64,000 bases of DNA from Chthonomonas sp. (GTDB lineage: Bacteria > Armatimonadota > Fimbriimonadia > Fimbriimonadales > Fimbriimonadaceae). This document shows positions 1-64,000 of this stretch, one piece after another; positions within the stretch are counted from its first letter, which is position 1; the number at the start of each line of letters is the position of its first letter. A program made the position numbers and the translations under genes. The stretch spans positions 93,282 through 157,281 of the forward strand of contig JAEURQ010000003.1 of assembly GCA_016788425.1 (NCBI GenBank), read 5' to 3'. The notes beneath the pieces were generated by a model, which was not told the DNA's origin, ran no database searches, and saw only the letters and a program-made list of their open reading frames with translations.

Positions 1-756
1 AACATCCAAACCTCGCTGATGGATGAGTACATCTTCCACGAGTGCATGAGCCAACCGGCCATGACCCTGCACCCGAACCCCAAGAAGGTGGCCGTATGCG
101 GCGGCGGCGAAGGCGCGACTCTGCGCGAGGCCCTCAAGCACAACACCGTGACCGAGGCGCACATGTGCGACATCGATCGCGAGCTGATTGACATGGTTCG
201 CGACCACATGCCTGAGTGGCATCAGGGTTGTTTCGACGACCCCCGCACGACGATGCTTTACGAGGATGCGCGCGGTTGGCTAGAGCGCAACGCTGGCGGC
301 AACTTCGACGTGATTCTGAGCGACCTGCCCAATCCGCACGAAGAGGGTCCGGCGCTCAAGCTGTTCACCAAGGAGTACTACCAAATTTGCTACGACGCGC
401 TCGGCGACGAGGGCACGTTTGCCATGCAAGCCGGTTCGGCCAGCGAAAACTATCCCGAGTGCTTTGCCTGCTGCGTGCAGACCTTGCGCGAAGTCTTCCC
501 CTATGTGGCGGGCTATTACGGGCTGGTCAACAGCTTCTTCCAGCCGTGGGCCTTTATCCTGGCGAGCAAGACGCACGACCCGCTCGCGCTCACTGAGCAG
601 GAAATCGCGGCGCGATTCGCGGCTCGTGGGGTGAGCAATCGGTATTACACGCCGCGCTTCCACCAGGCTTGCTTCACCTTGCCGGAGTATCTGGAAGAGG
701 CGGTCCGCGGGGCTCGCGTCCTCACCGACGCCGAACCGTTCATCTGGACTGCGTAG
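1..756 (+). CDS. speE: Spermidine synthase-like aminopropyltransferase (5' end outside window)
   Basis: Polyamine aminopropyltransferase, which would move an aminopropyl group from decarboxylated S-adenosylmethionine to putrescine in the cytosol. The reading frame is open from base 1, and the residues before the first ATG at 19 (NIQTSLMDEYIFHE) match the family's conserved IQ..DE..YHE segment, so the gene starts upstream of the window. The nucleotide-binding loop CGGGEGATLREALKH, the acidic turn MCDIDRELID and the DPR...DAR segment followed by SDLPNP are typical of SpeE. No neighbour gives pathway context, so a related aminopropyltransferase with another amine substrate remains possible. Confidence 0.88.
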   Translation, partial: NIQTSLMDEYIFHECMSQPAMTLHPNPKKVAVCGGGEGATLREALKHNTVTEAHMCDIDRELIDMVRDHMPEWHQGCFDDPRTTMLYEDARGWLERNAGGNFDVILSDLPNPHEEGPALKLFTKEYYQICYDALGDEGTFAMQAGSASENYPECFACCVQTLREVFPYVAGYYGLVNSFFQPWAFILASKTHDPLALTEQEIAARFAARGVSNRYYTPRFHQACFTLPEYLEEAVRGARVLTDAEPFIWTA

Positions 757-768
757 GCGTTTTTGAAC

Positions 769-804
769 CGCTATTAACGAAAAGTGGCATTTTCGTTAAT
801 AGCG
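769..804. repeat. Perfect 15-bp inverted repeat with partial third copy
   Basis: Bases 769-783 and 790-804 are perfect reverse complements (cgctattaacgaaaa and its complement) around a 6-base loop. A third, degenerate copy follows at 810-822, and its core (813-820) can also pair with 794-801, so two mutually exclusive hairpins are possible. There is no T-tract on either side. It lies between the speE stop and the terminator of the convergent gene. It could be an RNA-stability element for the speE transcript or a protein-binding site. Confidence 0.7.
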
Positions 805-840
805 AGTTTCGTTATTAACGCCAGCGTGAATAAAGCAAAA

Positions 841-860
841 ACCCCGCCCGAAGGCGGGGT
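841..860 (-). terminator. Rho-independent terminator, leftward
   Basis: Read on the minus strand this is an 8-bp GC-rich stem (ACCCCGCC paired with GGCGGGGT) closed by a TTCG tetraloop and followed by a T-tract (TTTTTGCTTT). It sits 24 bases beyond the stop codon of the Gly-rich gene ending at 885. Confidence 0.9.
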
Positions 861-884
861 GTGATCTTGGCTTTGGGCAGAAGT

Positions 885-1700
885 TCAACCGTTGCGACGG
901 CGCCCGCCACCAAGCGGTTCATTCGGATCGAACTTGAATTCGACCCCGGCCATCGCCTTGAACTGCTTGGCTTGTGCATCGGTGAGCACCTTCAGGATTT
1001 CCTTGCCCGTTTCGGCTTGCATTGCCTGCATTTGGGCGCGCATTTCTTCCATCGTCATTTCCTGGTTGCGGACGGCTTCCATGAGCGGTCGAGATTTTTC
1101 CATCGACGAGGTTTGGATGTCACGCAGCTTGGTCTTTTGCGCATCGCTCAGACCGAGTTCCTTTTGCACATCCGGGTTGTTCAGCGCGCGCTCCTTTTGC
1201 GCTTGGATGTTGATTTCCTTAAAGCGCTTTTGTTGCGGCGCGGTCAGCACCTCGTTAATCTTCTTCAGCTCTTCGCCGCCACCTTGGCCCATCATGCCCA
1301 TGGCACCAGGTCCGCCTTGACCAGGACCGCCCTGACCGCGACCACCTTGGCCGCCGGGACCACCAGGTCCACCTTGGCCAGGACCACCAGGTCCGCCTTG
1401 ACCACGGCCCTCACCGCCGGGTCGGCCTTGACCACCGGGGCCTTGCGCGGCTCGCAGTTCTTGAAGCTTGGTCTTTTGTTCAGCCGTGAGCTTGAGCTCT
1501 TGACCGACATCGTTTCGCATGATCAGTTGGAACGGACCCGTTCCGCCGCCCATATTCATGCGTTGGCCTTGACCTTGGCCACGACCCTGACCTTGGCCTT
1601 GACCCTGGCCTCGACCGCCGGGACCCGGATCTTGGGCGAATGCTGCCGAAGCGAGTAAAGCGGCTACGGCGAGGGATCCAATCAGTTTGCGAATGTTCAT
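885..1700 (-). CDS. Secreted Gly/Gln/Pro-rich protein with Spy/LTXXQ-like repeats
   Basis: A 271-residue exported protein. Residues 1-22 form a signal peptide (MNIRKLIGSLAVAALL...AFA). It continues with a GQGQG-rich stretch, and about residues 80-130 form a Gly-Pro-Gln-rich low-complexity linker. Between and after these are four segments of the type L(T/S)xxQ(K/Q)xK(L/F)(Q/K/R)(E/D)(L/I/M), for example LTAEQKTKLQEL and LSDAQKTKLRDI, as in CpxP/Spy (LTXXQ) periplasmic proteins. The ATG at 1700 is preferred over one at 1757 because AGGAGA precedes it and the signal peptide begins there. A periplasmic metal-, stress- or chaperone-related role is inferred from the repeats only. Its terminator lies at 841-860. 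Confidence 0.8.
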   Translation of the reverse strand: MNIRKLIGSLAVAALLASAAFAQDPGPGGRGQGQGQGQGRGQGQGQRMNMGGGTGPFQLIMRNDVGQELKLTAEQKTKLQELRAAQGPGGQGRPGGEGRGQGGPGGPGQGGPGGPGGQGGRGQGGPGQGGPGAMGMMGQGGGEELKKINEVLTAPQQKRFKEINIQAQKERALNNPDVQKELGLSDAQKTKLRDIQTSSMEKSRPLMEAVRNQEMTMEEMRAQMQAMQAETGKEILKVLTDAQAKQFKAMAGVEFKFDPNEPLGGGRRRNG

Positions 1701-1756
1701 TGTCTTCTCCTGTCTCAGAGGTACCGGGAAGTACGTCGTTCGCCGAAGCGAGTTCA

Positions 1757-3220
1757 CTAATTTTTCAGGAACAACACAAATTTCTTGCCGGTTTGAACCT
1801 GCGTGAGGCCAAGTTGAGCCGCTTCTTCGGCGCTGATTCGGTCGCCGCGCGTGAGCACATAGCCTGAGTATTCGCCCAGTTCAGCGGGAGTTTCGGCTTT
1901 CTGAAACACGCCGTGGTAGACCATGGCCAGCGAGGGCAAGCTGGTCTCCTGCACCTTGGCCGCGCCCGTGCCGAGGTCCTTATTGCGACGGCTCAGCTGA
2001 TACACCAGCAGCGGCTTCTTGGCGTCTTTGGCGATGCGCGCGTAGGCGTGGGCCTCGTTCTGCCCGACGTTATTGTAATGCCACCAAAAGCCGAGGTTGG
2101 CCAGCGCGCAATGCCCGAGTAACAACCCGGCAAACAGGTTTCGCAATCGCGGCGACAGCGTGGGAATGTTGCCCGGAACCGGGTTCCCGCCGCGCGCTAC
2201 ATACACCCCGACGATGATCGCCAGCGGGGGCCAGCACGGCAGAATGTAGTGAATCAGCTTTGAGCCCGACACGCTGAAAAACACGAAGATAATCGCCGCC
2301 CACCAACCTAGGTAGCGCAGGGTGCTGCGCTCGTCCTCGCTGAGCCCCCGGGTCCACGCCGAAAGCGGGCTCGGCCACGCACGGCGCAAGTGCCACCACC
2401 ATGGCGCAAAGCCCAGCACCACAATCGCCGGGAAGAAGATCAGGTTGACGGGGAACGGCACATGATGCGCCTTGTCGCCCCCGGCGAACCGGCCAAGGTT
2501 CTGCTCGATCAAGAATTTCTGGACAAACACGTCGCCGTTGGCGAGATAAGCCGGCACGTACCACGCGCCAACCACGACGCAGAACCCGATGATCCCGGCG
2601 AGCCATCCGCCCCGAAAGCGGTCGCGCGGTCCGGGATAAAACCGAAGCGTTGCGCCGGCCAAGAGCAGAAAGAAAATGCCGCCGACCGGCCCTTTGGCCA
2701 AGACCGCAAACCCCAACGCAACGCCCGCCAACCCGCGCCACTTAGTGCGCTCGCGTTCGGGGCAATCGAGCGAATTCCAAAACGCCATGAAGCACGCGGT
2801 CAGGCTGAGCAAGAGCGGCACATCGGTCATCATCATGCGGCCCAGCGCGATCATGAGCAGGCTGGTGCCAAGGATGAGCGTGGAGACCAACGCTTCGGTT
2901 TGGCCGAAGCGCGTTCGCACAAAGCGGAAAACGATCCAGTACAGCGCGAGGCTACACAGAAATGAGGGGAGGCGCGGCCCGAAATCGGGACCGAAGAGCA
3001 TCATGCACGGCTTGGCCAGCCAGTAAAGCAGGATCGGCTTTTCGAACCACGGGCTGCCGTTGTAGTAGGGCGTGATCCACTCGCCGCGCCGGTTCATCTC
3101 GGCGGTCACGGCGCCATAGAATCCCTCGTCCAGATCAAGCAGGCCGGTAAGCCAAAAGCCCAGCAGGGGAATCGCCGCGAGCAGCACGGCAAGCAGCTCA
3201 GTCCGACGAGAAGCGGTCAC
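1757..3220 (-). CDS. ArnT/PMT-family membrane glycosyltransferase
   Basis: A 487-residue multi-pass membrane protein of the PMT/ArnT superfamily, which transfers sugars from polyprenyl-phosphate donors to lipids or proteins on the outer face of the inner membrane. After the first membrane helix comes the diagnostic acidic loop (LDLDEGFYGAVTAEM), then the conserved YNGSPWFEKPILLYWL segment where GRPFFDKPPLLYWL-like sequence is usual. About ten hydrophobic segments follow. The start is a GTG whose upstream TAAAGT ends 6 bases before it, with no ribosome binding site, so the mRNA is probably leaderless. The acceptor cannot be told from sequence; lipid A or a surface glycan are options. Confidence 0.8.
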   Translation of the reverse strand: MTASRRTELLAVLLAAIPLLGFWLTGLLDLDEGFYGAVTAEMNRRGEWITPYYNGSPWFEKPILLYWLAKPCMMLFGPDFGPRLPSFLCSLALYWIVFRFVRTRFGQTEALVSTLILGTSLLMIALGRMMMTDVPLLLSLTACFMAFWNSLDCPERERTKWRGLAGVALGFAVLAKGPVGGIFFLLLAGATLRFYPGPRDRFRGGWLAGIIGFCVVVGAWYVPAYLANGDVFVQKFLIEQNLGRFAGGDKAHHVPFPVNLIFFPAIVVLGFAPWWWHLRRAWPSPLSAWTRGLSEDERSTLRYLGWWAAIIFVFFSVSGSKLIHYILPCWPPLAIIVGVYVARGGNPVPGNIPTLSPRLRNLFAGLLLGHCALANLGFWWHYNNVGQNEAHAYARIAKDAKKPLLVYQLSRRNKDLGTGAAKVQETSLPSLAMVYHGVFQKAETPAELGEYSGYVLTRGDRISAEEAAQLGLTQVQTGKKFVLFLKN

Positions 3221-3226
3221 CTGACG

Positions 3227-3232
3227 ACTTTA
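3227..3232 (-). promoter_or_regulatory. -10 box (TAAAGT) abutting a GTG start
   Basis: TAAAGT on the minus strand ends 6 bases before the GTG at 3220, so transcription should begin at or within a base of the start codon. Confidence 0.55.
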
Positions 3233-3257
3233 CCAGGTGACCGCGACATGTTACGGA

Positions 3258-3434
3258 TTACTTGTCCTTCGGGGCTTCGTAATCCTTGTTGATGGACAGC
3301 TGACCGTCGGAAGCGGCGTTGCCATCGTTTTTGCCCGGCACCGTCGAATTCGCCGGCGCGGGATCCGCCGTGGGGGCTTCGCCGGAACATCCGACAAGGC
3401 CAACCAAGACTGCGAGCAGCAACCACTTTTTCAT
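3258..3434 (-). CDS. Small lipoprotein, 58 aa
   Basis: A short lipoprotein. MKKWLLLAVLVGLVGC is a classic signal peptide with lipobox LVGC (Cys16 is the predicted lipidation site), followed by a polar Ala/Pro/Asn/Asp-rich tail. The start ATG overlaps the TAA of the upstream prepilin gene as TAATG, indicating translational coupling. A longer frame reaching back to 3686 is antisense-like read-through of the prepilin gene and is rejected because the signal peptide begins here. No function can be assigned; pairing with a prepilin suggests a role near the pilus or pseudopilus machinery. Confidence 0.8.
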   Translation of the reverse strand: MKKWLLLAVLVGLVGCSGEAPTADPAPANSTVPGKNDGNAASDGQLSINKDYEAPKDK

Positions 3435-4300
3435 TAATCGTGGTCCCACTGGTACTTCGTAATGTCCGTCATTTGAATCTGAGTACTCGTAGAGTTCCAG
3501 TTCCAGTTGGTGCCGGCCGCGAGGTTGCCGTGGGTGACAGCCTTTGCGTGGCCATCGCCATAAAGGGCGACCGTCTTTTCGAAGTAGCGCAGAGCAACCA
3601 TGCCCGTGCGTCGGCCTTCGCGATCGGTCGGTCCTGGCGAAAGGCCAGCCGAACCATCCGTGCCCCAGCGATACGAAATCGCGCACATGGACTGCGGGTT
3701 AACGTTGGTGTTGGCCGTAATCGAACTGCCGCCGCCACAGTAGGGCGGAGCGATGGCTTGGGCCATCCAAATGATCGTCCCGGTGAAGGTCCAGTCTAAC
3801 GTCAAGCGGTCTTTCCGAGCGGTAAATGCAATGGTATCAGCCGGATTCGCGGCGGCCGTCAGCTTTTGCGGAGTCGGCGAACCATCGGTGGTCACCGCCG
3901 TGAGCGGGCTCCAAACCGTGTAGGCATAGCCGTACTGCGGACGGTACGGCCACAGAAGATTGGTCGGGATTCCATTTTCAATCGGATTCGACTTTGTCAA
4001 AGGATCCTGGAGCACCGCACTGTTCTTCATAAACGGCTGGATCCCCACTCCCCACGGCGAGTAAGGGAGGCCATTGAAGTTCAACGGACCAGGGGCCGAG
4101 GTGGCCAGACAAGCGGCCGTATCGTCTTGCGAGTCGGCGTACATGATCCACGCGATGCCAATCTGCTTGGCGTTGGAGATGCTTGCGGCACCCTTCGCTT
4201 GCGTTTTTGCTTGCGTGAATACAGGGAACAGGATTGCCGCCAAGATCGCGATGATTGCGATGACGACCAAGAGCTCGATAAGAGTAAACGCTCTTTTCAT
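3434..4300 (-). CDS. Type IV prepilin-like protein (DUF1559 style)
   Basis: A 288-residue protein with a type III prepilin leader: MKRAFTLIELLVVIAIIAIL. Cleavage would fall before the Phe of the FTLIE motif, with Glu5 of the mature protein present. The C-terminal segment VALYGDGHAKAVTHGNL resembles the H-X9-DG region of DUF1559 proteins, which are expanded in Planctomycetota and Armatimonadota. A ribosome binding site (GAGG) lies 9 bases before the ATG, and TATAGT at 4340-4345 on the minus strand is a possible -10. It is translationally coupled to a small lipoprotein downstream. It is likely a pseudopilin or surface filament subunit. Confidence 0.87.
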   Translation of the reverse strand: MKRAFTLIELLVVIAIIAILAAILFPVFTQAKTQAKGAASISNAKQIGIAWIMYADSQDDTAACLATSAPGPLNFNGLPYSPWGVGIQPFMKNSAVLQDPLTKSNPIENGIPTNLLWPYRPQYGYAYTVWSPLTAVTTDGSPTPQKLTAAANPADTIAFTARKDRLTLDWTFTGTIIWMAQAIAPPYCGGGSSITANTNVNPQSMCAISYRWGTDGSAGLSPGPTDREGRRTGMVALRYFEKTVALYGDGHAKAVTHGNLAAGTNWNWNSTSTQIQMTDITKYQWDHD

Positions 4301-4393
4301 AATATTGCCTCACCCTCGGTTAGGGGGATGATAACTACCACTATATCAAAAAAGTTCGACAACCAGGTGTTTTTTTCGGACTTTTTTAGCAGA

Positions 4394-4422
4394 TGCACAA
4401 TCCGAAGGGTCGGTGCTATACT
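4394..4422 (+). promoter_or_regulatory. Promoter for tRNA-Leu
   Basis: A -35-like TGCACA (4394-4399) lies 17 bases from a good -10, TATACT (4417-4422). Initiation about 7 bases on would give a very short leader before the tRNA at 4437. Confidence 0.6.
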
Positions 4423-4436
4423 TTTGCTTCTACCGT

Positions 4437-4522
4437 GCGCGGGTGGCGAAATTGGTAGACGCACTACCTTGAGGTGGTAGCGCCCACAAAGCGTGCTGGT
4501 TCGAGTCCAGTCCCGCGCACCA
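4437..4522 (+). tRNA. tRNA-Leu (anticodon GAG)
   Basis: An 86-base class II tRNA with encoded CCA. The acceptor arms are gcgcggg (4437-4443) and cccgcgc (4512-4518), with discriminator A at 4519. The D-loop has the Leu-type AATTGGTAGACGC, the anticodon loop reads CTTGAGG giving anticodon GAG, there is a variable arm, and the T-loop is GGTTCGAGTCC. GAG decodes CUC and CUU leucine codons, fitting a GC-rich genome. Confidence 0.97.
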
Positions 4523-4587
4523 ATTTTATTTTTTCAGTAACCGGGGCACTTCTTGAAGTGTCTGAGGGTTGTTCGTGGTGAATTGTT

Positions 4588-5358
4588 ATGAAAATCGCCC
4601 AAAACTTGTCGTTGCTCATCGTCGCCTCCGGGGTGGCCGTTGCGGCCATCAGACTGTCCGTTCCTAGCCATTCGCCCGCCAAGGACACGTCGCGCTCCTC
4701 CATCGCCAAAAGCGATGTGAAGACCGCCTCCATCGAAGAGCAAATTTTTGTGACCGTGGACGACAAGGTGCAGACCTTGTTCGCCGACATGAGCCTGATC
4801 AACCGTGACGCGAAGCGGTCCAACCCCAAGTCGGTCGGTCCGTTTTTCGGGATGAGCCGCATTCCGCAGGTGAGCACGCACTCGATGATCAGCCAACAGC
4901 TGATGAAGTTCGAGTCGGCCAAGGACTTCCACGACACCGTGCGCGCCTACGTTCGTGAAGGCTACGAGGTTGGTGTGTTTGGCTACACTGGCTATCCCAA
5001 CAAGGTGGACGGCACAGAAATGCGTTTGCGCTATTCCGACGGCACCATGTCGCCTCTGCAGCGCTGGGAAGAGTTGGAAAAGAAAGACTGGAACGAAGTT
5101 ACGCAGAAGCAATATCAGCAGTGGCAAGACCAGTTTGAGAAGCTCGAAGCGCAAGCCAAGGACTTCGCCCACGAAGCAAGCGCGACGATTGCTGGCCGCC
5201 ACGACGCCATTGTCACCAAGGATCTCGGTCCGGTGATGCTCCGCGCCAAGGCGATTCGCCTGGACAACAAGGAATGTATGTCCTGTCATGGCGACATGAA
5301 GCTCGGCGATCCGCTCGCGGTGATGGTCTACGCGGTGCAGCGCCGCGAACGGGCCTAA
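4588..5358 (+). CDS. Exported monohaem c-type cytochrome-like protein
   Basis: A 256-residue protein with an N-terminal signal peptide or anchor (MKIAQNLSLLIVASGVAVAA) and a single covalent haem motif, CMSCH, near the C-terminus (about residues 231-235). The segment before it (MLRAKAIRLDNKE) and the GD..LGDPLAV after it resemble the DUF3365/Tll0287-like haem domain. About residues 125-195 are rich in charged residues and probably helical. No cytochrome-biogenesis or redox partner gene is adjacent. A periplasmic redox or haem-sensing role is inferred. No clear ribosome binding site or -10 is seen before the ATG. Confidence 0.72.
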   Translation: MKIAQNLSLLIVASGVAVAAIRLSVPSHSPAKDTSRSSIAKSDVKTASIEEQIFVTVDDKVQTLFADMSLINRDAKRSNPKSVGPFFGMSRIPQVSTHSMISQQLMKFESAKDFHDTVRAYVREGYEVGVFGYTGYPNKVDGTEMRLRYSDGTMSPLQRWEELEKKDWNEVTQKQYQQWQDQFEKLEAQAKDFAHEASATIAGRHDAIVTKDLGPVMLRAKAIRLDNKECMSCHGDMKLGDPLAVMVYAVQRRERA

Positions 5359-5385
5359 ACCTGGCGCTGGTATCCTCTGGCTTGA

Positions 5386-6243
5386 ATGCGCGTCGTCGAT
5401 TCGCTTCTCGCGCCGGAACCGGCGTACTCCTTTGAGTTCTTTCCTCCCAAGACTACGGCTGGGGAGGAAAGTCTCTTTCGCACCGTCGGACGCCTCAACG
5501 AGCTCGAGCCGACGTTCATCAGCATCACCTGCGGCGCTGGGGGCAGCACGCGCGGAAAAACGGTGCAGTGGGCCGACCGCATTCACCGCGAGTTCGGGCT
5601 GGAAACCGTGGTTCACCTCACCTGCCTGGGTCTCGACGAAGCCGAGGTGCACAGCACGGTTGACGCCATCGAAGCGCAGGGCCTTCGCAATATCTTGGTC
5701 TTACGAGGCGACGTCCCCCTCGACGAACAAGCCACCGAATCGCATTGCCACTACGCCAGCGACATGATTCGCATTGTGCGCGAGCGCTACCCGCAGGCGT
5801 GCATCGGCGCGGCGTGCTACCCCGAAGGCCATACCGAGGCCAAGTCGATGCTAAGCGACCTGGAGAACCTGCGCAAGAAGGCCGACGCGGGCGCGGATTA
5901 CTTCATCACGCAACTGTTCTTCGACAATCGGCACTACTTCGAATTCGTCGGGCGCGCGCGCAGCATGGGCATCACGCAGCCGATTTTGCCCGGCATTATG
6001 CCAATTCAAGACGTGAGCCAGGTGAAGCGCTTCACCGAGATGTGCGGCGCAAGCATCCCGACGCACCTGCTGAAGCTCCTGGAGCAATACGATGGCAGCA
6101 GCAAGGCGGTGTTCTACATCGGGGTGGCGCATGCCATCGCCCAATGCGACGAGCTCTTGCGCAGCGGCGCGCCGGGCATCCACTTCTTCACGCTAAACCG
6201 ATCGCCGGGCACACGCCTGGTGCTCGAAGCGTTGCGTGGCTAG
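5386..6243 (+). CDS. metF: 5,10-methylenetetrahydrofolate reductase
   Basis: Flavoenzyme reducing methylene-THF to methyl-THF for methionine synthesis. At 285 residues it has the usual bacterial length. The family markers are present: YSFEFFPPKT near the N-terminus, ISITCGAGGSTR, the LVLRGD(V)P loop, and the C-terminal ITQLFFDN segment followed by LPGIMPI. It is a single gene with no met neighbours and ends 4 bases into the convergent mechanosensitive-channel gene. TATCCT at 5371-5376 lies 9 bases before the ATG and there is no ribosome binding site, so the leader is at most a few bases. Confidence 0.95.
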   Translation: MRVVDSLLAPEPAYSFEFFPPKTTAGEESLFRTVGRLNELEPTFISITCGAGGSTRGKTVQWADRIHREFGLETVVHLTCLGLDEAEVHSTVDAIEAQGLRNILVLRGDVPLDEQATESHCHYASDMIRIVRERYPQACIGAACYPEGHTEAKSMLSDLENLRKKADAGADYFITQLFFDNRHYFEFVGRARSMGITQPILPGIMPIQDVSQVKRFTEMCGASIPTHLLKLLEQYDGSSKAVFYIGVAHAIAQCDELLRSGAPGIHFFTLNRSPGTRLVLEALRG

Positions 6244-7106
6244 CCTTCCGAGCCCTCAGGCACATCGGTGGCGGCCAGCGGCTGCATGTTGATGTTGCCG
6301 ACCAGCACCCCGAGCGGTCGCAACAGGTCATGCAAGGTCCGCGTGATGCGGTGGCGCGTGGCGAAGACGCCTTCTTCGGCGGTGTTGAGGAAGTAGTACA
6401 CGCGCAGATGAATGCCGTTCTCGGCAATGGATTCAGCCACGACGAACGGTGCGGGATCATCGGCGATGCCGGGCATGTCTTTGACCACACCCTCAATGAG
6501 GTTGCAGGTCTCCTGCAGATCGGCGGTGAGTGACACCACCAGCGTGCTTTCGTAGCGGCGCACCGGCGCGTTGTCAACGACCGTGAAGCGGTTCTTAAAG
6601 AGGAACGAACACGGCAGAATCTCGAGTTCGCGCTCGAAAGTGCGAACGTACACGCTACGGGTGGAAATCTGTTCGACAACCCCGGAGACCTTGTCGATCT
6701 TGATCCATTGCCCGATGTGGAACGGGCGGCTGACCAGCAGGTAGATGCCGGCGAAGTAGTTCTCCAGCAGGTCCCGGAATGCAAAGCCGATCGCAACCGA
6801 CCCGAAGCCAAGCCCGGCGATCACGGAGCTCATGGTGAACCCGGGGACCGCGATGGTCAGCGCGGCCGCCGCGCCGAAGATCAAGACAATCCAGCGGACG
6901 AGTCGCGGATAGAAGACCTGCAGATTGGTATCCCACTTTCGCTTGCGGCCGACCGCTTTGGTCCAGCGGCCCAGCAGCATGCCAAGCGCCGCAAACATGA
7001 CAAAGACGGCGAGCGCAATGGCCAAGAATGGCAACGTGCTGAGCGCACCCTGCCAAAAATCGTCCAGGCGCGTGTTGGTTTGATTGATGACCCCTTTAAC
7101 CGGCAT
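6240..7106 (-). CDS. MscS-family mechanosensitive channel
   Basis: A 288-residue small-conductance mechanosensitive channel of the inner membrane, which opens on hypo-osmotic stress. There are three predicted membrane segments (about residues 23-47, 70-88 and 92-112). The pore-lining third helix has the glycine/alanine pattern GLGFGSVAIGFAF and is followed by RDLLENYFAGIYLL and the beta-domain start RPFHIGQWIKI, as in MscS. It diverges from lipA, with 24 bases between the two start codons. The C-terminus is short, close to E. coli MscS in size. Confidence 0.92.
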   Translation of the reverse strand: MPVKGVINQTNTRLDDFWQGALSTLPFLAIALAVFVMFAALGMLLGRWTKAVGRKRKWDTNLQVFYPRLVRWIVLIFGAAAALTIAVPGFTMSSVIAGLGFGSVAIGFAFRDLLENYFAGIYLLVSRPFHIGQWIKIDKVSGVVEQISTRSVYVRTFERELEILPCSFLFKNRFTVVDNAPVRRYESTLVVSLTADLQETCNLIEGVVKDMPGIADDPAPFVVAESIAENGIHLRVYYFLNTAEEGVFATRHRITRTLHDLLRPLGVLVGNINMQPLAATDVPEGSEG

Positions 7107-7118
7107 AGGCTTTCCAGC

Positions 7119-7124
7119 TATAAT
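7119..7124 (+). promoter_or_regulatory. -10 box (TATAAT) abutting lipA ATG
   Basis: A perfect TATAAT ends 6 bases before the lipA ATG at 7131. Transcription should start at the A of the ATG. There is no room for a leader or Shine-Dalgarno sequence. Confidence 0.7.
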
Positions 7125-7130
7125 CTACCT

Positions 7131-8042
7131 ATGAGTCAACGTCTACCCGAGTGGTTGACGATCCGTCTTCCCCGTCCCGACACGATCAAAGAGGTCGAAG
7201 GGATGATGCGAAGCAAGAATCTCCACACTGTGTGCGAAAGCGCGCGTTGCCCAAACTTGCCCGAATGTTGGAGCAAGAAGACGGCAACGTTTATGATTTT
7301 GGGAGATACTTGCACTCGCAGTTGTGGCTTCTGCGCCATTAAGGTGGGTCGCGGCGAGGAACTGGATCCGTTCGAGCCGCTCAACGTGGCGATGACCGCC
7401 AAGAAGATGGGCATGAAGCACGTCGTGGTGACCAGCGTCGCCCGCGACGACGTGCCGGACGAAGGCGCCGGACAGTTTGCCAAGACCATTCAGATGTTGC
7501 ACAAGCACAACCCGCACATGATTGTGGAAGTGCTGACCCCCGACTTTAAGGGCAAGCCCGATCTGATCCGCACGGTGTGCGACGCCCACCCCGAGATTTA
7601 TAACCACAACATCGAGACGATCGAGCGACTCCACACCGTGGTCCGCCCGCAAGCCAAGTACGCTCGCACCATGCGGCTGCTGGAAATGGTCAAAGAATTC
7701 GACCCCTCCATCTACACGAAGTCGGGCATTATGCTCGGCCTCGGCGAGACCAAGGACGAGGTGCTCCGCGTGTTGCAAGACCTCCGCAACATCGGCGTGG
7801 ACGCGGTGACGATCGGTCAGTACTTGCGTCCGACCATGAAGCACCTGCCGGTGGTTCGCTATGTCCACCCCGACGAGTTTGCCGAGTACGAAAAGATCGG
7901 CGAAGACATGGGATTTGCCTTTGTGGCGAGCGGTCCGTTCATCCGCAGCTCGTACAACGCCATTGCGTTTAGCGAAAAGGTGATGGCCGAACGACTTGCC
8001 GCTTACGATCGCGCACAAGAAGCCGCCGCTACTCCGTCTTAG
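7131..8042 (+). CDS. lipA: Lipoyl synthase
   Basis: Radical-SAM enzyme inserting two sulfurs into octanoylated lipoyl domains of 2-oxoacid dehydrogenases and the glycine cleavage system. At 303 residues it is full length. It carries both clusters: the auxiliary motif CESARCPNLPEC and the radical-SAM motif CTRSCGFC, and the C-terminal RSSYNA that ligates the auxiliary cluster. A frame extending upstream to 6708 is only antisense to the channel gene; the family start MSQRLPEWL at 7131 is supported by the TATAAT box. No lipB is adjacent. Confidence 0.96.
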   Translation: MSQRLPEWLTIRLPRPDTIKEVEGMMRSKNLHTVCESARCPNLPECWSKKTATFMILGDTCTRSCGFCAIKVGRGEELDPFEPLNVAMTAKKMGMKHVVVTSVARDDVPDEGAGQFAKTIQMLHKHNPHMIVEVLTPDFKGKPDLIRTVCDAHPEIYNHNIETIERLHTVVRPQAKYARTMRLLEMVKEFDPSIYTKSGIMLGLGETKDEVLRVLQDLRNIGVDAVTIGQYLRPTMKHLPVVRYVHPDEFAEYEKIGEDMGFAFVASGPFIRSSYNAIAFSEKVMAERLAAYDRAQEAAATPS

Positions 8043-8065
8043 GTTCGGACGTTAAACCCTAAGAA

Positions 8066-11000
8066 GTGAGACACGTGCGGCGAGCGGTCAATTGGATCCT
8101 AGCCGGGATCCGAGCATTGACTGCGATTCCGGTGCTCGTCTTGCCGCCAGTCCTCATCGCGTTTTGGGCGTACACCTATCTCCGCGACTGCTTTGAACTC
8201 ATGCTCGCGCCGGGCGTGCCGATTGAGTATAAGTATCAGGGCGAAACTGGTCTTTATTCGGCGCGGGCCGAGAGCTACCGCATCGAGCTGACCAGCCTGT
8301 TCCCGCCGGACGGCAACGTGCGATTGGTCAACCTTGCCTGGGGCCCGAATGGAGGGGCTCCGCTTGGCGAAGTCGGGATTCTCGAAGCGCAGCTTGAGCA
8401 GAAAGTGGCCGTCGTCTCCGTGCGGCGAAGCCGCCTCACCGTTGAACGGGACGCCAAGGGCTTCAGCCTTTTAAGAGGGCTTCCCAAGTCGGAAGGCCCG
8501 CCCAGCGCTACCCCATTTCGCGTCATTGCGTATAACTCTGAGGTCGAATATGTAGACCAAACCCAGACTCCATGGCTCGCCGAGCGGCTGTCGAGCGATC
8601 TGGTTTTGGTGGAAGGGGTCGGCCCCAACGTGGTGGTCAATGGGCGACTCAACATCTCCAATGTTGGCCCGGTGCGGGTGGATGCCCGCGTGCTCAACGG
8701 TGTGACCAAGCTGACTCTGCAAAGCGACGACATGGACGTGGTTCGCGGCCTCGCCCATGCCCGCCGATGGACCACCACCGACATCCCGCTTCGCGCGCGC
8801 TCCGCGCGCGGGCGCACGCGAGCCGACCTGCGGGTGGCCGCTGATGGCAAGGTCATGCTCTCCGGCAACTTCACTGGAGCAGTTCGCGATGTGAACTGGC
8901 CCGGCGTGGCGAATTCGGCGAGCGGCCCGATTGACGTGCAGTTCGATCAGCGCGCGGCCATCTTTCGCGGCATCGCCACCGACGGCGGCCTGCGGGGCTC
9001 CGGACGAGGTCGCGTCGCCTGGGAACCCAATCTCACTCTCGCCGTGGACGTGGACGCATCCGCGGTCAACGCCTCGGCCCTCCCCCGCGAGGTGCGAGAC
9101 CAACTCCGCGGCGCGGGTTTTGCCGATGCTCGCTACAAAGGGCTGGTGGCCTACGATGGTCGCAATTGGATGCTCTTCGGCAACGCCAGCGCGGCCCGGG
9201 TTTCCGCCAATCGCGAGGTGGTTACCGGCGTTCGGACCGAAGTCGGTTGGAGCGGCGACCAGGTGCAGCTTCGCGGCTTGCGCGGAAGCTGGAATGGTTC
9301 CGCTTTCACCGGCTCGGGCGGCCTGAACCTCAAGACCAAGCAGCTCAGCGGCTACGCCAAGGCGGCGGGCGTGGAGGCCAGTCGGCTCTCCAGCTACGTT
9401 CGCGGCAAGGTCCGTGGCGAGGCCCTAATCTCGGGCACCCTCGACCGTCCGCTCGCGACGGTTGACTTGCAGGGCGATCTCTCCTTCCGCGACGCGCAGG
9501 GGCGAACGCTGGTCGCCGGCGACACCCGTTCGCGGATTGAGATCAAAGGCGAAACATTAAAGATTCTGCGGGCAACTCTGCAAAGTTCAGCCGGGGTGGG
9601 CGTGCTCAGCGGAACCGCCAATCTCCGGCGCGGCACCATCGACGCGCAGGTCAAGGCGGGCAATCTGCCGCTCGAGAAGTGGCTTCCCGACATCGGCGGC
9701 GTCGGGTTTGCGAGCGGGCGCATTACCGGCAGCCTCACGCAACCCGTCTATCGCGGGCGCGCCGAGGCCTATGGCGTCTCCGCCCTCGGACGTCCCATTC
9801 CGGCGGTTCGGGCTGAGCTCGTGGCGAGCGCGGCGGGCATCACGGCCGACAAGGTGCGCATTGACCAAGGCTCGGCGGCGGTCACCGGGAATCTCTCGTG
9901 GGTCGCGAGGAACGGGCAGATTCGTGGCGCATTGAGCGCGAACAACATCCAGCTCAGCGATTGGACGGAAGATTCCGTGCGGGGCGTCGCGAACCTCACC
10001 GACATTCGGGTCGCGGGTACGGTCAAAAACCCGCTGGTGACCGGCACGTTCGCGGGAAAGAACATCCTCGCCGCGCAGGCCGAGGTGACCGAGGCGAGCG
10101 GCAAGTTCACGCTCGCGGGCGACCGACTGCAGGTTCCCGATTTCCTCGCCGCAGTGGGGGATGGCCGCGTCCGCGGGAACGGCGTTTACAATCTGCGCGA
10201 GAAGTTTCTCCGAGCCAACGCCGAACTGGAAAATGTGAAGCTCGGCCCGGCATTGGCCGGCGTCGCTCCCGTCCCCATCGAGGGCACAATTAACGGCAAG
10301 GCGGGCGTGTTTGGGCGGATCGATAACCTGCGTGGCGGGGCAGGCGACTTGCGCATCGATGGCCTGGCGCTGAGCGGCTATCAAATCGGCAACGGCACCG
10401 CGACCGCCAAGTTCGAGAACAACCTCTGGACCGGGAACTTCGAAATCGGGCAACAAGACCGCTTCCTGATAGCTGACCGGATTACTTACGACCCTGCGAA
10501 GGGGCTCGTGGATGGCCAGGTGGACGCGCTGAACGTGGACCTTGGCGCTGTGGGCCGGGCAGTGGTGGCGAACGCCAAGAAGCTCGACCCCGAGGTCGCG
10601 ACGACCCTGCAAAGCTTGGAGGGTAACGCCGCATTTAGCGCGATTGTCAAGGGCGATATCGGCCGTCCCGAGGTGACGCTGCGCGATTTCATCGCCGATG
10701 ATCTCGTGATTCGCGACATCAAGGCGGGCAAAATCACGGCCCAGGTGGTCGCCACTCAAGACCGCTGGAGAGTGCCCGAGCTGCTGTGGACTCGCGCCGA
10801 AGGCTCGCTACGCGTGCAGGGGGCGGGCACGCCCGATGGCGTTGGCGAGGCAACCGTGGCCGTGGACGGTTTCCGCAGCGAGTGGCTCGCCGAAATCATT
10901 CCCGGCTTCCCCAACATCGCCGGAAACTTTAAGCTCGACTTTGACCTCGCCGGCCCTTGGGACAAGCTGGCCGGTCGCGGCAACGCCAGCATCACGGACA

Positions 11001-12610
11001 TCGGGCTGGGCACGAGCGCCGACAAGCCAAACGTCAATATTTTTGACATCAATCTTGCAAACAACGAATTGACCGCCGAGGCTTTGTTCGCAGCCGAAGG
11101 CTTTAGCGGCAAAGCCGACTTCCGCGCGCCGCTTGCCGCCTTGGGCATTGGCGAAGGAACCGATAAGTCTGTCGCAGCGAACATTACTCTTTCTGAGCGA
11201 AACATCGCCGACCTGTTGCCCGAGAGCGGAATCGTGGACAAGGCGCGCACCGACGGCACCCTCGCTGGTTCTTTACAAGTTGGTGGCGAGATAGGTGCAC
11301 TTAATCTAGCCGGCGGCGTTCGCGCCACCGGAAAGTCGCTCGGCATCCGAAAAACCAATCCGCGCACCAAGAAGCTTGAGCCGATCCAAACCACGCTGAA
11401 GGACTACGATCTGAATTTCGTGCTGAAGGACAACAAGCTGGTGCTCCAGGACGGACGGATCGGGGTCAACGACAACGGCACGGTGGCCATCAATCTCGAG
11501 GCCGACCTCAAGCAAGCCCTCGGCGCGGAGGCCGACTCGGTCGAGGAATTCCTTGAGCTCGTGCAGATTTATGGCGGAGTCGCCATCAGCAACGTGCTCA
11601 TCAACGAGCGCGTGACCGAGGCCAACGCCCCGCTGTCCGTGGGCATTGATGGCGACATTGTCATCGCGGGGAATCTCCGCACCCCCGAGATTTCCACGCC
11701 AAACCCCGGCGGCATTCGCCTGAGCAAGCTCGACTTGCCGACCCCCGATGAGCAAGAGCCGCGCGAATCCGGCGAAATTCTCATTGACCCGATCTTCAAG
11801 GACATCGGGCTCACGGTGGTCGGGGAGGCGCGAGTCCGGGCCGCCATCGCGAATGTGTGGTTGGTGGGCGGCGGCAACATTTCGGGCAGCCTCAGCTATC
11901 CTAACGTCACGGTGAATACTCGCCTGACACGCGGGATTTTCGAGCTCCCCAACGCGCGCATCAACGTCGAACCGGGGAGCCCGATCAACTTCTCGTACCG
12001 CGCGACGCCGTTCACCGAACCCTTCGCCCGCCTCGATTTGGACCTGGAAGGACGCACCGCGATCTCGGCCAAGAAGAGCAGTGACCAGTTGGAGCGCTAC
12101 GATATCGAGTTGCGCATTCGCGGCAATCTCCTCGATCCCGAGGGCGTGAAAATCTCGGCCCGCAGCGATCCCCCGGAACTGAGCGAGCAGCAAATTCTTG
12201 CCATTCTCGGTCAGCAAGAACTGATCGAGCAACTCGCGAGCGTGGCCATCAATCAGCCCGGCACCAACCGCAACCAGTTTCGCGAGGCCGTTTTTGGCCT
12301 GGCGCTGCCCACGCTCAGCAGCGGACTCACCCGCTCATTGGCCACCAGTTTTGGGCTGGACTATCTGAGCCTGGAATACAATGCCTTTGATGGCGCGACG
12401 CTTTCGGCGGGCAAAACGCTGGCCAAGGGTCTCACGCTCACGGCGCGCAGGCAGATTTCGCAGACCGCGCTTGGCCCCACCAAGTACGAGCTCAAGCTGA
12501 GTTATCGCATCCCGGGTCGGGCCGGATTCTTCCAGCGCACGCGCCTCGGCGTCGGGTTCACCAACGAAGTGCCGTGGCGAATCACGCTGGATTATACGAT
12601 TCGACGATAG
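8066..12610 (+). CDS. tamB: TamB-like translocation/assembly protein (DUF490), 1514 aa
   Basis: A very long AsmA/TamB-family protein, thought to bridge the inner and outer membranes as a beta-taco groove for lipid transport or outer-membrane protein assembly. It has one N-terminal membrane anchor (about residues 10-38, TAIPVLVLPPVLIAFWAYTYL-like), then more than 1000 residues of repetitive beta-rich sequence with recurrent Gly/Asp-rich strands, then a C-terminal DUF490-type domain (about 1100-1514) ending in DYTIRR. The GTG at 8066 lies 23 bases after lipA, so the two may be co-transcribed. No tamA or BamA-like gene lies in the window. Confidence 0.87.
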   Translation: MRHVRRAVNWILAGIRALTAIPVLVLPPVLIAFWAYTYLRDCFELMLAPGVPIEYKYQGETGLYSARAESYRIELTSLFPPDGNVRLVNLAWGPNGGAPLGEVGILEAQLEQKVAVVSVRRSRLTVERDAKGFSLLRGLPKSEGPPSATPFRVIAYNSEVEYVDQTQTPWLAERLSSDLVLVEGVGPNVVVNGRLNISNVGPVRVDARVLNGVTKLTLQSDDMDVVRGLAHARRWTTTDIPLRARSARGRTRADLRVAADGKVMLSGNFTGAVRDVNWPGVANSASGPIDVQFDQRAAIFRGIATDGGLRGSGRGRVAWEPNLTLAVDVDASAVNASALPREVRDQLRGAGFADARYKGLVAYDGRNWMLFGNASAARVSANREVVTGVRTEVGWSGDQVQLRGLRGSWNGSAFTGSGGLNLKTKQLSGYAKAAGVEASRLSSYVRGKVRGEALISGTLDRPLATVDLQGDLSFRDAQGRTLVAGDTRSRIEIKGETLKILRATLQSSAGVGVLSGTANLRRGTIDAQVKAGNLPLEKWLPDIGGVGFASGRITGSLTQPVYRGRAEAYGVSALGRPIPAVRAELVASAAGITADKVRIDQGSAAVTGNLSWVARNGQIRGALSANNIQLSDWTEDSVRGVANLTDIRVAGTVKNPLVTGTFAGKNILAAQAEVTEASGKFTLAGDRLQVPDFLAAVGDGRVRGNGVYNLREKFLRANAELENVKLGPALAGVAPVPIEGTINGKAGVFGRIDNLRGGAGDLRIDGLALSGYQIGNGTATAKFENNLWTGNFEIGQQDRFLIADRITYDPAKGLVDGQVDALNVDLGAVGRAVVANAKKLDPEVATTLQSLEGNAAFSAIVKGDIGRPEVTLRDFIADDLVIRDIKAGKITAQVVATQDRWRVPELLWTRAEGSLRVQGAGTPDGVGEATVAVDGFRSEWLAEIIPGFPNIAGNFKLDFDLAGPWDKLAGRGNASITDIGLGTSADKPNVNIFDINLANNELTAEALFAAEGFSGKADFRAPLAALGIGEGTDKSVAANITLSERNIADLLPESGIVDKARTDGTLAGSLQVGGEIGALNLAGGVRATGKSLGIRKTNPRTKKLEPIQTTLKDYDLNFVLKDNKLVLQDGRIGVNDNGTVAINLEADLKQALGAEADSVEEFLELVQIYGGVAISNVLINERVTEANAPLSVGIDGDIVIAGNLRTPEISTPNPGGIRLSKLDLPTPDEQEPRESGEILIDPIFKDIGLTVVGEARVRAAIANVWLVGGGNISGSLSYPNVTVNTRLTRGIFELPNARINVEPGSPINFSYRATPFTEPFARLDLDLEGRTAISAKKSSDQLERYDIELRIRGNLLDPEGVKISARSDPPELSEQQILAILGQQELIEQLASVAINQPGTNRNQFREAVFGLALPTLSSGLTRSLATSFGLDYLSLEYNAFDGATLSAGKTLAKGLTLTARRQISQTALGPTKYELKLSYRIPGRAGFFQRTRLGVGFTNEVPWRITLDYTIRR

Positions 12611-12618
12611 CGACGGGC

Positions 12619-12624
12619 TATAAT
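12619..12624 (+). promoter_or_regulatory. -10 box (TATAAT) upstream of the CNNM gene
   Basis: A perfect TATAAT lies 18 bases before the ATG at 12643, predicting a leader of about 12 bases. No Shine-Dalgarno sequence is visible in it. Confidence 0.6.
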
Positions 12625-12642
12625 CTGGGTCAAGCCTAATTT

Positions 12643-13935
12643 ATGGGATCTAGTTCCAATGTTGCCGGTGGCATCGCCAGTGTCGCCCTCATTCTCGCCA
12701 ATTGCTATTTTGTCGCCGCCGAGTATGGCTTAATCGGCTCGCGTAAGGGCCGCCTGGAACCCCTCGCCAAGAAGGGTAGCGCCGCCGCCAAGCTGGTGCT
12801 CGGCGCCATGGAACAGACTCAGCGCTACGTCGCGGGCATCCAAGTTGCCATCACGCTTTGCGGCCTCGGCATTGGTTCTGTGGCGGAACCCCTCATCAGC
12901 GAATCGTTCGCCGACGCGCTCGGCCAAACGGTCCCCCGCTGGGTGAGCGTTCTGCTGGCCCTGCTCGTCGCGACCTACGTCGTGGTGGTCATCGCCGAGT
13001 TGGTCCCCAAGTATCTGGCCATTCGCGATCCCGAGCGAGTTGCGATGCGCTGCATTCGGCCGCTGCGACTCACGGTTGCTTTGCTGACGCCGCTCGCGTG
13101 GCTCGTCGAGCGCTCCGGCGCGGTGGTGCTGCGCCCATTCGGTATCAATGTTTCGGAACTCAAAGACGAAAGCCTCAGCCGCCAAGAGCTATTGCTCCTG
13201 GTGAAAAGCGGCGCCAACGAGGGCGTGTACGACGAGGCGCACTCGCGCCTGGTCCAGAAGGCGCTGATGTTCGACCATCTCGACGCCGCCGACATCATGA
13301 TCCACCGCCTGGATGTGAAGTGGGTGGATGTGAACATCAGCAAGGAAGGGCTGATTGAGGCGATGCAAGCAAACCGCCACAGCCGCCTGGTGGTGTGCGA
13401 CGGCGACATTGATAACGTGGTGGGAATTCTGTATCTGCAGGACCTGATACGGTCGTGGGGCGATCCGCAGTGGAACCTCGTGGACCTGCTACGCAAACCC
13501 GACCTTATTCCCGAAAATCTCAACCTCAACCGCGTGATCCAGCGAATGCGCGATGCCAAAACCCAGATCCTGATGGTGGCGGACGAGTATGGCGGCACCA
13601 GCGGCCTGATCACCCTGGAGGACGTGGTGGAGGAAGTCTTTGGCGAACTCGACGACGCCCCGGAGAGCGATCGCCCCGCCATTGAAGCGCAAGGGCCGTA
13701 TCGCCTGAGCATCCGCGCCGACGTCCGCTACGACGAGATTTTGGAGTTTCTCCAGCGCGACAACGACGAGGTGCGCACCGACGCGGTTGCGGCGATTATC
13801 GCCGAACGGCTGGGCAAGTTACCCAAATTGGGTGATCGGGTGGACGACGAACTGGGCACATTCCGCGTGGAGAACATGACGCGCCGACGCGTAACCCGCG
13901 TGGTGCTGCAGCTCAAGTCGCCAGCGCAGAAATAA
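12643..13935 (+). CDS. CNNM/CBS-pair/CorC-HlyC membrane protein
   Basis: A 430-residue hemolysin-C-type protein of the CorB/CorC/CNNM family, often linked to Mg2+ or Co2+ efflux and formerly called a hemolysin. It has an N-terminal CNNM membrane domain (about 1-200, several hydrophobic segments and VVVIAELVPK), then a CBS pair (about 210-330, including the MVADEYGGTSGLITLEDVVEEVFGE block, here quoted in parts: ADEYGGTSGLITLEDVVEE), then a CorC_HlyC domain (about 345-425). It converges on phoU, with 6 bases between the stops and no obvious terminator. The transported ion cannot be read from sequence. Confidence 0.92.
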   Translation: MGSSSNVAGGIASVALILANCYFVAAEYGLIGSRKGRLEPLAKKGSAAAKLVLGAMEQTQRYVAGIQVAITLCGLGIGSVAEPLISESFADALGQTVPRWVSVLLALLVATYVVVVIAELVPKYLAIRDPERVAMRCIRPLRLTVALLTPLAWLVERSGAVVLRPFGINVSELKDESLSRQELLLLVKSGANEGVYDEAHSRLVQKALMFDHLDAADIMIHRLDVKWVDVNISKEGLIEAMQANRHSRLVVCDGDIDNVVGILYLQDLIRSWGDPQWNLVDLLRKPDLIPENLNLNRVIQRMRDAKTQILMVADEYGGTSGLITLEDVVEEVFGELDDAPESDRPAIEAQGPYRLSIRADVRYDEILEFLQRDNDEVRTDAVAAIIAERLGKLPKLGDRVDDELGTFRVENMTRRRVTRVVLQLKSPAQK

Positions 13936-13941
13936 GGCCGC

Positions 13942-14604
13942 TTAAATGTCGCTGAGATTCTGCGACTTGGCTTCGTAGTGAACGCGCAAGCGCTTGGCAA
14001 TCGCCACGGCGTGGTCGGCCACATGCTCCAGCGCCTGGAAAATGCCCATCATCGTAATGCCGCCCTCGGCTGTCGCCGGGTCGCTCTGAATCATTTCGAC
14101 GATACGCTGGCGAGCCAGCGCGTATTGCAGGTCAATCTTTTCGTCGAGCGTAATGACTTCTTGCGCGAGACCGGCGTCGTATTGGCTGTAAAGCCGCACC
14201 GCGCCCGCGAGTGAGCGCTTGCAATTGACGCTAAGGTCTTCCAGGCTGGAGCGCAGTTCTTCGGGGAATCCGCCGGCGATCTTCTTGGCGCGTCGGGCGA
14301 GTTTCACGGCGTCGTCGGCCACCTTTTCGAGCTCGCCGATCACGCCGAGCGTGGCGGTGAGCATCTTCAAGTCGCCCGCGACCGGCGATTCTTGCATCAC
14401 CAGTAATACAGTTTCACGGATGACGGTTTCTTCGAGCGCGTCCACCACGTCGTCGCGGTTAATTACGCTTTCGGCGACTTCGAGGTCGCCGGTGAGCGCG
14501 GCATGGATGGCGTGCTCAATCATCTCCGTCGCCAACGAACTCATTTGAATGATCTGGCTGCGGATCAGTTCAAGGCGTTCGTCGTATTGCTTGCGGAGGC
14601 TCAT
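13942..14604 (-). CDS. phoU: PhoU-family phosphate signalling regulator
   Basis: A 220-residue cytoplasmic protein made of two three-helix PhoU repeats (about residues 10-100 and 115-210), each with acidic metal-binding patterns such as ELEKVADDAV and ALEHVADHAV. PhoU damps the PhoR-PhoB system and Pst transport. No pst or pho genes are adjacent. A perfect TATAAT touches the ATG directly (14605-14610), which is too close for normal use with this start. The N-terminus MSLRKQYDERLELIRSQI looks like genuine family sequence, so the true transcription start is unclear. Confidence 0.92.
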   Translation of the reverse strand: MSLRKQYDERLELIRSQIIQMSSLATEMIEHAIHAALTGDLEVAESVINRDDVVDALEETVIRETVLLVMQESPVAGDLKMLTATLGVIGELEKVADDAVKLARRAKKIAGGFPEELRSSLEDLSVNCKRSLAGAVRLYSQYDAGLAQEVITLDEKIDLQYALARQRIVEMIQSDPATAEGGITMMGIFQALEHVADHAVAIAKRLRVHYEAKSQNLSDI

Positions 14605-14610
14605 ATTATA
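14605..14610 (-). promoter_or_regulatory. TATAAT immediately adjacent to the phoU ATG
   Basis: A perfect minus-strand TATAAT directly abuts the phoU start. If used, the mRNA would begin inside the coding region, and the next in-frame ATG is codon 21. It may be fortuitous or may produce a shortened PhoU. Confidence 0.35.
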
Positions 14611-14620
14611 AAGCGAAAAG

Positions 14621-14648
14621 AATCTGCGAGACGTACATCCCGCAGATT
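14621..14648 (-). terminator. Terminator of the rplU-rpmA operon
   Basis: The arms AATCTGCG (14621-14628) and CGCAGATT (14641-14648) pair perfectly over 8 bp with a 12-base loop. Read leftward they are followed by CTTTTCGCTTT. It lies 35 bases past the rpmA stop and just before phoU. Confidence 0.75.
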
Positions 14649-14682
14649 GTTAAGACGTTTTTGGAATCTAATTCGGTTCCAG

Positions 14683-14946
14683 TTAGGCTTCGACTTGGTG
14701 CGGGTAGATGCTGATGCGTCGCTTGCCGGTGGGACCTTCGAACTTCACTTGACCTTCGATCAGCGCGAAGAGCGTGTGGTCGTTGCCGATGCCACAGTTG
14801 GTGCCGGGGTAGAACTTGGTGCCGCGTTGGCGAACCAGGATCGAGCCAGCTTTGACAATCTCGCCGCCGTACTTCTTAACGCCGAGGCGCTGAGAATTCG
14901 AATCGCGACCGTTGCGGGATGAACCTTGACCTTTCTTATGTGCCAT
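14683..14946 (-). CDS. rpmA: Ribosomal protein bL27
   Basis: An 87-residue 50S subunit protein whose N-terminal tail reaches the peptidyl-transferase centre. It begins [20 protein letters not shown] and has the family core [20 protein letters not shown]. It starts directly with MAHKK, so the cleaved N-terminal extension known from Firmicutes is absent. The ribosome binding site is GAGGAAAG, part of a direct repeat of GGAAAGT. It follows rplU by 15 bases in the standard rplU-rpmA order. Confidence 0.97.
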
Positions 14947-14961
14947 TTGAAACTTTCCTCT

Positions 14962-15279
14962 TTACTTTCCTGCCGAAACCGAGGTGATCTTCACGTGGGT
15001 TTCCGGTTGTCGGTGACCCCAGCGCTTGCGCTCGTTCTTCTTCGGCTTGTAGTTGAATGCGTTGATTTTGGCCGCCTTACCTTGGCGAACGATTTCGGCT
15101 TCCACCTTAGCACCCTTCACCATCGGCGAGCCGAGGGTGACCTTGTCGCCGTTGAAAACCGCGAGAACTTCGTCGAAGACGATCTTGGTGCCGGCCTCTC
15201 CCTCAATCTTTTCGATAATCAGGGTGTCCGATTCTTCGGCTTTATACTGCTTGCCGCCTGTCTTAATGATCGCGTACAT
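14962..15279 (-). CDS. rplU: Ribosomal protein bL21
   Basis: A 105-residue 50S protein. The start MYAIIKTGGKQYK is the family N-terminus and places the start at 15279 rather than an upstream in-frame ATG at 15351. The C-terminus KKNERKRWGHRQPETHVKI matches the conserved RRK.GHRQ...K region. It heads the rplU-rpmA pair; its promoter overlaps the end of mqnA and gives a leader of about 65 bases. Confidence 0.96.
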   Translation of the reverse strand: MYAIIKTGGKQYKAEESDTLIIEKIEGEAGTKIVFDEVLAVFNGDKVTLGSPMVKGAKVEAEIVRQGKAAKINAFNYKPKKNERKRWGHRQPETHVKITSVSAGK

Positions 15280-15349
15280 GATTCCAATCCGTCCTGCACT
15301 TTTCCCCAGTTGCGACACGCAAAGGTCCGAAGAGTTCGTGCGAATCCTC

Positions 15350-15379
15350 ATTATGACTCGTCTGGAACTAATTGGTCAA
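15350..15379 (-). promoter_or_regulatory. rplU-rpmA promoter
   Basis: On the minus strand TTGACC (15374-15379) and CATAAT (15350-15355) are separated by 18 bases. The promoter overlaps the stop region of mqnA. Its leader of about 65 bases contrasts with the leaderless genes nearby. Confidence 0.65.
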
Positions 15380-16129
15380 GGGGCTAAACGGGCGAAGATT
15401 CGCAGAAAGCTCGCCAAACCGCGCTAAACCCCGCTCGTGGGCCGCGGTGAACTCAAATTCGATGGCTTCGGTGAAGTAGTGCGCCGCAAATTCCGGTGTA
15501 AATCCATGGTCAGCCGCGTGGACTTGTGCAACTTCTTGAATTGACCCTGTTCCTTCGCGAGCCGAATCCACCAGCACCGACGTGAGTTCCTCAGCGCGGT
15601 CGGGCCGCGCAAGCCACACCGCCCATACAAAGGGTAACCCGGTGAAATCTGTCCAGGCTTGGCCCAGGTCGAGCGCGGCGACGCCCGGCGGCGGCTCGGC
15701 CATACCCAGGTCGCCAATCACCACCGCCGCGTCGGCATGCTCCAGCATCGTCGGCAGGTCCGGAGGCAAAACGATGGTTTGCGGCTCGATGCCTTGCTGT
15801 TCCCGAAGCAGAATCTGCGCCAGTTGATTGCTCGTCATCGAGCTTTCGTCGAGGCACAGTGTTTCAATCTCCGACAAAGGAACGCGATGAAACAATCGCA
15901 CGCTCCACACCGCGCCGGTCGAACCGATGCCAACGCCGGGAATGACGGCGAGATCAGGGCGGCGCAAGGCCTCGATGCAGGAAACCAAGATGGCATCCAC
16001 ATCGCCCGCCGCCAGCATGGCGGGCAGGGCGCTGGGCACGGCCAGCCGAACTTCCACGTCCGGATGGTGACGCAATCCCCAAAGCAACGGCTTGGCGTTG
16101 AGGTACGGCACCGACCCGAGGCGAATCAT
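15368..16129 (-). CDS. mqnA: Chorismate dehydratase, futalosine pathway
   Basis: A 253-residue enzyme of the MqnA/MqnD periplasmic-binding-protein-like family, turning chorismate into 3-enolpyruvylbenzoate, the first step of menaquinone synthesis by the futalosine route. MIRLGSVPYLNAKPLLWGL is the signature N-terminus; DVDAILVSCIEALRR follows in place of the usual D..L.(P)..E. Its ATG overlaps the upstream methyltransferase stop by 4 bases (ATGA), so it ends an hmgA-GT2-methyltransferase-mqnA run. mqnB, mqnC and mqnD are not in the window. Confidence 0.9.
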   Translation of the reverse strand: MIRLGSVPYLNAKPLLWGLRHHPDVEVRLAVPSALPAMLAAGDVDAILVSCIEALRRPDLAVIPGVGIGSTGAVWSVRLFHRVPLSEIETLCLDESSMTSNQLAQILLREQQGIEPQTIVLPPDLPTMLEHADAAVVIGDLGMAEPPPGVAALDLGQAWTDFTGLPFVWAVWLARPDRAEELTSVLVDSAREGTGSIQEVAQVHAADHGFTPEFAAHYFTEAIEFEFTAAHERGLARFGELSANLRPFSPLTN

Positions 16130-16875
16130 TGCGAGGCTCCCGGCTTAATGGCCACCGCCACCACGCTGCTTCCCCACGGCAGCCGCACTCGCTCGACCAA
16201 GCCCGCTTCGAACCGCTGCAGTTTGATGAGCAGCCGATTGAGGCCGGGGCTCACTTGCGGCAGGCGAACTTTTGGCTCGCCCCGGCGGAGTTTGTCCACG
16301 AGGCGAATGGCGAGCACCACCGGAAAGAGCAAGAAAATCGAATAGCCCAAGGTCGGCACCTCGAACCCCGCTTGGCGCAGGCACCGGCCCACCTCGCTGC
16401 GGCGGTACCGGCGGTAGTGCATCAGCGCGACATCGTGCGGACCCCACAATGACTGGTAGGCGGGCACGCTCAGCACCAACGTGCCGCCAGGCTGTAGCAC
16501 CCGGAACGCCTCGCGAAAGGCGGCCGCATCGTCGGGGATGTGCTCAAAAATATCCAAGGCGATGATGCCGCGAAACGAATCGCTCGCCAACGGCAGAGCT
16601 TGGCCATCGGCATGGACGAGGTTTTCGAGGCCCCGCGAGCGACAGAACTCCAGAGCTTCGTGGCTGAAATCCGCACCGATGATGGTCGCCGACGTGCATG
16701 CCGCGGCGAGCTCGCGCAGGGCCGCGCCGGTGCCGCAACCGAGGTCGAGCAATCGGCCGTCATCAAACGCAGAAACGTGGTGCCGCAGCAAGCGAATGGC
16801 GAGTTCTCGACGCGAGACAAACCACCAATAGTGGTCTTCGTGTTCAAAAAGTTTGCCGTATTCGTCGCTTTGCAT
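16126..16875 (-). CDS. Class I SAM-dependent methyltransferase
   Basis: A 249-residue methyltransferase with motif I LLDLGCGTGAALREL, an acidic motif II (IIGADFSHEAL), motif IV IIALDIFEHIPDD and the LQPGGTLVLSVPAY post-IV segment. The tail (about 175-245) has a hydrophobic patch, SIFLLFPVVLAIRLVDKL, suggesting membrane association. It lies between a GT2 enzyme and mqnA with tight spacing, so it may act on a lipid-linked or quinone-related substrate; the actual substrate is unknown. Confidence 0.82.
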   Translation of the reverse strand: MQSDEYGKLFEHEDHYWWFVSRRELAIRLLRHHVSAFDDGRLLDLGCGTGAALRELAAACTSATIIGADFSHEALEFCRSRGLENLVHADGQALPLASDSFRGIIALDIFEHIPDDAAAFREAFRVLQPGGTLVLSVPAYQSLWGPHDVALMHYRRYRRSEVGRCLRQAGFEVPTLGYSIFLLFPVVLAIRLVDKLRRGEPKVRLPQVSPGLNRLLIKLQRFEAGLVERVRLPWGSSVVAVAIKPGASQ

Positions 16876-16880
16876 AGCGG

Positions 16881-17630
16881 CTAATCGGCGCGGGGCACGC
16901 TCTCCTGCAACCGCTTGGATTTGCCCCAGGCGCGCAGCTTCAAAAGGTCGAGAATCATGCGCGAGCCATCCCGCACGAGGCTGACCTTGCTCCCCTCTTG
17001 GTGACGCCAGGTAATCGGTACTTCGGCGATGCGATAACCCAGGTCGCGGGCGATCATCAGCGCCTCAAAATCGAAGCTAAATCGCTCCAATTTGCAGCGA
17101 CGAAACACGTCTTGCGCCACTGGTTGGCGGAACAGTTTGAACCCGCACTGCGTGTCTTTGATTCCGCGGATCGCGAGCATCTGCACGAGGCCATTGAACG
17201 TGCGCCCGAGCAGTTCGCGGTACAGCGGTTGCCGGACTTCGAGGTTGCTTTCGCGTAGAGGGCGGCTGCCGATGGCCACATCGTAGCCCTGCTCAATCAT
17301 CGGCAGCAGCTTCTCCAATTCCTCGATCGGCGCGGCGAGGTCGGCGTCGCTAAACAGAACCAACCGGGCGTCGGCGGCCAGCATTCCCGTGCGCACGGCG
17401 TAGCCTTTGCCGTGGTTCGGCGAGTAATCGTAGAGGTGAAACTCCGGGTTCGCACTGGCAAAATCGCGAACGATGGCGTTGGTGCCGTCGGTGCTCCCAT
17501 CGCTGACCACGGTGACGCTCCACGTATAAGTTTGAGCCGACAGATATTCACGCACGCGTTCCAGCGTTCGCAAGATCCGGTTCTCTTCGTTATAGGCGGG
17601 GATGATCACCGCGAGGTCGGGCGCGTTCAA
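16881..17630 (-). CDS. GT2 glycosyltransferase, dolichyl/polyprenyl-phosphate sugar synthase type
   Basis: A 249-residue family 2 glycosyltransferase that resembles Alg5/DPG synthase: VIIPAYNEENRI, VVSDGSTDGT, HGKGYAVRTGMLAA, the metal-binding LFSDADLAAP (DxD-like) and DTQCGFKLFR. Such enzymes charge polyprenyl phosphate with glucose or mannose, donors for PMT/ArnT-type transferases such as the one at 1757-3220. The likely start is a TTG 6 bases beyond the hmgA stop, implying coupling to hmgA. Confidence 0.86.
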   Translation of the reverse strand: MNAPDLAVIIPAYNEENRILRTLERVREYLSAQTYTWSVTVVSDGSTDGTNAIVRDFASANPEFHLYDYSPNHGKGYAVRTGMLAADARLVLFSDADLAAPIEELEKLLPMIEQGYDVAIGSRPLRESNLEVRQPLYRELLGRTFNGLVQMLAIRGIKDTQCGFKLFRQPVAQDVFRRCKLERFSFDFEALMIARDLGYRIAEVPITWRHQEGSKVSLVRDGSRMILDLLKLRAWGKSKRLQESVPRAD

Positions 17631-17636
17631 AATGGC

Positions 17637-18800
17637 TTACTGAACGCTCGGCTCCCAGCTCTTCCAGTAGTTCGGATCCTCAATGTCGAGTGCCTCCTTG
17701 GTCAAGTAAAGCGGGGCGTAGGTATCGAGCATGACGGCGAGCTCTTCGGTGCGTGTGGCACCGAGCGAGGCCTCGACGGCGCCCGGTTGCGGACCGTGCG
17801 GAATACCGAGCGGGTGCACCGTAATGCTGCCCTCTTGGATCCCCTTGCGTGACCCAAACTTATCGTTGCAGTAATAAATGATCTCGTCCGAATCCACGTT
17901 GCTGTGGTTGTAGGGCACCACAATCGCGTTGGGGTGATAGTCCAGCATGCGCGGGCAGAACGAGCAGATGACGAACCCCGCCCCGTGGAAGGTTTGGTGA
18001 ATGGGCGGCGGCATGTGCAGCTTGCCCGTGATCGGCGCAAAGTCGTGAATGCTGAACGCGTACGGGTACACGTAGCCATCCCAACCCACGATATCGAACG
18101 GGTGGAAGTTGAACTTGTACCGGGTCATGCGTCCGCGCGCCTTGACCAACACAAAGTACTCGCCCTTCTCGTCAAAGGTCTTTAGTTCGGTGGGCGGACG
18201 AAGGTTTCGTTCGTGGTACGGCGCGTGCTCCAGAAGCTGGCCGACCTCGTTCTTGTAACGACGGGGGATGTCCACCGGTCCATGGCTTTCGATCGCGATC
18301 ATGCGGACCGGAAGCTGATCGAACACGAGGCGATAAATCGTTCCGCGCGGAATCACAAGGTAATCGCCGGGCCGGAACGGCACGTCGCCATACATGCTCT
18401 CCATGACGCCGCTGCCATCGTGGATGAAAAGTAGCTCGTCGCCCTCGGCGTTCTTGTAGTGGTCGGTCATTTGGTCGGCGATATTCGCCTGGAACCAGAT
18501 GACATCGTTGTTGCCCATGAGCGGCACGCGGCCGGTGACCGCGTTGCCACGCGGCGACATTTGGCCCGTAATCAGGTGGCGGTGATGCAACGCCTCATCC
18601 TTAAGGAAGGTCGGCGCGACGTGGCCCGCATCCTCCCAACCGGCGACGGCGGTCGGCAAATTGATGTGATAGGTCAGGCTCATCGGCCCGCTAAAACCGC
18701 GCGTGGAGATGAGTTGCTCGGCATAGAGCTGGCCCTGCGGGCTGCGAAACTGCGTATGGCGGGTCTCGGGGAGCGATCCCAGGCGATGATAACGCGGCAT
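17637..18800 (-). CDS. hmgA: Homogentisate 1,2-dioxygenase
   Basis: A 387-residue non-haem iron enzyme that opens the ring of homogentisate in tyrosine/phenylalanine breakdown. Iron-ligand regions are visible: PYNHSNVDSDEIIYY (His and Glu) and VHPLGIPHGPQPG (His). It is shorter than the roughly 430-residue human type but matches the compact bacterial form. Neither maiA nor fahA is next to it; instead it heads a run with GT2, methyltransferase and mqnA genes. A TAAACT box ends 6 bases before the ATG, so the transcript is probably leaderless. Confidence 0.92.
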   Translation of the reverse strand: MPRYHRLGSLPETRHTQFRSPQGQLYAEQLISTRGFSGPMSLTYHINLPTAVAGWEDAGHVAPTFLKDEALHHRHLITGQMSPRGNAVTGRVPLMGNNDVIWFQANIADQMTDHYKNAEGDELLFIHDGSGVMESMYGDVPFRPGDYLVIPRGTIYRLVFDQLPVRMIAIESHGPVDIPRRYKNEVGQLLEHAPYHERNLRPPTELKTFDEKGEYFVLVKARGRMTRYKFNFHPFDIVGWDGYVYPYAFSIHDFAPITGKLHMPPPIHQTFHGAGFVICSFCPRMLDYHPNAIVVPYNHSNVDSDEIIYYCNDKFGSRKGIQEGSITVHPLGIPHGPQPGAVEASLGATRTEELAVMLDTYAPLYLTKEALDIEDPNYWKSWEPSVQ

Positions 18801-18806
18801 GGTTGG

Positions 18807-18812
18807 AGTTTA
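18807..18812 (-). promoter_or_regulatory. -10 box (TAAACT) abutting hmgA ATG
   Basis: Minus-strand TAAACT with a 6-base gap to the ATG at 18800. The gap of 66 bases to purC holds two divergent promoters whose -35 regions must overlap. Confidence 0.6.
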
Positions 18813-18831
18813 CTCCCCGGCGCGGATGCCG

Positions 18832-18859
18832 TTGCCCAGACCAGGCAGGGCGGTATTCT
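18832..18859 (+). promoter_or_regulatory. purC-waaA promoter abutting the ATG
   Basis: TTGCCC (18832-18837) and TATTCT (18854-18859) are spaced by 16 bases. TATTCT ends 7 bases before the purC ATG at 18867. Confidence 0.6.
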
Positions 18860-18866
18860 CTGCTCT

Positions 18867-19766
18867 ATGCTGCTCCTCGATGCCTCCCAGCTGAGCGAAC
18901 TGAAACTCGTGCGCCGCGGGAAGGTGCGCGAAGTGTTTGAGTGGGGCGCCGACGAGTTGCTCATCGTGTCCACCGATCGCATCTCGGCGTTCGATGCGAT
19001 TATGCAAACCGGCATCCCGGACAAAGGCCGCATTCTCAACCAAATGAGCGCGTTTTGGTTTGAGAACCTAAGCGACGTAATCGGCAACCACGTGATTTCG
19101 ACCGACGACGCCAGGATTGGCACGGCCCTGCCCAGCGGCGTTCGGGACTCTTTACGAGGGCGCACCGTATTGGCGCGGCGAACCACGCCGCTTCCCGTGG
19201 AGTGCGTCGCCCGCGGCTACATCACCGGCTCGCTCCTGAAGGAATATCGCGCCATCGGCGGCGGGGTTCATGGCCTGGATTTGCCGGGCGGACTAGTTGA
19301 CGGATCGCGATTGCCCGAGCCGATTTTCACGCCCGCAACCAAGGCTGAGACCGGCCACGATGAGAACATCGGGTTCGCGGAGGTGGTGAACGTTGTCGGC
19401 CAAGAGACAGCCACGCGCCTACGCGAAGTGACGCTGGAGCTTTATCGCCGCGCCGCCGCTCACGCCGAATCGCGAGGGCTGATTTTGGCGGACACCAAGT
19501 TTGAGTTTGGGCTGACCGATGACGGCGAACTGATTTGGATTGACGAAGCCTTGACGCCGGACAGCTCTCGCTACTGGGATGGCGCGCTCTATCAGCCCGG
19601 GCAGGCGCAGCCGAGCTTCGACAAGCAATATCTGCGCGACTATTTGGAGACCAGCGGCTGGGACAAGAACCCGCCCGGCCCGAGCCTGCCCGACGACGTG
19701 GTGCTGGCCACGCGCGCGAAGTATCTGATGGCCTACGAGCGGATCGTGGGCCGCCCGCTGGACTAA
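18867..19766 (+). CDS. purC: SAICAR synthase
   Basis: Phosphoribosylaminoimidazole-succinocarboxamide synthase, 299 residues, the longer form of the family. RRGKVREVFEWG, the STDRISAFD loop, VECVARGYITGS and the C-terminal IDEALTPDSSRYW are all present. Frames extending upstream are antisense to hmgA. The adjacent waaA begins directly after the TAA stop (TAA then ATG), so purC and waaA form an operon mixing purine and Kdo-lipid synthesis. Confidence 0.95.
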   Translation: MLLLDASQLSELKLVRRGKVREVFEWGADELLIVSTDRISAFDAIMQTGIPDKGRILNQMSAFWFENLSDVIGNHVISTDDARIGTALPSGVRDSLRGRTVLARRTTPLPVECVARGYITGSLLKEYRAIGGGVHGLDLPGGLVDGSRLPEPIFTPATKAETGHDENIGFAEVVNVVGQETATRLREVTLELYRRAAAHAESRGLILADTKFEFGLTDDGELIWIDEALTPDSSRYWDGALYQPGQAQPSFDKQYLRDYLETSGWDKNPPGPSLPDDVVLATRAKYLMAYERIVGRPLD

Positions 19767-21020
19767 ATGGTTTTCGTTTACGGCCTTTTGCAAATGCTCC
19801 TCGCGCCCATTTGGGTGCCGTGGATGCTCTTGCGCGCGCGCCGTCGCGGCGGCCAAATGAACTGGCAAGAACGCACGGGCAAGCTCGCGATTAACCTCGA
19901 CATGAAGCGGCCACGGCTGTGGTTTCATGCCGTGTCGGTCGGTGAGGTGATCGCCGCCAAACCGATTCTGCGCGAGATTCGCAACCTCAATCCCGACGTG
20001 CAGATCGTTCTGAGCGTGACCACCACGAGCGGCCACGACACCGCGAAAACTCAGGCCGAAGGGCTGTACGACCACTTGGTTTTCTTCCCGATTGACATCG
20101 CGCGCTTTGTGCTGATCGCCTTGCTCAAAGTGAAGCCGCACGCCGTCGCGATTATGGAAACCGAGCTCTGGATGAACTTCCTCGCGGTCGCCAAAAATCT
20201 GCGCGCCCACACCATGCTCATCAACGGGCGCATTAGCAATCGCTCCTACCCGCGCAGCATGAAACTGCGGTTTTTCTACAATTCTCTGCTGGAGAACATG
20301 GACGAATGCCTCATGCAAACCGCCACCGATGCCGAGCGCATTCAGGCGCTGGGCGCGCGTTCGGCCGAGGTGCTCGGCAACAGCAAGTTCGACGAGGCGC
20401 TGCCTTCGGGCCGAACCCGCGACGAATGGCGGCAAGAGCTCGGGATTCCCGGCGACGCGCTGGTTATCGTGGTCGGCTCGTCGCGCGGCGAAGACGAAGA
20501 GCGCATCATTTTGGACGGGCTCAGCCGATGGCGAGACGAGGCGTGGATCATCTTTGCGCCGCGCCACTTGGAGCGGGCTGACGAAGTCGCAGGATTGTGT
20601 GGCTCTGTCGCGCGACGTTCGCGCGGCGAGCGCGGGCAGTTCCTCCTGCTTGACACCTACGGCGAACTCGCGAGCATTTACGCCGCGGCCGACGTTGCGA
20701 TTATCGGCGGATCGTTCGCTCCGTATGGTGGGCAAAACCTGATTCAGGCGCTAGGGCAGGGCGCGCCCGTGTTGCACGGCCCGCACATGGACAATTTCCA
20801 AAGCGCGGCCCGCGAAGCGATTGATGCCGGCGCGAGTCGCCGCGTCGAAGCCAGTGGCGCGGCGCTTGGCCAAGCGCTGGACGAGATTCTCGGCGATGCC
20901 GCCCTCCGCAAGAAGATGGGTGATGCTGGCCGAGAGCTTGTCGCCCGCTCCGCGGGTGCAAGTCTGCGCTACGCGACCCGCATTTGCGACGCTATTGCGT
21001 CCAACTCTCAAAAAGCCTAA
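19767..21020 (+). CDS. waaA: 3-deoxy-D-manno-octulosonic acid (Kdo) transferase
   Basis: A 417-residue GT30 enzyme adding Kdo to lipid IVA at the inner membrane. The N-terminal anchor (about 1-22) is followed by the family's WFHAVSVGEV, the SVTTTSGHDTA loop and a conserved ETELWMNF segment. The C-terminal half holds GNSKFDEALP, FAPRHLERADEV and the GGSFAPYGGQNLIQALGQG nucleotide-sugar site, quoted here as GGSFAPYGGQNLIQAL. Its presence is direct evidence for an LPS-type outer membrane. It starts with no gap after purC. Confidence 0.94.
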   Translation: MVFVYGLLQMLLAPIWVPWMLLRARRRGGQMNWQERTGKLAINLDMKRPRLWFHAVSVGEVIAAKPILREIRNLNPDVQIVLSVTTTSGHDTAKTQAEGLYDHLVFFPIDIARFVLIALLKVKPHAVAIMETELWMNFLAVAKNLRAHTMLINGRISNRSYPRSMKLRFFYNSLLENMDECLMQTATDAERIQALGARSAEVLGNSKFDEALPSGRTRDEWRQELGIPGDALVIVVGSSRGEDEERIILDGLSRWRDEAWIIFAPRHLERADEVAGLCGSVARRSRGERGQFLLLDTYGELASIYAAADVAIIGGSFAPYGGQNLIQALGQGAPVLHGPHMDNFQSAAREAIDAGASRRVEASGAALGQALDEILGDAALRKKMGDAGRELVARSAGASLRYATRICDAIASNSQKA

Positions 21021-21720
21021 CCGCGCTGCGCACGACCACGGCGATATTCGCGCCATTCGTTTTGTCGGGCGTGAGGTCGGTTGGTTTGGCGACCTCAAAT
21101 CCGTGGTTGCCGGGGTGAATTTGCACACGCACATTCGCGCCCGCGCCATTTGTGAGGAGGTGCAGCGCGTTCAGCGGACAGCCGTCCGGGTCGGCGTCGG
21201 GCACCGAAAACAGCACTGGCCGCTTCTCCGCGGCGAGTCCGGGATACCACTGCCCCGGCTCGGCCACGCGCGCGATCGGCGTGAACAACAGCGCGCCCGA
21301 GAGCTTCGCGTCAGCCGCGAAAACTTTCCACGCCACGATACTGCCGAGAGACTTTCCGGCGACCCACACGCGGTCCGGATCGATCAGCGGTTGCGCCCGC
21401 GCAAAGCGAATGGCGGCCTGCATGTCGCGGATTTCGCCCGCGTAATCTTTGCTTGGTTCGGCTTGCGCGGTGAAGAAAGCCCAATCAAATCGCACCGTCG
21501 CCACGCCCGAGGAGCGCAGTTCCGAGCCCAAATCCTTGATGAGCATCTTGTCTTTGTGATAGCCCGCGCCCGGCCCAATCACCACGCACGGAACCCGGCG
21601 CGTGCTCTCCGGAATGCCGATATTCGCGGCCAGCTCGGGTCGATCGCCGTTGGGAATTTTCACCGGCTTTTCGCGATAGGCGGGGCCAGCCAAAGCAAGC
21701 GTCAGGACGAGGACGGTCAT
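20992..21720 (-). CDS. Alpha/beta hydrolase (KANL3/Tex30-like or dienelactone-hydrolase-like)
   Basis: A 242-residue hydrolase with a possible short signal sequence (MTVLVLTLALAGPA). The nucleophile elbow is VAGKSLGSIVA (GxSxG). VIGPGAGYHKD looks like the oxyanion region, VLFSVPDADPDGC carries candidate acidic residues and IHPGNHGFEV the catalytic His. The substrate is unknown. Convergent with waaA, overlapping its 3' end by 29 bases. The ATG follows a TAAACT box that overlaps the stop codon of the upstream methyltransferase. Confidence 0.78.
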   Translation of the reverse strand: MTVLVLTLALAGPAYREKPVKIPNGDRPELAANIGIPESTRRVPCVVIGPGAGYHKDKMLIKDLGSELRSSGVATVRFDWAFFTAQAEPSKDYAGEIRDMQAAIRFARAQPLIDPDRVWVAGKSLGSIVAWKVFAADAKLSGALLFTPIARVAEPGQWYPGLAAEKRPVLFSVPDADPDGCPLNALHLLTNGAGANVRVQIHPGNHGFEVAKPTDLTPDKTNGANIAVVVRSAVRLFESWTQ

Positions 21721-21726
21721 GTCCGC

Positions 21727-21732
21727 AGTTTA
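21727..21732 (-). promoter_or_regulatory. -10 box (TAAACT) built into a stop codon
   Basis: The TAA stop of the upstream gene (21730-21732) is the first half of TAAACT, which ends 6 bases before the ATG at 21720. This would give the hydrolase its own leaderless transcript despite tight gene spacing. Confidence 0.55.
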
Positions 21733-22455
21733 GCCACGAGTGGCCACATAATGCACCCGATCGCTGCGTTTTCGGGGCGGCGAGAGCGTGTAACTGTCGT
21801 AAATCATGATGTCCGTGAAGCCCGCCGCGTCGAGCAAATCGACGATCTCGTCTTCGCTGTGCGCGCGCTGCACATGCGTCTCGGTGAACTCGCGACCATC
21901 CACCCAAAACTGCATGTTCACCCGAATCACGTGCGTCCCCGGATCGTAATCGCCGACCCACTTGTAGCGCACGCGGCTACGTTTGCGCGTGTCTTCCTGA
22001 TCAAACATCTTCGCCTCGAAGGCGTACGCGGTGTTCAGGTCAAAAATAAACGGCGTGCCGGGCTTGAGGTGCCGCGCGATGTTGGCAAACACCTTGCGCA
22101 AATGCCCCAAATCCGTGATGTAGTTGAACGAGTCGAAAAACGAAAACGCCGCATCGAAACGCCGCTCGCTGGCGAAAGTCGCGGCGTCGGCGGCGATGAA
22201 TTCCAGTTGCTCGGGGTGATTCGCGACGCGCTTTTGGGCTTCGTCAATCATCGGCGCGCTCAGGTCCACGCCCAACACGCGGTATCCCATGTCCGCCAGT
22301 AGCTCGCTCACCGTCCCCGTCCCGCAGCACACGTCGAGCACGTCGGCGGGATGCGACTCCCGCATTTCCAGGAGCAGCAACAGGTAGTCCGCCCACATTT
22401 CGTAGTCCACCGCCCCCATGAGCTCGTTGTAATAGGGTGCGATGGCTGTGAACAT
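21730..22455 (-). CDS. Class I SAM-dependent methyltransferase
   Basis: A 241-residue methyltransferase: VLDVCCGTGTVSELLADMG (motif I), VLGVDLSAPMID, FIAADAATF, FSFFDSFNYITD and LKPGTPFIFDLN. The beta-rich C-terminal part (DPGTHVIRVNMQFWVDG) matches cytosolic small-molecule methyltransferases of the methyltransferase-25 type. AAGG lies 8 bases before the ATG. It follows aroF by 8 bases, so it is probably co-transcribed with it; the substrate is unknown. Confidence 0.83.
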   Translation of the reverse strand: MFTAIAPYYNELMGAVDYEMWADYLLLLLEMRESHPADVLDVCCGTGTVSELLADMGYRVLGVDLSAPMIDEAQKRVANHPEQLEFIAADAATFASERRFDAAFSFFDSFNYITDLGHLRKVFANIARHLKPGTPFIFDLNTAYAFEAKMFDQEDTRKRSRVRYKWVGDYDPGTHVIRVNMQFWVDGREFTETHVQRAHSEDEIVDLLDAAGFTDIMIYDSYTLSPPRKRSDRVHYVATRG

Positions 22456-22463
22456 GGCGAGCC

Positions 22464-23492
22464 TTACGCGCTTACGCCGACGAATTCCGTCAGCCGACGC
22501 AAGTCCGCGCAGAGCGATTCAAACTGCGGAATCGTCAGCGCCTGCGAGCCGTCGCTCAGCGCCTCGTGTGGGCTCGGGTGCATTTCCACCATCACGCCAT
22601 CCGCGCCGGCGACCACCGCCGCCTTCGCCATCGGCGCGACATAGCGCGCTTTTCCGGTGCCGTGACTCGGATCAACGATCACCGGCAGGTGCGAATATTC
22701 CTTCAGCACCGGCACGGCCGCGAGGTCCAGCGTGTTGCGCGTGTACCCCTTATCAATGCTCACAATCCCGCGCTCGCAGAGCATCACCTGCGGATTGCCT
22801 TGCGCCAAAACGTACTCGGCGGCGAGCAGAAAATCGTCAATGCTGGCGCTGGGGCCGCGCTTCAAAAACACCGGCTTCATGGATCGCCCGGCCTCAATCA
22901 GCAGCGGGAAGTTCTGCATGGATCGCGCCCCGATCTGGATGATATCCGCGTATTGCGCGACCATCGGAACCTGTTCCGGCGACATCGCTTCGGTGATCGT
23001 GACCAGATCGAACTCCGCGCCGACCCGATTCATGATGCGCAGCGCCTCTTCGCCGTGACCCTGAAACGCGTACGGCGACGTCCGCGGTTTGAACGCCCCG
23101 CCGCGCAAGAGTTTCGCGCCGCACCGCACCATTACTTCCGCGCAACGCGCCAGTTGGTCATAGGATTCGATGCTGCATGGCCCGCCGAACATGTGGAACG
23201 TGCCTTGCCCGATGCGCACGCCGCGCACCTCGACGATCGTCGGTTCGCGGTGGAATTCGCGGCTCGCCAGCTTGTAGGGTCGGCTCGTCTGCGTGACCTG
23301 GTTGACGCCTTCCAGGCCGTTGACCAACGTTTCAATGTGGTCGCGTTGGTCGCCACTCAGCGCGGCGGGGATGCCGATGGCCACGCGGCCCTCGCCGGGC
23401 AGAACGAGCGGCTCGACGCCCTGCGTGCGAATCGCGGCCGCCACCGCCTCAATCTGCTCCGGCGTGGCGTCCACGTGCATCACGATGATCAT
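22464..23492 (-). CDS. aroF: DAHP synthase, single-domain type with ferredoxin-like N-terminus
   Basis: 3-deoxy-7-phosphoheptulonate synthase, 342 residues, first step of the shikimate pathway. Residues 1-75 form the small ferredoxin-like regulatory domain (MIIVMHVDATPEQIEAV). The catalytic barrel has GGPCSIESYDQL, KLLRGGAFKPRTSPYAFQG, the metal Cys-type IQIGARSMQNFPLL, FLKRG and the VDPSHGTGKARYV motif. The start at 23492 is fixed by the domain and by TACCCT 6 bases upstream; the long upstream open frame is antisense to the neighbour. It feeds chorismate to mqnA among others. Confidence 0.94.
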   Translation of the reverse strand: MIIVMHVDATPEQIEAVAAAIRTQGVEPLVLPGEGRVAIGIPAALSGDQRDHIETLVNGLEGVNQVTQTSRPYKLASREFHREPTIVEVRGVRIGQGTFHMFGGPCSIESYDQLARCAEVMVRCGAKLLRGGAFKPRTSPYAFQGHGEEALRIMNRVGAEFDLVTITEAMSPEQVPMVAQYADIIQIGARSMQNFPLLIEAGRSMKPVFLKRGPSASIDDFLLAAEYVLAQGNPQVMLCERGIVSIDKGYTRNTLDLAAVPVLKEYSHLPVIVDPSHGTGKARYVAPMAKAAVVAGADGVMVEMHPSPHEALSDGSQALTIPQFESLCADLRRLTEFVGVSA

Positions 23493-23498
23493 GCCTCT

Positions 23499-23504
23499 AG
23501 GGTA
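23499..23504 (-). promoter_or_regulatory. -10 box (TACCCT) abutting aroF ATG
   Basis: Minus-strand TACCCT with a 6-base gap to the ATG at 23492. The 51-base divergent gap to 23544 holds two such promoters. Confidence 0.5.
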
Positions 23505-23531
23505 CCGGACCGCCCCCCAAACGAACCGCGC

Positions 23532-23537
23532 CATAAT
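23532..23537 (+). promoter_or_regulatory. -10 box (CATAAT) abutting methyltransferase ATG
   Basis: CATAAT ends 6 bases before the ATG at 23544. No -35 consensus is visible. Confidence 0.5.
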
Positions 23538-23543
23538 GCCGCC

Positions 23544-24185
23544 ATGCCCGCCGAATTTAACCAGTTGTACTATGAGGCCGAGCGGCCCGAGGTGCTGCCT
23601 TTTGTGCCCACACGGGTGACGCGCCACCTGGACGTGGGCTGCGCGGCGGGCGGCTTTGCCGCGACGGTGAAGGGTTCGCGCCGCTGCGAAAGTTGGGGCA
23701 TTGAGTTGAACCCGGAGATGGCCGAGCGCGCGCGGGCTCGTTTGGATCAGGTGTTCAGCGGCGACGCGATGGCGCACATGGCGAACCTGCCTTCGACGCA
23801 TTTCGATTTGATCACGTTTAACGACGTGTTGGAGCACTTGGCGCAGCCCGACCAGGCGTTGGCCGAGGCGCGGCGGCTCCTCGCTCCGGGCGGCGTGGTG
23901 GTGGCCTCGGTGCCGAACATTCGCTACTGGCCGGCGCTGATGACGATTGTGAAGGGCGGCGACTTTCCTTGGGCGGACGAGGGGATTTTTGACCGGACGC
24001 ACCTTCGATTTTTCACGCGGACGAGCGCGGTTCGGCTGTTCACGTCGTCGGGATTCGAGGTTTCGCGGTGCGAGGGGATTAACTTTTTGGAAGGCAAGAA
24101 GTTGCGGCTGGTGAATCTGTTGACGCGCGGGAAGTTTGAGGATTCGCGCTGGATGCAGTTTGTGATTGTGGCGAGCGCGAAGTAA
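23544..24185 (+). CDS. Class I SAM methyltransferase (methyltransferase-11/23 type)
   Basis: A 213-residue methyltransferase beginning MPAEFNQLYYEAERPEVL. Motif I is HLDVGCAAGGFAAT, the acidic loop is WGIELNPEMAE, motif IV is LITFNDVLEHLAQPD, and LAPGGVVVASVPNIRYW follows. The C-terminal RTHLRFFTRTSAVRLF segment is typical of methyltransferases found in O-antigen and glycan clusters. No such cluster is adjacent, so the substrate is open. A GC-rich repeat begins right after its stop. Confidence 0.84.
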   Translation: MPAEFNQLYYEAERPEVLPFVPTRVTRHLDVGCAAGGFAATVKGSRRCESWGIELNPEMAERARARLDQVFSGDAMAHMANLPSTHFDLITFNDVLEHLAQPDQALAEARRLLAPGGVVVASVPNIRYWPALMTIVKGGDFPWADEGIFDRTHLRFFTRTSAVRLFTSSGFEVSRCEGINFLEGKKLRLVNLLTRGKFEDSRWMQFVIVASAK

Positions 24186-24186
24186 T

Positions 24187-24209
24187 CGCCGCGCCCGGCC
24201 GGGGCCACG
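24187..24209 (+). repeat. 23-bp GC-rich direct repeat, copy 1
   Basis: Twenty-two of 23 bases match the segment at 26069-26091. The pair brackets the small accessory island with three unknown genes. The core gcccggccggggc is itself nearly palindromic. Confidence 0.75.
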
Positions 24210-24312
24210 GCGAGGAGGATGCGATGCCGAGTCGGCGAAGGTGAGGGATTCTGCGTAACAGATATCCAACTTCTGGCGTTGTACTCGTGGGGGCAATCCA
24301 CCTTCAATAGAT

Positions 24313-24564
24313 ATGAACAACTACATTCAAATCAAATCCAGCAATAAAGCTCAGCCGACCATCCACTTCGTTGCGATGGAGCACATTTATCGAATTGATA
24401 TCGTGCGAGAAAATAGGGTCCGCATATTCTTTGGGAGCTGCTCAGTCACCTTGTCCGTTCCTTTCGAAACACCATCGATTGGCGAAATTCTAACTGCTCT
24501 TCAGAACAATAGTCCAACTTTCTTTGTGCTGGAAGGACATGACCCATTCCAGTTAGGTGGCTGA
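24313..24564 (+). CDS. Hypothetical protein, 83 aa
   Basis: An unrecognised small protein beginning MNNYIQIKSSNKAQPTIHF. It is noticeably AT-richer than the surrounding genes and uses AT-ending codons, suggesting a foreign origin. It looks like a compact beta-strand protein (HIYRIDIVRENRVRIFFGS). No signal peptide or cysteine motif is seen. No ribosome binding site or well-placed -10 is clear, so the start is uncertain. A terminator-like hairpin follows at 24645. Confidence 0.5.
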   Translation: MNNYIQIKSSNKAQPTIHFVAMEHIYRIDIVRENRVRIFFGSCSVTLSVPFETPSIGEILTALQNNSPTFFVLEGHDPFQLGG

Positions 24565-24644
24565 TCTCAACTTTAGGCGACCGCAGGCACTGAGATGAAC
24601 GGCAAATCAATGTAGTCTGCAAGGCTTGCAAGGATAGTCTGCCC

Positions 24645-24674
24645 GGCACCCGAGCTTCATTTAGCGAGGGTGCC
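24645..24674 (+). terminator. Terminator-like hairpin
   Basis: GGCACCC (24645-24651) pairs with GGGTGCC (24668-24674) across a 16-base loop and is followed by a modest T-rich run (ttctgtt). It probably ends the 24313 gene's transcript. The 110 bases before it show nothing else. Confidence 0.5.
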
Positions 24675-24725
24675 TTCTGTTAGTGGAGCCTCAGTAAATG
24701 GGCGCTGATAATCACGCCGCTCCCG

Positions 24726-24866
24726 AAAAATCTCCGGCATATCCCGCAAAACAATCCGCATTTCCCGGGAAAAATCGCGCCAATCCCACAAAACACTCCA
24801 CCGATCCACGCAAAAAACACACCCAGAACAACAAACCCCTGACGAATCCCGGGAATCCGCCGAAAA
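24726..24866. other. Phased A-tracts, about 21-bp period (predicted curved DNA)
   Basis: Runs of 3 to 6 A centred near 24728, 24749.5, 24772, 24791.5, 24814.5 and 24834, and another at 24864.5, are spaced about 21 bases apart (two helical turns). The surrounding unit is a degenerate 21-base tandem repeat. Both strands have an open frame here, but their products (for example 24680-24886 on the minus strand) are low-complexity and are not called. The block fills the 345-base gap between genes at 24565-24909. Confidence 0.6.
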
Positions 24867-24909
24867 TTACAACAACTGGCCATCAAACTTGGCCACGGAG
24901 AATATCAAA

Positions 24910-25545
24910 ATGCCCGAATGGATCTATTCAAATCGATTGGAACTGCAAGTGCAGGCCACCAAGTTCAGTAACGGGATCACGAGTCTTGGCACCGGGCTCG
25001 GACTTACCGCCGGCGAAGTCACCGCGTTTGGCAACGCGTTAACCCTTTACAACAGCGACATGACCACCTGGGAAGATGCGCAGGTCGCCGAGAAAAGCGC
25101 CGGTCAAACGTTCTACAAAGACAAGGGCGACCTGACCAGCCTGATGCGCAAGTACAACAAGCGCATGCAAGCATCGGCTGGCATCACCAACGCCAAGCGC
25201 GCGGAGATCGGGCTGCCGATTCCGGGCACAAGCACGACGGTGACCCCGAAGAAGGTGCTGGAACTGCTGGCCACGCCCGTGAGCGACGGCACGGTGAAGC
25301 TAAAGTGGAACCGCAGCGGCAACGCTTCGAGCGTGATTTTCATTGTCGAGCGCAGTTCGGACGGTGTGGAATGGGAGTTCGCGGCGAACTCGACCTCGGT
25401 GAAGATTACGCTGAGCGACTACGCGCCGGGCGTGCAAACGTTCTTCCGAGTGGTCGCCTCGCGCGGCGCGCTTCTGGCCACACCGAGCGATCCGGTTGTG
25501 ATCTATGGCGGCGGCGAAGGCGTGCAACTGCGCGTCGCGGCGTAA
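24910..25545 (+). CDS. Fibronectin type III-like domain protein, 211 aa
   Basis: An unrecognised protein, with a mostly helical N-terminal half (about 1-95, FSNGITSLGTGLGLTAGEV...) and a C-terminal fibronectin-III-like fold (about 115-200: VKLKWNRSGNASSVIFIVER...WEFAANS...FFRVVASRG). The ATG at 24910 follows GGAG at 9-10 bases and is preferred over an in-frame TTG at 24889. There is no signal peptide. The last 38 bases of this gene's end region are repeated at 25971-26008, implying an insertion or duplication just behind it. It is possibly structural; function is unknown. Confidence 0.72.
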   Translation: MPEWIYSNRLELQVQATKFSNGITSLGTGLGLTAGEVTAFGNALTLYNSDMTTWEDAQVAEKSAGQTFYKDKGDLTSLMRKYNKRMQASAGITNAKRAEIGLPIPGTSTTVTPKKVLELLATPVSDGTVKLKWNRSGNASSVIFIVERSSDGVEWEFAANSTSVKITLSDYAPGVQTFFRVVASRGALLATPSDPVVIYGGGEGVQLRVAA

Positions 25546-25548
25546 CGC
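25511..25548 (+). repeat. 38-bp direct repeat, copy 1 (gene 3' end)
   Basis: It covers the final coding bases and stop of the FN3-like gene and matches 25971-26008 at 37 of 38 positions. Confidence 0.85.
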
Positions 25549-25566
25549 CAAGAGCGGAGACTGCAC

Positions 25567-25601
25567 GAGACCCCTCTCGCCCGTACGGCGGGAGGGGTCT
25601 C
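25567..25601. terminator. Large GC-rich hairpin (terminator-like)
   Basis: The arms at 25567-25581 and 25587-25601 pair at 14 of 15 positions around a 5-base loop. No T-tract follows on the plus strand, so it may act as an RNA 3' stabiliser instead of a true terminator. Confidence 0.55.
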
Positions 25602-25677
25602 GCGCTTCGTCCGACAGCCATGGGAAATTCTTTGAAAAGCAGTGAACCTTGGCTACGGCTAAGGCGTATGAGGGTAG

Positions 25678-25962
25678 ATGGACCTTCTTACGCTAGTAGA
25701 ACAACAAAAATCAATTTATCTTCGATCTTCAAACTTCGAAAAAGAGTACATTCGCAACTCACGAGATTTGGAGGCATTTCATCTTTCTGATGGAAAAGTC
25801 GTAATGAAATTTGCGGGCGAGGAAAGATCTTTCACAACGATATTCCAATGTAAAGTTAAATTGATAGAATCGATTCTCGCAAACGAACCAATCGTTCTTG
25901 CCGAGTTTGTGAAAAGGGAGAGGAGAAAGCGATCATATGTTGGTGGCTATATAGTGCCGTAG
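25678..25962 (+). CDS. Hypothetical protein, 94 aa, in an inserted segment
   Basis: An unrecognised protein starting MDLLTLVEQQKSIYLRSSNF, AT-rich relative to its neighbours. AGGG precedes the ATG by 3 bases. It contains no membrane segment and ends in a basic stretch, VKRERRKRSYVGG. It lies entirely between two copies of a 38-bp direct repeat, so it was probably acquired as a unit of about 460 bp. Base use is like the 83-residue gene at 24313, hinting at a common source. Confidence 0.55.
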   Translation: MDLLTLVEQQKSIYLRSSNFEKEYIRNSRDLEAFHLSDGKVVMKFAGEERSFTTIFQCKVKLIESILANEPIVLAEFVKRERRKRSYVGGYIVP

Positions 25963-25970
25963 TTTGACCT

Positions 25971-26008
25971 GCGGCGAAGGCGTGCAACTGCGCGTCGCAG
26001 CGTAACGC
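25971..26008 (+). repeat. 38-bp direct repeat, copy 2
   Basis: It repeats the FN3-like gene's 3' end including the stop (one mismatch). The true terminator at 26029 follows this copy, suggesting this is the original gene end, displaced by the insertion. Confidence 0.85.
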
Positions 26009-26028
26009 AACACGTCATCCTTTCTCTG

Positions 26029-26063
26029 CACCCTCGTTGAATCGGCGAGGGTGATTCTGTTTT
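26029..26063 (+). terminator. Rho-independent terminator
   Basis: CACCCTCG (26029-26036) pairs perfectly with CGAGGGTG (26046-26053) over a 9-base loop and is followed by attctgtttt. Confidence 0.75.
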
Positions 26064-26068
26064 CGGTG

Positions 26069-26190
26069 CGCCGCGCCCGCCCGGGGCCACGCCCTCCTCT
26101 TGCTCGCGGGGCTCGCGGCGAGGCTGCGCCCGGGCCCGGCGAGCAAGCCACTCCGCCCTCGCTTCCGCGGAAGCCTAGCCCCGCCGGGGC
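26069..26190. repeat. GC-rich block of nested palindromes with 23-bp repeat copy 2
   Basis: Bases 26069-26091 match 24187-24209 at 22 of 23 positions. They are followed by an inverted repeat CTTGCTCGC (26099-26107) with GCGAGCAAG (26139-26147), the 14-bp palindrome GCTTCCGCGGAAGC (26161-26174) and the hairpin GCCCC-gcc-GGGGC (26178-26190). GC-rich sequence continues to about 26245. Together with the terminator it fills the 326-base gap before the HAF gene. It resembles an intergenic structured repeat or the footprint of a mobile element. Confidence 0.6.
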
Positions 26191-26276
26191 AAAGCGACGA
26201 GCGAAGCGTGGTCGCGCGGGAGTGGCACGTGGGCCGGCGGGGCGATAAAAATGTCAACTTTCGGCAACACTTGGCG

Positions 26277-26282
26277 TACACT
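26277..26282 (+). promoter_or_regulatory. -10 box (TACACT) abutting the HAF/dockerin gene ATG
   Basis: TACACT ends 6 bases before the ATG at 26289; there is no ribosome binding site. Confidence 0.55.
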
Positions 26283-26288
26283 GCCCGC

Positions 26289-27806
26289 ATGAAGGTTTCT
26301 TTGTCGCTTGTCACCCTCGCCATGGCCATCGTGGCCCAGGCCGCGCCGTCGTACATGATCTTCGATGTCGGCGTCGCCGTTCCCACCGATGCCAATTCCC
26401 AGGGATTTCGCATCAGCGGCAACGGACAGGCGACCGGTCGCTCTCTCGCCAGCACCAGCGCCCGCGCGTTCAGTTGGACATCCAGCGGAGGAACCGTCGG
26501 CCTCCCGCTCAGCACCTCCCCGGCCCGAAGCTATTGCGTCGGAAACGGCATCAACAACGCGGGGGTTGTCGCCGGAACTGGCGCGACCACGTCCTTTGGC
26601 AGCAGCCGCATCCCGTTGCTTTGGACGGGCGGTGTGCTTAGCGCGATCACCTTGCCTGCGGGGCAAACGCTCGGCGATGCGACCGATATTAACGATAGCG
26701 GATTGGTTGTCGGCAGCGTCAATAGTGGCAGCCTTCAGCGCGCGGCGTTTTATGTCGGCGGCGTCGGAAACGTGCTCTCCGCAAACACGCCCGAGGGTTG
26801 GGGTTGGACGACCGGGTTCGCCGTAAACAACGCGGGGATCATGGTCGGTTCCGGGCGCGATGGAAACAATGCCGCCGTGACCCTGGGTTTGATGTACGAC
26901 ACGAACACCGATGTGACGACGAACGTGGGCGCGCTTACCGGCATCGGCCACAACAGCGCAATTTGCTTTGATATCAGCGAAAACGGCGTGGTTGTCGGCA
27001 GCAGCTCGCTGAACAGCGGCTCGGGCGGGCGGCCTTTTAAGTGGGATGCGGTGAACGGCATGACCGAAATCCCGATGCCGACCGGCGCGAGCTCGGCCAT
27101 TGCGCGCGGCGTGAATTCCGCGGGCTGGATCGTGGGCATCGGCTCGAGCGCGTTTGCGCTGCCGTTTGTTTACGATGGCACGAACACGTATCGACTGGGC
27201 GACTTGCTCGTGAATCCGGCCGGCTGGGATCTGCTGACCAACACAAGCTCGTCGGCCATGAGCATCAGCGAGTCGGGCTGGATCTGCGGTACCGGGATTC
27301 GCGGCACGGCCGTGCGGGCGTACGTCGCCATTCCGGCGACGCCGATTAGCGGCGTCGTGGAATTGCAAGACCACGCGAACGATGTCGGCAAAACTGTTGC
27401 GTGGGAACTGAAAAACGGAGCGACCGTCGTGGATTCGGGCACGACCACGCTTGGCACCGGCGGATCGTATAACATCGGGACGATTAAGACCGGCAACCTC
27501 GACCTGCGAATGAAGGCGCGCACGTGGATTGGAGCGACCTTGATCGGGCTAAACGTGGACGGCACCGCGATCTCGTCGGCAAACCTAAGCCTCAAGAACG
27601 GCGACGTGAACGGCGACAACATCGTGGATATCGCCGACTACAGCTACTTGGCGGGCGCCTTCGACCTCGACGCAAGCGCGCCCAACTGGCTCACTGCGGA
27701 TGGCAACGGCATCCGCCCAGTGGACAGCGATCTCAATGGCGACACGAACGTAGACATCGCCGACTACACGATCCTCGCGATGAACTTCGACGCCGTCGGC
27801 GATTAA
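26289..27806 (+). CDS. Secreted HAF-repeat protein with C-terminal dockerin-like domain
   Basis: A 505-residue exported protein: signal peptide (MKVSLSLVTLAMAIVAQAAP), then about 350 residues of repeats with the recurring theme of (I/V)N(N/D)(A/S)G(I/V)(V/M)VG..., as in the HAF family of extracellular beta-propeller-like proteins. A short beta-domain follows, and the C-terminus has two calcium-binding dockerin-type loops, DVNGDNIVDIADYSYLAGAF and DLNGDTNVDIADYTILAMNF. No cohesin is visible in the window. Frames reaching upstream run through the palindrome block and are not coding. It converges on the PIG-L gene with a 4-base overlap. Confidence 0.85.
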   Translation: MKVSLSLVTLAMAIVAQAAPSYMIFDVGVAVPTDANSQGFRISGNGQATGRSLASTSARAFSWTSSGGTVGLPLSTSPARSYCVGNGINNAGVVAGTGATTSFGSSRIPLLWTGGVLSAITLPAGQTLGDATDINDSGLVVGSVNSGSLQRAAFYVGGVGNVLSANTPEGWGWTTGFAVNNAGIMVGSGRDGNNAAVTLGLMYDTNTDVTTNVGALTGIGHNSAICFDISENGVVVGSSSLNSGSGGRPFKWDAVNGMTEIPMPTGASSAIARGVNSAGWIVGIGSSAFALPFVYDGTNTYRLGDLLVNPAGWDLLTNTSSSAMSISESGWICGTGIRGTAVRAYVAIPATPISGVVELQDHANDVGKTVAWELKNGATVVDSGTTTLGTGGSYNIGTIKTGNLDLRMKARTWIGATLIGLNVDGTAISSANLSLKNGDVNGDNIVDIADYSYLAGAFDLDASAPNWLTADGNGIRPVDSDLNGDTNVDIADYTILAMNFDAVGD

Positions 27807-28525
27807 CCCACGCGATCGAGCGCGGCGAGCCAACGCCGCCACCTATCCGACTCCGCCACCCGCCGCGCCAACCTCGGCGGGTGGTTTGGCGCGCGGAAGT
27901 CGGGGCGCGCGTCCACCAAAAACCGCTCCGTGTGCGCGAGGCTGATCGGCGAGAGCATGAGCAGGCGCGCGACTTGGTAGGCGACGATATTGCGGCGGAG
28001 AGTTTGGCTCGGATAACAGTGCGTCAGCGCGGTTTTGAAGCGCTGTTCCTCCGCGTCCAGGCTCAAAATGTGCTGGCCCTCGGGACGAGAGAACCGACCC
28101 AGTTTTTGGAACGCCGTGAGATACGTGTGGTACATCGGGAACTCCCAGTGCCGCACCCCGGTCACTTGCCAAGCCGCCCAGCTGCAGGCGTCGTGGTCCA
28201 AATGCCCCTGCTCAAAGTGCATCGAGACCACATCGGTCGGCTGGAACTCGGCGGCGTGGCCGCGCACCAAGTCGGCGAGCGCACCCAAATGGTCCACCAC
28301 GTCGCCATCGGGCAACGTGTGAAAGTGCAAATCTGTCGGGCCAATCAGCTCAAATCCGCGGCGAGATTCGGCTTCACGAACGGGCGTGCTGTGCGCCCAC
28401 ACCGCACGCATGGCGCAACCTGCGAGGGCAGCTCGTCGCAACAGCGCGGCGCACCCCACTTCGTCGTCGGGATGAGCAAAAACCGCGAGAAACCGGCGAT
28501 CGGAGGTGACATTGAATATACTCAC
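27803..28525 (-). CDS. PIG-L/LmbE-family deacetylase
   Basis: A 240-residue zinc-dependent N-acetylglucosaminyl deacetylase-like enzyme. AVFAHPDDEVG carries the first zinc ligands and catalytic Asp, and GHLDHDACSWAAWQ supplies the third ligand region. The family removes acetyl groups from GlcNAc-containing lipids or small glycoconjugates. The start is a GTG. It diverges from a GT9 glycosyltransferase, so the pair may work on the same surface glycan. A 14-bp palindrome overlaps its first codon. Confidence 0.88.
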   Translation of the reverse strand: MSIFNVTSDRRFLAVFAHPDDEVGCAALLRRAALAGCAMRAVWAHSTPVREAESRRGFELIGPTDLHFHTLPDGDVVDHLGALADLVRGHAAEFQPTDVVSMHFEQGHLDHDACSWAAWQVTGVRHWEFPMYHTYLTAFQKLGRFSRPEGQHILSLDAEEQRFKTALTHCYPSQTLRRNIVAYQVARLLMLSPISLAHTERFLVDARPDFRAPNHPPRLARRVAESDRWRRWLAALDRVG

Positions 28526-28538
28526 GCAAGCCCTTGCG
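28517..28538. promoter_or_regulatory. Divergent control region with TATACT box and 14-bp palindrome
   Basis: TATACT (28517-28522) could drive the GT9 gene with a leader of about 22 bases. The perfect palindrome CGCAAG-CC-CTTGCG (28525-28538) sits at the predicted transcription start and the PIG-L start codon, a suitable place for a repressor. Confidence 0.45.
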
Positions 28539-28551
28539 GCAAGTATCTACC

Positions 28552-29523
28552 ATGTCGGCGGGTCCGCGCATTCTCATTGTCAAGCTCAGCGCCATCGGCG
28601 ACGTCCTCATGACGACGCCCACGTTGGCCGCCTTACGGGCGGGTTTACCGAACGCCGAGATTGATTGGGTGGTCCATCCGCTCGGCGTGCCGATCGTGCG
28701 CGGCCAGGCGGAGATTCGACAGATGCACATTCTCCCGCGCAAAAAGCTGTGGCGGCACATCTGGAGCGTGGCGCGGCACCTTCGCCGCGAGCGCTACGAC
28801 ATCGTCATCGACCAACAAGGGCTACTCAAGAGCGCGGTGCTGGCGCGGCTGACCGGCTGTCGCCGCCGCTACGGGCCAGCGGAAGCCCGCGAGGGCGCGC
28901 ATCGGCTTTACACCAACCTTCTGCCGGCCGCGCCGGGCGAACACGTGATTCCGCACTATCTGCAGCGGGCCGCTGCGATCGGAGCCACCTGGGACCCCGC
29001 GCACGAGCCGCCGATGGTGTTTCCGGTTTCCGACCACGATCGCGATTTCGTGGATGGTTGGTTGCACGCGCATGACGCGGGCGGACGGCGGCTGGTGGCG
29101 ATCAATCCTAGCGCGGGCCAAGTCGTGAAGCAGTGGGACCCGGCCAACTTCGGGCGAGTCGCCGCCGCCTTGCGAGACGACGGATTTCTGCCGGTGGTGA
29201 CGGGCGCTCCCGCCGACCGAGCACTGGGCGATGGCGTTCTAGCCGCCGCGGGCTCGGGCATCATCGACGCCGTGGGCGCAACGAGCCTAACCCAGTTGGC
29301 CGCGCTCCTGGCGCGATGTGAGCTGTTTGTGGGCGGGGATACGGGACCGATGCATATGGCGCAGGCCGTGGGGTCGCGCGTGCTCGCGCTTTTTGGGCCG
29401 ACCGATCCGCAGCGCCTTGGTCCGCGCTTGCCGCAGCATCAAACCATCTATCGCCCCGGGCCCATGGAGGCCATTCGCGTGGAGGAAGTGATCACCGCCG
29501 CGCAGGGCATGTTGGCAAAATAA
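28552..29523 (+). CDS. GT9 family glycosyltransferase (ADP-heptose:LPS heptosyltransferase-like)
   Basis: A 323-residue GT9 enzyme. The N-terminus RILIVKLSAIGDVLMTTPTL is the heptosyltransferase signature, and the C-terminal half has the ADP-sugar site FVGGDTGPMHMAQAVGS and ALFGPTDP. It would add heptose to inner-core LPS and fits waaA elsewhere in the window. The ATG at 28552 is preferred over an in-frame TTG at 28534. The exact acceptor and sugar are not certain. Confidence 0.88.
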   Translation: MSAGPRILIVKLSAIGDVLMTTPTLAALRAGLPNAEIDWVVHPLGVPIVRGQAEIRQMHILPRKKLWRHIWSVARHLRRERYDIVIDQQGLLKSAVLARLTGCRRRYGPAEAREGAHRLYTNLLPAAPGEHVIPHYLQRAAAIGATWDPAHEPPMVFPVSDHDRDFVDGWLHAHDAGGRRLVAINPSAGQVVKQWDPANFGRVAAALRDDGFLPVVTGAPADRALGDGVLAAAGSGIIDAVGATSLTQLAALLARCELFVGGDTGPMHMAQAVGSRVLALFGPTDPQRLGPRLPQHQTIYRPGPMEAIRVEEVITAAQGMLAK

Positions 29524-29524
29524 A

Positions 29525-29548
29525 AGCCCCGGGCCGAAACCCGAGGCT
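29525..29548 (-). terminator. Bidirectional terminator hairpin
   Basis: AGCCCCGGG (29525-29533) pairs with CCCGAGGCT (29540-29548) with one mismatch. Leftward it is followed by TTTTATTTT, ending the tiny lipoprotein gene; it also sits right behind the GT9 stop. Confidence 0.8.
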
Positions 29549-29567
29549 GAGTCGTTTGAAACGAAAG

Positions 29568-29705
29568 TTACTTCGCTTCTTCTGCGCCGGCGCCAGCGGT
29601 GGCTGCCGGAGCGGCTGCTTCTTCGGTCTTTTCACCGCCGCCGCAACCAACGAGGGCGCTACCGAGAACGCCGAGAACCAAGAAAATGCTGATGAGCTTC
29701 TTCAT
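29568..29705 (-). CDS. Tiny lipoprotein, 45 aa
   Basis: A very short gene: MKKLISIFLVLGVLGSALVGC followed by GGGEKTEEAAAPAATAG and an Ala/Glu-rich tail, 45 residues in all. LVGC is the lipobox, giving a mature lipoprotein of about 25 residues. A strong AGGAGG lies in the loop of a 6-bp hairpin just before the ATG, TATAAA forms a plausible -10 further up, and a good terminator follows, so it is a self-contained and probably well-expressed gene. The tail resembles that of the lipoprotein at 3258-3434. Function unknown. Confidence 0.85.
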   Translation of the reverse strand: MKKLISIFLVLGVLGSALVGCGGGEKTEEAAAPAATAGAGAEEAK

Positions 29706-29711
29706 AATTGT

Positions 29712-29730
29712 TTGCACCTCCTAAGTGCAA
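29712..29730 (-). promoter_or_regulatory. Shine-Dalgarno displayed in a hairpin loop
   Basis: On the minus strand TTGCAC-TTAGGAG-GTGCAA forms a perfect 6-bp stem with the ribosome binding site in its 7-base loop, ending 6 bases before the ATG at 29705. The same geometry recurs at 32305-32321. Confidence 0.65.
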
Positions 29731-29749
29731 TGGGTTTATACCCCGACCT

Positions 29750-29765
29750 CTCGCATTTCTGCGAG
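29750..29765. promoter_or_regulatory. 16-bp inverted repeat, candidate operator
   Basis: CTCGCA-tttc-TGCGAG lies just upstream of a minus-strand TATAAA (about 29735-29740) for the tiny lipoprotein, where the -35 should be. This position suits a regulator binding site. Confidence 0.45.
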
Positions 29766-29826
29766 TCATCAAGAACCTAGACGGAAATTCGGTTCTGTTC
29801 GTTGCGAAAAGTAGTCCTGACGGGGG

Positions 29827-31011
29827 CTATCTTGCCGATAATTGCTGGTAAAGCCACAAGGAACACCCCATCTTCGAGAGCAGTTCGCTCTCTGTGTCGG
29901 TGCCATCGGCCATCAACAGGCGCAGTCGGTTGGTGTCTGTGCCGAACCCTTGCCCCGGCGCGGAGACGTCATTCAGGGCAATCGCGGCGAGTCCCTTGCG
30001 CTGCAATTTGGCAACCGCGGCGGCCGGATCGGGGCTCGGCTCAGCGGCAAATCCGACCACCATGGCTTGTGGCGCGGCTTTCGCGAGCTCGGCAATGATG
30101 TCGGGATTCGGGACGAGTCGCAGGCTCAGATCGCCCTCTTGACGGCGAATCTTGCCGGTGCTTGGCTCGGCGGGACGATAGTCGGCCACCGCCGCCGCGC
30201 CGATGATGATGTCGGCTTGGGCCGCCAATGGCAAGGCCGCGGCGAGCATTTCCTCGGCGGTGCGCACACCGAGCACGTTGGCCGGCGGGGCGTAGATCAC
30301 GCTCACCGGTCCGCTGACCACGGTCACGCTCGCCGCGCCCAGGTGAGTGGCGGCTCGCGCCAGGGCGGCGCCCATTTTTCCGCTCGACCGGTTGGTCACA
30401 TAGCGGGCAATGTCAATCGGCTCTTGAGTCGGGCCGCTCGTAATGAGCACCCGCTTGCCCTTGAGCAAAGTCCCGCGGGCCAGATCGTCCACGATCGCGT
30501 CGGCGATCCGGACGACATCGGCAAACTTCCCTTGGCCATTTTCGCCGCACGCGACGTCACCCACGACGGGCTCGACAAACTGGGCGCCCTGCTGCTGGAG
30601 CGTCCGGATGGCCGCCTGAGTCGGCTCGTGCGCGTACATGCTGGGGTTCATGGCGGGCGCAATGATGAGCGGGCCGTTGAACGCGGTGGCGATCGTGCTC
30701 AGCATGTCGTCGGCGATGCCGTGCGCGACCTTGGCGAGCGTGTTGGCGGTGGCGGGGGCGAGCACCACGGCTTCCGCTTCGCGCGCCCAGTCGATATGGG
30801 CCATTCGCCCCGTGACGGGCTCCTCGAACGCGTCCACCAAACATGGCTGCCCGGTGAGCGCCTCAAAGAGGGCGCGGGTAACAAACTTCTCGGCGGAATC
30901 GGTGAGGCAAACCCGCACGACGAATCCGCGCCGCATGAGTTCACGGGCGAGGTCGGCCGCGCGGTAGGCGGCGACGCTGCCGCTGACGCCGAGGACGATC
31001 CGTCGTTCCAT
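29827..31011 (-). CDS. coaBC: Bifunctional phosphopantothenoylcysteine decarboxylase/synthetase
   Basis: A 394-residue two-domain coenzyme A enzyme. The N-terminal CoaC flavoprotein (about 1-180) has VLGVSGSVAAYRAADLAREL, the active-site His in RMAHIDWAREAE, APATANTLAKVAHG and APAMNPSMY. The CoaB domain (about 185-394) has LITSGPTQEPID, RYVTNRSSGKMGAALA and a C-terminal substrate loop. MERRIVLG at 31011 is the family start; a TACACT lies 9 bases before it. It diverges from kbl with only 34 bases between start codons. Confidence 0.94.
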   Translation of the reverse strand: MERRIVLGVSGSVAAYRAADLARELMRRGFVVRVCLTDSAEKFVTRALFEALTGQPCLVDAFEEPVTGRMAHIDWAREAEAVVLAPATANTLAKVAHGIADDMLSTIATAFNGPLIIAPAMNPSMYAHEPTQAAIRTLQQQGAQFVEPVVGDVACGENGQGKFADVVRIADAIVDDLARGTLLKGKRVLITSGPTQEPIDIARYVTNRSSGKMGAALARAATHLGAASVTVVSGPVSVIYAPPANVLGVRTAEEMLAAALPLAAQADIIIGAAAVADYRPAEPSTGKIRRQEGDLSLRLVPNPDIIAELAKAAPQAMVVGFAAEPSPDPAAAVAKLQRKGLAAIALNDVSAPGQGFGTDTNRLRLLMADGTDTESELLSKMGCSLWLYQQLSAR

Positions 31012-31020
31012 GGTCCAATC

Positions 31021-31039
31021 AGTGTATTCCATGTAAACT
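31021..31039. promoter_or_regulatory. Divergent coaBC/kbl -10 boxes in a 34-base gap
   Basis: Minus-strand TACACT (31021-31026) serves coaBC with a 9-base gap, and plus-strand TAAACT (31034-31039) serves kbl with a 6-base gap to the ATG at 31046. Each promoter's -35 region would lie at the other gene's first codons. Confidence 0.55.
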
Positions 31040-31045
31040 TGCCGC

Positions 31046-32245
31046 ATGAACGCCGCTTTCGACGCCTGGCTGGGTGGGCAGCTCCAGACCCTCCGCGACC
31101 AAAACCTCTACAAGGTCCCGCGCATCCTTAACTCGCCGGCCGGCGGACGCGTGACGATGGACGGGCGCGACGTGATCAACCTGAGCAGCAACAACTACCT
31201 TGGGCTGGCGAATCACCCCAAGGTCCGCGAGGCCGCGCTGGCCGCCATCGAGCGCTGGGGGGTGGGCGCCGGGGCCGTGCGCTGGATCGGCGGCACCATG
31301 GAAGTACACCAAGAACTTGAGGAGCGCATCGCCCGCTTTAAACACACCGAGGCCGCGCTCGTCTTCACCGGCGGATTCACCGCCAACAGCGGCTGCATTC
31401 CCGCGGTGCTCACCAACGAAGACGTCGTAATCAGCGACGAACTGAACCACGCCTCGATCATCGATGGCGTGCGCTTGTCGCCAGCAAAGTATAAGAAATC
31501 CGAAGGATATGTGTACGAACACAAGAACATGGATCAGCTGGAGCAGATTCTGCGCGACACGCAGAGCTTCCAAAAACGCATGATCATTACCGATGGCGTG
31601 TTCAGCATGGACGGCGACATTGCGCCAATGCCGGCCATTGTCGAACTGGCTGAAAAGTACAACGCGCTGGTGATGATTGACGACGCCCACGGCAGCGGCG
31701 TGCTCGGCAAAAATGGCGCCGGCACGGTGTCGCACTTTGAGCTTTACGGGCGCGTGGATATTCAGCTGGGCACGCTCAGCAAGGCGCTCGGCGTGATGGG
31801 CGGCTACATCGCGGGCTCGGCGAACCTTAAAAACTGGCTAATCAATCGCGGACGTCCGTACTTGTTCAGCACCGGCCATCCGCCGGTGGTCGCGGCGGCG
31901 CTCATCGCCGCGCTCGATATCATGGAGAACGACCCCGCGCCCTACGCCAAGCTGTGGGACAACACCCGTTGGTGGAAGAAAGCGCTCGCCGACGCCGGGT
32001 TCGATACCATGGGCAGTGAAACCCCGATCACGCCGGTTTTTGTGGGCGACGAAGGCGAAGCGCAGCGCATGGAAAAAATGCTGTTCGAAGAGGGCGTGTA
32101 TGCGCTATCGATCGTGTTCCCGACGGTTGCTCGCGGCAAAGCGCGCATCCGCACCATGCCCAGCGCGGCGCACAGCCAAGAGGATTTGGCGGAAGCGCTC
32201 GCCGCGTTTGTGCGGGTTCGCGATCGGATGACGGCGAGCGTTTAG
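31046..32245 (+). CDS. kbl: Glycine C-acetyltransferase / AONS-family PLP enzyme
   Basis: A 399-residue alpha-oxoamine synthase joining an acyl-CoA to glycine or another amino acid. SSNNYLGLANHP, the DELNHASIIDG, VMIDDAHGSGVLG and the PLP-lysine segment GTLSKALGVMGGYIAG are present. Overall it reads like 2-amino-3-ketobutyrate CoA ligase (Kbl), but 8-amino-7-oxononanoate synthase is hard to exclude by eye and no tdh or bio genes adjoin. The gene starts 6 bases after a TAAACT box. Confidence 0.85.
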   Translation: MNAAFDAWLGGQLQTLRDQNLYKVPRILNSPAGGRVTMDGRDVINLSSNNYLGLANHPKVREAALAAIERWGVGAGAVRWIGGTMEVHQELEERIARFKHTEAALVFTGGFTANSGCIPAVLTNEDVVISDELNHASIIDGVRLSPAKYKKSEGYVYEHKNMDQLEQILRDTQSFQKRMIITDGVFSMDGDIAPMPAIVELAEKYNALVMIDDAHGSGVLGKNGAGTVSHFELYGRVDIQLGTLSKALGVMGGYIAGSANLKNWLINRGRPYLFSTGHPPVVAAALIAALDIMENDPAPYAKLWDNTRWWKKALADAGFDTMGSETPITPVFVGDEGEAQRMEKMLFEEGVYALSIVFPTVARGKARIRTMPSAAHSQEDLAEALAAFVRVRDRMTASV

Positions 32246-32304
32246 CACCGCTTATCCCCGAAAAATTGCGAGTCGCTCCCGAGGTTTGCCGCGTCCTAAC
32301 CAAT

Positions 32305-32321
32305 GTTCGCAGGAGGCGAAC
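32305..32321 (+). promoter_or_regulatory. Shine-Dalgarno displayed in a hairpin loop
   Basis: GTTCGC-AGGAG-GCGAAC forms a perfect 6-bp stem with the ribosome binding site in the 5-base loop; the stem ends 6 bases before the ATG at 32328, the same spacing as at 29712. Confidence 0.65.
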
Positions 32322-32327
32322 TTCAGT

Positions 32328-32642
32328 ATGGCGATCATGGATGGTCCGCTCTGGACATACAATCTTGCAAAAGTCGTAGTCTTGGATGTCAGCGACGATT
32401 ACGCGTTGATGCAACCCCCACTCCCCAACGAGTGCTACCCCATTGTTTCGGAAAGCTGGATTCCCAGCCACCACCTACCCAAGCTGTTTAAGGAAGGAAC
32501 GCTCGTCGAGGGCTTTCTTTACGACTGGCACCAGGCACCGCTTTACAAAGGCGATTGCTGGTACGTCGGCGTGGTGAGCAGCGACTTGGTGGACACCTTG
32601 ATGGCGCAGTCGCACCTCACGCTGCCCGTCATTACGGCCTAA
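32328..32642 (+). CDS. Hypothetical protein, 104 aa
   Basis: An unrecognised cytosolic protein starting MAIMDGPLWTYNLAKVVVLD. It is rich in aromatic and proline residues (SESWIPSHHLPKLFKEG, LYDWHQAPLYKGDCWYVG) and may be a small beta-barrel. AGGAGG 11 bases before the ATG, within a hairpin loop, decides the start. It converges on the M23 peptidase gene with a 4-base overlap. It is separated from kbl by 82 bases with no terminator, so it might be partly co-transcribed. Confidence 0.72.
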   Translation: MAIMDGPLWTYNLAKVVVLDVSDDYALMQPPLPNECYPIVSESWIPSHHLPKLFKEGTLVEGFLYDWHQAPLYKGDCWYVGVVSSDLVDTLMAQSHLTLPVITA

Positions 32643-33778
32643 AGGTACTTGCGCGGATTGACGGGCTTCCCGTTGATCCGCACCTCAAAATGGAGGTGCG
32701 GCCCGGTGCTGATGCCGGTGCTGCCGATGTTGCCGATCTGCTGACCCTTGCTCACCTTCTGGCCCTCGCGCACGCCCAGTCGGCTCATGTGGCCGTACAG
32801 CGTGGAGATGCCGCCTCCGTGGTCAATCACGACGCGGTTTCCGTAGCCGCCGCCATAGTTGGCGACAATCACGGTTCCCGTGGCCGCGGCCTTCACTGGC
32901 GAGCCGTGCCGCGCGCCAATATCAATTCCGGCGTGGAGACGGCGATACTTGAGCACCGGGTGGAAGCGATAGCCAAACGGGCTCGTCTGCGGACCGTTCG
33001 CGGGCCACAGCATCACTCCGCCGCCATAGCGAACCGCGCCTCCACTGCGCGCCTGAATCGCCATAATCTGCCCGGCCAGCGCGTCACTTTCCCGGTCGAG
33101 CACGGCGTACTGTTGACGTAAGGCGTTCTGTTCGGCTTGCAGTTCGCCGAGGAAACCCTTCTTGAGGCTCTTGTGATATTGCAGATCGTTTTGGTCTTGC
33201 TTTTGATCGGCCATCAGGTTGCCGATCTTGCGCACCACCGCATCTTGCTCGTGTTTGCGGGCGGCCGCGGCGGCGTGGAGTTGCTTCACCGAATCAAAGA
33301 GGTCCTTGTCGCGCTTGGCAATACGCTCCATGACCGACTTGCGGATGGCGAGATCGCCGAGATCGGTCGCCAAGAAGAGGTCGAGCGGGTTCGCCTCGTC
33401 GGAATTCATGAACATTTCGCGCATGCGCCGCGCGGCGACCTTGCGCTTGACGGTGAGTTGCTCGCCGATCTTGAGCACCTCGCGCCGCAGGGCTTCTTGC
33501 CGAATGATCGACGACTTAAGGTCCACCGCCGTCTTGTCGAGGCGGTCTTCGAGCACGCCCAGTTGACGATCCGCCTTCTCGATATCGGCCATCACCATAA
33601 AGGTTTGCCGCTTGGACTTGCGAATCTTGGCCTCCAGGGCATTCTTCTTCGCGTTCACGCTGTTGAGGCTGGTCTTGAGCTGCTTGACCGACTTCTTGGG
33701 CTTTTTGGCTTGGGCGCCCACGTTGAGCGGAGCGACCAGCAGCAGCGCGGCCATCGCGATCGCGACGACCTTGTTCAT
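32639..33778 (-). CDS. Periplasmic M23-family protein with coiled coil (EnvC-like)
   Basis: A 379-residue exported protein: signal peptide (MNKVVAIAMAALLLVAPLNVGAQA), a long coiled coil (about 30-250), and a C-terminal LytM/M23 domain (about 270-379) with SPFGYRFHPVL, HAGIDIGARHG, YGHMSRLGV and the GPHLHFEVR motif. The zinc residues appear intact (His/Asp of HAGID, HxH of HLH), unlike E. coli EnvC, so it could be an active endopeptidase. It is the third gene of ftsE-ftsX-M23, overlapping ftsX by 4 bases, which strongly suggests it is controlled by FtsEX during cell separation. Confidence 0.92.
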   Translation of the reverse strand: MNKVVAIAMAALLLVAPLNVGAQAKKPKKSVKQLKTSLNSVNAKKNALEAKIRKSKRQTFMVMADIEKADRQLGVLEDRLDKTAVDLKSSIIRQEALRREVLKIGEQLTVKRKVAARRMREMFMNSDEANPLDLFLATDLGDLAIRKSVMERIAKRDKDLFDSVKQLHAAAAARKHEQDAVVRKIGNLMADQKQDQNDLQYHKSLKKGFLGELQAEQNALRQQYAVLDRESDALAGQIMAIQARSGGAVRYGGGVMLWPANGPQTSPFGYRFHPVLKYRRLHAGIDIGARHGSPVKAAATGTVIVANYGGGYGNRVVIDHGGGISTLYGHMSRLGVREGQKVSKGQQIGNIGSTGISTGPHLHFEVRINGKPVNPRKYL

Positions 33779-34647
33779 CGCGCCCTCCGCAGGTCGCGCA
33801 GCGCCCACATCGAGCAAAGCAGGCCGAAAACCGATCCGATCAGGGACAGATTTAACATCCAAGTATTGAGCGAAAACTTGTCTAATCCAGCCGCGAGGTC
33901 GGGGCCGATAAAGCTGGCGTAGCCCTGCCGCACGGCCAGGATCAGCAGGGCAGCAAAGATGCCGCCGAGCGCCCCTTGCAACACTCCCTCGATGAGCATC
34001 GGCATGATGACCGTGGCGCGGCTCGCGCCGACCATGCGCTGAATCCGAATCTCGCGGTGCCTCGCGACGATGGTCAGGCGGATGGTGTTGTAGATGAGGA
34101 TGCCCGAAGTGAGGAGCATGACCAACCCCACAAGCGCGCCGATGACGCGGATGCGGGCAAGCGTCGCGGCCACGAACTCCTGAGCATCGGAGCGGTATTT
34201 CACGCCGTCCGGCTCGACTCCGGGCGTGGTTTGAAGAACCTTCGCGATGGATTTCACCGCGTCGGCCTGGGCCGGCTTGATCAAGATCATGTTCGGCAAG
34301 GGATTGTCCACGCCCTCGACGAGGCTCTGTTTGAACTTGCTCTTGTACTCACGCCAGCTGACATCCTTGGGGATGAATTGCGCGGTTTTGACGCCCGCCA
34401 GGCGTCCGGCTTTGGTCTCGATCGCCTGAATCTCTTTGCTACTCAACCCCTCTTTGAGGAAGACACGAATCTCCACGCGCTCGCTCAGTTCCTTCGTGTA
34501 GCTGTTGAGCTTGAAGTACACATAGCTGAGCCCGCCGAGCAGAAACAGCGCCATGGCAGCGGTGGTGATGGTCGCGAACGTCATCCAGCGGTTGCGCCGG
34601 AGCGCCTGCAAGGATTCGCCCAACACAAATAGGATGCGGTCAAACAT
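33775..34647 (-). CDS. ftsX: Cell division protein FtsX
   Basis: A 290-residue integral membrane partner of FtsE. One N-terminal membrane segment (MTFATITTAAMALFLLGGL) is followed by the extracytoplasmic domain (VEIRVFLKEGLSSKEI...), then three C-terminal membrane segments with the FtsX/MacB core. MFDRILFVLGES at 34647 is the start, overlapping ftsE by 8 bases. FtsX transmits ATP-driven motion to a periplasmic hydrolase, here probably the M23 protein next door. Confidence 0.94.
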   Translation of the reverse strand: MFDRILFVLGESLQALRRNRWMTFATITTAAMALFLLGGLSYVYFKLNSYTKELSERVEIRVFLKEGLSSKEIQAIETKAGRLAGVKTAQFIPKDVSWREYKSKFKQSLVEGVDNPLPNMILIKPAQADAVKSIAKVLQTTPGVEPDGVKYRSDAQEFVAATLARIRVIGALVGLVMLLTSGILIYNTIRLTIVARHREIRIQRMVGASRATVIMPMLIEGVLQGALGGIFAALLILAVRQGYASFIGPDLAAGLDKFSLNTWMLNLSLIGSVFGLLCSMWALRDLRRAR

Positions 34648-35338
34648 GGGCGACCTCGGGCATGCCGCTATCGGCGGCAATTCGACCGTGATCCATGGAG
34701 ATCACGCGGGTTTGGGCGCGCTCGACGATGGACATGTCGTGGCTGGCGACGATGACGGTGGTGCCTTGGCTGTGAAGTTTGAGCAGCAGGTCCACGATTT
34801 CGAGGCTGTACGCAGGGTCGAGGTTGGCCGTCGGCTCGTCGGCCAACAGCAGTTTGGGACGATTGATGAGCGCCCGGCCAATCGCGACGCGTTGCTGTTC
34901 GCCGCCCGAAAGCTCATGCGGAAAGGCGTCGGCGCGGTGAGCGATGTTCACCTGCTCCAGAATTCCCGGGACCGCCGCGCGAACTTGGCGACCCGTTGCG
35001 CCGACCGCGCGCATGGCGTAGGCCACGTTCTCCCAGACCTTTTTGTTTGGCAGCAGGCCGTAGTCTTGAGGGACGATGCCCATGCGGCGGCGCAGACTCG
35101 GGATGCGGGCAAAGCTCACCTCGCGCAGGTCCTGCCCCCACAGGCGCACAAGGCCCGAGCTAGGCTCGACCTCTTTGTACAAAAGTTTAAGAATTGTCGA
35201 TTTTCCTGAACCCGAAGGGCCGCACAAAAAGACAAATTCTCCGTCGTTGATGTGAAGGTCTATCCCGCGCAACCCGAACACGAGTTCGGAAAATTGAACC
35301 TGGACCTGGCTGAATTCAATCAGCGGAAGCGACGACAT
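34640..35338 (-). CDS. ftsE: Cell division ATP-binding protein FtsE
   Basis: A 232-residue ABC ATPase: Walker A LCGPSGSGKST, Q-loop GIVPQDYGLLPN, signature ELSGGEQQRVAIGRAL, Walker B KLLLADEPTANLD and switch His in IVASHD. It heads ftsE-ftsX-M23 peptidase. The start MSSLPLIEF follows a minus-strand TACCAT by 7 bases, indicating a leaderless transcript; an ATG 9 bases upstream lies inside that box. The gap to the divergent binding-protein gene is 323 bases. Confidence 0.94.
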   Translation of the reverse strand: MSSLPLIEFSQVQVQFSELVFGLRGIDLHINDGEFVFLCGPSGSGKSTILKLLYKEVEPSSGLVRLWGQDLREVSFARIPSLRRRMGIVPQDYGLLPNKKVWENVAYAMRAVGATGRQVRAAVPGILEQVNIAHRADAFPHELSGGEQQRVAIGRALINRPKLLLADEPTANLDPAYSLEIVDLLLKLHSQGTTVIVASHDMSIVERAQTRVISMDHGRIAADSGMPEVAHV

Positions 35339-35345
35339 GGCAATC

Positions 35346-35351
35346 ATGGTA
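35346..35351 (-). promoter_or_regulatory. -10 box (TACCAT) abutting ftsE ATG
   Basis: Minus-strand TACCAT ends 7 bases before the ATG at 35338. Confidence 0.45.
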
Positions 35352-35410
35352 CCGAGAAGCACCAGGAAAAGTGTCGGAGATTAGCTTGACTTGACCCCGG
35401 TCGCCCAATT

Positions 35411-35426
35411 TTCAGCACGTGCTGAA
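35411..35426. promoter_or_regulatory. Perfect 16-bp palindrome, candidate operator
   Basis: TTCAGCACGTGCTGAA is a perfect palindrome with a central CG, as in many LacI-family sites. It lies 73-88 bases upstream of ftsE and 236 bases upstream of the sugar-binding-protein gene. Confidence 0.5.
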
Positions 35427-35487
35427 ACTGCCGTTTTGAATGAAAATGGGGACCGGCTGGAGTGGACCGGCCCCCGGCTGGAGGGTT

Positions 35488-35545
35488 CAGGGTTGGGTGA
35501 CCCTGTTGGGGTTTTTGAGGTTCATTGGTCAGCTGGGGGGCTGAC
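35488..35545 (+). other. Two hairpins in the ftsE/binding-protein intergenic region
   Basis: CAGGGT-tgggtg-ACCCTG (35488-35505) is followed by ttggggttttt, resembling a weak plus-strand terminator. GTCAGC-tggggg-GCTGAC (35528-35545) follows it. No convincing gene is seen in the 323-base gap; a 61-residue frame there has no protein-like features. Confidence 0.4.
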
Positions 35546-35649
35546 ATTGGTTATCTGCCATCTCCCGCCCACCTAGCTTTCCGCGCAATTACGGGGCTCC
35601 GTTCAAACCAACACAAATACTGCCAGCAACTTTCGCAAGCCGTCTGGTG

Positions 35650-35655
35650 TAAAGT
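35650..35655 (+). promoter_or_regulatory. -10 box (TAAAGT) abutting binding-protein ATG
   Basis: TAAAGT ends 6 bases before the ATG at 35662. Confidence 0.55.
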
Positions 35656-35661
35656 AGCTTC

Positions 35662-36648
35662 ATGCTCAATAAGCTTGCTCTTTTGGCGATTTCCGGCGCG
35701 GCACTGCTGCTCGCGGGTTGCGGATCCACGGAAAAGGACGCCGACACAACTGGCGCCTCCACCTCCTCGGGCGATAAGCCCAAGTTCAAAATCACGGTTT
35801 CGCTACCAGCGGCCGACCACGGCTGGGTCGCGGGCGCCATTTGGTGGGCCGAAGAAGGCAAGACCAAGCACGCCGCCGATGCCGAAATCACGATTCAAAC
35901 CGCAGACAGCCCCGGCAAGCAAGTGAACGACTTGGAGACAATGATGGCCACCAAGCCCGACGCCATGGTCGTGCTCGCCACCGAAAGTAAGCCGCTCACC
36001 CCGGTCGCCAAGAAGATTCACGACGCGGGCATTCTGCTCGTCAACGTAGACCGTGGCTTTGATGAGCCGGTCGCCGACCTCTTTATCCAAGGCGACAACA
36101 AGGGCTTTGGCCGTGTCGCCGCCGAATTCATCGCCGAAAAGCTGGGCGGCAAGGGCAACATTCTGGTTCTGGAAGGCGTGCCGTGTACGGTCAACACCGA
36201 TCGCAACACAGCGTTCCAAGAGGTCATGAAGGGCTTCCCTGACATCAAGATTCTCGACAGCCAACCCGGCGATTGGCGCAAGGATAAGGCGCTCAACGTC
36301 ACCCAAACCATGCTCGTCAAGCATCCCGAAGTCAACGCCATTTGGGCCGCCGACGACGACATGGCACTCGGCGCCGAGCAAGCCTGCAAAGAGGCCGGCA
36401 AGAAGGACATCTGGATTGTTGGCGGCGGCGGCATGAAGGACATCGTCAAGCGCATCATGGATGGCGATCCCCGCTTCCCCGCCACGGTGACCTACTCGCC
36501 GAAGATGGTTGGCGACGCCATTGATCGCGCTGTGGAGATGCTGAAGAAGAAGGAAAAGCCGACTTCGCAAAAGGACGAAACCATCAACGTCACGTTGGTC
36601 AAGCCGGACAACGCCAAGGATCACTACTATCCCAAGTCGGTCTACTAA
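35662..36648 (+). CDS. Sugar-type ABC transporter substrate-binding lipoprotein (orphan)
   Basis: A 328-residue periplasmic-binding protein of the ribose/LacI type (Peripla_BP_4). MLNKLALLAISGAALLLAGC is a lipoprotein signal with lipobox LAGC. KITVSLPAADHGWVAGAIWW, MMATKPDAMVV, ILLVNVDRGFDEP and VNAIWAADDDMALGAEQAC are typical ligand-cleft segments. No permease or ATPase gene is adjacent, so the transporter is encoded elsewhere or the protein has a sensing role. A strong terminator follows at 36668. The ligand is unknown but probably a monosaccharide. Confidence 0.9.
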   Translation: MLNKLALLAISGAALLLAGCGSTEKDADTTGASTSSGDKPKFKITVSLPAADHGWVAGAIWWAEEGKTKHAADAEITIQTADSPGKQVNDLETMMATKPDAMVVLATESKPLTPVAKKIHDAGILLVNVDRGFDEPVADLFIQGDNKGFGRVAAEFIAEKLGGKGNILVLEGVPCTVNTDRNTAFQEVMKGFPDIKILDSQPGDWRKDKALNVTQTMLVKHPEVNAIWAADDDMALGAEQACKEAGKKDIWIVGGGGMKDIVKRIMDGDPRFPATVTYSPKMVGDAIDRAVEMLKKKEKPTSQKDETINVTLVKPDNAKDHYYPKSVY

Positions 36649-36667
36649 GACCCGCTGAGCGAAGCAA

Positions 36668-36699
36668 AAACGGGTGGAGGCGCTGGCCTCCACCCGTTT
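36668..36699. terminator. Strong bidirectional terminator
   Basis: AAACGGGTGGAGGC (36668-36681) pairs perfectly with GCCTCCACCCGTTT (36686-36699) across a 4-base loop. A/T runs lie on both sides, so it serves both the binding-protein gene and the convergent Doc-like gene. Confidence 0.9.
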
Positions 36700-36718
36700 C
36701 TCATGTTTGAACCCAGAA

Positions 36719-37147
36719 TCAGGCGACGGCCGAGTTCTTCAGCACCTTGCCGTAGCGAGACATCACGTCGGCGATCGCGCCGTGGATGTCGGGCTCGCCG
36801 TGCTCGTCGATGTCTTCGTAGCTAATCAGGTCGCGGGAGAGCTCGGTCAGGCGAGCCGGAGCCTCGGATTCGCGGCCCTTGAGCGTGTAGCCATTAATCG
36901 CCAAAAATGTGAGCGCGCCGACCAGCGCCGTGCCTTCGTTGCCCGCCGTAAACGGAGCCTTCTCCAGAAATCCGCGGTAGAAGCGCGAAGCCTGCGTCAG
37001 GATGTCGGTGCTTTGCCCGTAGCCGTATTGAAAGAAACTGGCATCTTCCAACGCGGCAAAGTCAAAGGTATTCACCTTTTTGTCAACTTGCAGGTTCACG
37101 AACAGCAGGTCCTGAACCGTCAAATAGTGAAGCTTCTTCTTGCTCAC
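36719..37147 (-). CDS. Doc/Fic-fold protein lacking the catalytic histidine
   Basis: A 142-residue protein aligning by eye with Doc toxins: LTVQDLLFVNLQV (as LT.EDLL.IH), FAALEDASFFQYGYG (as glLesAl..P...YG), and the region of the Fic motif. Where active Fic/Doc has HPFx(D/E)GNKRTA, this has APFTAGNEGTALVGALTF: the catalytic His is Ala and the Lys-Arg of GNKRT is changed. GN and the hydrophobic helix after it are kept, so it is probably an inactive or repurposed fold. No antitoxin gene is adjacent. It starts with GTG, 7 bases after TACACT. Confidence 0.75.
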   Translation of the reverse strand: MSKKKLHYLTVQDLLFVNLQVDKKVNTFDFAALEDASFFQYGYGQSTDILTQASRFYRGFLEKAPFTAGNEGTALVGALTFLAINGYTLKGRESEAPARLTELSRDLISYEDIDEHGEPDIHGAIADVMSRYGKVLKNSAVA

Positions 37148-37154
37148 GCAGGCG

Positions 37155-37160
37155 AGTGTA
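37155..37160 (-). promoter_or_regulatory. -10 box (TACACT) abutting a GTG start
   Basis: Minus-strand TACACT with a 7-base gap to the GTG at 37147. Confidence 0.5.
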
Positions 37161-37208
37161 CCGCGGCACAGCGACTTTGCCGGGTTCCGGGTTTAATGAT
37201 ATGGTTCT

Positions 37209-38591
37209 ATGACGCCGCGATTTCTGGTCCGAGCGCTTCTGATTAGCTTCGGAGTTGCTGTTACCGCCTATCTGGGCGCGTCTTTGTTGCCCAAGAAGTA
37301 CGCCAGCAACATGTCGCTGTATTTTCCTGCCGGCCAGAACAAGGCCTCCAATGCGCTTGCCAGCCTCGCCGGCGGAGGCGCGGTTGCCGAAGGCGACGCC
37401 GGAGCCATTGTCTCCCTCGGCGGAGCCGTCAGTTCGCCGCTGGTTGCCAGCGGACCTGCTTCGGCCACGGGCATCCTGCTCAGCCGCACTTGTCTCACAG
37501 AAACCGTGGACAAGCTCGACCTCGCAAGAGCGTGGGGAGCGAGCAACGAACTCGCCGCCGTCGAGCGACTGCGATCCGCGGTGAGCGTCAGCACCGACAA
37601 AAACGGGTTTCTGCTCATCACCTGCACCGAGGATAACGCCGAGCTCTGCCAGTCGATTGTCAACCACCTGAAACAGCACCTCGATCGCCGAGCCAGCGAA
37701 CTCACCATGAGCCTCGCCAGTTCAAACCGCGCGCTAGTAGAAGACCAATACAAGAAGGCGGACACAGAAGTAGAGACCGTACGCCAAAAGCTCTTGGAAG
37801 CGTTGGCCGCGGGCGGCCCCAACTCCATCGAGGAGTCGGCGCGCAGCTACCTGCAAGTGCGCACCAAGGTTGTCGAGATCAAAAGCGAAGCGGAGGCGGC
37901 CGCCGCGAGCATTCGGCAGCAGGAGCAAGCACTTTCCAAGTACCTGGCCGGAGCAGGAAAGGATGTTTCTGCGCTCGAGAACGCTGCGTCCACCGGGCCG
38001 AGCGCATCGATGTCCAAGCTCGCCGAAGAACTGCAGGCTCGACGCCTCGAAATGGCCGAGATTGGGCGGAAGTTCACCAACCTCTCACCCGAGTTTCAGG
38101 ATGCCAACAAGCGATTGCGAGCCGTGGAAGAGCAGGCCAACTCCGAACTTGCGCGACAACGATCGCGCATCAAAGACGGCACCAACCTCAAGCTCATCGA
38201 GGCCAAGGCTCAGCTCAGCGCGCTCAACCAATCACTGGAGGTCTACAAGCGATTCCAAGACGAATTCGACCGCCAAATGCGGGGCCTTCCCCGCCGCAAC
38301 GCTCTCATCCAAGAGAGCCAGTCGCTGTTCGATCTCGCGCTCCAGACTCGGGCTCGCCTCAAGTCCGAACTGGATCGCGCCAAGCTGGCCGAACTCCGCG
38401 ACCCCAGCCGCTACAAAGTGGTGGACACCCCCATCGTCGATCCTTCGCCCGTGTCGCCGCGCAAGGGCATCATCGCCGCGATCTTCTTCTTGCTCGCCTC
38501 GGCCACGCAGTTCCTGCTGCTCAGCATGAAGAGCCCCCGCCTCCCGAAGGAAAGCGAGGGACTCGTCGCCAACGATGAAAGTCGTTCTTAG
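37209..38591 (+). CDS. Wzz/GumC-like polysaccharide co-polymerase
   Basis: A 460-residue inner-membrane protein with membrane segments at both ends (about 7-27, and 420-440: IIAAIFFLLASATQFLLLS), a periplasmic loop and a long coiled coil (about 150-360). The PSRYKVVDTPIVDPSPVSPRKG segment before the last helix matches the Pro-rich Wzz motif, quoted here as VVDTPIVDPSPVSPRKG. It controls chain length or export of a surface polysaccharide. No kinase domain is attached and no wzx/wzy genes adjoin. TTTAAT at 37192-37197 is a possible -10 with a short leader. Confidence 0.85.
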   Translation: MTPRFLVRALLISFGVAVTAYLGASLLPKKYASNMSLYFPAGQNKASNALASLAGGGAVAEGDAGAIVSLGGAVSSPLVASGPASATGILLSRTCLTETVDKLDLARAWGASNELAAVERLRSAVSVSTDKNGFLLITCTEDNAELCQSIVNHLKQHLDRRASELTMSLASSNRALVEDQYKKADTEVETVRQKLLEALAAGGPNSIEESARSYLQVRTKVVEIKSEAEAAAASIRQQEQALSKYLAGAGKDVSALENAASTGPSASMSKLAEELQARRLEMAEIGRKFTNLSPEFQDANKRLRAVEEQANSELARQRSRIKDGTNLKLIEAKAQLSALNQSLEVYKRFQDEFDRQMRGLPRRNALIQESQSLFDLALQTRARLKSELDRAKLAELRDPSRYKVVDTPIVDPSPVSPRKGIIAAIFFLLASATQFLLLSMKSPRLPKESEGLVANDESRS

Positions 38592-40018
38592 GGTTGCTGA
38601 ATCGGGGCTTCCCGAGTTCCATTGATGTAGCTCATGCAGAAGTCGTACTCGTACGCGCCGAGCTTTCGACCGCAATCGCGACCATCAAGGTCGCCCGCAC
38701 GGAAGTGAATCCCGCCGTAGAGTCGGCTCATGCCCGCCTCATCCGCGGCCGCCGTAAACGTATCCCAGTACAGCGTTACCGCCGAAGCTGGGAACGTGGC
38801 GTCCACCTTACTCGCCCGAGCCGCAAACGTGTCGGAATAGCCAAACGAATCGCTACCGGTGAAGCGCTTAAGCACTTCCGCCGAGGACGCACTGAACGTG
38901 CTGTGACCCGAGGTGTATTCGGGGAACGGAGGCGTGATGAACGAGCCCGGCTGCCACGGATACCATTGGCTTCCGTCGCGTGAGGCATAACCCACGCCCG
39001 GTACGTAAGTGGTGATCACGGTCCCGGCCAACATTTGACGCAGCTGCGTCCACGGTCGGCTAGAGTTGTAAACTCGCTTCATGTCCCAGCACGCAACGCT
39101 TGCATCAAACAGCGTGTTGCCGAGGATAAAGAACATCTTGACGTCCTTGTCGAGGTCGTGCCGATCGCGCGAGCTGACGTATTGGGCGAACAGATTCCAG
39201 TGGCCCGGAGGCGTCACCGAGCGGGGGCCGTCGGCCCAATACTCGGCAATCACTCGCTGCTTGTCGGTCAGATTCGAGGTGATGTTCAACAGCTCTTGAG
39301 CTTGTGCAATCTGCGCCCCGCTACCATAAGCCGGAGGGCCGTCGGTGCGGAACTGGCTGGCCCGAGTCAGGCCAAACGGAGCGACGCGGTTCCAGTGCGG
39401 GGAAAGGAACCCGGGGGTAGCACCCGAGACAAACTGGATCGGTTGCCATTGCGCAGGGTCGTTGACCGTGCCCGCCGTGTTGACCGGGACGTAGCCCGAG
39501 GTGTCGGCGTAGTTTCCGGATTGGTTCGAGCCGTCGGTGGCGCGGAACTCCAGCACCGCGCGAGCGGCGCGATTTCCGATGCCTTGCGCGGTCGAGAGGT
39601 CTTCCGTGGCGTCGTCAGGATCGTAGCCCATCGCCGTCATCTTGGCGCGAAGCGTGGCGGTTTCCGCCGGATACAAATTCAATAGAGCGCGATATGCGGC
39701 GTACGAAATCGCCCTTCGCTTATTCTCAAACGTGTGTTCGGCTTGCGGACGTCGGAGCGTACCGCCCAGCATGGTGCCGTTCGCCTTGATATCGTAAGCG
39801 GCCCAGGCATCATAGATGCACGTGTGAACGATGCTGATGGCGCGCGCGGTGGCCGGAGGGCCAATCGTCGAGCGCGTAACACTATCCAGAAGTTGGCGAT
39901 TCCACTGAATCACGGCATTCGCTTCGAGGTCGGTTCCCGCGACCGGCGATCCGCCTCCGCAGCCCGACAGAATGGCCGCAGTTACCAGCGATGTGAGGAG
40001 GAGCTTTGCCTTACCCAT
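38588..40018 (-). CDS. Vanadium-dependent haloperoxidase-type (PAP2) lipoprotein
   Basis: A 476-residue member of the vanadium haloperoxidase/PAP2 superfamily. The N-terminus MGKAKLLLTSLVTAAILSGC is a lipoprotein signal (lipobox ILSGC). The vanadate/phosphate-site motifs FPEYTSGHSTFSAS and SRLYGGIHFRAGDLDGR supply the Gly-His and Arg/His pairs. Such enzymes oxidise halides or act as phosphatases; the sequence alone does not tell which. The start at 40018 follows a GATAAT by 6 bases; an ATG six codons upstream lies before that box. It overlaps the 3' end of the convergent Wzz-like gene by 4 bases. Confidence 0.87.
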   Translation of the reverse strand: MGKAKLLLTSLVTAAILSGCGGGSPVAGTDLEANAVIQWNRQLLDSVTRSTIGPPATARAISIVHTCIYDAWAAYDIKANGTMLGGTLRRPQAEHTFENKRRAISYAAYRALLNLYPAETATLRAKMTAMGYDPDDATEDLSTAQGIGNRAARAVLEFRATDGSNQSGNYADTSGYVPVNTAGTVNDPAQWQPIQFVSGATPGFLSPHWNRVAPFGLTRASQFRTDGPPAYGSGAQIAQAQELLNITSNLTDKQRVIAEYWADGPRSVTPPGHWNLFAQYVSSRDRHDLDKDVKMFFILGNTLFDASVACWDMKRVYNSSRPWTQLRQMLAGTVITTYVPGVGYASRDGSQWYPWQPGSFITPPFPEYTSGHSTFSASSAEVLKRFTGSDSFGYSDTFAARASKVDATFPASAVTLYWDTFTAAADEAGMSRLYGGIHFRAGDLDGRDCGRKLGAYEYDFCMSYINGTREAPIQQP

Positions 40019-40024
40019 GCTCCC

Positions 40025-40030
40025 ATTATC
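40025..40030 (-). promoter_or_regulatory. -10 box (GATAAT) abutting haloperoxidase ATG
   Basis: Minus-strand GATAAT ends 6 bases before the ATG at 40018. Confidence 0.45.
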
Positions 40031-40054
40031 GGACATATTGCCCTGAAAATAATA

Positions 40055-41119
40055 CTATGCCGCTGATTCTTCGGCAAGTTTTTTCGCGATGTCGTCCTGA
40101 ATCAGGGCGTCGATCATGTCCTGAATGTCGCCATCCATAAAACCGATCATGTTGTGCGCGTTAAATCCGATGCGGTGGTCGGTGATGCGGCTCTGCGGGA
40201 AGTTGTACGTGCGAATCTTCTCGCTTCGATCGCCACTGCCCACCTGGCCCTTGCGCAAACCGGCGCGCTCGGCGTCGAGCTTTTCCTGCTCCATTTGGTG
40301 GACCTTCGCCCGGAGCACGGCCATCGCCTTGAGCTTGTTTTGCGCCTGACTTCGCTCATCCTGACAGGTCACGACAATGCCGCTCGGCTTATGAATAATC
40401 CGGATTGCGGTCTCATTCTTTTGCATGTGCTGGCCACCCGCCGAGCTGCTACAGAACGTTGAGACTTCCAGATCATCGGCGCGGATATCCACGTCCACTT
40501 CCTCGGCTTCGGGCAGTACCGCCACGGTCACCGTCGAGGTGTGGATGCGCCCGCCCGACTCGGTCGCCGGGACGCGCTGCACGCGGTGGACGCCGGATTC
40601 GAATTTCAGTTGGCTATAGGCGCCGGCAGCCGTGATGTTAAACACGACTCGGCTGGTCGAGCCGAGACCGGTTTCCTCGTGATCCATCACTTCCAGCTTC
40701 CAGCGACGCCGCTCGCAGTAGCGCTGATACATCCGGAACAGGTCGCTGGCGAACAGCCCCGCCTCGTCGCCGCCCGCCGCGGGACGGATTTCGATGATAA
40801 CCGGCTTGGCGTCGTTGGGGTCCTTCGGCACCAGCATCATCTTGAGATCCTCTTCTAGCCGAACCACGTCTTCCTTCAGGCGCGGCAGTTCTTCCTGCGC
40901 GAGTTCCTTCATCTCCGGATCGTCCAGCAGGGCATGGGCTTCGCTCAGCTCGTTGAGAGTTCGCTTGTACTGGCGAATGAGCGTGACGATCGGATCGAGC
41001 TCTGCCCGACCCTTGCCGAGGCGTTGAAGCTCCCTCGGGTTCGAGCCGATGCTGGGATCGAGGAGTTGTTCCTCAATCGCCTCAAACCGTTTCTCGATGT
41101 CGTTTAGCTTCTCCAGCAC
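40055..41119 (-). CDS. prfA: Peptide chain release factor 1
   Basis: RF1, 354 residues, releasing proteins at UAA and UAG codons. The tripeptide anticodon region reads VPATESGGRIHTS (PAT, so RF1 rather than RF2), and the catalytic GGQ is in SSSAGGQHMQKNETA, where N(K/Q)..SA is usual. PAAGGDEAGLFASDLFRMY is also conserved. prmC is not next to it. The start is a GTG placed 6 bases after a perfect-spaced TAAACT, so an essential translation factor here appears to be made from a leaderless GTG mRNA. Confidence 0.95.
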   Translation of the reverse strand: MLEKLNDIEKRFEAIEEQLLDPSIGSNPRELQRLGKGRAELDPIVTLIRQYKRTLNELSEAHALLDDPEMKELAQEELPRLKEDVVRLEEDLKMMLVPKDPNDAKPVIIEIRPAAGGDEAGLFASDLFRMYQRYCERRRWKLEVMDHEETGLGSTSRVVFNITAAGAYSQLKFESGVHRVQRVPATESGGRIHTSTVTVAVLPEAEEVDVDIRADDLEVSTFCSSSAGGQHMQKNETAIRIIHKPSGIVVTCQDERSQAQNKLKAMAVLRAKVHQMEQEKLDAERAGLRKGQVGSGDRSEKIRTYNFPQSRITDHRIGFNAHNMIGFMDGDIQDMIDALIQDDIAKKLAEESAA

Positions 41120-41125
41120 GAAAGT

Positions 41126-41131
41126 AGTTTA
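41126..41131 (-). promoter_or_regulatory. -10 box (TAAACT) abutting prfA GTG
   Basis: Minus-strand TAAACT ends 6 bases before the GTG at 41119. Confidence 0.6.
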
Positions 41132-41144
41132 CCGCCCGAGGTTT

Positions 41145-41897
41145 CTACGCCTGAACGCCGACGTCCTTGCCAAATGTGCCCGCCGCCAGTTCGTTGGCCA
41201 ACCGCAGCGCGTTGCGGATGTGCGAGGGCCGCGCCATCAGGAACATGCGCCCCGGCTCGGTGGTGGGGTCCACCATGGTTTGCTTATGCTGCTCTACGGC
41301 GTCCCGGATCAGCTTCGCGAGTTCCAGGTCGTGACCCTTGCCGCGACCCGCGGGAACAATCTCCAAGTAAACGGCCAGCAGAATCGGCGCCTTGTTGATG
41401 TGGTCGGTGTTGAACACCTTACGCGCCACCCGAACCGCCTCGGTCACCTTTTTGTTGTGAGCCAGCGCCTCGGCGTAGCGCAGAGTGTCGTTCACGCGGC
41501 GATCCTCGGTTTCGGCGTCGCGACTCGCGATTTCGAGCGTCAGCTCAGCCAAGTCCCAGCGCTTTGCGGTTCGGTAGATGTCGCCGTAACGCCACATATC
41601 CTCTTCCACCAGCTTGGTGGTATCCAGGTTCTGAACAACCAGGTCAACGTAAGCCTGAAAGCGGCGATCACCCTCTTCGGCGGAAATCTTCTTGGTTTCG
41701 ACCCAATCGCGGGTGCGCTCGTAGGCGTTGCGGATGCCGATTTGCAGCTGCTCCGCCGAAACCTTCGATGCATTGCGCGGATCGTTCGGATCGAGCAACG
41801 TGCGGTCGCAACCCAGCAGCGCCATGCCCGCCAGCACCAAGAACGCGGCCCTAGTCTTGATCAAACGTCTCGTACCGCTCTCCCGCAAATCGTCCAT
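41145..41897 (-). CDS. Lipoprotein of unknown function, overlapping pyrC
   Basis: A 250-residue predicted lipoprotein: RRLIKTRAAFLVLAGMALLGC is the signal and lipobox (LLGC). The mature part is helical with a tetratricopeptide-like feel (RYGDIYRTAKRWDLAELTLE, LRYAEALAHNKKVTEAVRVA), but no family is recognised. From the ATG at 41897 the gene overlaps the pyrC 3' end by 47 bases. A TTG at 41864 would leave only 14 bases of overlap and a tighter signal peptide (239 residues), and may be the real start. It is the last gene of the pyr operon. Confidence 0.75.
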   Translation of the reverse strand: MDDLRESGTRRLIKTRAAFLVLAGMALLGCDRTLLDPNDPRNASKVSAEQLQIGIRNAYERTRDWVETKKISAEEGDRRFQAYVDLVVQNLDTTKLVEEDMWRYGDIYRTAKRWDLAELTLEIASRDAETEDRRVNDTLRYAEALAHNKKVTEAVRVARKVFNTDHINKAPILLAVYLEIVPAGRGKGHDLELAKLIRDAVEQHKQTMVDPTTEPGRMFLMARPSHIRNALRLANELAAGTFGKDVGVQA

Positions 41898-43179
41898 CGC
41901 AATACACTTCCGACCCGCAGAACGTCAGCATGGACTTGCCGCGGAACTCCATTCCATCAAACGGCGAAATCTTCGCCTTGGTTGAAGTACGCCGCGCGTC
42001 AAATCGCCATTCGCAGTTCGGATCGATCACGGTGACCTGCGCGACCGGCGTTTCAGTCGGCTTGAGCGTGCCCGCGTCGAGCCCGACAATGCGCGCCGGT
42101 TCGGTGCTGAGCTTGCGAATCGTGTCCAGCGGACTGAGCAGACCCTTGTGCGTGATGTTGGTGAGCGTCGCGGCGAGCACGGTTTCCAGCCCGGGCATGC
42201 CGAAGGGCGCCTCCTCAAACGGCACCAGCACCTCGTAGGCCGCGTGCGGACTGTGGTCGCTCGCGATCGAATCAATCGTGCCGTCGCTCAACGCTTGCTG
42301 AAGAATGTCAATGTCAATCTGCGTGCGGAACGGCGGCGTCGTTTTGTATCGCGGATCGAACTCGCCGACCATTTCGTCGGTGATCATCAGATACTGCGGA
42401 CACACTTCGCAGGTGACCGGCGCGCCGAGATACTTCGCCTGCCGAATCATTTCGATGCCGCCCCACGTGCTGACCCGCAAAATGTGGACCGCGCAACCCG
42501 TGTGAAGCGCCAGCAGGCAGTTGCGCATGATCATGATCTCTTCGGCGCTGCGCGGAATGCCCTTGAGCCCCAGCATGGCGCTGGTCGGGCCCTCGTTCAT
42601 CACGCCGCCCTCGCTCAGGGTCGTGTCCTCGCAGTGAGCCATGATCGGCAAGTTCAGTTGGCGGCAATATTCCATCGCCCGCGTCATGATCTTGCTGTTC
42701 TGAATCGGGGCACCCTCGTCGCTGGCGGCGACAATGCCCGCCTTTTTCAGCGCGGCGAGGTCCGTAATCTGGTCCACCGACCCTTGCCGAGTCAGCGCGC
42801 CGACCGGCGCGACGAAAATGCCACCCGCTTCCGGCGAGGCCGCGCGATCGAGGATGAAGTCAATCAGCTGCGGGCGATCGAGGCGCGGAGTGGTGTTGGG
42901 CATGCAGCAGATGGTGGTGAACCCGCCCGCCGCGGCCGCCTTGGTGCCGCTGATAATGCTCTCCTTGTGATCCTCGCCGGGCTCGCGCAGGTGCGCGTGC
43001 AGGTCCACCAGACCCGGCGTAATCCACATGTCGGTGCAGTCGTACACCTCCTCCACACCGCGGGTATCCACCTCGACGCCCATTTCGATGATCCGATCGT
43101 CTTCGATGAGCACCGAGCCGACCAGGTCCAGCTCTTGCGAGGGGTCCAAAATGCGTCCGTTCTTCAGCAAGGTTCTCAT
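41851..43179 (-). CDS. pyrC: Dihydroorotase
   Basis: A 442-residue type I dihydroorotase, forming dihydroorotate from carbamoyl-aspartate in pyrimidine synthesis. The zinc motif is GLVDLHAHLREPGED, followed by GFTTICCMPNTTP, the loop SDEGAPIQNSK and the C-terminal IASDHSPHA with the catalytic Asp. Its ATG overlaps the pyrB stop by 4 bases. Part of pyrR-pyrB-pyrC-lipoprotein, with all junctions overlapping. Confidence 0.95.
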   Translation of the reverse strand: MRTLLKNGRILDPSQELDLVGSVLIEDDRIIEMGVEVDTRGVEEVYDCTDMWITPGLVDLHAHLREPGEDHKESIISGTKAAAAGGFTTICCMPNTTPRLDRPQLIDFILDRAASPEAGGIFVAPVGALTRQGSVDQITDLAALKKAGIVAASDEGAPIQNSKIMTRAMEYCRQLNLPIMAHCEDTTLSEGGVMNEGPTSAMLGLKGIPRSAEEIMIMRNCLLALHTGCAVHILRVSTWGGIEMIRQAKYLGAPVTCEVCPQYLMITDEMVGEFDPRYKTTPPFRTQIDIDILQQALSDGTIDSIASDHSPHAAYEVLVPFEEAPFGMPGLETVLAATLTNITHKGLLSPLDTIRKLSTEPARIVGLDAGTLKPTETPVAQVTVIDPNCEWRFDARRTSTKAKISPFDGMEFRGKSMLTFCGSEVYCDGRFAGERYETFDQD

Positions 43180-44087
43180 GCGCTTTCTCCGCTAAACACG
43201 TAGTCGAGCGCGGCCATGCGCGCGAAAATGCAGTTCTCCACCTGGTTCAAAATGTGCGAGGCGCTCCCATCGGCGGTCAGGTCGTCAATCTCCACGCCGC
43301 GATTCATGGGGCCCGGGTGCATGACAATCGCGTCCTTGTTGGCGTAGCGCAAGGTGTTGCCGTTGATCTGATACATCCGCCGAAACTCGTTGACGCTGGT
43401 GAGCAAGCCGTCGTCCATGCGCTCGCGTTGCAACCGCAAGCACATCACCACGTCCGCCCCGCGAATGCCGGGGTTCAGGTCGTAATAAATATGGCCCGGC
43501 AACCGCGCGGGATGCCCCGGCATAAGCGTGCGCGGCCCGACGAATCGCACCTCGTTGCCCAGCATGCTCAGCAAAAACGCGTTGGAGCGAGCGACCCGCG
43601 AGTGCGCGACGTCGCCGACGATCGCGATGGTGAGCCCTTGCAGCGTGCCAAAGTGGTCGGCAATGGTCAGCGCGTCACCCAGCGCCTGAGTCGGGTGCTC
43701 GTGCTTGCCGTCACCCGCGTTGATGACGGGCCCTTCGAAAAACTGCTGCGCGAGCGCCGCCGACCCGCTGGCCGGATGCCGAATCACCATCGCGTCCAGC
43801 CGCTCGTGCTTGAGCGTAAGAATCGTGTCGCGGAACGTTTCGCCCTTGGCCATGCTGCTGCCCTGGCTGGCAAAGTTCACGCAGGTGTGACCCAAGTAGT
43901 GCGCGGCCTGCTCAAAGCTGACCCGCGTACGAGTGGAGCCCTCGAAGAACAGAAGCCCGATGCGCTTGCCGCCTTCGGGTTTGCTCGCACCAGAGTTGAG
44001 ATGCTCGCGATGCTGGCGAGCGCGCTCAATCAGCGCCTCAATTGTCGGCACGTCGAGCGTGCGAATGGCGGTCAGGGCGCGGCTCAC
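43176..44087 (-). CDS. pyrB: Aspartate carbamoyltransferase catalytic chain
   Basis: A 303-residue ATCase catalytic subunit. FFEGSTRTRVSFEQAAHYLG carries the carbamoyl-phosphate loop (STRTR); SSMAKGETFRDTI, VIRHPASGSAAL and HPTQALGDALTI are the other active-site segments. No pyrI regulatory chain is present. It overlaps pyrR and pyrC by 4 bases each, implying coupled translation. Confidence 0.96.
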   Translation of the reverse strand: MSRALTAIRTLDVPTIEALIERARQHREHLNSGASKPEGGKRIGLLFFEGSTRTRVSFEQAAHYLGHTCVNFASQGSSMAKGETFRDTILTLKHERLDAMVIRHPASGSAALAQQFFEGPVINAGDGKHEHPTQALGDALTIADHFGTLQGLTIAIVGDVAHSRVARSNAFLLSMLGNEVRFVGPRTLMPGHPARLPGHIYYDLNPGIRGADVVMCLRLQRERMDDGLLTSVNEFRRMYQINGNTLRYANKDAIVMHPGPMNRGVEIDDLTADGSASHILNQVENCIFARMAALDYVFSGESA

Positions 44088-44608
44088 ACCGTCACCTCTT
44101 CGTGCAGAACGGCGTCCTCGCCATCGAGCTCGTGAACCTTAACAATAATGCGGTCGGCGGGCTCGGTCACCACCACGCGCCCCACAAAATCGGGCTGAAT
44201 CGGGAGCTCCCGATGGCCGCGATCAATGAGGCTGGCGAGTAGCACTTTGCTGGGTCGCCCGAACTTCAGAATCGCGTCGATGGCGGCACGGATGGTGCGC
44301 CCCGTGAATACGACTTCGTCCACCAACAGCACGGTTTTGCCGTTGACTTCAAACGGCACCTCGCTTTGGTCTTCGCCATCAAAGGGGGCGTCGTCGCGAT
44401 AGGGTCGCACGTCGAGCTTGCCGCAGGGCACGGTTTGACCCTCAATCTCGGTCATGTGCCAGGCCAAACGTTTGGCGATGGGATATCCCCGCCGCAACAC
44501 GCCAAGCACCACCAGGTTTTCCGCGCCGTGGTTCGCCTCAAGCACCTCGTGCCCAATCCGCCCCAAGGTCCGCTTCATCGCACTCGCATCCAGGAGCACC
44601 GAACTCAT
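44084..44608 (-). CDS. pyrR: PyrR-type regulator / uracil phosphoribosyltransferase
   Basis: A 174-residue PyrR homologue with the PRPP loop VLLVDEVVFTGRTIRAAID. In Bacillus PyrR binds leader RNA to attenuate pyr genes and also has uracil phosphoribosyltransferase activity. Here it heads pyrR-pyrB-pyrC, and CATAAT ends 6 bases before its ATG, leaving no leader for a PyrR-binding loop or attenuator. Its regulatory mode may therefore differ, or the enzyme activity may be its main role. Confidence 0.92.
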   Translation of the reverse strand: MSSVLLDASAMKRTLGRIGHEVLEANHGAENLVVLGVLRRGYPIAKRLAWHMTEIEGQTVPCGKLDVRPYRDDAPFDGEDQSEVPFEVNGKTVLLVDEVVFTGRTIRAAIDAILKFGRPSKVLLASLIDRGHRELPIQPDFVGRVVVTEPADRIIVKVHELDGEDAVLHEEVTV

Positions 44609-44614
44609 GGGGTT

Positions 44615-44620
44615 ATTATG
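44615..44620 (-). promoter_or_regulatory. -10 box (CATAAT) abutting pyrR ATG
   Basis: Minus-strand CATAAT ends 6 bases before the ATG at 44608. No leader or attenuator can fit. Confidence 0.55.
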
Positions 44621-44653
44621 GCTGGTTGGTCGCGCGGGGGCTGTTGGGGTGGA

Positions 44654-45547
44654 TTAAGGGAGCGGACGAGACTTGTTCGCGGACCTTCGCCGCGCAAGCA
44701 GGGTGCTGGCGGCGAGGGCAAGCAAGCCATTCGGCTCGGGAGCGACCGCGACCAGGGTGTACTTTGCTCCGGTGTGCGTGGCGCCGGGGACTATGGTTGT
44801 TGTGTTTGCCAAGCCCGAATCGAACCCTGCGGTAATCGTCAAACCAGTTTCTCCCGGCCGGGTGCCATAGGTGCCTCCGAGAGAGAGCATCGAAACCCAG
44901 TTCACATCGAAGAGGCGGAAAGATGTGCCGTTAGGCACCCTAAATCCATATCGAGCAGTGGGGAAACCGGTGGGATCGATAACGCGCCCCTTCATGTACG
45001 AAGCCAACCCTACCGGTCTAAGACTTTCGCCGGAACCCTGCGTACCCTGACGCCAAGCGCTCGGGAGTGTTTGCGAGTAGTCAATTCTGGCCGTGTCCGG
45101 CATGCCATCGTGGTTGAGATCAACGAACGCGGTTTCGGTCCTCCATGCGGGAACCAGTGCACCATTCGTGATTGACTCGATGTAATTGTTTTGGTTGGCA
45201 CCTGCCGGTCGCACTTTCCTAAAGCTTTGCGAGTTTAGAGGAGGATTCTGATTTGCGTCTCCACAAAATGTACGATCAAATGCCAAGTTGACGGTCATTG
45301 AAACTGCGTAGATAGCACCAGGGGTGGGATGGGAAGCTAGGCAAAACAACGAAACCTTAAACGCTCCCCCACTAAGCGGCACTGCAAGCCGGTTCGTGAT
45401 CTCACGGCCGACAGCAGCTTGCGCGTCAACTCCCGACGCCCTTGCCCGTTGAGCGGTTGCTTCATCCCCGTAGCCGAACCAGAATCGCACGGTCTGACCA
45501 ACGGCCAGCACGGGGAGGAAGGCAGCCGCCAGAAAATATCTCCTCAT
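44654..45547 (-). CDS. PEP-CTERM-like secreted protein, paralogue C
   Basis: A 297-residue exported protein: signal peptide (MRRYFLAAAFLPVLAVGQ), a conserved body and a sorting-signal tail, APEPNGLLALAASTLLARRR, followed by 10 further residues. The PEP motif, short hydrophobic run and Arg cluster fit exosortase targeting. Body motifs shared with both neighbours include FDRTFCGDANQNPPLNSQSF, PSAWRQGTQGSGESLRPVGL and a calcium-loop-like DLNHDGMPD. It is the last of three tandem paralogues, its ATG overlapping the previous stop by 4 bases. No exosortase lies in the window. Confidence 0.82.
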   Translation of the reverse strand: MRRYFLAAAFLPVLAVGQTVRFWFGYGDEATAQRARASGVDAQAAVGREITNRLAVPLSGGAFKVSLFCLASHPTPGAIYAVSMTVNLAFDRTFCGDANQNPPLNSQSFRKVRPAGANQNNYIESITNGALVPAWRTETAFVDLNHDGMPDTARIDYSQTLPSAWRQGTQGSGESLRPVGLASYMKGRVIDPTGFPTARYGFRVPNGTSFRLFDVNWVSMLSLGGTYGTRPGETGLTITAGFDSGLANTTTIVPGATHTGAKYTLVAVAPEPNGLLALAASTLLARRRSANKSRPLP

Positions 45548-46425
45548 GTCCGCCTCCGCCGCGCAAGCACCATGCTGGCGGCGAGGGCGAGCAAGCCATT
45601 TGGTTCGGGAGCGACCGCGACCAGGGTGTACTTCGCGCCGGTGTGGGCTGAGTTGCTCAAGATTGATGTGGCGTTGGCAAGGCCAGTTTGAGTGCTTGTT
45701 GTGATTGTCAGGCCCGTCTCGCCATGCGCGTTCCCATAAGTAGAACCCACCGATAGCATTGAAACCCAGTTCACGTCGAAAAGCCGGAACGGAGTTCCGT
45801 TTGGAATCTTAAAACTTGAAAAGGCACCTGCAAACTGCGTGGGAGTTACGAGTCGTGGCGTCATGTAAGTCGCTAATCCTACGGGCCGCAGGCTCTCGCC
45901 CGAGCCCTGGGTTCCTTGGCGCCAGGCGCTTGGAAATGCTTGCGTATAAGAAAGTTGCGCCGTATCCTGAATCCCATCGTTATCCTCGTCACTGCGTTTA
46001 TTGCCACTGACCCAGGCCGGCAAGATACCGCCATCCGTTATGGCTTGGAGGTAGTCGTTTGGATTTGTCCCAGAAGGACGAACTTTGCGAAAGCTTTGTG
46101 CGTTGAGCGGCGGATTCTGATTGGCATCTCCGCAATAGGTACGGTCGAATGCCAGGTTTACGGATGCCGTGTTGAGCAACCGATCAATTCCCGATGAGCT
46201 ATTTACAACGCACCACATCTGGACTTTGAAGCTTCCCATTGCGGGAACGGCAAGACGCGCAGGAATCTCGCGTCCAACCGCTGCCTGAGAATCTATTCCG
46301 CTAACGCGAGCGAGTTGCGAGGTACTAGAGTCGCCATACGCAAACCAGTAGCGAATTGACGTGTGCTGCGCTTGACCAACGGCCAACACCGGAAGGAGAG
46401 CGGCTACGAGCAGGTATCCCTTCAT
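45544..46425 (-). CDS. PEP-CTERM-like secreted protein, paralogue B
   Basis: A 293-residue paralogue: signal peptide MKGYLLVAALLPVLAVGQA, the shared CGDANQNPPLNAQSFRKVRP and AWRQGTQGSGESLRPVGLAT blocks, an acidic loop DEDNDGIQD, and a tail APEPNGLLALAASMVLARRR. Its start shares one base with the stop of paralogue A (TAATG), so the three are translated as a coupled set. The body is less conserved than the tail. Function is unknown; a surface or matrix protein is inferred from the sorting signal. Confidence 0.82.
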   Translation of the reverse strand: MKGYLLVAALLPVLAVGQAQHTSIRYWFAYGDSSTSQLARVSGIDSQAAVGREIPARLAVPAMGSFKVQMWCVVNSSSGIDRLLNTASVNLAFDRTYCGDANQNPPLNAQSFRKVRPSGTNPNDYLQAITDGGILPAWVSGNKRSDEDNDGIQDTAQLSYTQAFPSAWRQGTQGSGESLRPVGLATYMTPRLVTPTQFAGAFSSFKIPNGTPFRLFDVNWVSMLSVGSTYGNAHGETGLTITTSTQTGLANATSILSNSAHTGAKYTLVAVAPEPNGLLALAASMVLARRRRT

Positions 46426-47336
46426 TATCGCCTCCGCCGGGCAAGCAGGATGCTGGCAGCGAGGGCGAGCAAGCCGTTCGGCTCGGGAGCGACCGCGACC
46501 AGGCTGTACTTCGCCCCGGTGTGGGCTGAGCTTCCAATAATTGAGGTCGAATTGGCTAACCCAATCTGAGGACTCGCCGTGATCGTCAGTCCAGTCTCTC
46601 CGGTTTTCGTACCGTAAGTGTCGGCCAGCGACATCATGGACACCCAGTTCAAGTCAAACAAGCGCATCGGGGTGGCGTTTGGGATCTTAAAGGCATAGAG
46701 TCCATTTGGAAAACCGGGCGGGTCAATGATGCGCGCACCCAAGTAGGTCGCTAATCCTACCGGTCTCAAGCTTTCGCCCAGGCCCTGCGTGCCTTGTCGC
46801 CATGCACTCGGCAGCCTCTGAAGGTAGTCAATTTGCGCTGTATCTTGCACGCCATTGTTATCCAAATCGCTAATCGTGTTAGCATTCCTCCACGCGGGGA
46901 CGATCGCGCCATTTGAAAACGCTTCGAGATAATTGTTCTGATTTGCTCCAGCTGGCCGAACCTTTCGGAAGCTCTGTGAGTTTAGGGGCGGATTTTGATT
47001 TGCATCGCCGCAGAAAGTGCGATCGAACGCAACGTTAATACTCGGCAAGGCTAACTCTGCGACACCCGCTGGATTACTCATTTCGCACCAGAACTGAACC
47101 TTGAATGCTCTTCCGCTGGTGGGCACGGCGAGACGTCCGGCAATCTCCCTGCCGACCGCCGCCGAGGGATCGACACCGCTTGCTCTTGCTCGCTGCGCGC
47201 TCGCTTCGTCCCCGTAGGCGAACCACATGCGAATAGGAATCGCCGGAGCTTGAGCGCTCACCAACCATGGCGTTGCGACGACCAGCAGAATGAGGCCGGA
47301 CAGACGCACCCATCCCGGGCAAGAAGAAAGAGACAC
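46425..47336 (-). CDS. PEP-CTERM-like secreted protein, paralogue A (first of operon)
   Basis: A 303-residue paralogue starting with GTG: MSLSSCPGWVRLSGLILLVV is the signal region. Shared blocks: RMWFAYGDEASAQRARASGV, CGDANQNPPLNSQSFRKVRP, DLDNNGVQD, PSAWRQGTQGLGESLRPVGL and tail APEPNGLLALAASILLARRR. A TAGAAT lies 5 bases before the GTG, close to the leaderless spacing seen elsewhere. It leads the three-gene set read leftward and diverges from purA. Confidence 0.82.
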   Translation of the reverse strand: MSLSSCPGWVRLSGLILLVVATPWLVSAQAPAIPIRMWFAYGDEASAQRARASGVDPSAAVGREIAGRLAVPTSGRAFKVQFWCEMSNPAGVAELALPSINVAFDRTFCGDANQNPPLNSQSFRKVRPAGANQNNYLEAFSNGAIVPAWRNANTISDLDNNGVQDTAQIDYLQRLPSAWRQGTQGLGESLRPVGLATYLGARIIDPPGFPNGLYAFKIPNATPMRLFDLNWVSMMSLADTYGTKTGETGLTITASPQIGLANSTSIIGSSAHTGAKYSLVAVAPEPNGLLALAASILLARRRR

Positions 47337-47421
47337 ACCTCATTCTAACTGAAGTCCCCCAAAATCCGAGCACTTTTCGCCAGCAAAATTATCTGACCTT
47401 CGCCGAATCGGGCCACCCCGG

Positions 47422-47466
47422 TATAATTTTCCAACGGTGCCCGGAATGGGCTCCACTGGAGACCCA
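47422..47466 (+). promoter_or_regulatory. purA promoter and Shine-Dalgarno hairpin
   Basis: TATAAT (47422-47427) predicts a leader of about 38 bases. In it TGGGCTCC (47447-47454) can pair with GGAG and CCCA (47458-47466, one bulged A) over a 3-base loop. The GGAG is the purA ribosome binding site (10 bases from the ATG), so it would be hidden in the stem. Confidence 0.55.
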
Positions 47467-47471
47467 GCCGG

Positions 47472-48761
47472 ATGTCAACTCTCGTTATCGTCGGTGCCCA
47501 ATGGGGCGATGAAGCCAAGGGCAAGATGGTGGACGTGCTCGCCCAAGACGCGAAGCACGTGATTCGCTATAGCGGCGGCAACAACGCCGGACACACCGTC
47601 ATCGTCGGCGACAAAACCTTCAAATTCCAACTCCTGCCGGCGGGCATTTTGCACCGCGACAGCACCGCCATCCTCGGCGGCGGCATGGTGATTGACCCCA
47701 AGGGGCTGCTGGATGAGCTCGACCGCACGATCGCGATTCAGCCTGAGATCGGCAAGCTCATGATCTCGCGCGCGGCGCACGTCGTGTTCCCCTATCACCG
47801 CCTGCTGGACGAGCTCGAAGAAGAAGCCCGAGGTAACAACAAAATCGGCACCACCAGCCGCGGCATCGGCCCGGCTTATCAAGACAAGGTCTCGCGGATC
47901 GGCATCCGTATGTGCGAGTTTGTGTGCGAGCGACGGTTCCGCGAACGGCTGAGCGAAGTCATCGCCGTCAAGAATCGCTATCTGGCGCTCTTTGGCAAGG
48001 CCGAACTCGATTTCGACGCCGTGTTCACCGAATACGAAGCCTACGCCAACCGCCTGCGACCCTACGTCTGCGACACAGACTGGCTTGTGCAGGAAGCCGT
48101 TTACCGCGGCGACAAGGTGCTCTTTGAGGGCGCGCAAGGCACGTTCCTGGACCTGGATCACGGCACGTACCCCTACGTCACGAGCAGCCATCCGGTGGCC
48201 GCCGGTGCTTGTTTGGGCACGGGCATCGGTCCGCGCGCCATCGAAAACGTGCTGGGCGTGTGCAAGGCCTACACCACCCGCGTGGGTTCGGGACCGTTCC
48301 CGACCGAGCTCCTGGATGACATCGGCGAGCAGATTCGTCAGCAAGGCCAGGAATTTGGCACCGTCACCGGACGTTCGCGCCGCACGGGTTGGCTCGACTT
48401 GGTCGCGCTGCGCCAGTCGGCCCGGCTCAACTCGTTGAGCGGTTGGGTGGTCACGCGGCTGGACGTGCTGCGCGACATTCCCGAGCTGAAACTCGCGATC
48501 GGCTACGAACTCGACGGTCAACCGATTGAATATCTGCCCGCCGACATCGAGGATTTCGCCCGCGTGACGCCGGTGTTCCGCACGATTCCGGGGTGGACCG
48601 AAGACCTCTGCCCAATGCGCAGTTACGACGAGCTTCCGGCGACGGTGAAGGAATACATGCGCGTGATTGAGGAGTTCACGGGCACGCCGGTGGCCATCGC
48701 GAGCATCGGCCCGGATCGCGCCGAGACGATCATTATCAAGCCCGAACTGATTTGGGGCTAG
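47472..48761 (+). CDS. purA: Adenylosuccinate synthetase
   Basis: A 429-residue GTP-dependent enzyme joining IMP and aspartate on the way to AMP. The P-loop-like GAQWGDEAKGKMVD, IRYSGGNNAGHTV, TTSRGIGPAYQDK, FEGAQGTFLDLDHGTYPYVT (quoted as FEGAQGTFLDLDHGTYP) and the C-terminal GPDRAETI are all present. Unlike most nearby housekeeping genes it has a true leader and ribosome binding site. It converges on the GGDEF gene with a 4-base overlap. Confidence 0.96.
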   Translation: MSTLVIVGAQWGDEAKGKMVDVLAQDAKHVIRYSGGNNAGHTVIVGDKTFKFQLLPAGILHRDSTAILGGGMVIDPKGLLDELDRTIAIQPEIGKLMISRAAHVVFPYHRLLDELEEEARGNNKIGTTSRGIGPAYQDKVSRIGIRMCEFVCERRFRERLSEVIAVKNRYLALFGKAELDFDAVFTEYEAYANRLRPYVCDTDWLVQEAVYRGDKVLFEGAQGTFLDLDHGTYPYVTSSHPVAAGACLGTGIGPRAIENVLGVCKAYTTRVGSGPFPTELLDDIGEQIRQQGQEFGTVTGRSRRTGWLDLVALRQSARLNSLSGWVVTRLDVLRDIPELKLAIGYELDGQPIEYLPADIEDFARVTPVFRTIPGWTEDLCPMRSYDELPATVKEYMRVIEEFTGTPVAIASIGPDRAETIIIKPELIWG

Positions 48762-50674
48762 GCCGCTCGCTGCGACCGCAACACCAGGTTGACGAGGTGC
48801 GGGTCGAACCGGCCCGGCTCGCTGACGAACCCTTGTCCGGCATGCGCGTGCGCCTCGAACAAGATGGTGGCGAGTCGCGAGAGCAGCGGCACTTGGTCGC
48901 CCGATTTTCCGGTCGCGGCGCTGCCATCGTAGCTTTCGCGCGTACCTTCCAAGGTCGGCCACACCGTGCGGAGTTCGCCGGCTTCTTTTAGCAAACGCAA
49001 AGTGCGCTCGTTGCCGCTCGCCATCGCGTCGCTGTAGAGCGGTAATAGCTTCAGCACTGCTTTGAGAATCTGTTGCTGGCCCGCGCTTAGCGCCAGATCG
49101 ATGCTCAGCGATTGCAGCAGCCCGCCCTGCGCTTCGGCGAAGGCTTCGCCCGACTTGCGCCACTTGCCCTTGAGCACGGCGGTCAGATCAATCTCGGTTG
49201 CCGGGTCTTTGCCCGCGCCAAGCTCGGGCACGTAAAGCACGCAGCGGTTGCGGCCCGCGCCCTTGGCCTGATACAGCGCGACGTCGGCGGCTTTGAGCAA
49301 CGCCTGCGGCTCGCGAGAAATGTGCGGATACATCGCCACGCCCAGCGAGGCGGTCACCACGCGGCGCAATCCGCTGGCGGTGATGTATTCAATCTGCTCG
49401 ATCTTCTTGCGAATGCGTTCGGCCACGCGCATGGCCTCTTCGGCGCTGCTGTTGGGCAGAATCACGGTGAACTCTTCGCCGCCGTAGCGCGCGGCGAGAT
49501 CGTAGGGCCGAATCGCCTGGCGCATGGCGTCCACCACCTTGCGCAACACTTGGTCGCCCGCGTCGTGCCCCTCCTCCTCGTTGAACGAGCGGAAGTGGTC
49601 CACGTCGAGCATGATGACGCCCATTTCCTGGCCACTGCGCTCTTGTTCAAAGATGCGGCGGAGCAGAAACTCCTGCATGGCGCGGTGGTTGGCCACCCCG
49701 GTCAGCGGATCAATCGTCGCGAGCCGCTCAAACGACTCGAACATCAGCGCCGAGTTGAGCGCCAGCGCGAGGTGCTCGGCGACGGTCTCGAAGAACCCGC
49801 GCCGCTCGAAGAACTCAAAATCTTGGTCGCGAGCAATGAGCTCGAGCACGCCTAACAAGCGGTCGCCGATCATCAGCGGCAACACGAGCAGGCCGCCCGG
49901 CTTGAGGTAGCAGAACTTCGCTTCGAGATCGGCGGTGAGGATATGCCCCGACACTTGTCGCACCAGGAACGGTTCGCGCTTGCCGATGACCAACTCTGCG
50001 GCGCAAGTGTAGGTGCCGCTGTCGTGCAGTTGGGCGAGCAGAGTCGTGCCGTTGCGGTTGGCGCCAACGCTCGACCGCAGGTCGTACGCGCCGTTTTCGC
50101 CTTCCACCCACAGGAGGGCTACGCTCAGCTCGGCCACCGAGGCGATCTCGTGGACCGCGGAGTAGCAAATCGTCTCCAGGGTCTGATTCATCGTCAGCAC
50201 CTTGCCGATTTTGCGCAGGCCGCGCGCTTCAAATTCGAATCGTTGGGCTTGGCGCAGGTGCACTTCTTCGTCGGAGGCATCAACCGCAAGCAGCAACACT
50301 TCGTTGCCGTTGGGGTTTTTCAGCGGCCCGACAAAGTAGCGGCGTCCGTTGAGATACAGCGCGCCCTGCACGCCGCGAAACGCGTTCATCACCGTCGAGG
50401 CGAGCTCGGAATCCAGAATCGAGGTCTCGGCCAAATCGCGGACCATGCCCCAGGTTTTGCGCACGGTTCCGGCCGAATCAATGACCGCCATGCCGACGGC
50501 GTCGGGGTCGAGATTGTTGAGCAGAATCGCTTCGGGCAGGTCCAAGTAAAGCGGCGAACCATCGCCAAGGCGCAAGATGACCGGGAATCCAGACGTGGCT
50601 TCGCCCTCCAAGCAGGTACTCGCCGAGATACCGAGCTTGGCCAATGCCTCGCAAAACTGGTCCAGATTCGTCAT
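48758..50674 (-). CDS. GAF-GGDEF diguanylate cyclase with long C-terminal extension
   Basis: A 638-residue predicted soluble cyclase making cyclic di-GMP. An N-terminal sensor-like region (about 1-150, unrecognised) is followed by a GAF domain (about 165-315) and a GGDEF domain (about 330-490) with the active site ARYGGEEFTVIL and an upstream RPYD inhibitory site placed 5 residues before GGEEF. About 145 residues follow with no recognised fold; they look helical (LDLALSAGQQQILKAVLKLL-like, quoted as AGQQQILKAVLKLLPLY). No membrane segment is seen. No EAL or PilZ gene is in the window. Confidence 0.88.
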   Translation of the reverse strand: MTNLDQFCEALAKLGISASTCLEGEATSGFPVILRLGDGSPLYLDLPEAILLNNLDPDAVGMAVIDSAGTVRKTWGMVRDLAETSILDSELASTVMNAFRGVQGALYLNGRRYFVGPLKNPNGNEVLLLAVDASDEEVHLRQAQRFEFEARGLRKIGKVLTMNQTLETICYSAVHEIASVAELSVALLWVEGENGAYDLRSSVGANRNGTTLLAQLHDSGTYTCAAELVIGKREPFLVRQVSGHILTADLEAKFCYLKPGGLLVLPLMIGDRLLGVLELIARDQDFEFFERRGFFETVAEHLALALNSALMFESFERLATIDPLTGVANHRAMQEFLLRRIFEQERSGQEMGVIMLDVDHFRSFNEEEGHDAGDQVLRKVVDAMRQAIRPYDLAARYGGEEFTVILPNSSAEEAMRVAERIRKKIEQIEYITASGLRRVVTASLGVAMYPHISREPQALLKAADVALYQAKGAGRNRCVLYVPELGAGKDPATEIDLTAVLKGKWRKSGEAFAEAQGGLLQSLSIDLALSAGQQQILKAVLKLLPLYSDAMASGNERTLRLLKEAGELRTVWPTLEGTRESYDGSAATGKSGDQVPLLSRLATILFEAHAHAGQGFVSEPGRFDPHLVNLVLRSQRAA

Positions 50675-50741
50675 AACTGTCGCGCTGAGTCGCGGCCAAA
50701 AAGGTCAAACTCTCCCCCCGATTCAGGCGTCTAACTTCCCA

Positions 50742-52499
50742 GTGACTCACTTCATTCGTTCCACAGCGCTGGCCCTGGCGACCCTGGCAATTCTCAGTGG
50801 TTGCGGCGGCGGGGGAGGCGGCTCGGCGGCGGGCGCGCTGAACTACCGCACCTATTGGACATCGCGTGTGGACCCCGGTTCGGGCACCGGCCAATCGCAG
50901 ATTGTGGTGATTCGAAATGCCGCCGGCACTTCCCTGCGCAACATGGTGCTCGATCGCACCAGCGGCGATACGCTCAGCTTTACGGGTCTGCCGACCGGCA
51001 CCGTCACCGTCGAGTCGTTCCTTTACAGCCAAACCTCCGGCGACGGCACCCTGCTGGGTTCGGTGCGCACCGAAGTCGAGGTCACGGGCAGCGGCGCGGC
51101 CTCCGTGCAGACCGAAGTGGGTGGCACCGTGGATAGCGTGGAGATCAAGCCGGGTTCGGCGACGTGGCTCCAAACCCAGTCGAAGCAGTTTTACGCCCAG
51201 GCCAAGACCTCGGGCAACGCCTACGTGTTTAGCAATGCCGATAGTTATGTGTGGTCCACTCTCGGCGGCGTGGCCAGCATCAACAGCCAAGGCATCGCGC
51301 TGGGCAACACGGTGGGTTCGGGCGCGGTGCGCTGCACCCACACGCCATCGAGCGTCACCGGATCGGCACCGATTACCATCGCCGAATTCAACGCCACGCG
51401 CACCAAGTGGACGATCTTGGTGTATCTCAACGCGGCCAACGATTTGTATAGCTATTCCGATCTGAACGTGAACCAAATGGAGCAGGTCACCACCGGCGAC
51501 GTGCGGTTTGTCGTGCAGTGGAAGCAGTCGCAAGACCAGTTTTCGCAGTCCACGTTCGATGGCACGCGGCGGTACTTGGTCAAGCGCGACAGCAACACCT
51601 CGACGCTGGGGAGCCAGCTTGTCGAGGACATGGGCACCGAGGTGGACATGGGTGCCAACCAGACTCTGCGCGACTTTATCGAGTGGGGCAAGACCAACTA
51701 TCCGAGCGACCGGGTCGGCCTGATCGTGTGGAATCACGGCAGCGGGTGGAGTCGCAACAACGACCTCGCCTGGACTCGCGGCGTTTCGTTTGACGATCAA
51801 ACCGGATCGAGCATCGACACTTGGGAACTGGATCAGTGCCTCACCGGCTACCACTTTGACTTCCTGGCGTGGGATGCCAGCCTCATGCAGATGGCCGAGA
51901 TTATGTACGAGGTGAAGGACTACACCGACTACGTGATTGGCAGCGAGGAGAGCCCGCCCGGCGAAGGCTATCCCTACCAAAGCGTGTTTGCGCCATTTGC
52001 CGCTAACCCTGACGCGACCACCGCAAGCCTGACCAAGGGCTTTGTGGATGGCATGGTGAACAACCCGCCTTACGCAAGCCGCAAGATCACCCAGAGCGTG
52101 ATTGACACGAGCAAGTTGCCGGCGCTAGCCAGCGCCGTGCGCGACTACAAGACCGCGCTGATTGCCAATGCCAACGCGCTCACCGCGCCGATTCCAGCGG
52201 CCCGCGCGATTACGCAAAACTATTCGGGGCGCACGTTCTACGATCTGCGGCACTTCATTCAGCGCCTCAGCGAACAGGAGGGCACGCCCAATGCGGTGAA
52301 AACCGCCGGGGCGGCGGTCGAGGCCGCGGCGGTCAACGCGATTCTGTGGGAAGGCCACAACTCGGTATCGCCGAACAGCAAGGGCATTTCCATTGAGCTT
52401 GGCGCGAGTTCGCAGTTCACGTCGCGGGCGACGGACTACGCGCGCCTGAAGTGGGCGACCGACTCGCAGTGGGGTCAGTTCTTGTTGCAAGCACCCTAA
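50742..52499 (+). CDS. Clostripain-family (C11) lipoprotein with Cys-to-Ser change
   Basis: A 585-residue lipoprotein, start GTG: MTHFIRSTALALATLAILSGC with lipobox LSGC and a Gly run. Residues about 30-215 are beta-rich (Ig-like, including a BIG-2-like VSSVEIKPGSATW type segment), and about 215-585 are clostripain-like: WTILVYLNAANDLYSY, VGLIVWNHGSGW with the catalytic His, and FDFLAWDASLMQMAEIMYEV. The family has DACLM at the last site; here it is DASLM, so the nucleophile Cys is Ser. Either it is inactive or it uses Ser. The frame upstream of 50742 is antisense to the GGDEF gene. Confidence 0.82.
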   Translation: MTHFIRSTALALATLAILSGCGGGGGGSAAGALNYRTYWTSRVDPGSGTGQSQIVVIRNAAGTSLRNMVLDRTSGDTLSFTGLPTGTVTVESFLYSQTSGDGTLLGSVRTEVEVTGSGAASVQTEVGGTVDSVEIKPGSATWLQTQSKQFYAQAKTSGNAYVFSNADSYVWSTLGGVASINSQGIALGNTVGSGAVRCTHTPSSVTGSAPITIAEFNATRTKWTILVYLNAANDLYSYSDLNVNQMEQVTTGDVRFVVQWKQSQDQFSQSTFDGTRRYLVKRDSNTSTLGSQLVEDMGTEVDMGANQTLRDFIEWGKTNYPSDRVGLIVWNHGSGWSRNNDLAWTRGVSFDDQTGSSIDTWELDQCLTGYHFDFLAWDASLMQMAEIMYEVKDYTDYVIGSEESPPGEGYPYQSVFAPFAANPDATTASLTKGFVDGMVNNPPYASRKITQSVIDTSKLPALASAVRDYKTALIANANALTAPIPAARAITQNYSGRTFYDLRHFIQRLSEQEGTPNAVKTAGAAVEAAAVNAILWEGHNSVSPNSKGISIELGASSQFTSRATDYARLKWATDSQWGQFLLQAP

Positions 52500-52514
52500 A
52501 GCGCACGAGACACG

Positions 52515-52520
52515 TATAAT
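52515..52520 (+). promoter_or_regulatory. -10 box (TATAAT) abutting terC-like ATG
   Basis: A perfect TATAAT ends 6 bases before the ATG at 52527, leaving no space for a Mn2+ riboswitch. Confidence 0.65.
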
Positions 52521-52526
52521 CCAGCG

Positions 52527-53273
52527 ATGGATCTATTTAGTTGGGTGAGCGATCCTTCGGCTTGGGTCGCTCTTCTCACGTTGACGATTCTCGAGATTGT
52601 TCTCGGGATCGACAACATCATCTTCATTTCGATTTTGAGCGGCAAGTTGCCGCCCGAAGAGCGCGCGAAGGCCCGAAACCTGGGCCTGGCCGTCGCTCTC
52701 ATCAGCCGCATCTTGTTGCTGCTCAGCATCAAATGGGTGATGGGCCTCACCGATCCGGTGTTCACGGTGCCCTGGCTCGGTGCCTCCGCCGAAGCGCAAC
52801 AGGTCAACTGGCGCGACATCATCCTCGGCGTGGGCGGGATGTTCCTCATCTGGAAGTCGGTCAAGGAGATCCACCACAAGCTCGAAGGCGACGAATCGCA
52901 TGGCGAATCCGGCGTCAAGGCGACGCTTCCGGCGATCATCGCGCAGATTTTCGTGCTGGACATCGTGTTCTCGCTCGATAGCGTGATCACCGCCGTCGGC
53001 ATGGCCGACAAGATCGGCGTGATGATCGTCGCGGTCGTCATCGCGGTCGGGTTCATGCTGTTCTTTGCGCGGAGCATCAGCGAGTTCGTCGAGAAGCATC
53101 CGACCATCAAGGTGCTGGCGCTTTCGTTCCTCATTCTCATCGGCGTGAACTTGGTCGCAGAGTCCACTGGCATGCACATTCCCAAGGCGTACACGTACTT
53201 CGCGATGGCGTTTGCGGTGATCGTGGAGATGATTAATTTGCGCGTACGGCACAAATCTGGCCCGGCTAGCTAG
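52527..53273 (+). CDS. TerC-family membrane protein
   Basis: A 248-residue multi-pass protein of the TerC/Alx family, members of which export Mn2+ or support metal loading of secreted proteins. The paired acidic motifs are EIVLGIDNIIFISIL in the first helix and DIVFSLDSVITAVGM in the fifth. Seven hydrophobic segments are visible. In many bacteria this family is controlled by the yybP-ykoY riboswitch, but here the start lies only 6 bases after the -10. Confidence 0.92.
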   Translation: MDLFSWVSDPSAWVALLTLTILEIVLGIDNIIFISILSGKLPPEERAKARNLGLAVALISRILLLLSIKWVMGLTDPVFTVPWLGASAEAQQVNWRDIILGVGGMFLIWKSVKEIHHKLEGDESHGESGVKATLPAIIAQIFVLDIVFSLDSVITAVGMADKIGVMIVAVVIAVGFMLFFARSISEFVEKHPTIKVLALSFLILIGVNLVAESTGMHIPKAYTYFAMAFAVIVEMINLRVRHKSGPAS

Positions 53274-53296
53274 TGACAGCGTGGGTTGCCGACCGA

Positions 53297-53302
53297 TATA
53301 AT
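53297..53302 (+). promoter_or_regulatory. -10 box (TATAAT) for the ASCH gene
   Basis: TATAAT lies 11 bases before the ATG at 53314, predicting a leader of about 5 bases. Confidence 0.5.
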
Positions 53303-53313
53303 GGAGAGCCTGC

Positions 53314-53664
53314 ATGTTTGCCCTGAATTTTTACACCGACCTTTATGAAGACGTGCTCCGCACGGGCCGCAAAACGGCGACGATTCGCCTGGGCGACAAG
53401 TCGGACAAGTACAGTTCGGGAAGCATTGTGTGGGTGACGGTCGGCAACCGCTACGCACGTCGCCAGAAGCTGTATTCGGCGATTATTGACAAGGTGGAAG
53501 TTAAGCCGATCAGCGAGCTTTCGCCGCGCGATATTGAGCGCGAGAACCCCGAGCTTCGCACGCAAGACGAAATGATTACGCTGCTCACCCGGGTGTACGG
53601 CGAGTTCGTGACGCCCGCGCATATCGTCACCGTTGTGCACTTTTCGCGCGTTGATGAGCATTAA
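53314..53664 (+). CDS. ASCH-domain protein, 116 aa
   Basis: A small cytosolic protein with the ASCH (PUA-like) RNA-binding fold. LNFYTDLYEDVLRTGRKTATIRLGDKSDKY matches the family's opening strand and KxxTxR..., quoted as VLRTGRKTATIRLGDK; VWVTVGN and AIIDKVEVKPISEL follow. ASCH proteins are linked to RNA or nucleoside handling; some are N4-acetylcytidine hydrolases. The gene follows the TerC-like gene by 40 bases with its own -10. Confidence 0.75.
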   Translation: MFALNFYTDLYEDVLRTGRKTATIRLGDKSDKYSSGSIVWVTVGNRYARRQKLYSAIIDKVEVKPISELSPRDIERENPELRTQDEMITLLTRVYGEFVTPAHIVTVVHFSRVDEH

Positions 53665-53730
53665 GCACTAGAAAACGCAACTGTTTTCATGCCCGACTTG
53701 TTAGAATATGGCAAGTAGGTTATTGTTGTC

Positions 53731-55362
53731 ATGAGAACTCGTCAAGGTAAATCGCTCGTTATTGGTCTGGCCGCTACGGCTGGTCTCGCCGTCGCCGGAG
53801 GAATCGCTTACAAGATGCTGAGCGACCGCAAGGGCGAAAGCGCGCTGCAATACGTCCCCGCCGACTCCGTTTTCGTAATGTCGTTTGACACCGCGCCGAG
53901 CGCACGTCAGGCGCTGACCATGCAAACCATCGCCAAGGCGCTGGAGCGCGAGGGCCTCGACAAGAAGTTCGACGAGACCGTCGCCGGCATGCTGCAGGGC
54001 CACCCGCTTGCGAACGAACTCCGCAAGAACTTAGCGACCAGCTACGCCATGGCCGTGTGGCTCGGCCCGAACAAGACTCCGCAAATGGCCGGTTTCTTCG
54101 CCGTGAAAGATCGCGGCCGCGTGGAAGACTTGGTGCGCAAGGGCGCTGGCGAAAAGGCGCCAATTACCCTGAACATGATGGGTGACTACTTGGTGGTCAC
54201 CGACACCCAGAACACGTTCCAAAAGATTCTCGACGTGAAGGAGCAAAAGACGCCCAACATCTTGAGCGTCCCGGGGTACAAGTCATGCCGCGAGGTATTG
54301 CCGAGCGACGCGAACCTGCTGGTGTACAGCGACTACGGGAAAGCCGCGGAATTGGCGGGTGCGGCCGCAAACAACAACGCCATGAGCGAGCTGACCGCCT
54401 ACTCCCTGGGCATGAGCATCACGATTCAGGGCGACGGCCTGGCCTTGGACGTTTCGACGATCCCATTCAAGAAGGATTCGATGGTCGCCAAGATGGCGAC
54501 GGAGATGAAACCCATTAACCAAACCGAGCTGAACCGCATTCCCGCCGGGAGCCTGGGATTCCTGGCGTATCAAGGAATGGGTGCATTCCTGACCCAGTAC
54601 TCCGAAGCGGTCAGTGCCGTGGTTCCGGACGCCAAGAAGATGATCTCGGAGTTCGAAACGAAGTCGGGTCTAAGCCTCGAGAACGATGTCAAGCCGCTAC
54701 TCGCCGGGACGTTCTCGGCGGGCGTGTATTCCTCGGCCTCGGGCAAACCGACCGATGTTGATTTCTTCATTCGCGCCGAAGGCGATGCCGGAGCCGCAAC
54801 CCGCGTCGGCGCCGCGATTCGCAAGTCGGCCTCCAACCGCGAGATGGCCGGCTCGCAAGCCATGACGTTCGCGCCGATTGAAGTCGCCGGCAAACCAGCC
54901 TGGGAAGGCAAGGGCACCTCGCAACCGATGATCATGTCGGAGTACGAAAACGGTCTCACGCTGGCTTCGAGCAAGACGATGATGGAATCGCTTGTCACGG
55001 GCACCAAGCCGTTAAGCGGCGACGCCTCGACGACGTCGTTCTTGAGCAAGCAGGGCAACGACGACTCGTTCGTGGTCGTGTTTAATCACGGCCGGATGTT
55101 GACTCGCTTTGAAAAGCAGATCACCGAATCGCAGGGTGGAAGAGGCCCGGCGTTCGCCGACATTCTCGCTGCGGTTGGTGGCGAATCAGCGGCCATCACC
55201 ATGACCTCGGGCAAGAATGGCGAGCGCATGATAGGTCGGCTGTTTATTCCGCTGAACTACGACAAGCTGATCGGCCTCATCGGCACGGCCATGCGCGAGC
55301 AGGAATCGGGCCGCCCGTCAATGTCGGGCGAAGGGATGCCGACATCGCCGGAATTGAAGTAA
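53731..55362 (+). CDS. DUF3352 exported protein, 543 aa
   Basis: A membrane-anchored or secreted protein with an N-terminal helix (about 8-28, SLVIGLAATAGLAVAGGIAY). The start of the mature part, ALQYVPADSVFVMSFD, is typical of DUF3352 (LPadt...), followed by long alternating alpha/beta sequence. Function of the family is unknown. TAGAAT at 53702-53707 may be the -10 with a leader of about 17 bases. It is followed after 5 bases by a 97-residue gene, so the two form an operon. Confidence 0.78.
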   Translation: MRTRQGKSLVIGLAATAGLAVAGGIAYKMLSDRKGESALQYVPADSVFVMSFDTAPSARQALTMQTIAKALEREGLDKKFDETVAGMLQGHPLANELRKNLATSYAMAVWLGPNKTPQMAGFFAVKDRGRVEDLVRKGAGEKAPITLNMMGDYLVVTDTQNTFQKILDVKEQKTPNILSVPGYKSCREVLPSDANLLVYSDYGKAAELAGAAANNNAMSELTAYSLGMSITIQGDGLALDVSTIPFKKDSMVAKMATEMKPINQTELNRIPAGSLGFLAYQGMGAFLTQYSEAVSAVVPDAKKMISEFETKSGLSLENDVKPLLAGTFSAGVYSSASGKPTDVDFFIRAEGDAGAATRVGAAIRKSASNREMAGSQAMTFAPIEVAGKPAWEGKGTSQPMIMSEYENGLTLASSKTMMESLVTGTKPLSGDASTTSFLSKQGNDDSFVVVFNHGRMLTRFEKQITESQGGRGPAFADILAAVGGESAAITMTSGKNGERMIGRLFIPLNYDKLIGLIGTAMREQESGRPSMSGEGMPTSPELK

Positions 55363-55367
55363 GAAAG

Positions 55368-55661
55368 ATGGCACCGCATTCTATCCGGAGCGAACAGGAG
55401 TGGGCAGAGCTCAAGTCCTCTGCCTCGTTTTGGGTCAGGGTAAAGGTGTTTCTCGGGCTCTCCTCCCCGCCTTCTGTGCTACGGCTCGAAGAGCTCTCGG
55501 CAGAGGAAAGGGCGGCCACGGTCAAGGCGATGGCAGATGCTTTGCCCGCGGACCGCAAGGCCCGCGCGGCGGCAATTCGCGATGGGAAAATCTTGTACCC
55601 ATCGGTGGTAGACGAAATCGATCCTAACGACCCAGACATTCTCGCCGCCCTCAACACCTAA
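55368..55661 (+). CDS. Hypothetical protein, 97 aa
   Basis: An unrecognised soluble protein, MAPHSIRSEQEWAELKSSAS..., mostly helical, with an Ala/Arg-rich middle (ERAATVKAMADALPADRKAR). It starts 5 bases after the DUF3352 stop (AAGAAAG before the ATG) and is followed by a strong terminator. It may be a partner of the DUF3352 protein. Confidence 0.72.
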   Translation: MAPHSIRSEQEWAELKSSASFWVRVKVFLGLSSPPSVLRLEELSAEERAATVKAMADALPADRKARAAAIRDGKILYPSVVDEIDPNDPDILAALNT

Positions 55662-55674
55662 GTTGCAGAAAAAG

Positions 55675-55711
55675 AACGCCCCCGACGCCGACTGGCGCGG
55701 GGGCGTTTTTT
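55675..55711. terminator. Strong bidirectional terminator
   Basis: The outer arms AACGCCCCCG (55675-55684) and CGGGGGCGTT (55698-55707) and the inner stem CGCC-gact-GGCG are followed by a T-tract. An A-run on the left lets it also serve the convergent ndk gene. Confidence 0.92.
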
Positions 55712-55728
55712 CGTCTGCCTAAACCAGC

Positions 55729-56142
55729 TTAGCGAGCCAAGCCTTCGGGGAACCAAAGGCCGAGTTCGCGCTCCGAAGCCTCGGGGTCGCTCGAACTGTG
55801 AACCAGGTTGTCGTCAATCGTCAACGCGAAGTCGCCGCGAACCGTACCCGGCGTCGCGTCGAGGGGGTTTGTCGCGCCCATCATCGCGCGAATCGCCTTC
55901 ACCGCGTTGGTACCGCTGACCGCCATCGCGACAATCGCGCCGCTGGTCAGGTAGTCGCAAACATCCTTAAAGAACGGGCGCTCGGCGTGCTCGGCGTAGT
56001 GGGCTTCCACCGTGGCGCGCTCCGGCTGCACCAACTTCATGGCGGCGATCGTCAGGCCACGAGCCTCGATGCGGCGTGTGATCTCGCCGATAAGATTGCG
56101 GCTCACTCCGCCGGGCTTAATTAGAACAAGTGTTGTTTCCAT
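55729..56142 (-). CDS. ndk: Nucleoside diphosphate kinase
   Basis: A 137-residue enzyme balancing NTP pools. METTLVLIKPGGVSRNLIGE is the family start, so 56142 is chosen over an ATG at 56163. MMGATNPLDATPGTVRGDFA and the catalytic His in DNLVHSSSDPE are present. Minus-strand CATAAT lies 9 bases before the ATG, so the leader is at most 2-3 bases. Diverges from a DinB-like gene. Confidence 0.96.
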   Translation of the reverse strand: METTLVLIKPGGVSRNLIGEITRRIEARGLTIAAMKLVQPERATVEAHYAEHAERPFFKDVCDYLTSGAIVAMAVSGTNAVKAIRAMMGATNPLDATPGTVRGDFALTIDDNLVHSSSDPEASERELGLWFPEGLAR

Positions 56143-56171
56143 GCTTGACCTATTATGAAACATCCCGGCGG

Positions 56172-56177
56172 TAACCT
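56172..56177 (+). promoter_or_regulatory. -10 box (TAACCT) abutting DinB-like ATG
   Basis: TAACCT ends 6 bases before the ATG at 56184. Confidence 0.45.
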
Positions 56178-56183
56178 GAGCGC

Positions 56184-56648
56184 ATGACCGCTCAGGAACT
56201 GCTCGCTCGCCAACTTCTTAACCAACAAGGCGCCTTCATCGCCATGGTCAACCGCGTGCCCGCCGATAAGCTCGCCTGGGTTCCGCAAGAAGGCATGCGC
56301 AGCGCCCTGGACCAATATCAAGAAGTCGCGACCGCGCTCAGCGCCAACTGGGAGGTCTACAGCGAGCGCAAGGCATCCTTCGCCGCCGAGAACATGGCGC
56401 GGTGGGCCCGCAATCGCGCGCTCATCACCGATCCCACCGAGCTGGAGCGGCTCCTGCGGGCCGACACCCAGCGCCTCATTGACCACGTGGCCACGCTCAC
56501 CGAAGCCGACCTCGAAGCCAACGTCGAAATGCCGTGGGGCGAGCACCGCGTCGCCGACACCGTGACCTATCACACCTGGAACATGGCCTACCACGAAGGG
56601 CAGATCGCCTACCTGTTGCAGTTGCTCGGCATCAACCCCATGGGCTAA
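56184..56648 (+). CDS. DinB-like four-helix protein, paralogue 1
   Basis: A 154-residue DinB/DUF664-type four-helix bundle. MTAQELLARQLLNQQGAFIAM starts helix 1, and the C-terminal HTWNMAYHEGQIAYLLQLLG carries the two His typical of the metal site. The first metal His usually found in helix 2 is not obvious. Related proteins are metal-dependent thiol transferases or stress proteins. A similar gene follows after 12 bases. Confidence 0.82.
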   Translation: MTAQELLARQLLNQQGAFIAMVNRVPADKLAWVPQEGMRSALDQYQEVATALSANWEVYSERKASFAAENMARWARNRALITDPTELERLLRADTQRLIDHVATLTEADLEANVEMPWGEHRVADTVTYHTWNMAYHEGQIAYLLQLLGINPMG

Positions 56649-56660
56649 GCTAAACATCCT

Positions 56661-57128
56661 ATGCGAGTTCAAGATTTTATTGCGGATCAAACCGCGTTCT
56701 GCTGCGAAGGGCTGATTCGACAAGCCGAGGCGCTCCCCGCCGACAAGGTCACCTGGCAACCCGAAGGCGCGCGCAGCGCTCTCGACCAAGTCGCCGAGTG
56801 CGCCATTATCTGCGGCCACATGCCGGCCACGCTCACGGCCAAAACCATGCCCGATTTCACGCCCGAGATGATCGCCGAATTCGAGGCCACCAAGGCTCAG
56901 CTCGACACGTTGGAGAAAGCCGCCGCCGCCCTGCGTACGGCCAACGCCGCCCTGGTGGACTACATCCGCGGCATGGCCGATGCCGACCTGGAAGGGCAAA
57001 TGAAGTTCTGGGGTCCCGAGCCGTGGCGCGTGGCCGACGTGGCCGACTACCACCGCTGGAACATGGTCTATCACACCGGGCAAATCTGCTACATGCAGAC
57101 GCTCCTCGGCGACAAGGACATGCACTAA
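56661..57128 (+). CDS. DinB-like four-helix protein, paralogue 2
   Basis: A 155-residue paralogue of the preceding gene (shared PADK..W.P...RSALDQ and the YHRWNMVYHTGQICYMQTLLG tail). It has an additional His in IICGHMPATL that could complete the metal site missing in paralogue 1. It lies 12 bases downstream and is probably co-transcribed. A hairpin without T-tract follows (57153-57177). Confidence 0.82.
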   Translation: MRVQDFIADQTAFCCEGLIRQAEALPADKVTWQPEGARSALDQVAECAIICGHMPATLTAKTMPDFTPEMIAEFEATKAQLDTLEKAAAALRTANAALVDYIRGMADADLEGQMKFWGPEPWRVADVADYHRWNMVYHTGQICYMQTLLGDKDMH

Positions 57129-57152
57129 GCGCGAACGGCAGGCGAAAGAAAA

Positions 57153-57222
57153 GGGATTCGCCCAGTTGGGCGAACCCCTGCAGTGGCCATTGCTGACCAA
57201 TCAACTTGGACTCAATGAGTCC
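57153..57222 (+). other. Two hairpins in the dinB/nucleotidyltransferase gap
   Basis: GGGaTTCGCCC-agtt-GGGCGAACCC (57153-57177) is a stable stem with one bulge but no plus-strand T-tract. GGACTC-aat-GAGTCC (57208-57222) is a second one. No gene is seen in the 215-base gap (57129-57343). Confidence 0.5.
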
Positions 57223-57330
57223 GCCATGATTGTACGCTGTTTGTGACAACCAAACAAGGGGTTTTTGGCAAACCTAGAATTTGTACCGGGAAAAAGGGCG
57301 GAACCAGCTTCGTTGGCGGCCTAAACCACG

Positions 57331-57336
57331 TACAAT
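57331..57336 (+). promoter_or_regulatory. -10 box (TACAAT) abutting nucleotidyltransferase ATG
   Basis: TACAAT ends 7 bases before the ATG at 57344. Confidence 0.55.
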
Positions 57337-57343
57337 TGACTAT

Positions 57344-59854
57344 ATGAAAGCGGTGGTGATGGCGGGCGGCGAAGGGTCACGGCTAAGGCCAATCACCTCC
57401 AACAAACCCAAGCCGCTGGTGCCGGTGGCCAACACGCCCATCATGGAGCACATTTTGCGCCTGCTGCGACGGCACGGCGTGACCGAAACGGTGGTGACGC
57501 TCCACTACCTGGCCGACGAGATTCAGAGCTACTTTGACGATGGCAGCGAGTTCGACATGCCCGTGCGCTACTCGATTGAGGACACGCCCCTGGGCACCGC
57601 CGGATCGGTCAAGCAAGCCGAACCGCACCTGCGCGACGGCACCTTTTTTATTGTCAGCGGCGACGCCCTGACCGATTGCGACCTGAGCGCGGCCCTGGCC
57701 TTTCACCGCGAAAAGGGCAGCCTCGCGACGCTGATTTTGGCGCGTGTGCCCAACCCGCTCGACTTTGGCATTGTGATTACCGAGGACGATGGCCGCATCT
57801 CGCGGTTTCTGGAAAAGCCGGGCTGGAGCGAGGTGTTTAGCGACACCGTGAACACCGGGATGTACATTCTGGAGCCCGAGATTTTTGAGCTCATGCAGAT
57901 GGGTAAAAACTACGACTGGAGCCAGGATATTTTCCCCGAGCTCCTGCGCAACGGCAGCCCGATGTACGGCTACGTGATGGACGGCTACTGGTGCGACATC
58001 GGCAACCTGACTCAGTACCGCGACAGCCAGCAGCACATGCTCACGCGGGCCACCACGCTGAAGATTGACGGCATCGAGCGCTCGACCGGCGAGTGGGTGG
58101 CCGAGACCGCGACGATCCACGAGACCGCGCAGATTGTGCCGCCCGTCGCGATTGGCAAGAACACCAAGATCAAGGCGCACGCGGTCGTCGGCCCTCACAC
58201 CGTCATCGGCGACAACTGCCTGATTGAAGAAGGCGCGCAGATTATCCGCAGCGTGCTGTGGGACGGCAACTACATCGGCCCCAGCGTGAGCGTGGAGAGC
58301 GCGATTGTCGCCTCGCGATGCACCATCAAGCGCGACTCGGTCGTGCTGGAAGACGCCGTCATCGGCGATCGCTGCCTCATTGACAACGCCTGCACCATTC
58401 GCGCCCGCGTGAAGCTGTGGCCGGACAAAGTGATTGAGCGCGGCTCGACCGTGACCATGTCGCTGGTGTGGGGCAATAAGTGGCGCGGAAACCTCTTCCG
58501 CGAGCTCGGCGTGGCCGGCCTCAGCAACGTGGAAATCACGCCGGAATTCGCGACTCGGCTCGGCTCGGCGTTTGGCTCGGTGATGCCCGATCGCTGCACG
58601 GTGGTCACCGCGCGCGATTCCACCCGCAGCAGCCGCATGATTAAGCGCGCGATGATGGCGAGTTTGCTCTCGGTGGGCTGCGAAGTGATTGACCTGCGCG
58701 GATCGCCGGTGCCAGTGACGCGGCACTTTATCGCCTCGATGGGCGCGGCCGGCGCCATGAACGTGCGTAAGCTGCCGGGCAACAGCCGGGTTTCGCTCAT
58801 CGAAATGTTCGATGCGCGCGGCGCGTATCTCAGCCGCAACAACGAGCGCAAGGTCGAAAGCGCGTTCTTCCGCGAAGACTTCCACCGCGTGGATGCCGAG
58901 GACCTCGGCACGATCAGCTACTCCAGTCGGGCGCAGGAAGCCTACGAGGACGACTTTTTCAAGCGCCTAAACTTCAACGGCAGCGAGCGCGCCATCAAAA
59001 TTGTTTGCGATTACGGCTACAGCGCCATCAGCAGCGTGGTGCCGCAGATGCTGGGCAAGCTCGGCATCGAGACCATTGGCATTAACGCCTACAACGACAG
59101 CAAACTTTCGCCGCGCGGCCGCGAGGAAGTCGGCCGCCACGTCAAGAATCTCAGCCACATCGTCGGCACGCTCAACTACGATCTCGGCGTGCTGTTTAAC
59201 CACGAAGGCGAACGCCTGGTGATTGTGGACGACCAGGGCGAGGTGATTTCGCACAACACTCTGCTCGGCATGATGACGTTGCTGATGGCGCGATGCCACC
59301 CCGGCGCGAACATGGCGCTGAACGTGCTCGCCCCCGACCGATTGCGCGATGTGCTGACCGGCGCGGGCGCCAACATCGAGGTCTCGCGCGCCGACACGCG
59401 TTCGCTGCTGGACGTGACCGACCGCGAAGGCGTGATTTTTGGCGGTGACGCCAAGGGCGGGTTTATCTTCCCCGATCTTCACCCTGGGTTCGACGCCATG
59501 TACACGTTGGCGCGGCTCATCAAGATGCTCGATCAGCTCGGCACGACGCCCCGCGAAGTGGTGGCCGAACTGCCCGATTTCGCGATGTCACGCAGCAAGG
59601 TCAAGTGTCCGTGGGAAGCCAAGGGCGGCGTGATGCGCATGCTCATGGATCGCTACGGCGACGAAGAGCGCGAGCTGTTCGACGGCATCAAGGTGCTGCG
59701 GCCCACCGGCTGGGTGCTCGTGCTGCCCGATTCGTTCGAGCAGGAGTTCACGGTCGTCGCCGAAGGCGATTCGCAGGAAGACAGCCAGCGCCTTGTGGAC
59801 GATATGGTGCGCGAGATTCAGGACCTGCAGCGCGAGCCCGCCGCCATTAGCTAG
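57344..59854 (+). CDS. NDP-sugar pyrophosphorylase fused to degenerate phosphomannomutase
   Basis: An 836-residue fusion. Residues about 1-235 are a nucleotidyltransferase (MKAVVMAGGEGSRLRPITSN, IVSGDALTDCDL, GYWCDIGN), about 245-375 a left-handed beta-helix with hexapeptide repeats, and about 380-830 a phosphohexomutase fold. The mutase active-site serine loop (normally TASHNP) is replaced around GAMNVRKLPGNSRVSL, and the metal loop DPDADR reads NHEGERL, so the mutase half is probably catalytically dead. It likely makes GDP-mannose or a related sugar for surface glycans. Frames upstream of 57344 are non-coding. Confidence 0.88.
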   Translation: MKAVVMAGGEGSRLRPITSNKPKPLVPVANTPIMEHILRLLRRHGVTETVVTLHYLADEIQSYFDDGSEFDMPVRYSIEDTPLGTAGSVKQAEPHLRDGTFFIVSGDALTDCDLSAALAFHREKGSLATLILARVPNPLDFGIVITEDDGRISRFLEKPGWSEVFSDTVNTGMYILEPEIFELMQMGKNYDWSQDIFPELLRNGSPMYGYVMDGYWCDIGNLTQYRDSQQHMLTRATTLKIDGIERSTGEWVAETATIHETAQIVPPVAIGKNTKIKAHAVVGPHTVIGDNCLIEEGAQIIRSVLWDGNYIGPSVSVESAIVASRCTIKRDSVVLEDAVIGDRCLIDNACTIRARVKLWPDKVIERGSTVTMSLVWGNKWRGNLFRELGVAGLSNVEITPEFATRLGSAFGSVMPDRCTVVTARDSTRSSRMIKRAMMASLLSVGCEVIDLRGSPVPVTRHFIASMGAAGAMNVRKLPGNSRVSLIEMFDARGAYLSRNNERKVESAFFREDFHRVDAEDLGTISYSSRAQEAYEDDFFKRLNFNGSERAIKIVCDYGYSAISSVVPQMLGKLGIETIGINAYNDSKLSPRGREEVGRHVKNLSHIVGTLNYDLGVLFNHEGERLVIVDDQGEVISHNTLLGMMTLLMARCHPGANMALNVLAPDRLRDVLTGAGANIEVSRADTRSLLDVTDREGVIFGGDAKGGFIFPDLHPGFDAMYTLARLIKMLDQLGTTPREVVAELPDFAMSRSKVKCPWEAKGGVMRMLMDRYGDEERELFDGIKVLRPTGWVLVLPDSFEQEFTVVAEGDSQEDSQRLVDDMVREIQDLQREPAAIS

Positions 59855-60302
59855 CGGCGTCGGAGGCCGCTTCCAGGTCGGCGATGATGATCTTTTGCAT
59901 GCCCATCATCGCCTGAAACACCGCTTGCGCCTGGGCGGGCGTGCCGGTCGTGGTCAGCTCGTCCATGCGGCTGGGCGTCACCTGCCACCACACGCCAAAC
60001 TTGTCGCGCAGCCATCCGCAGTACGATTCCTCGCCGCCTTCGCTCAGCCGATTCCAGAAGTAGTCGGTCTCCGCCTGGTCTTGCGTGCGGATCATGTAGG
60101 AGGCGGCCACCGAGTGCTCGCACTCCGGTCCGCCGCTGATGAGCACAAACTCGGTCCCGCGCAGCCGGATGGCGGCGGCGATGACCTGGCCGTCCATTTC
60201 GTACTTGCGCACGAGCTCGGCATCGGTGAAGACGGACTGGTAAAACTCGAGCGGCGCTTGGCATCCGGCGTTAAAGAGCAAGGCGACAGAGATGGGTTGC
60301 AT
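59847..60302 (-). CDS. VOC/PhnB-like glyoxalase-superfamily protein
   Basis: A 151-residue protein of the 3-demethylubiquinone-9 methyltransferase-like VOC family: LLFNAGCQAPLEFYQSVF (as F...A.eA..FY...F), TEFVLISGGPECEH, and SYCGWLRDKFGVWWQVTPSRMDEL, quoted in part as GWLRDKFGVWWQVTPSRM. The usual metal-binding His/Glu are only partly kept. Function unknown, often annotated PhnB-like. Converges on the fusion gene with an 8-base overlap. TAAGGT ends 6 bases before the ATG. Confidence 0.84.
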   Translation of the reverse strand: MQPISVALLFNAGCQAPLEFYQSVFTDAELVRKYEMDGQVIAAAIRLRGTEFVLISGGPECEHSVAASYMIRTQDQAETDYFWNRLSEGGEESYCGWLRDKFGVWWQVTPSRMDELTTTGTPAQAQAVFQAMMGMQKIIIADLEAASDAAS

Positions 60303-60308
60303 GGCTTC

Positions 60309-60314
60309 ACCTTA
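60309..60314 (-). promoter_or_regulatory. -10 box (TAAGGT) abutting VOC gene ATG
   Basis: Minus-strand TAAGGT ends 6 bases before the ATG at 60302. Confidence 0.45.
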
Positions 60315-60371
60315 CCTCTCGCCGCGGCAGAGCCGAATCAAGGCCCGCACAGTTGCAGCTGCTCGAGCGAC

Positions 60372-61061
60372 CTACTGCGAAACCCACGCCGCCAAGATGC
60401 TGGTGAGCTCGCGGCTCGGTTTGACCAATATCTTGCCGTTCGCGTACAGCCCGCTACTTGCGCCGGCGTCCAGATTCATCGCCTCGTGGCAGCCGAGCTT
60501 GCGCATGATCTCCGCCTCCTCGCCAAAGCTCACCGCCCGGCCGATGCGCACCAGCAGCAGTTTGCCGCCCTGCGTGTAGCCGATGGCCATGCGCGCGGTC
60601 TTACCGGTGACGTGCGGGTCGCGGAAACCCTCGCCGCGCCAATCCACATCCACCTTGCCATCGAGCACCAGCGCGGGACCGCAACCGAGCACAAACTTGT
60701 GCCCGCGCCAATCCATGGTGCGATGCCGCACCACGCGCTCGATGTCCATTTTTCCGTCCTCGGTCATTTTCAGCACGGTGCCCATGCGCCCACCATGCAA
60801 CAGCTGACCATCCACAAAAAGATCGCCAATGGGCAGCAGGGTGGTGGTGCTAAAGTACGCTCCGTTGATGGCGACGGCGGCGTTGCTGCGGCCCACCATG
60901 CTGGCGAACGACTCGTCGGTGCCGGGAAAATCCTTCGCCGTCACCACACCAAAACTCGCGCGCTGGTCGTTCAGGTTCACCACCACCGTATCCACCTTGT
61001 TCTTGCGGTCTTGAATGATGTTGATGGGGCTGGGTTGCCAAAGGGCGGGAGCAAAGATCAT
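60372..61061 (-). CDS. Phosphodiester glycosidase-like (NAGPA/DUF2233) protein
   Basis: A 229-residue protein of the NAGPA family, which cleaves sugar-phosphodiesters. VAINGAYFSTTTLLPIGDLF, VLGCGPALVLDGKV, TARMAIGYTQGGKLLLVRIG and MNLDAGASSGLYANGKIL are the conserved blocks. The N-terminus is short, without a clear signal peptide (MIFAPALWQPSP); a start further upstream is possible. It lies 69 bases upstream of the VOC gene on the same strand. Confidence 0.82.
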   Translation of the reverse strand: MIFAPALWQPSPINIIQDRKNKVDTVVVNLNDQRASFGVVTAKDFPGTDESFASMVGRSNAAVAINGAYFSTTTLLPIGDLFVDGQLLHGGRMGTVLKMTEDGKMDIERVVRHRTMDWRGHKFVLGCGPALVLDGKVDVDWRGEGFRDPHVTGKTARMAIGYTQGGKLLLVRIGRAVSFGEEAEIMRKLGCHEAMNLDAGASSGLYANGKILVKPSRELTSILAAWVSQ

Positions 61062-61124
61062 GGGCGCGTGCGGAGTGGGGTCGCGGTTGATGATACTGCG
61101 TCCCGTTGGGAATTGGGAGATTTC

Positions 61125-61153
61125 TTGAAGAATTCTGCGCAGGATGTTACAAT
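61125..61153 (+). promoter_or_regulatory. Promoter for the 257-aa hypothetical gene
   Basis: TTGAAG (61125-61130) and TACAAT (61148-61153) are spaced by exactly 17 bases. The predicted leader is about 58 bases long, unlike the leaderless genes. Confidence 0.6.
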
Positions 61154-61217
61154 TCGCGCGGAGGTCGGGTTAAAGTAGTGTGAGGTTGCATCTCGGCGAC
61201 TCAAGGAACTTTAAGAT

Positions 61218-61991
61218 ATGGGTTTAGCCGCAATTCTTGCATTGGTTGCCACCTCGGGTGTCAACGGAAGTAGCCTGGATCTGGCGTCTATCTCATCAAG
61301 GGACCTTCGGCTACCGAAGGGAGACCGGCGCGAGTTTAAGCGGTGGCATGAGCTAGAGTTCGACGCGGACGCGAGCTTCGAAGTGCGGCAGAGGTTGCTG
61401 CCGAAGTTTGCAAAAGGTTTAAGCGACGAAGATCTCACCAAGCTGCTTATTGCCTACAACAATATCGACCCTTTTGCTTGGAGCGTGGAAGATAGGAATT
61501 GGGTTCGCAAGTGGATGCTGACTACAAAAACTCTCAATCGAGACCAAGCTCTCATCGCTTACAGCACCGCGCGTGATTACAACCTCGTGCCATTGGACAA
61601 AGTCGTAGCGCAACGTTTTGATCAATGGTATCCTCAAGCCGTCAGATTTCAGGCCTGCTACGTTCGCGGCCTCCTAAGGCACTACAAACGTGAAGAGGCA
61701 ACTCTTCTGTGGAAGCGATTTCGGCAGAGACATGCTCAACAGGGGCTGCCTGATTGGAAGACGGCCTACCTTGATATTAATTACCACGAGTGGAGTCAGC
61801 ACGGCATACACGGTGCCAGGGAGAGCCTGCCCATCGTTGAGGCAGCGGCTGAAAGTGCCAAGCGAATGATGGCGCGCCCAAACCCGCCGAGAAATTGGCT
61901 GAAGTCGGCCCGTTCTCGATACAAGCTGTTCACCGACATCGCGAACGCAATCCGTAGAAGACTGGCTAAGGAGGGTGGCGAAGGTCGTTAG
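61218..61991 (+). CDS. Hypothetical exported protein, 257 aa
   Basis: An unrecognised protein with a short N-terminal signal-like segment (MGLAAILALVATSGVNG). The body is helical and rich in Arg, Lys and Trp (WSVEDRNWVRKWMLTTKTL, HYKREEATLLWKRFRQRH), like helical-repeat proteins. It is less GC-rich than its neighbours. GGAA lies 10 bases before the ATG. No neighbour suggests a role; the 143 bases after it up to the amidase stop show no gene. Confidence 0.65.
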   Translation: MGLAAILALVATSGVNGSSLDLASISSRDLRLPKGDRREFKRWHELEFDADASFEVRQRLLPKFAKGLSDEDLTKLLIAYNNIDPFAWSVEDRNWVRKWMLTTKTLNRDQALIAYSTARDYNLVPLDKVVAQRFDQWYPQAVRFQACYVRGLLRHYKREEATLLWKRFRQRHAQQGLPDWKTAYLDINYHEWSQHGIHGARESLPIVEAAAESAKRMMARPNPPRNWLKSARSRYKLFTDIANAIRRRLAKEGGEGR

Positions 61992-62134
61992 CGACCATCG
62001 TCGTGACGGCAATCCTCAGGTCCGAAGATGATTGACATGTCGCTCAAATTACTAATCTTTTCATTGCTCTGAGAGATTGGACTTGAAAGGTCGCCCGCAA
62101 GACCGTCATCGAGTTCGGTGACCTGTAGCCGCGT

Positions 62135-63784
62135 TCACAGCTTGCTCAAATCCGGGCGCAGGCGATAGTACTGCGTCTGAGCCTGAATCCAGTTGCCCAG
62201 CGCGATGAGCTTCGCCTCGTCGTACAGCCGACCGATTAGCGAGATCCCGCGCCCGCCGATGAGCGGAATATACAGCTGCGGATGGCCGGTGAGGTTGGTG
62301 TTGAACAACAGGTAGCTCCCGCGATCGCTCGTGATCACCACGTCGAAATCGCCAAAATCCTCCTCAAAATTCTTCATCGTCAGGCTGCGCGCGCGCATCG
62401 CCTGCACGTAACCCACCCCGCCGCTAAACAGGTGGCCGCGGAAAATGCCCGGCCACAGACTGTTCTCCAGCTTCTTGATGTCCTCGCCCAGGGTAAGCCC
62501 CTCAAAGGCGGCGGCGGCCTCAATGCTCAGGCACATGTCCACGCCATTGCCCACTCGGCGGAAGGTTTTGCCCTCCAGCGTAGCCCCGGCGGCGCGGAGC
62601 ATGGCGACAATTTCGCCCGGCCCCTTGCTCGCATCGTCCTCATCGAGCGCGGCATCGTCCGTCAAAAACGCGATCTTCAGCCGCAGCGGGTCAATCTTGG
62701 TGTCCAACCTTAGCGGCTTATCCACCGAGGCGGCGTCGCGCGGATCGTGGCCGACCAGCGCGCTGAGAACGAGCCCGCAATCGGCGGCGGTGCGACCAAT
62801 CGGGCCGACCTTGTCCATCGTCCAGCTTAGGGCCATCGCGCCGTGGCGAGAGACTCGGCCAAACGTCGGGCGTAGCCCCGTCACGCGGCACCGATGCGAA
62901 GGCGACATGATGCTGCCCAGAGTCTCGGTGCCAATGGCAAAGGCAAATAATCCTGCCGCCAAGCCACTGGCCGAACCCGCCGAGGAGCCGCTGCTGCCTT
63001 GCGCCGTGTTCCAGGGATTCTTGGTTTTGCCGCCAAACCAGTGGTCATCCATGGCGAGCGCGCCCACGCTGGTCTTGGCCAGCAAGATCGCGCCAGCGGC
63101 TTCGAGTCGCTCCACCACCGCGCTGTCAAAGTCGAACCGCTGATCCTTGTAGGGTGCGGCGCCCCAGGTGGTGCGCCCCTCCCGGCTTGCGAAAAGGTCT
63201 TTCAGGCCGTAGGGCAGGCCGTGCAGAGGCCCACGAAACTTGCCCTTGCTCGCCTCGGCGTCCAACACGTCGGCCTGGGCCAAGGCGCTCGGCGCGAGCA
63301 GAGAAATCACGTTCAGCAGCTTGGGGCTCAGACGCTCAATGCGGCGAATGTAGATCTCGGTGAGTCGCCGCGCGGTGAGCTGGCGCGATCGAATCAACGC
63401 GGCCAGTTCGGTCGCGGTCAGGAAAGCGATGTCCTCCTCGCTGGCCGGCAGCTTCCCGGCTTTCGGCAAGGCGGCGGGTTTCACGCCCGCGGCCGAGGCT
63501 GGAATACGGCCTTCCGGACGGAACACAAAGCTCGGCGCGACCGAGTTGGCCATTTGCAGATTCCGAAACGCGGCGTAACCGCCGCGCAGCTCGACGACCG
63601 TCGCGAGGGCGGCCTTGAGGTCGTCTTCGGCAAGGGTAAAGCCCATGGCGCGGGCCATGCTCGCGAGGTCGGCGGTGGTCAGCGGGTCGGGCGTGGCGGT
63701 TTGGGCGCGCACCGCGCTCGCCAAAAACAGGCTCATGCTTCCGGCGAGGAAGTCTTTTCGCGTGAGGCGGGTATCAATTCCCAT
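62135..63784 (-). CDS. Amidase-signature-family hydrolase, exported
   Basis: A 549-residue amidase. The Ser-Ser-Lys triad regions are GLPYGLKDLFAS (Lys), the AQGSSGSSAGSASGLAAGL block (cis-Ser) and FAIGTETLGSI (nucleophile Ser region). The N-terminus LTRKDFLAGSMSLFLASAVRAQ resembles a Tat leader with Arg-Lys in place of twin Arg, quoted as TRKDFLAGSMSLFLASAVRA. About residues 30-130 are an extra N-terminal segment. The substrate is unknown. It starts 6 bases after the small Cys-rich gene stop. Confidence 0.87.
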   Translation of the reverse strand: MGIDTRLTRKDFLAGSMSLFLASAVRAQTATPDPLTTADLASMARAMGFTLAEDDLKAALATVVELRGGYAAFRNLQMANSVAPSFVFRPEGRIPASAAGVKPAALPKAGKLPASEEDIAFLTATELAALIRSRQLTARRLTEIYIRRIERLSPKLLNVISLLAPSALAQADVLDAEASKGKFRGPLHGLPYGLKDLFASREGRTTWGAAPYKDQRFDFDSAVVERLEAAGAILLAKTSVGALAMDDHWFGGKTKNPWNTAQGSSGSSAGSASGLAAGLFAFAIGTETLGSIMSPSHRCRVTGLRPTFGRVSRHGAMALSWTMDKVGPIGRTAADCGLVLSALVGHDPRDAASVDKPLRLDTKIDPLRLKIAFLTDDAALDEDDASKGPGEIVAMLRAAGATLEGKTFRRVGNGVDMCLSIEAAAAFEGLTLGEDIKKLENSLWPGIFRGHLFSGGVGYVQAMRARSLTMKNFEEDFGDFDVVITSDRGSYLLFNTNLTGHPQLYIPLIGGRGISLIGRLYDEAKLIALGNWIQAQTQYYRLRPDLSKL

Positions 63785-63790
63785 GCGGCT

Positions 63791-63994
63791 CTAGCGCCCC
63801 TGCCTCGGCGAGGGTCGGGTCACGCGGGCGCGGGTTTCCACCAGCCATTCGCGGTGATCGTTCAGCGGGCACAGGGCGCGCACGCCGAACGTGTTGACGA
63901 AATCCACCACCTGACTGCGACGCGGCGGATTCACCTTGCCATCTCGACAAGTTTGTTGATCAAAATCATAACGTGGACAATCTCGACAGTCCAT
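63791..63994 (-). CDS. Small Cys-containing protein, 67 aa
   Basis: An unrecognised small protein, MDCRDCPRYDFDQQTCRDGK, with CxxC, a third Cys and later a fourth in RALCPLNDHREW: four cysteines that could bind a metal. It resembles short conserved proteins of unknown role. It runs just ahead of the amidase gene with a 6-base gap. Only 6 bases upstream of its ATG are in the window, so its promoter cannot be judged. Confidence 0.65.
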   Translation of the reverse strand: MDCRDCPRYDFDQQTCRDGKVNPPRRSQVVDFVNTFGVRALCPLNDHREWLVETRARVTRPSPRQGR

Positions 63995-64000
63995 ACTTAC

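Follow-up and report, generated by a model that had tools for sequence, protein, structure and literature searches.

A duplicated gene end flanks an AT-rich orphan reading frame in Chthonomonas sp.: a possible one-off insertion behind an FN3-like gene

The 3' end of an FN3-like gene of Chthonomonas sp. is present twice in the window (the whole stretch of DNA analysed, 64,000 nucleotides of one contig), and the 2 copies enclose an AT-rich segment that differs sharply in composition from the host genes (Table 1). A repeat search of the 64-kb window showed that the copies form a 38-bp direct repeat in which 37 of the 38 positions (97%) are identical, with a spacing of 460 bp and a single mismatch, a G in copy 1 and an A in copy 2. 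Pairs of 38-bp matches of this quality are expected by chance about 2e-11 times in the whole window, and the ungapped repeat score is 35, whereas shuffled versions of this locus and of similar ones reach no more than about 13. When the complete genome (2.67 Mb, 4 contigs) was searched with the 38-mer, it was found at 2 sites only, both of them at the repeat locus. The original prediction had placed the repeat and its mismatch at exactly these coordinates, and the genome-wide search, which yielded no further copies, excludes that the 38-mer is a common intergenic element. We tentatively favour the reading that, in a one-off event, DNA was inserted into the 3' end of the FN3-like gene and 38 bp of the target were duplicated.

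Table 1. Features of the duplicated gene end and its surroundings (positions within the window).
Feature	Coordinates	Strand	Basis or description
Degenerate, probably non-coding array, 21/42-bp period, upstream of FN3-like gene	24711..24858	+	Lag matches, thresholded region
FN3-like gene	24904..25545	+	Predicted helical N-terminal part, FN3-like C-terminal part; ends LRVAA, stop
Repeat copy 1	25511..25548	+	FN3-like gene's final codons, stop, next 3 bases
Strong hairpin, 19-nt arms, without T run	25563..25605	+	Repeat search and folding
94-aa AT-rich ORFan	25678..25962	+	ORF; GC by codon position 49/32/36
Repeat copy 2	25971..26008	+	Non-coding; differs from copy 1 at one base (G to A)
Intrinsic-terminator-like hairpin with T run after copy 2	26029..26063	+	Sequence

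The 2 copies occupy different contexts. Copy 1 encodes GEGVQLRVAA followed by the stop codon and then CGC, so that the end of the FN3-like gene is intact, and copy 2 begins 8 bp past the stop of the 94-aa ORF. The edges of the repeat are sharp, identity breaking off at both ends, and similarity to the FN3-like gene extends no further left than the first base of copy 2. Copy 1 reads GCG GCG TAA, a sequence also found in the close relatives L035 and L037, and the corresponding GCA of copy 2 is the derived form.

Within the 464 kb sampled (the window plus 400 kb more of the genome), no patch is richer in AT than the segment between the copies, and the other AT-rich patches in those 400 kb have no flanking repeats. 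As originally predicted, the segment contains an AT-rich ORF of 94 residues and a hairpin. The GC content of the ORF by codon position contrasts with that of the host genes, which is approximately 60-70/45/79. When the segment was dinucleotide-shuffled 2000 times, an ORF of this length arose in 39 cases (2%), and for this reason the 94-aa ORF is a probable rather than a certain coding gene. No relative of it was found in 61 close genomes, in 291 genomes of the phylum or among genome contigs, plasmids, phages and viral contigs, and it is therefore classed as an ORFan; searches of Pfam, NCBIfam, PHROGs and PADLOC likewise returned no significant family. An AlphaFold2 model built with no alignment predicted three strands followed by helices at low confidence (pLDDT 58), and a fold search with this model gave no Foldseek match at E <= 0.001, the best Z of 4.9 being uninformative. 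We infer that the ORF is expressed, and assign it no role other than that of a small gene for an orphan protein.

Both copies are followed by a hairpin. The one behind copy 1 starts 14 bp downstream and is by far the more stable of the two (MFE -47.4 kcal/mol over an 86-nt stretch, z -4.3). Downstream of copy 2, a hairpin at 26029-26053 precedes ATTCTGTTTT, and this arrangement with a T run resembles the terminators of most other FN3-family genes, which lie within ~60 bp of the stop. The prediction that only the second copy is directly followed by a terminator thus holds with regard to the T run, but not with regard to the hairpin, since copy 1 has the stronger one at a short distance. In addition, the stem of the copy 1 hairpin contains GAGAC / GTCTCGCGC, which it has in common with the terminator of the genome's other FN3 gene (L055), and this hairpin could be the native terminator of the FN3-like gene.

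The gene whose end is duplicated belongs to a dispersed single-gene family with 0-27 copies per genome: 2 in its own genome, 27 in the same-genus genome G001 and 0-12 in the other genera of the taxonomic family, with relatives found in G001, G016, G021, G023 and G025. Its coordinates assume the ATG start, the ORF opening with TTG at 24889. The match of the protein to the fn3 profile falls below the cut-off (E 0.07), and its structure model is unusable (pLDDT 38). The gene shares the traits of the family, namely a protein of ~215 aa, a C-terminus that, in most members at the loci examined, consists of AA preceded by a hydrophobic residue, and, behind the stop, a terminator-like hairpin, which most FN3-family genes carry as their own. 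The conserved hydrophobic-AA C-terminus is reminiscent of an ssrA-type tail. The ends of FN3-family paralogues have little DNA identity and are not conserved at the DNA level. None of the ~40 other FN3-family loci examined repeats its gene end nearby, which makes the duplication peculiar to this locus and not a trait of the family.

Insertion of foreign-looking DNA fits this anatomy because of the sharp edges, the AT-rich ORFan, the intact gene end and the displaced terminator. According to the account that we tentatively favour, ~422 bp of AT-rich DNA with a small ORF would have been captured at a staggered break, or in a similar repair or recombination event, and 38 bp of the target would have been duplicated so that a copy borders the insert at either end. 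At copy 1 the FN3 reading frame would have stayed intact, the original FN3 terminator would have been moved 460 bp further downstream, past copy 2, and the latter, as non-coding DNA, would later have gained one change. In favour of insertion are the unique repeat with its exact edges, the AT-richness of the segment, a third-position GC of 36 against ~79 in the host, and an ORF with no relatives in the collections searched; against it are the lack of an empty site among the relatives compared, the copy 1 hairpin, which can be read as a native terminator, and the shuffles that give an equal ORF in 2% of cases. Moreover, 38 bp is long for the target duplication of known transposons, which also counts against this account. 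The direction of the event, insertion rather than copying, would follow mainly from the T-run hairpin, as found in relatives, being located behind copy 2, and from the derived base in copy 2; break-and-fill is the putative mechanism. In this respect the locus resembles break-repair insertions with fill-in target duplication, which are single events with captured filler, a duplication of arbitrary length and no machinery left behind, although the duplication here is long. A search of the literature yielded nothing directly relevant. Read in this manner, the locus would be one more footprint of a small orphan gene placed behind an existing gene with no damage done, and it would gain in value only through direct sight of the event in a relative with an empty site or through further FN3-family loci of the same kind.

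The main rival is a templated copy, in which template switching or a short gene conversion placed a copy of 38 bp of the FN3 3' end in the spacer upstream of the next terminator, the AT-rich ORF and the hairpin being already downstream of the FN3 gene and no gene being inserted. It holds this position because the copy 1 hairpin is readable as a native terminator: it lies at the distance typical of FN3-family terminators and has the stem sequence in common with the genome's other FN3 gene. Both edges of copy 2 being sharp also suits copying. The T run, however, is missing from the copy 1 hairpin and present in the copy 2 hairpin, and the end of the repeat only 3 bases past the stop would be a coincidence, a position for which the insertion account needs no explanation. 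On balance, we consider copying rather unlikely.

Distinctly less likely is a deletion scar, with copy 2 representing the final 38 bp of a tandem second FN3-family gene whose body was deleted. FN3-family genes are sometimes adjacent, as on contig 127 of G001, where 2 of them lie 28 bp apart, and on contig 144 of the same genome, and most of them have a terminator of their own. But paralogue ends elsewhere share so little DNA identity that a match of 37/38 would need a recent duplicate, and the only recent-looking pair (L052/L054) remains similar for ~110 bp past the stop, compared with 3 bp here. That FN3 similarity breaks off where copy 2 begins is also at odds with this scenario.

The original prediction went further than an insertion and suggested a gene cassette recently added by recombination. 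The insertion-like anatomy at a gene 3' end agrees with that description, but a cassette system does not emerge from the data, as the 38-mer is unique, the copies have no core sites and the window has no integrase match. In its explicit form, a site-specific recombinase or integron-like system would have inserted a 460-bp circle, leaving attL and attR. A site at a gene 3' end, a restored gene end and a direct repeat are the footprint of site-specifically inserted elements, which counts for a cassette, and a direct repeat of the gene end, as expected of an integrase-mediated 3'-end element, does flank the insert. Against this, attC core sites (RYYYAAC / GTTRRRY) are absent from both copies, the sole match lying mid-insert; no array of further cassettes was found in the genome; none of the 9 integrase matches detected genome-wide falls within the window, either in the element or next to it; and no terminal inverted repeats of the DDE transposon or MITE kind occur at the ends of the insert or of the repeat-bounded unit. 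Since the FN3 end is not conserved in DNA, there would be little for an element to gain from carrying it. A mobile cassette is for these reasons quite improbable.

Genomic islands and satellites that tyrosine recombinases place at gene 3' ends show the same direct repeat of the 3' end, the restored gene end and foreign-looking DNA in between; unlike them, this locus has no integrase match in the window, spans only ~420 bp, has an unconserved target gene and has no second example. Integron gene cassettes similarly have one small AT-rich ORF of unknown origin with a hairpin nearby, whereas here the copies contain no attC core sites, there is no array and the repeat is part of a coding gene. Membership in an integron was rejected on the grounds of the missing core sites in the copies and the missing array. 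A Cas1-type staggered integration was also rejected, since no Cas1 match was obtained in the genome, while control genomes did match.

An assembly artefact, in which unrelated stretches were joined via the repeat, has very little probability, given that the copies differ by one base, that a 38-bp repeat is a short basis for a false join and that the ORF and the repeat lie within one 536-kb contig of a genome that is 99.9% complete in 4 contigs. Diversity-generating retroelements also have 2 near-identical copies, one of them at a gene 3' end, and the direction of the mismatch (A in copy 2) would fit copy 1 as variable repeat and copy 2 as template, but here the repeat is only 38 bp with a single mismatch and the genome's only RT match is on contig C4, the locus being on C3, with the 38-mer absent near it, so that this explanation is refuted for practical purposes.

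We also compared the locus with its relatives. G001, of the same genus, is devoid of the methyltransferase that adjoins the FN3-like gene upstream here, no FN3 gene was found within 1.5 kb of that methyltransferase in the relatives possessing it, and no relative carrying an FN3 gene at the same place was found. Because the methyltransferase-bearing relatives show no FN3 gene beside it, the FN3 gene itself may be a guest at this place.

A feature that would be more surprising to a specialist than the repeat itself is the degenerate tandem arrays upstream of many FN3-family genes; the one before the FN3-like gene of this locus scored 59 matches of 96 at lag 42 against a null maximum of 43. With 54 lags tested, the best lag was 21 or 42 in 27 of 41 regions upstream of FN3-family genes, whereas this was so in 3 of 40 control regions downstream, where scores stayed at null level. 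Across 404 kb (the window plus related sequence), thresholded arrays were almost confined to lags 21, 42 and 63, the period being exactly 21 bp and often strongest at 42, and in 464 kb of the genome the array before the window's FN3 gene was the only one of period 21/42 above threshold. Array sequences are locus-specific. Because their mismatches are not tied consistently to any codon phase, and because all forward frames of several arrays contain stops, they are probably non-coding. Besides the window, arrays upstream of FN3 genes were observed at L035, L038, L047, L048, L060, L063, L066, L068 and others, and 2 arrays precede non-FN3 genes (L043, 1309-1578; L062, 975-1250, the latter before a gene for a HAF-type secreted protein). 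No description of such 21/42-bp arrays was found in the literature searched. It is highly improbable that the FN3-like genes constitute an unrecognised, expandable family with its own upstream arrays of 21-bp phase and locus-specific sequence, that the 3' ends of its genes can be entry points for foreign genes and that one such entry is seen at this locus.

Some minor elements surround the locus. A GC-rich, partly palindromic intergenic repeat at 26069-26250 is partially matched at ~38 other places in the genome, which often lie in clusters 0.1-3.5 kb apart, and a 22-bp piece of it is also found at 24188-24209. This 22-bp repeat (24188 and 26070) was considered as a frame around the whole island and rejected, as it belongs to this dispersed GC-rich family. 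Upstream of the FN3 gene, at 24313-24564, there is an AT-rich ORF of 83 aa for which searches revealed neither a second copy in the same genome nor relatives among viral contigs nor significant families; its length is no better than chance (294 of 2000 shuffles), and it has no similarity to the 94-aa AT-rich ORF on the other side of the FN3 gene. Reading by eye, the close family members of G001 (L035-L038) have in common a GAGGCTCGGCCTC hairpin ~30-120 bp upstream of the FN3 start and an apparent short leader ORF before the gene. Finally, the motif AGGTTCAAA / TTTGAACCT, or its one-base shift, is present in 8 of 41 regions upstream of FN3 genes (L046, L049, L052, L060, L068 and others) and in 0 of 40 downstream regions.
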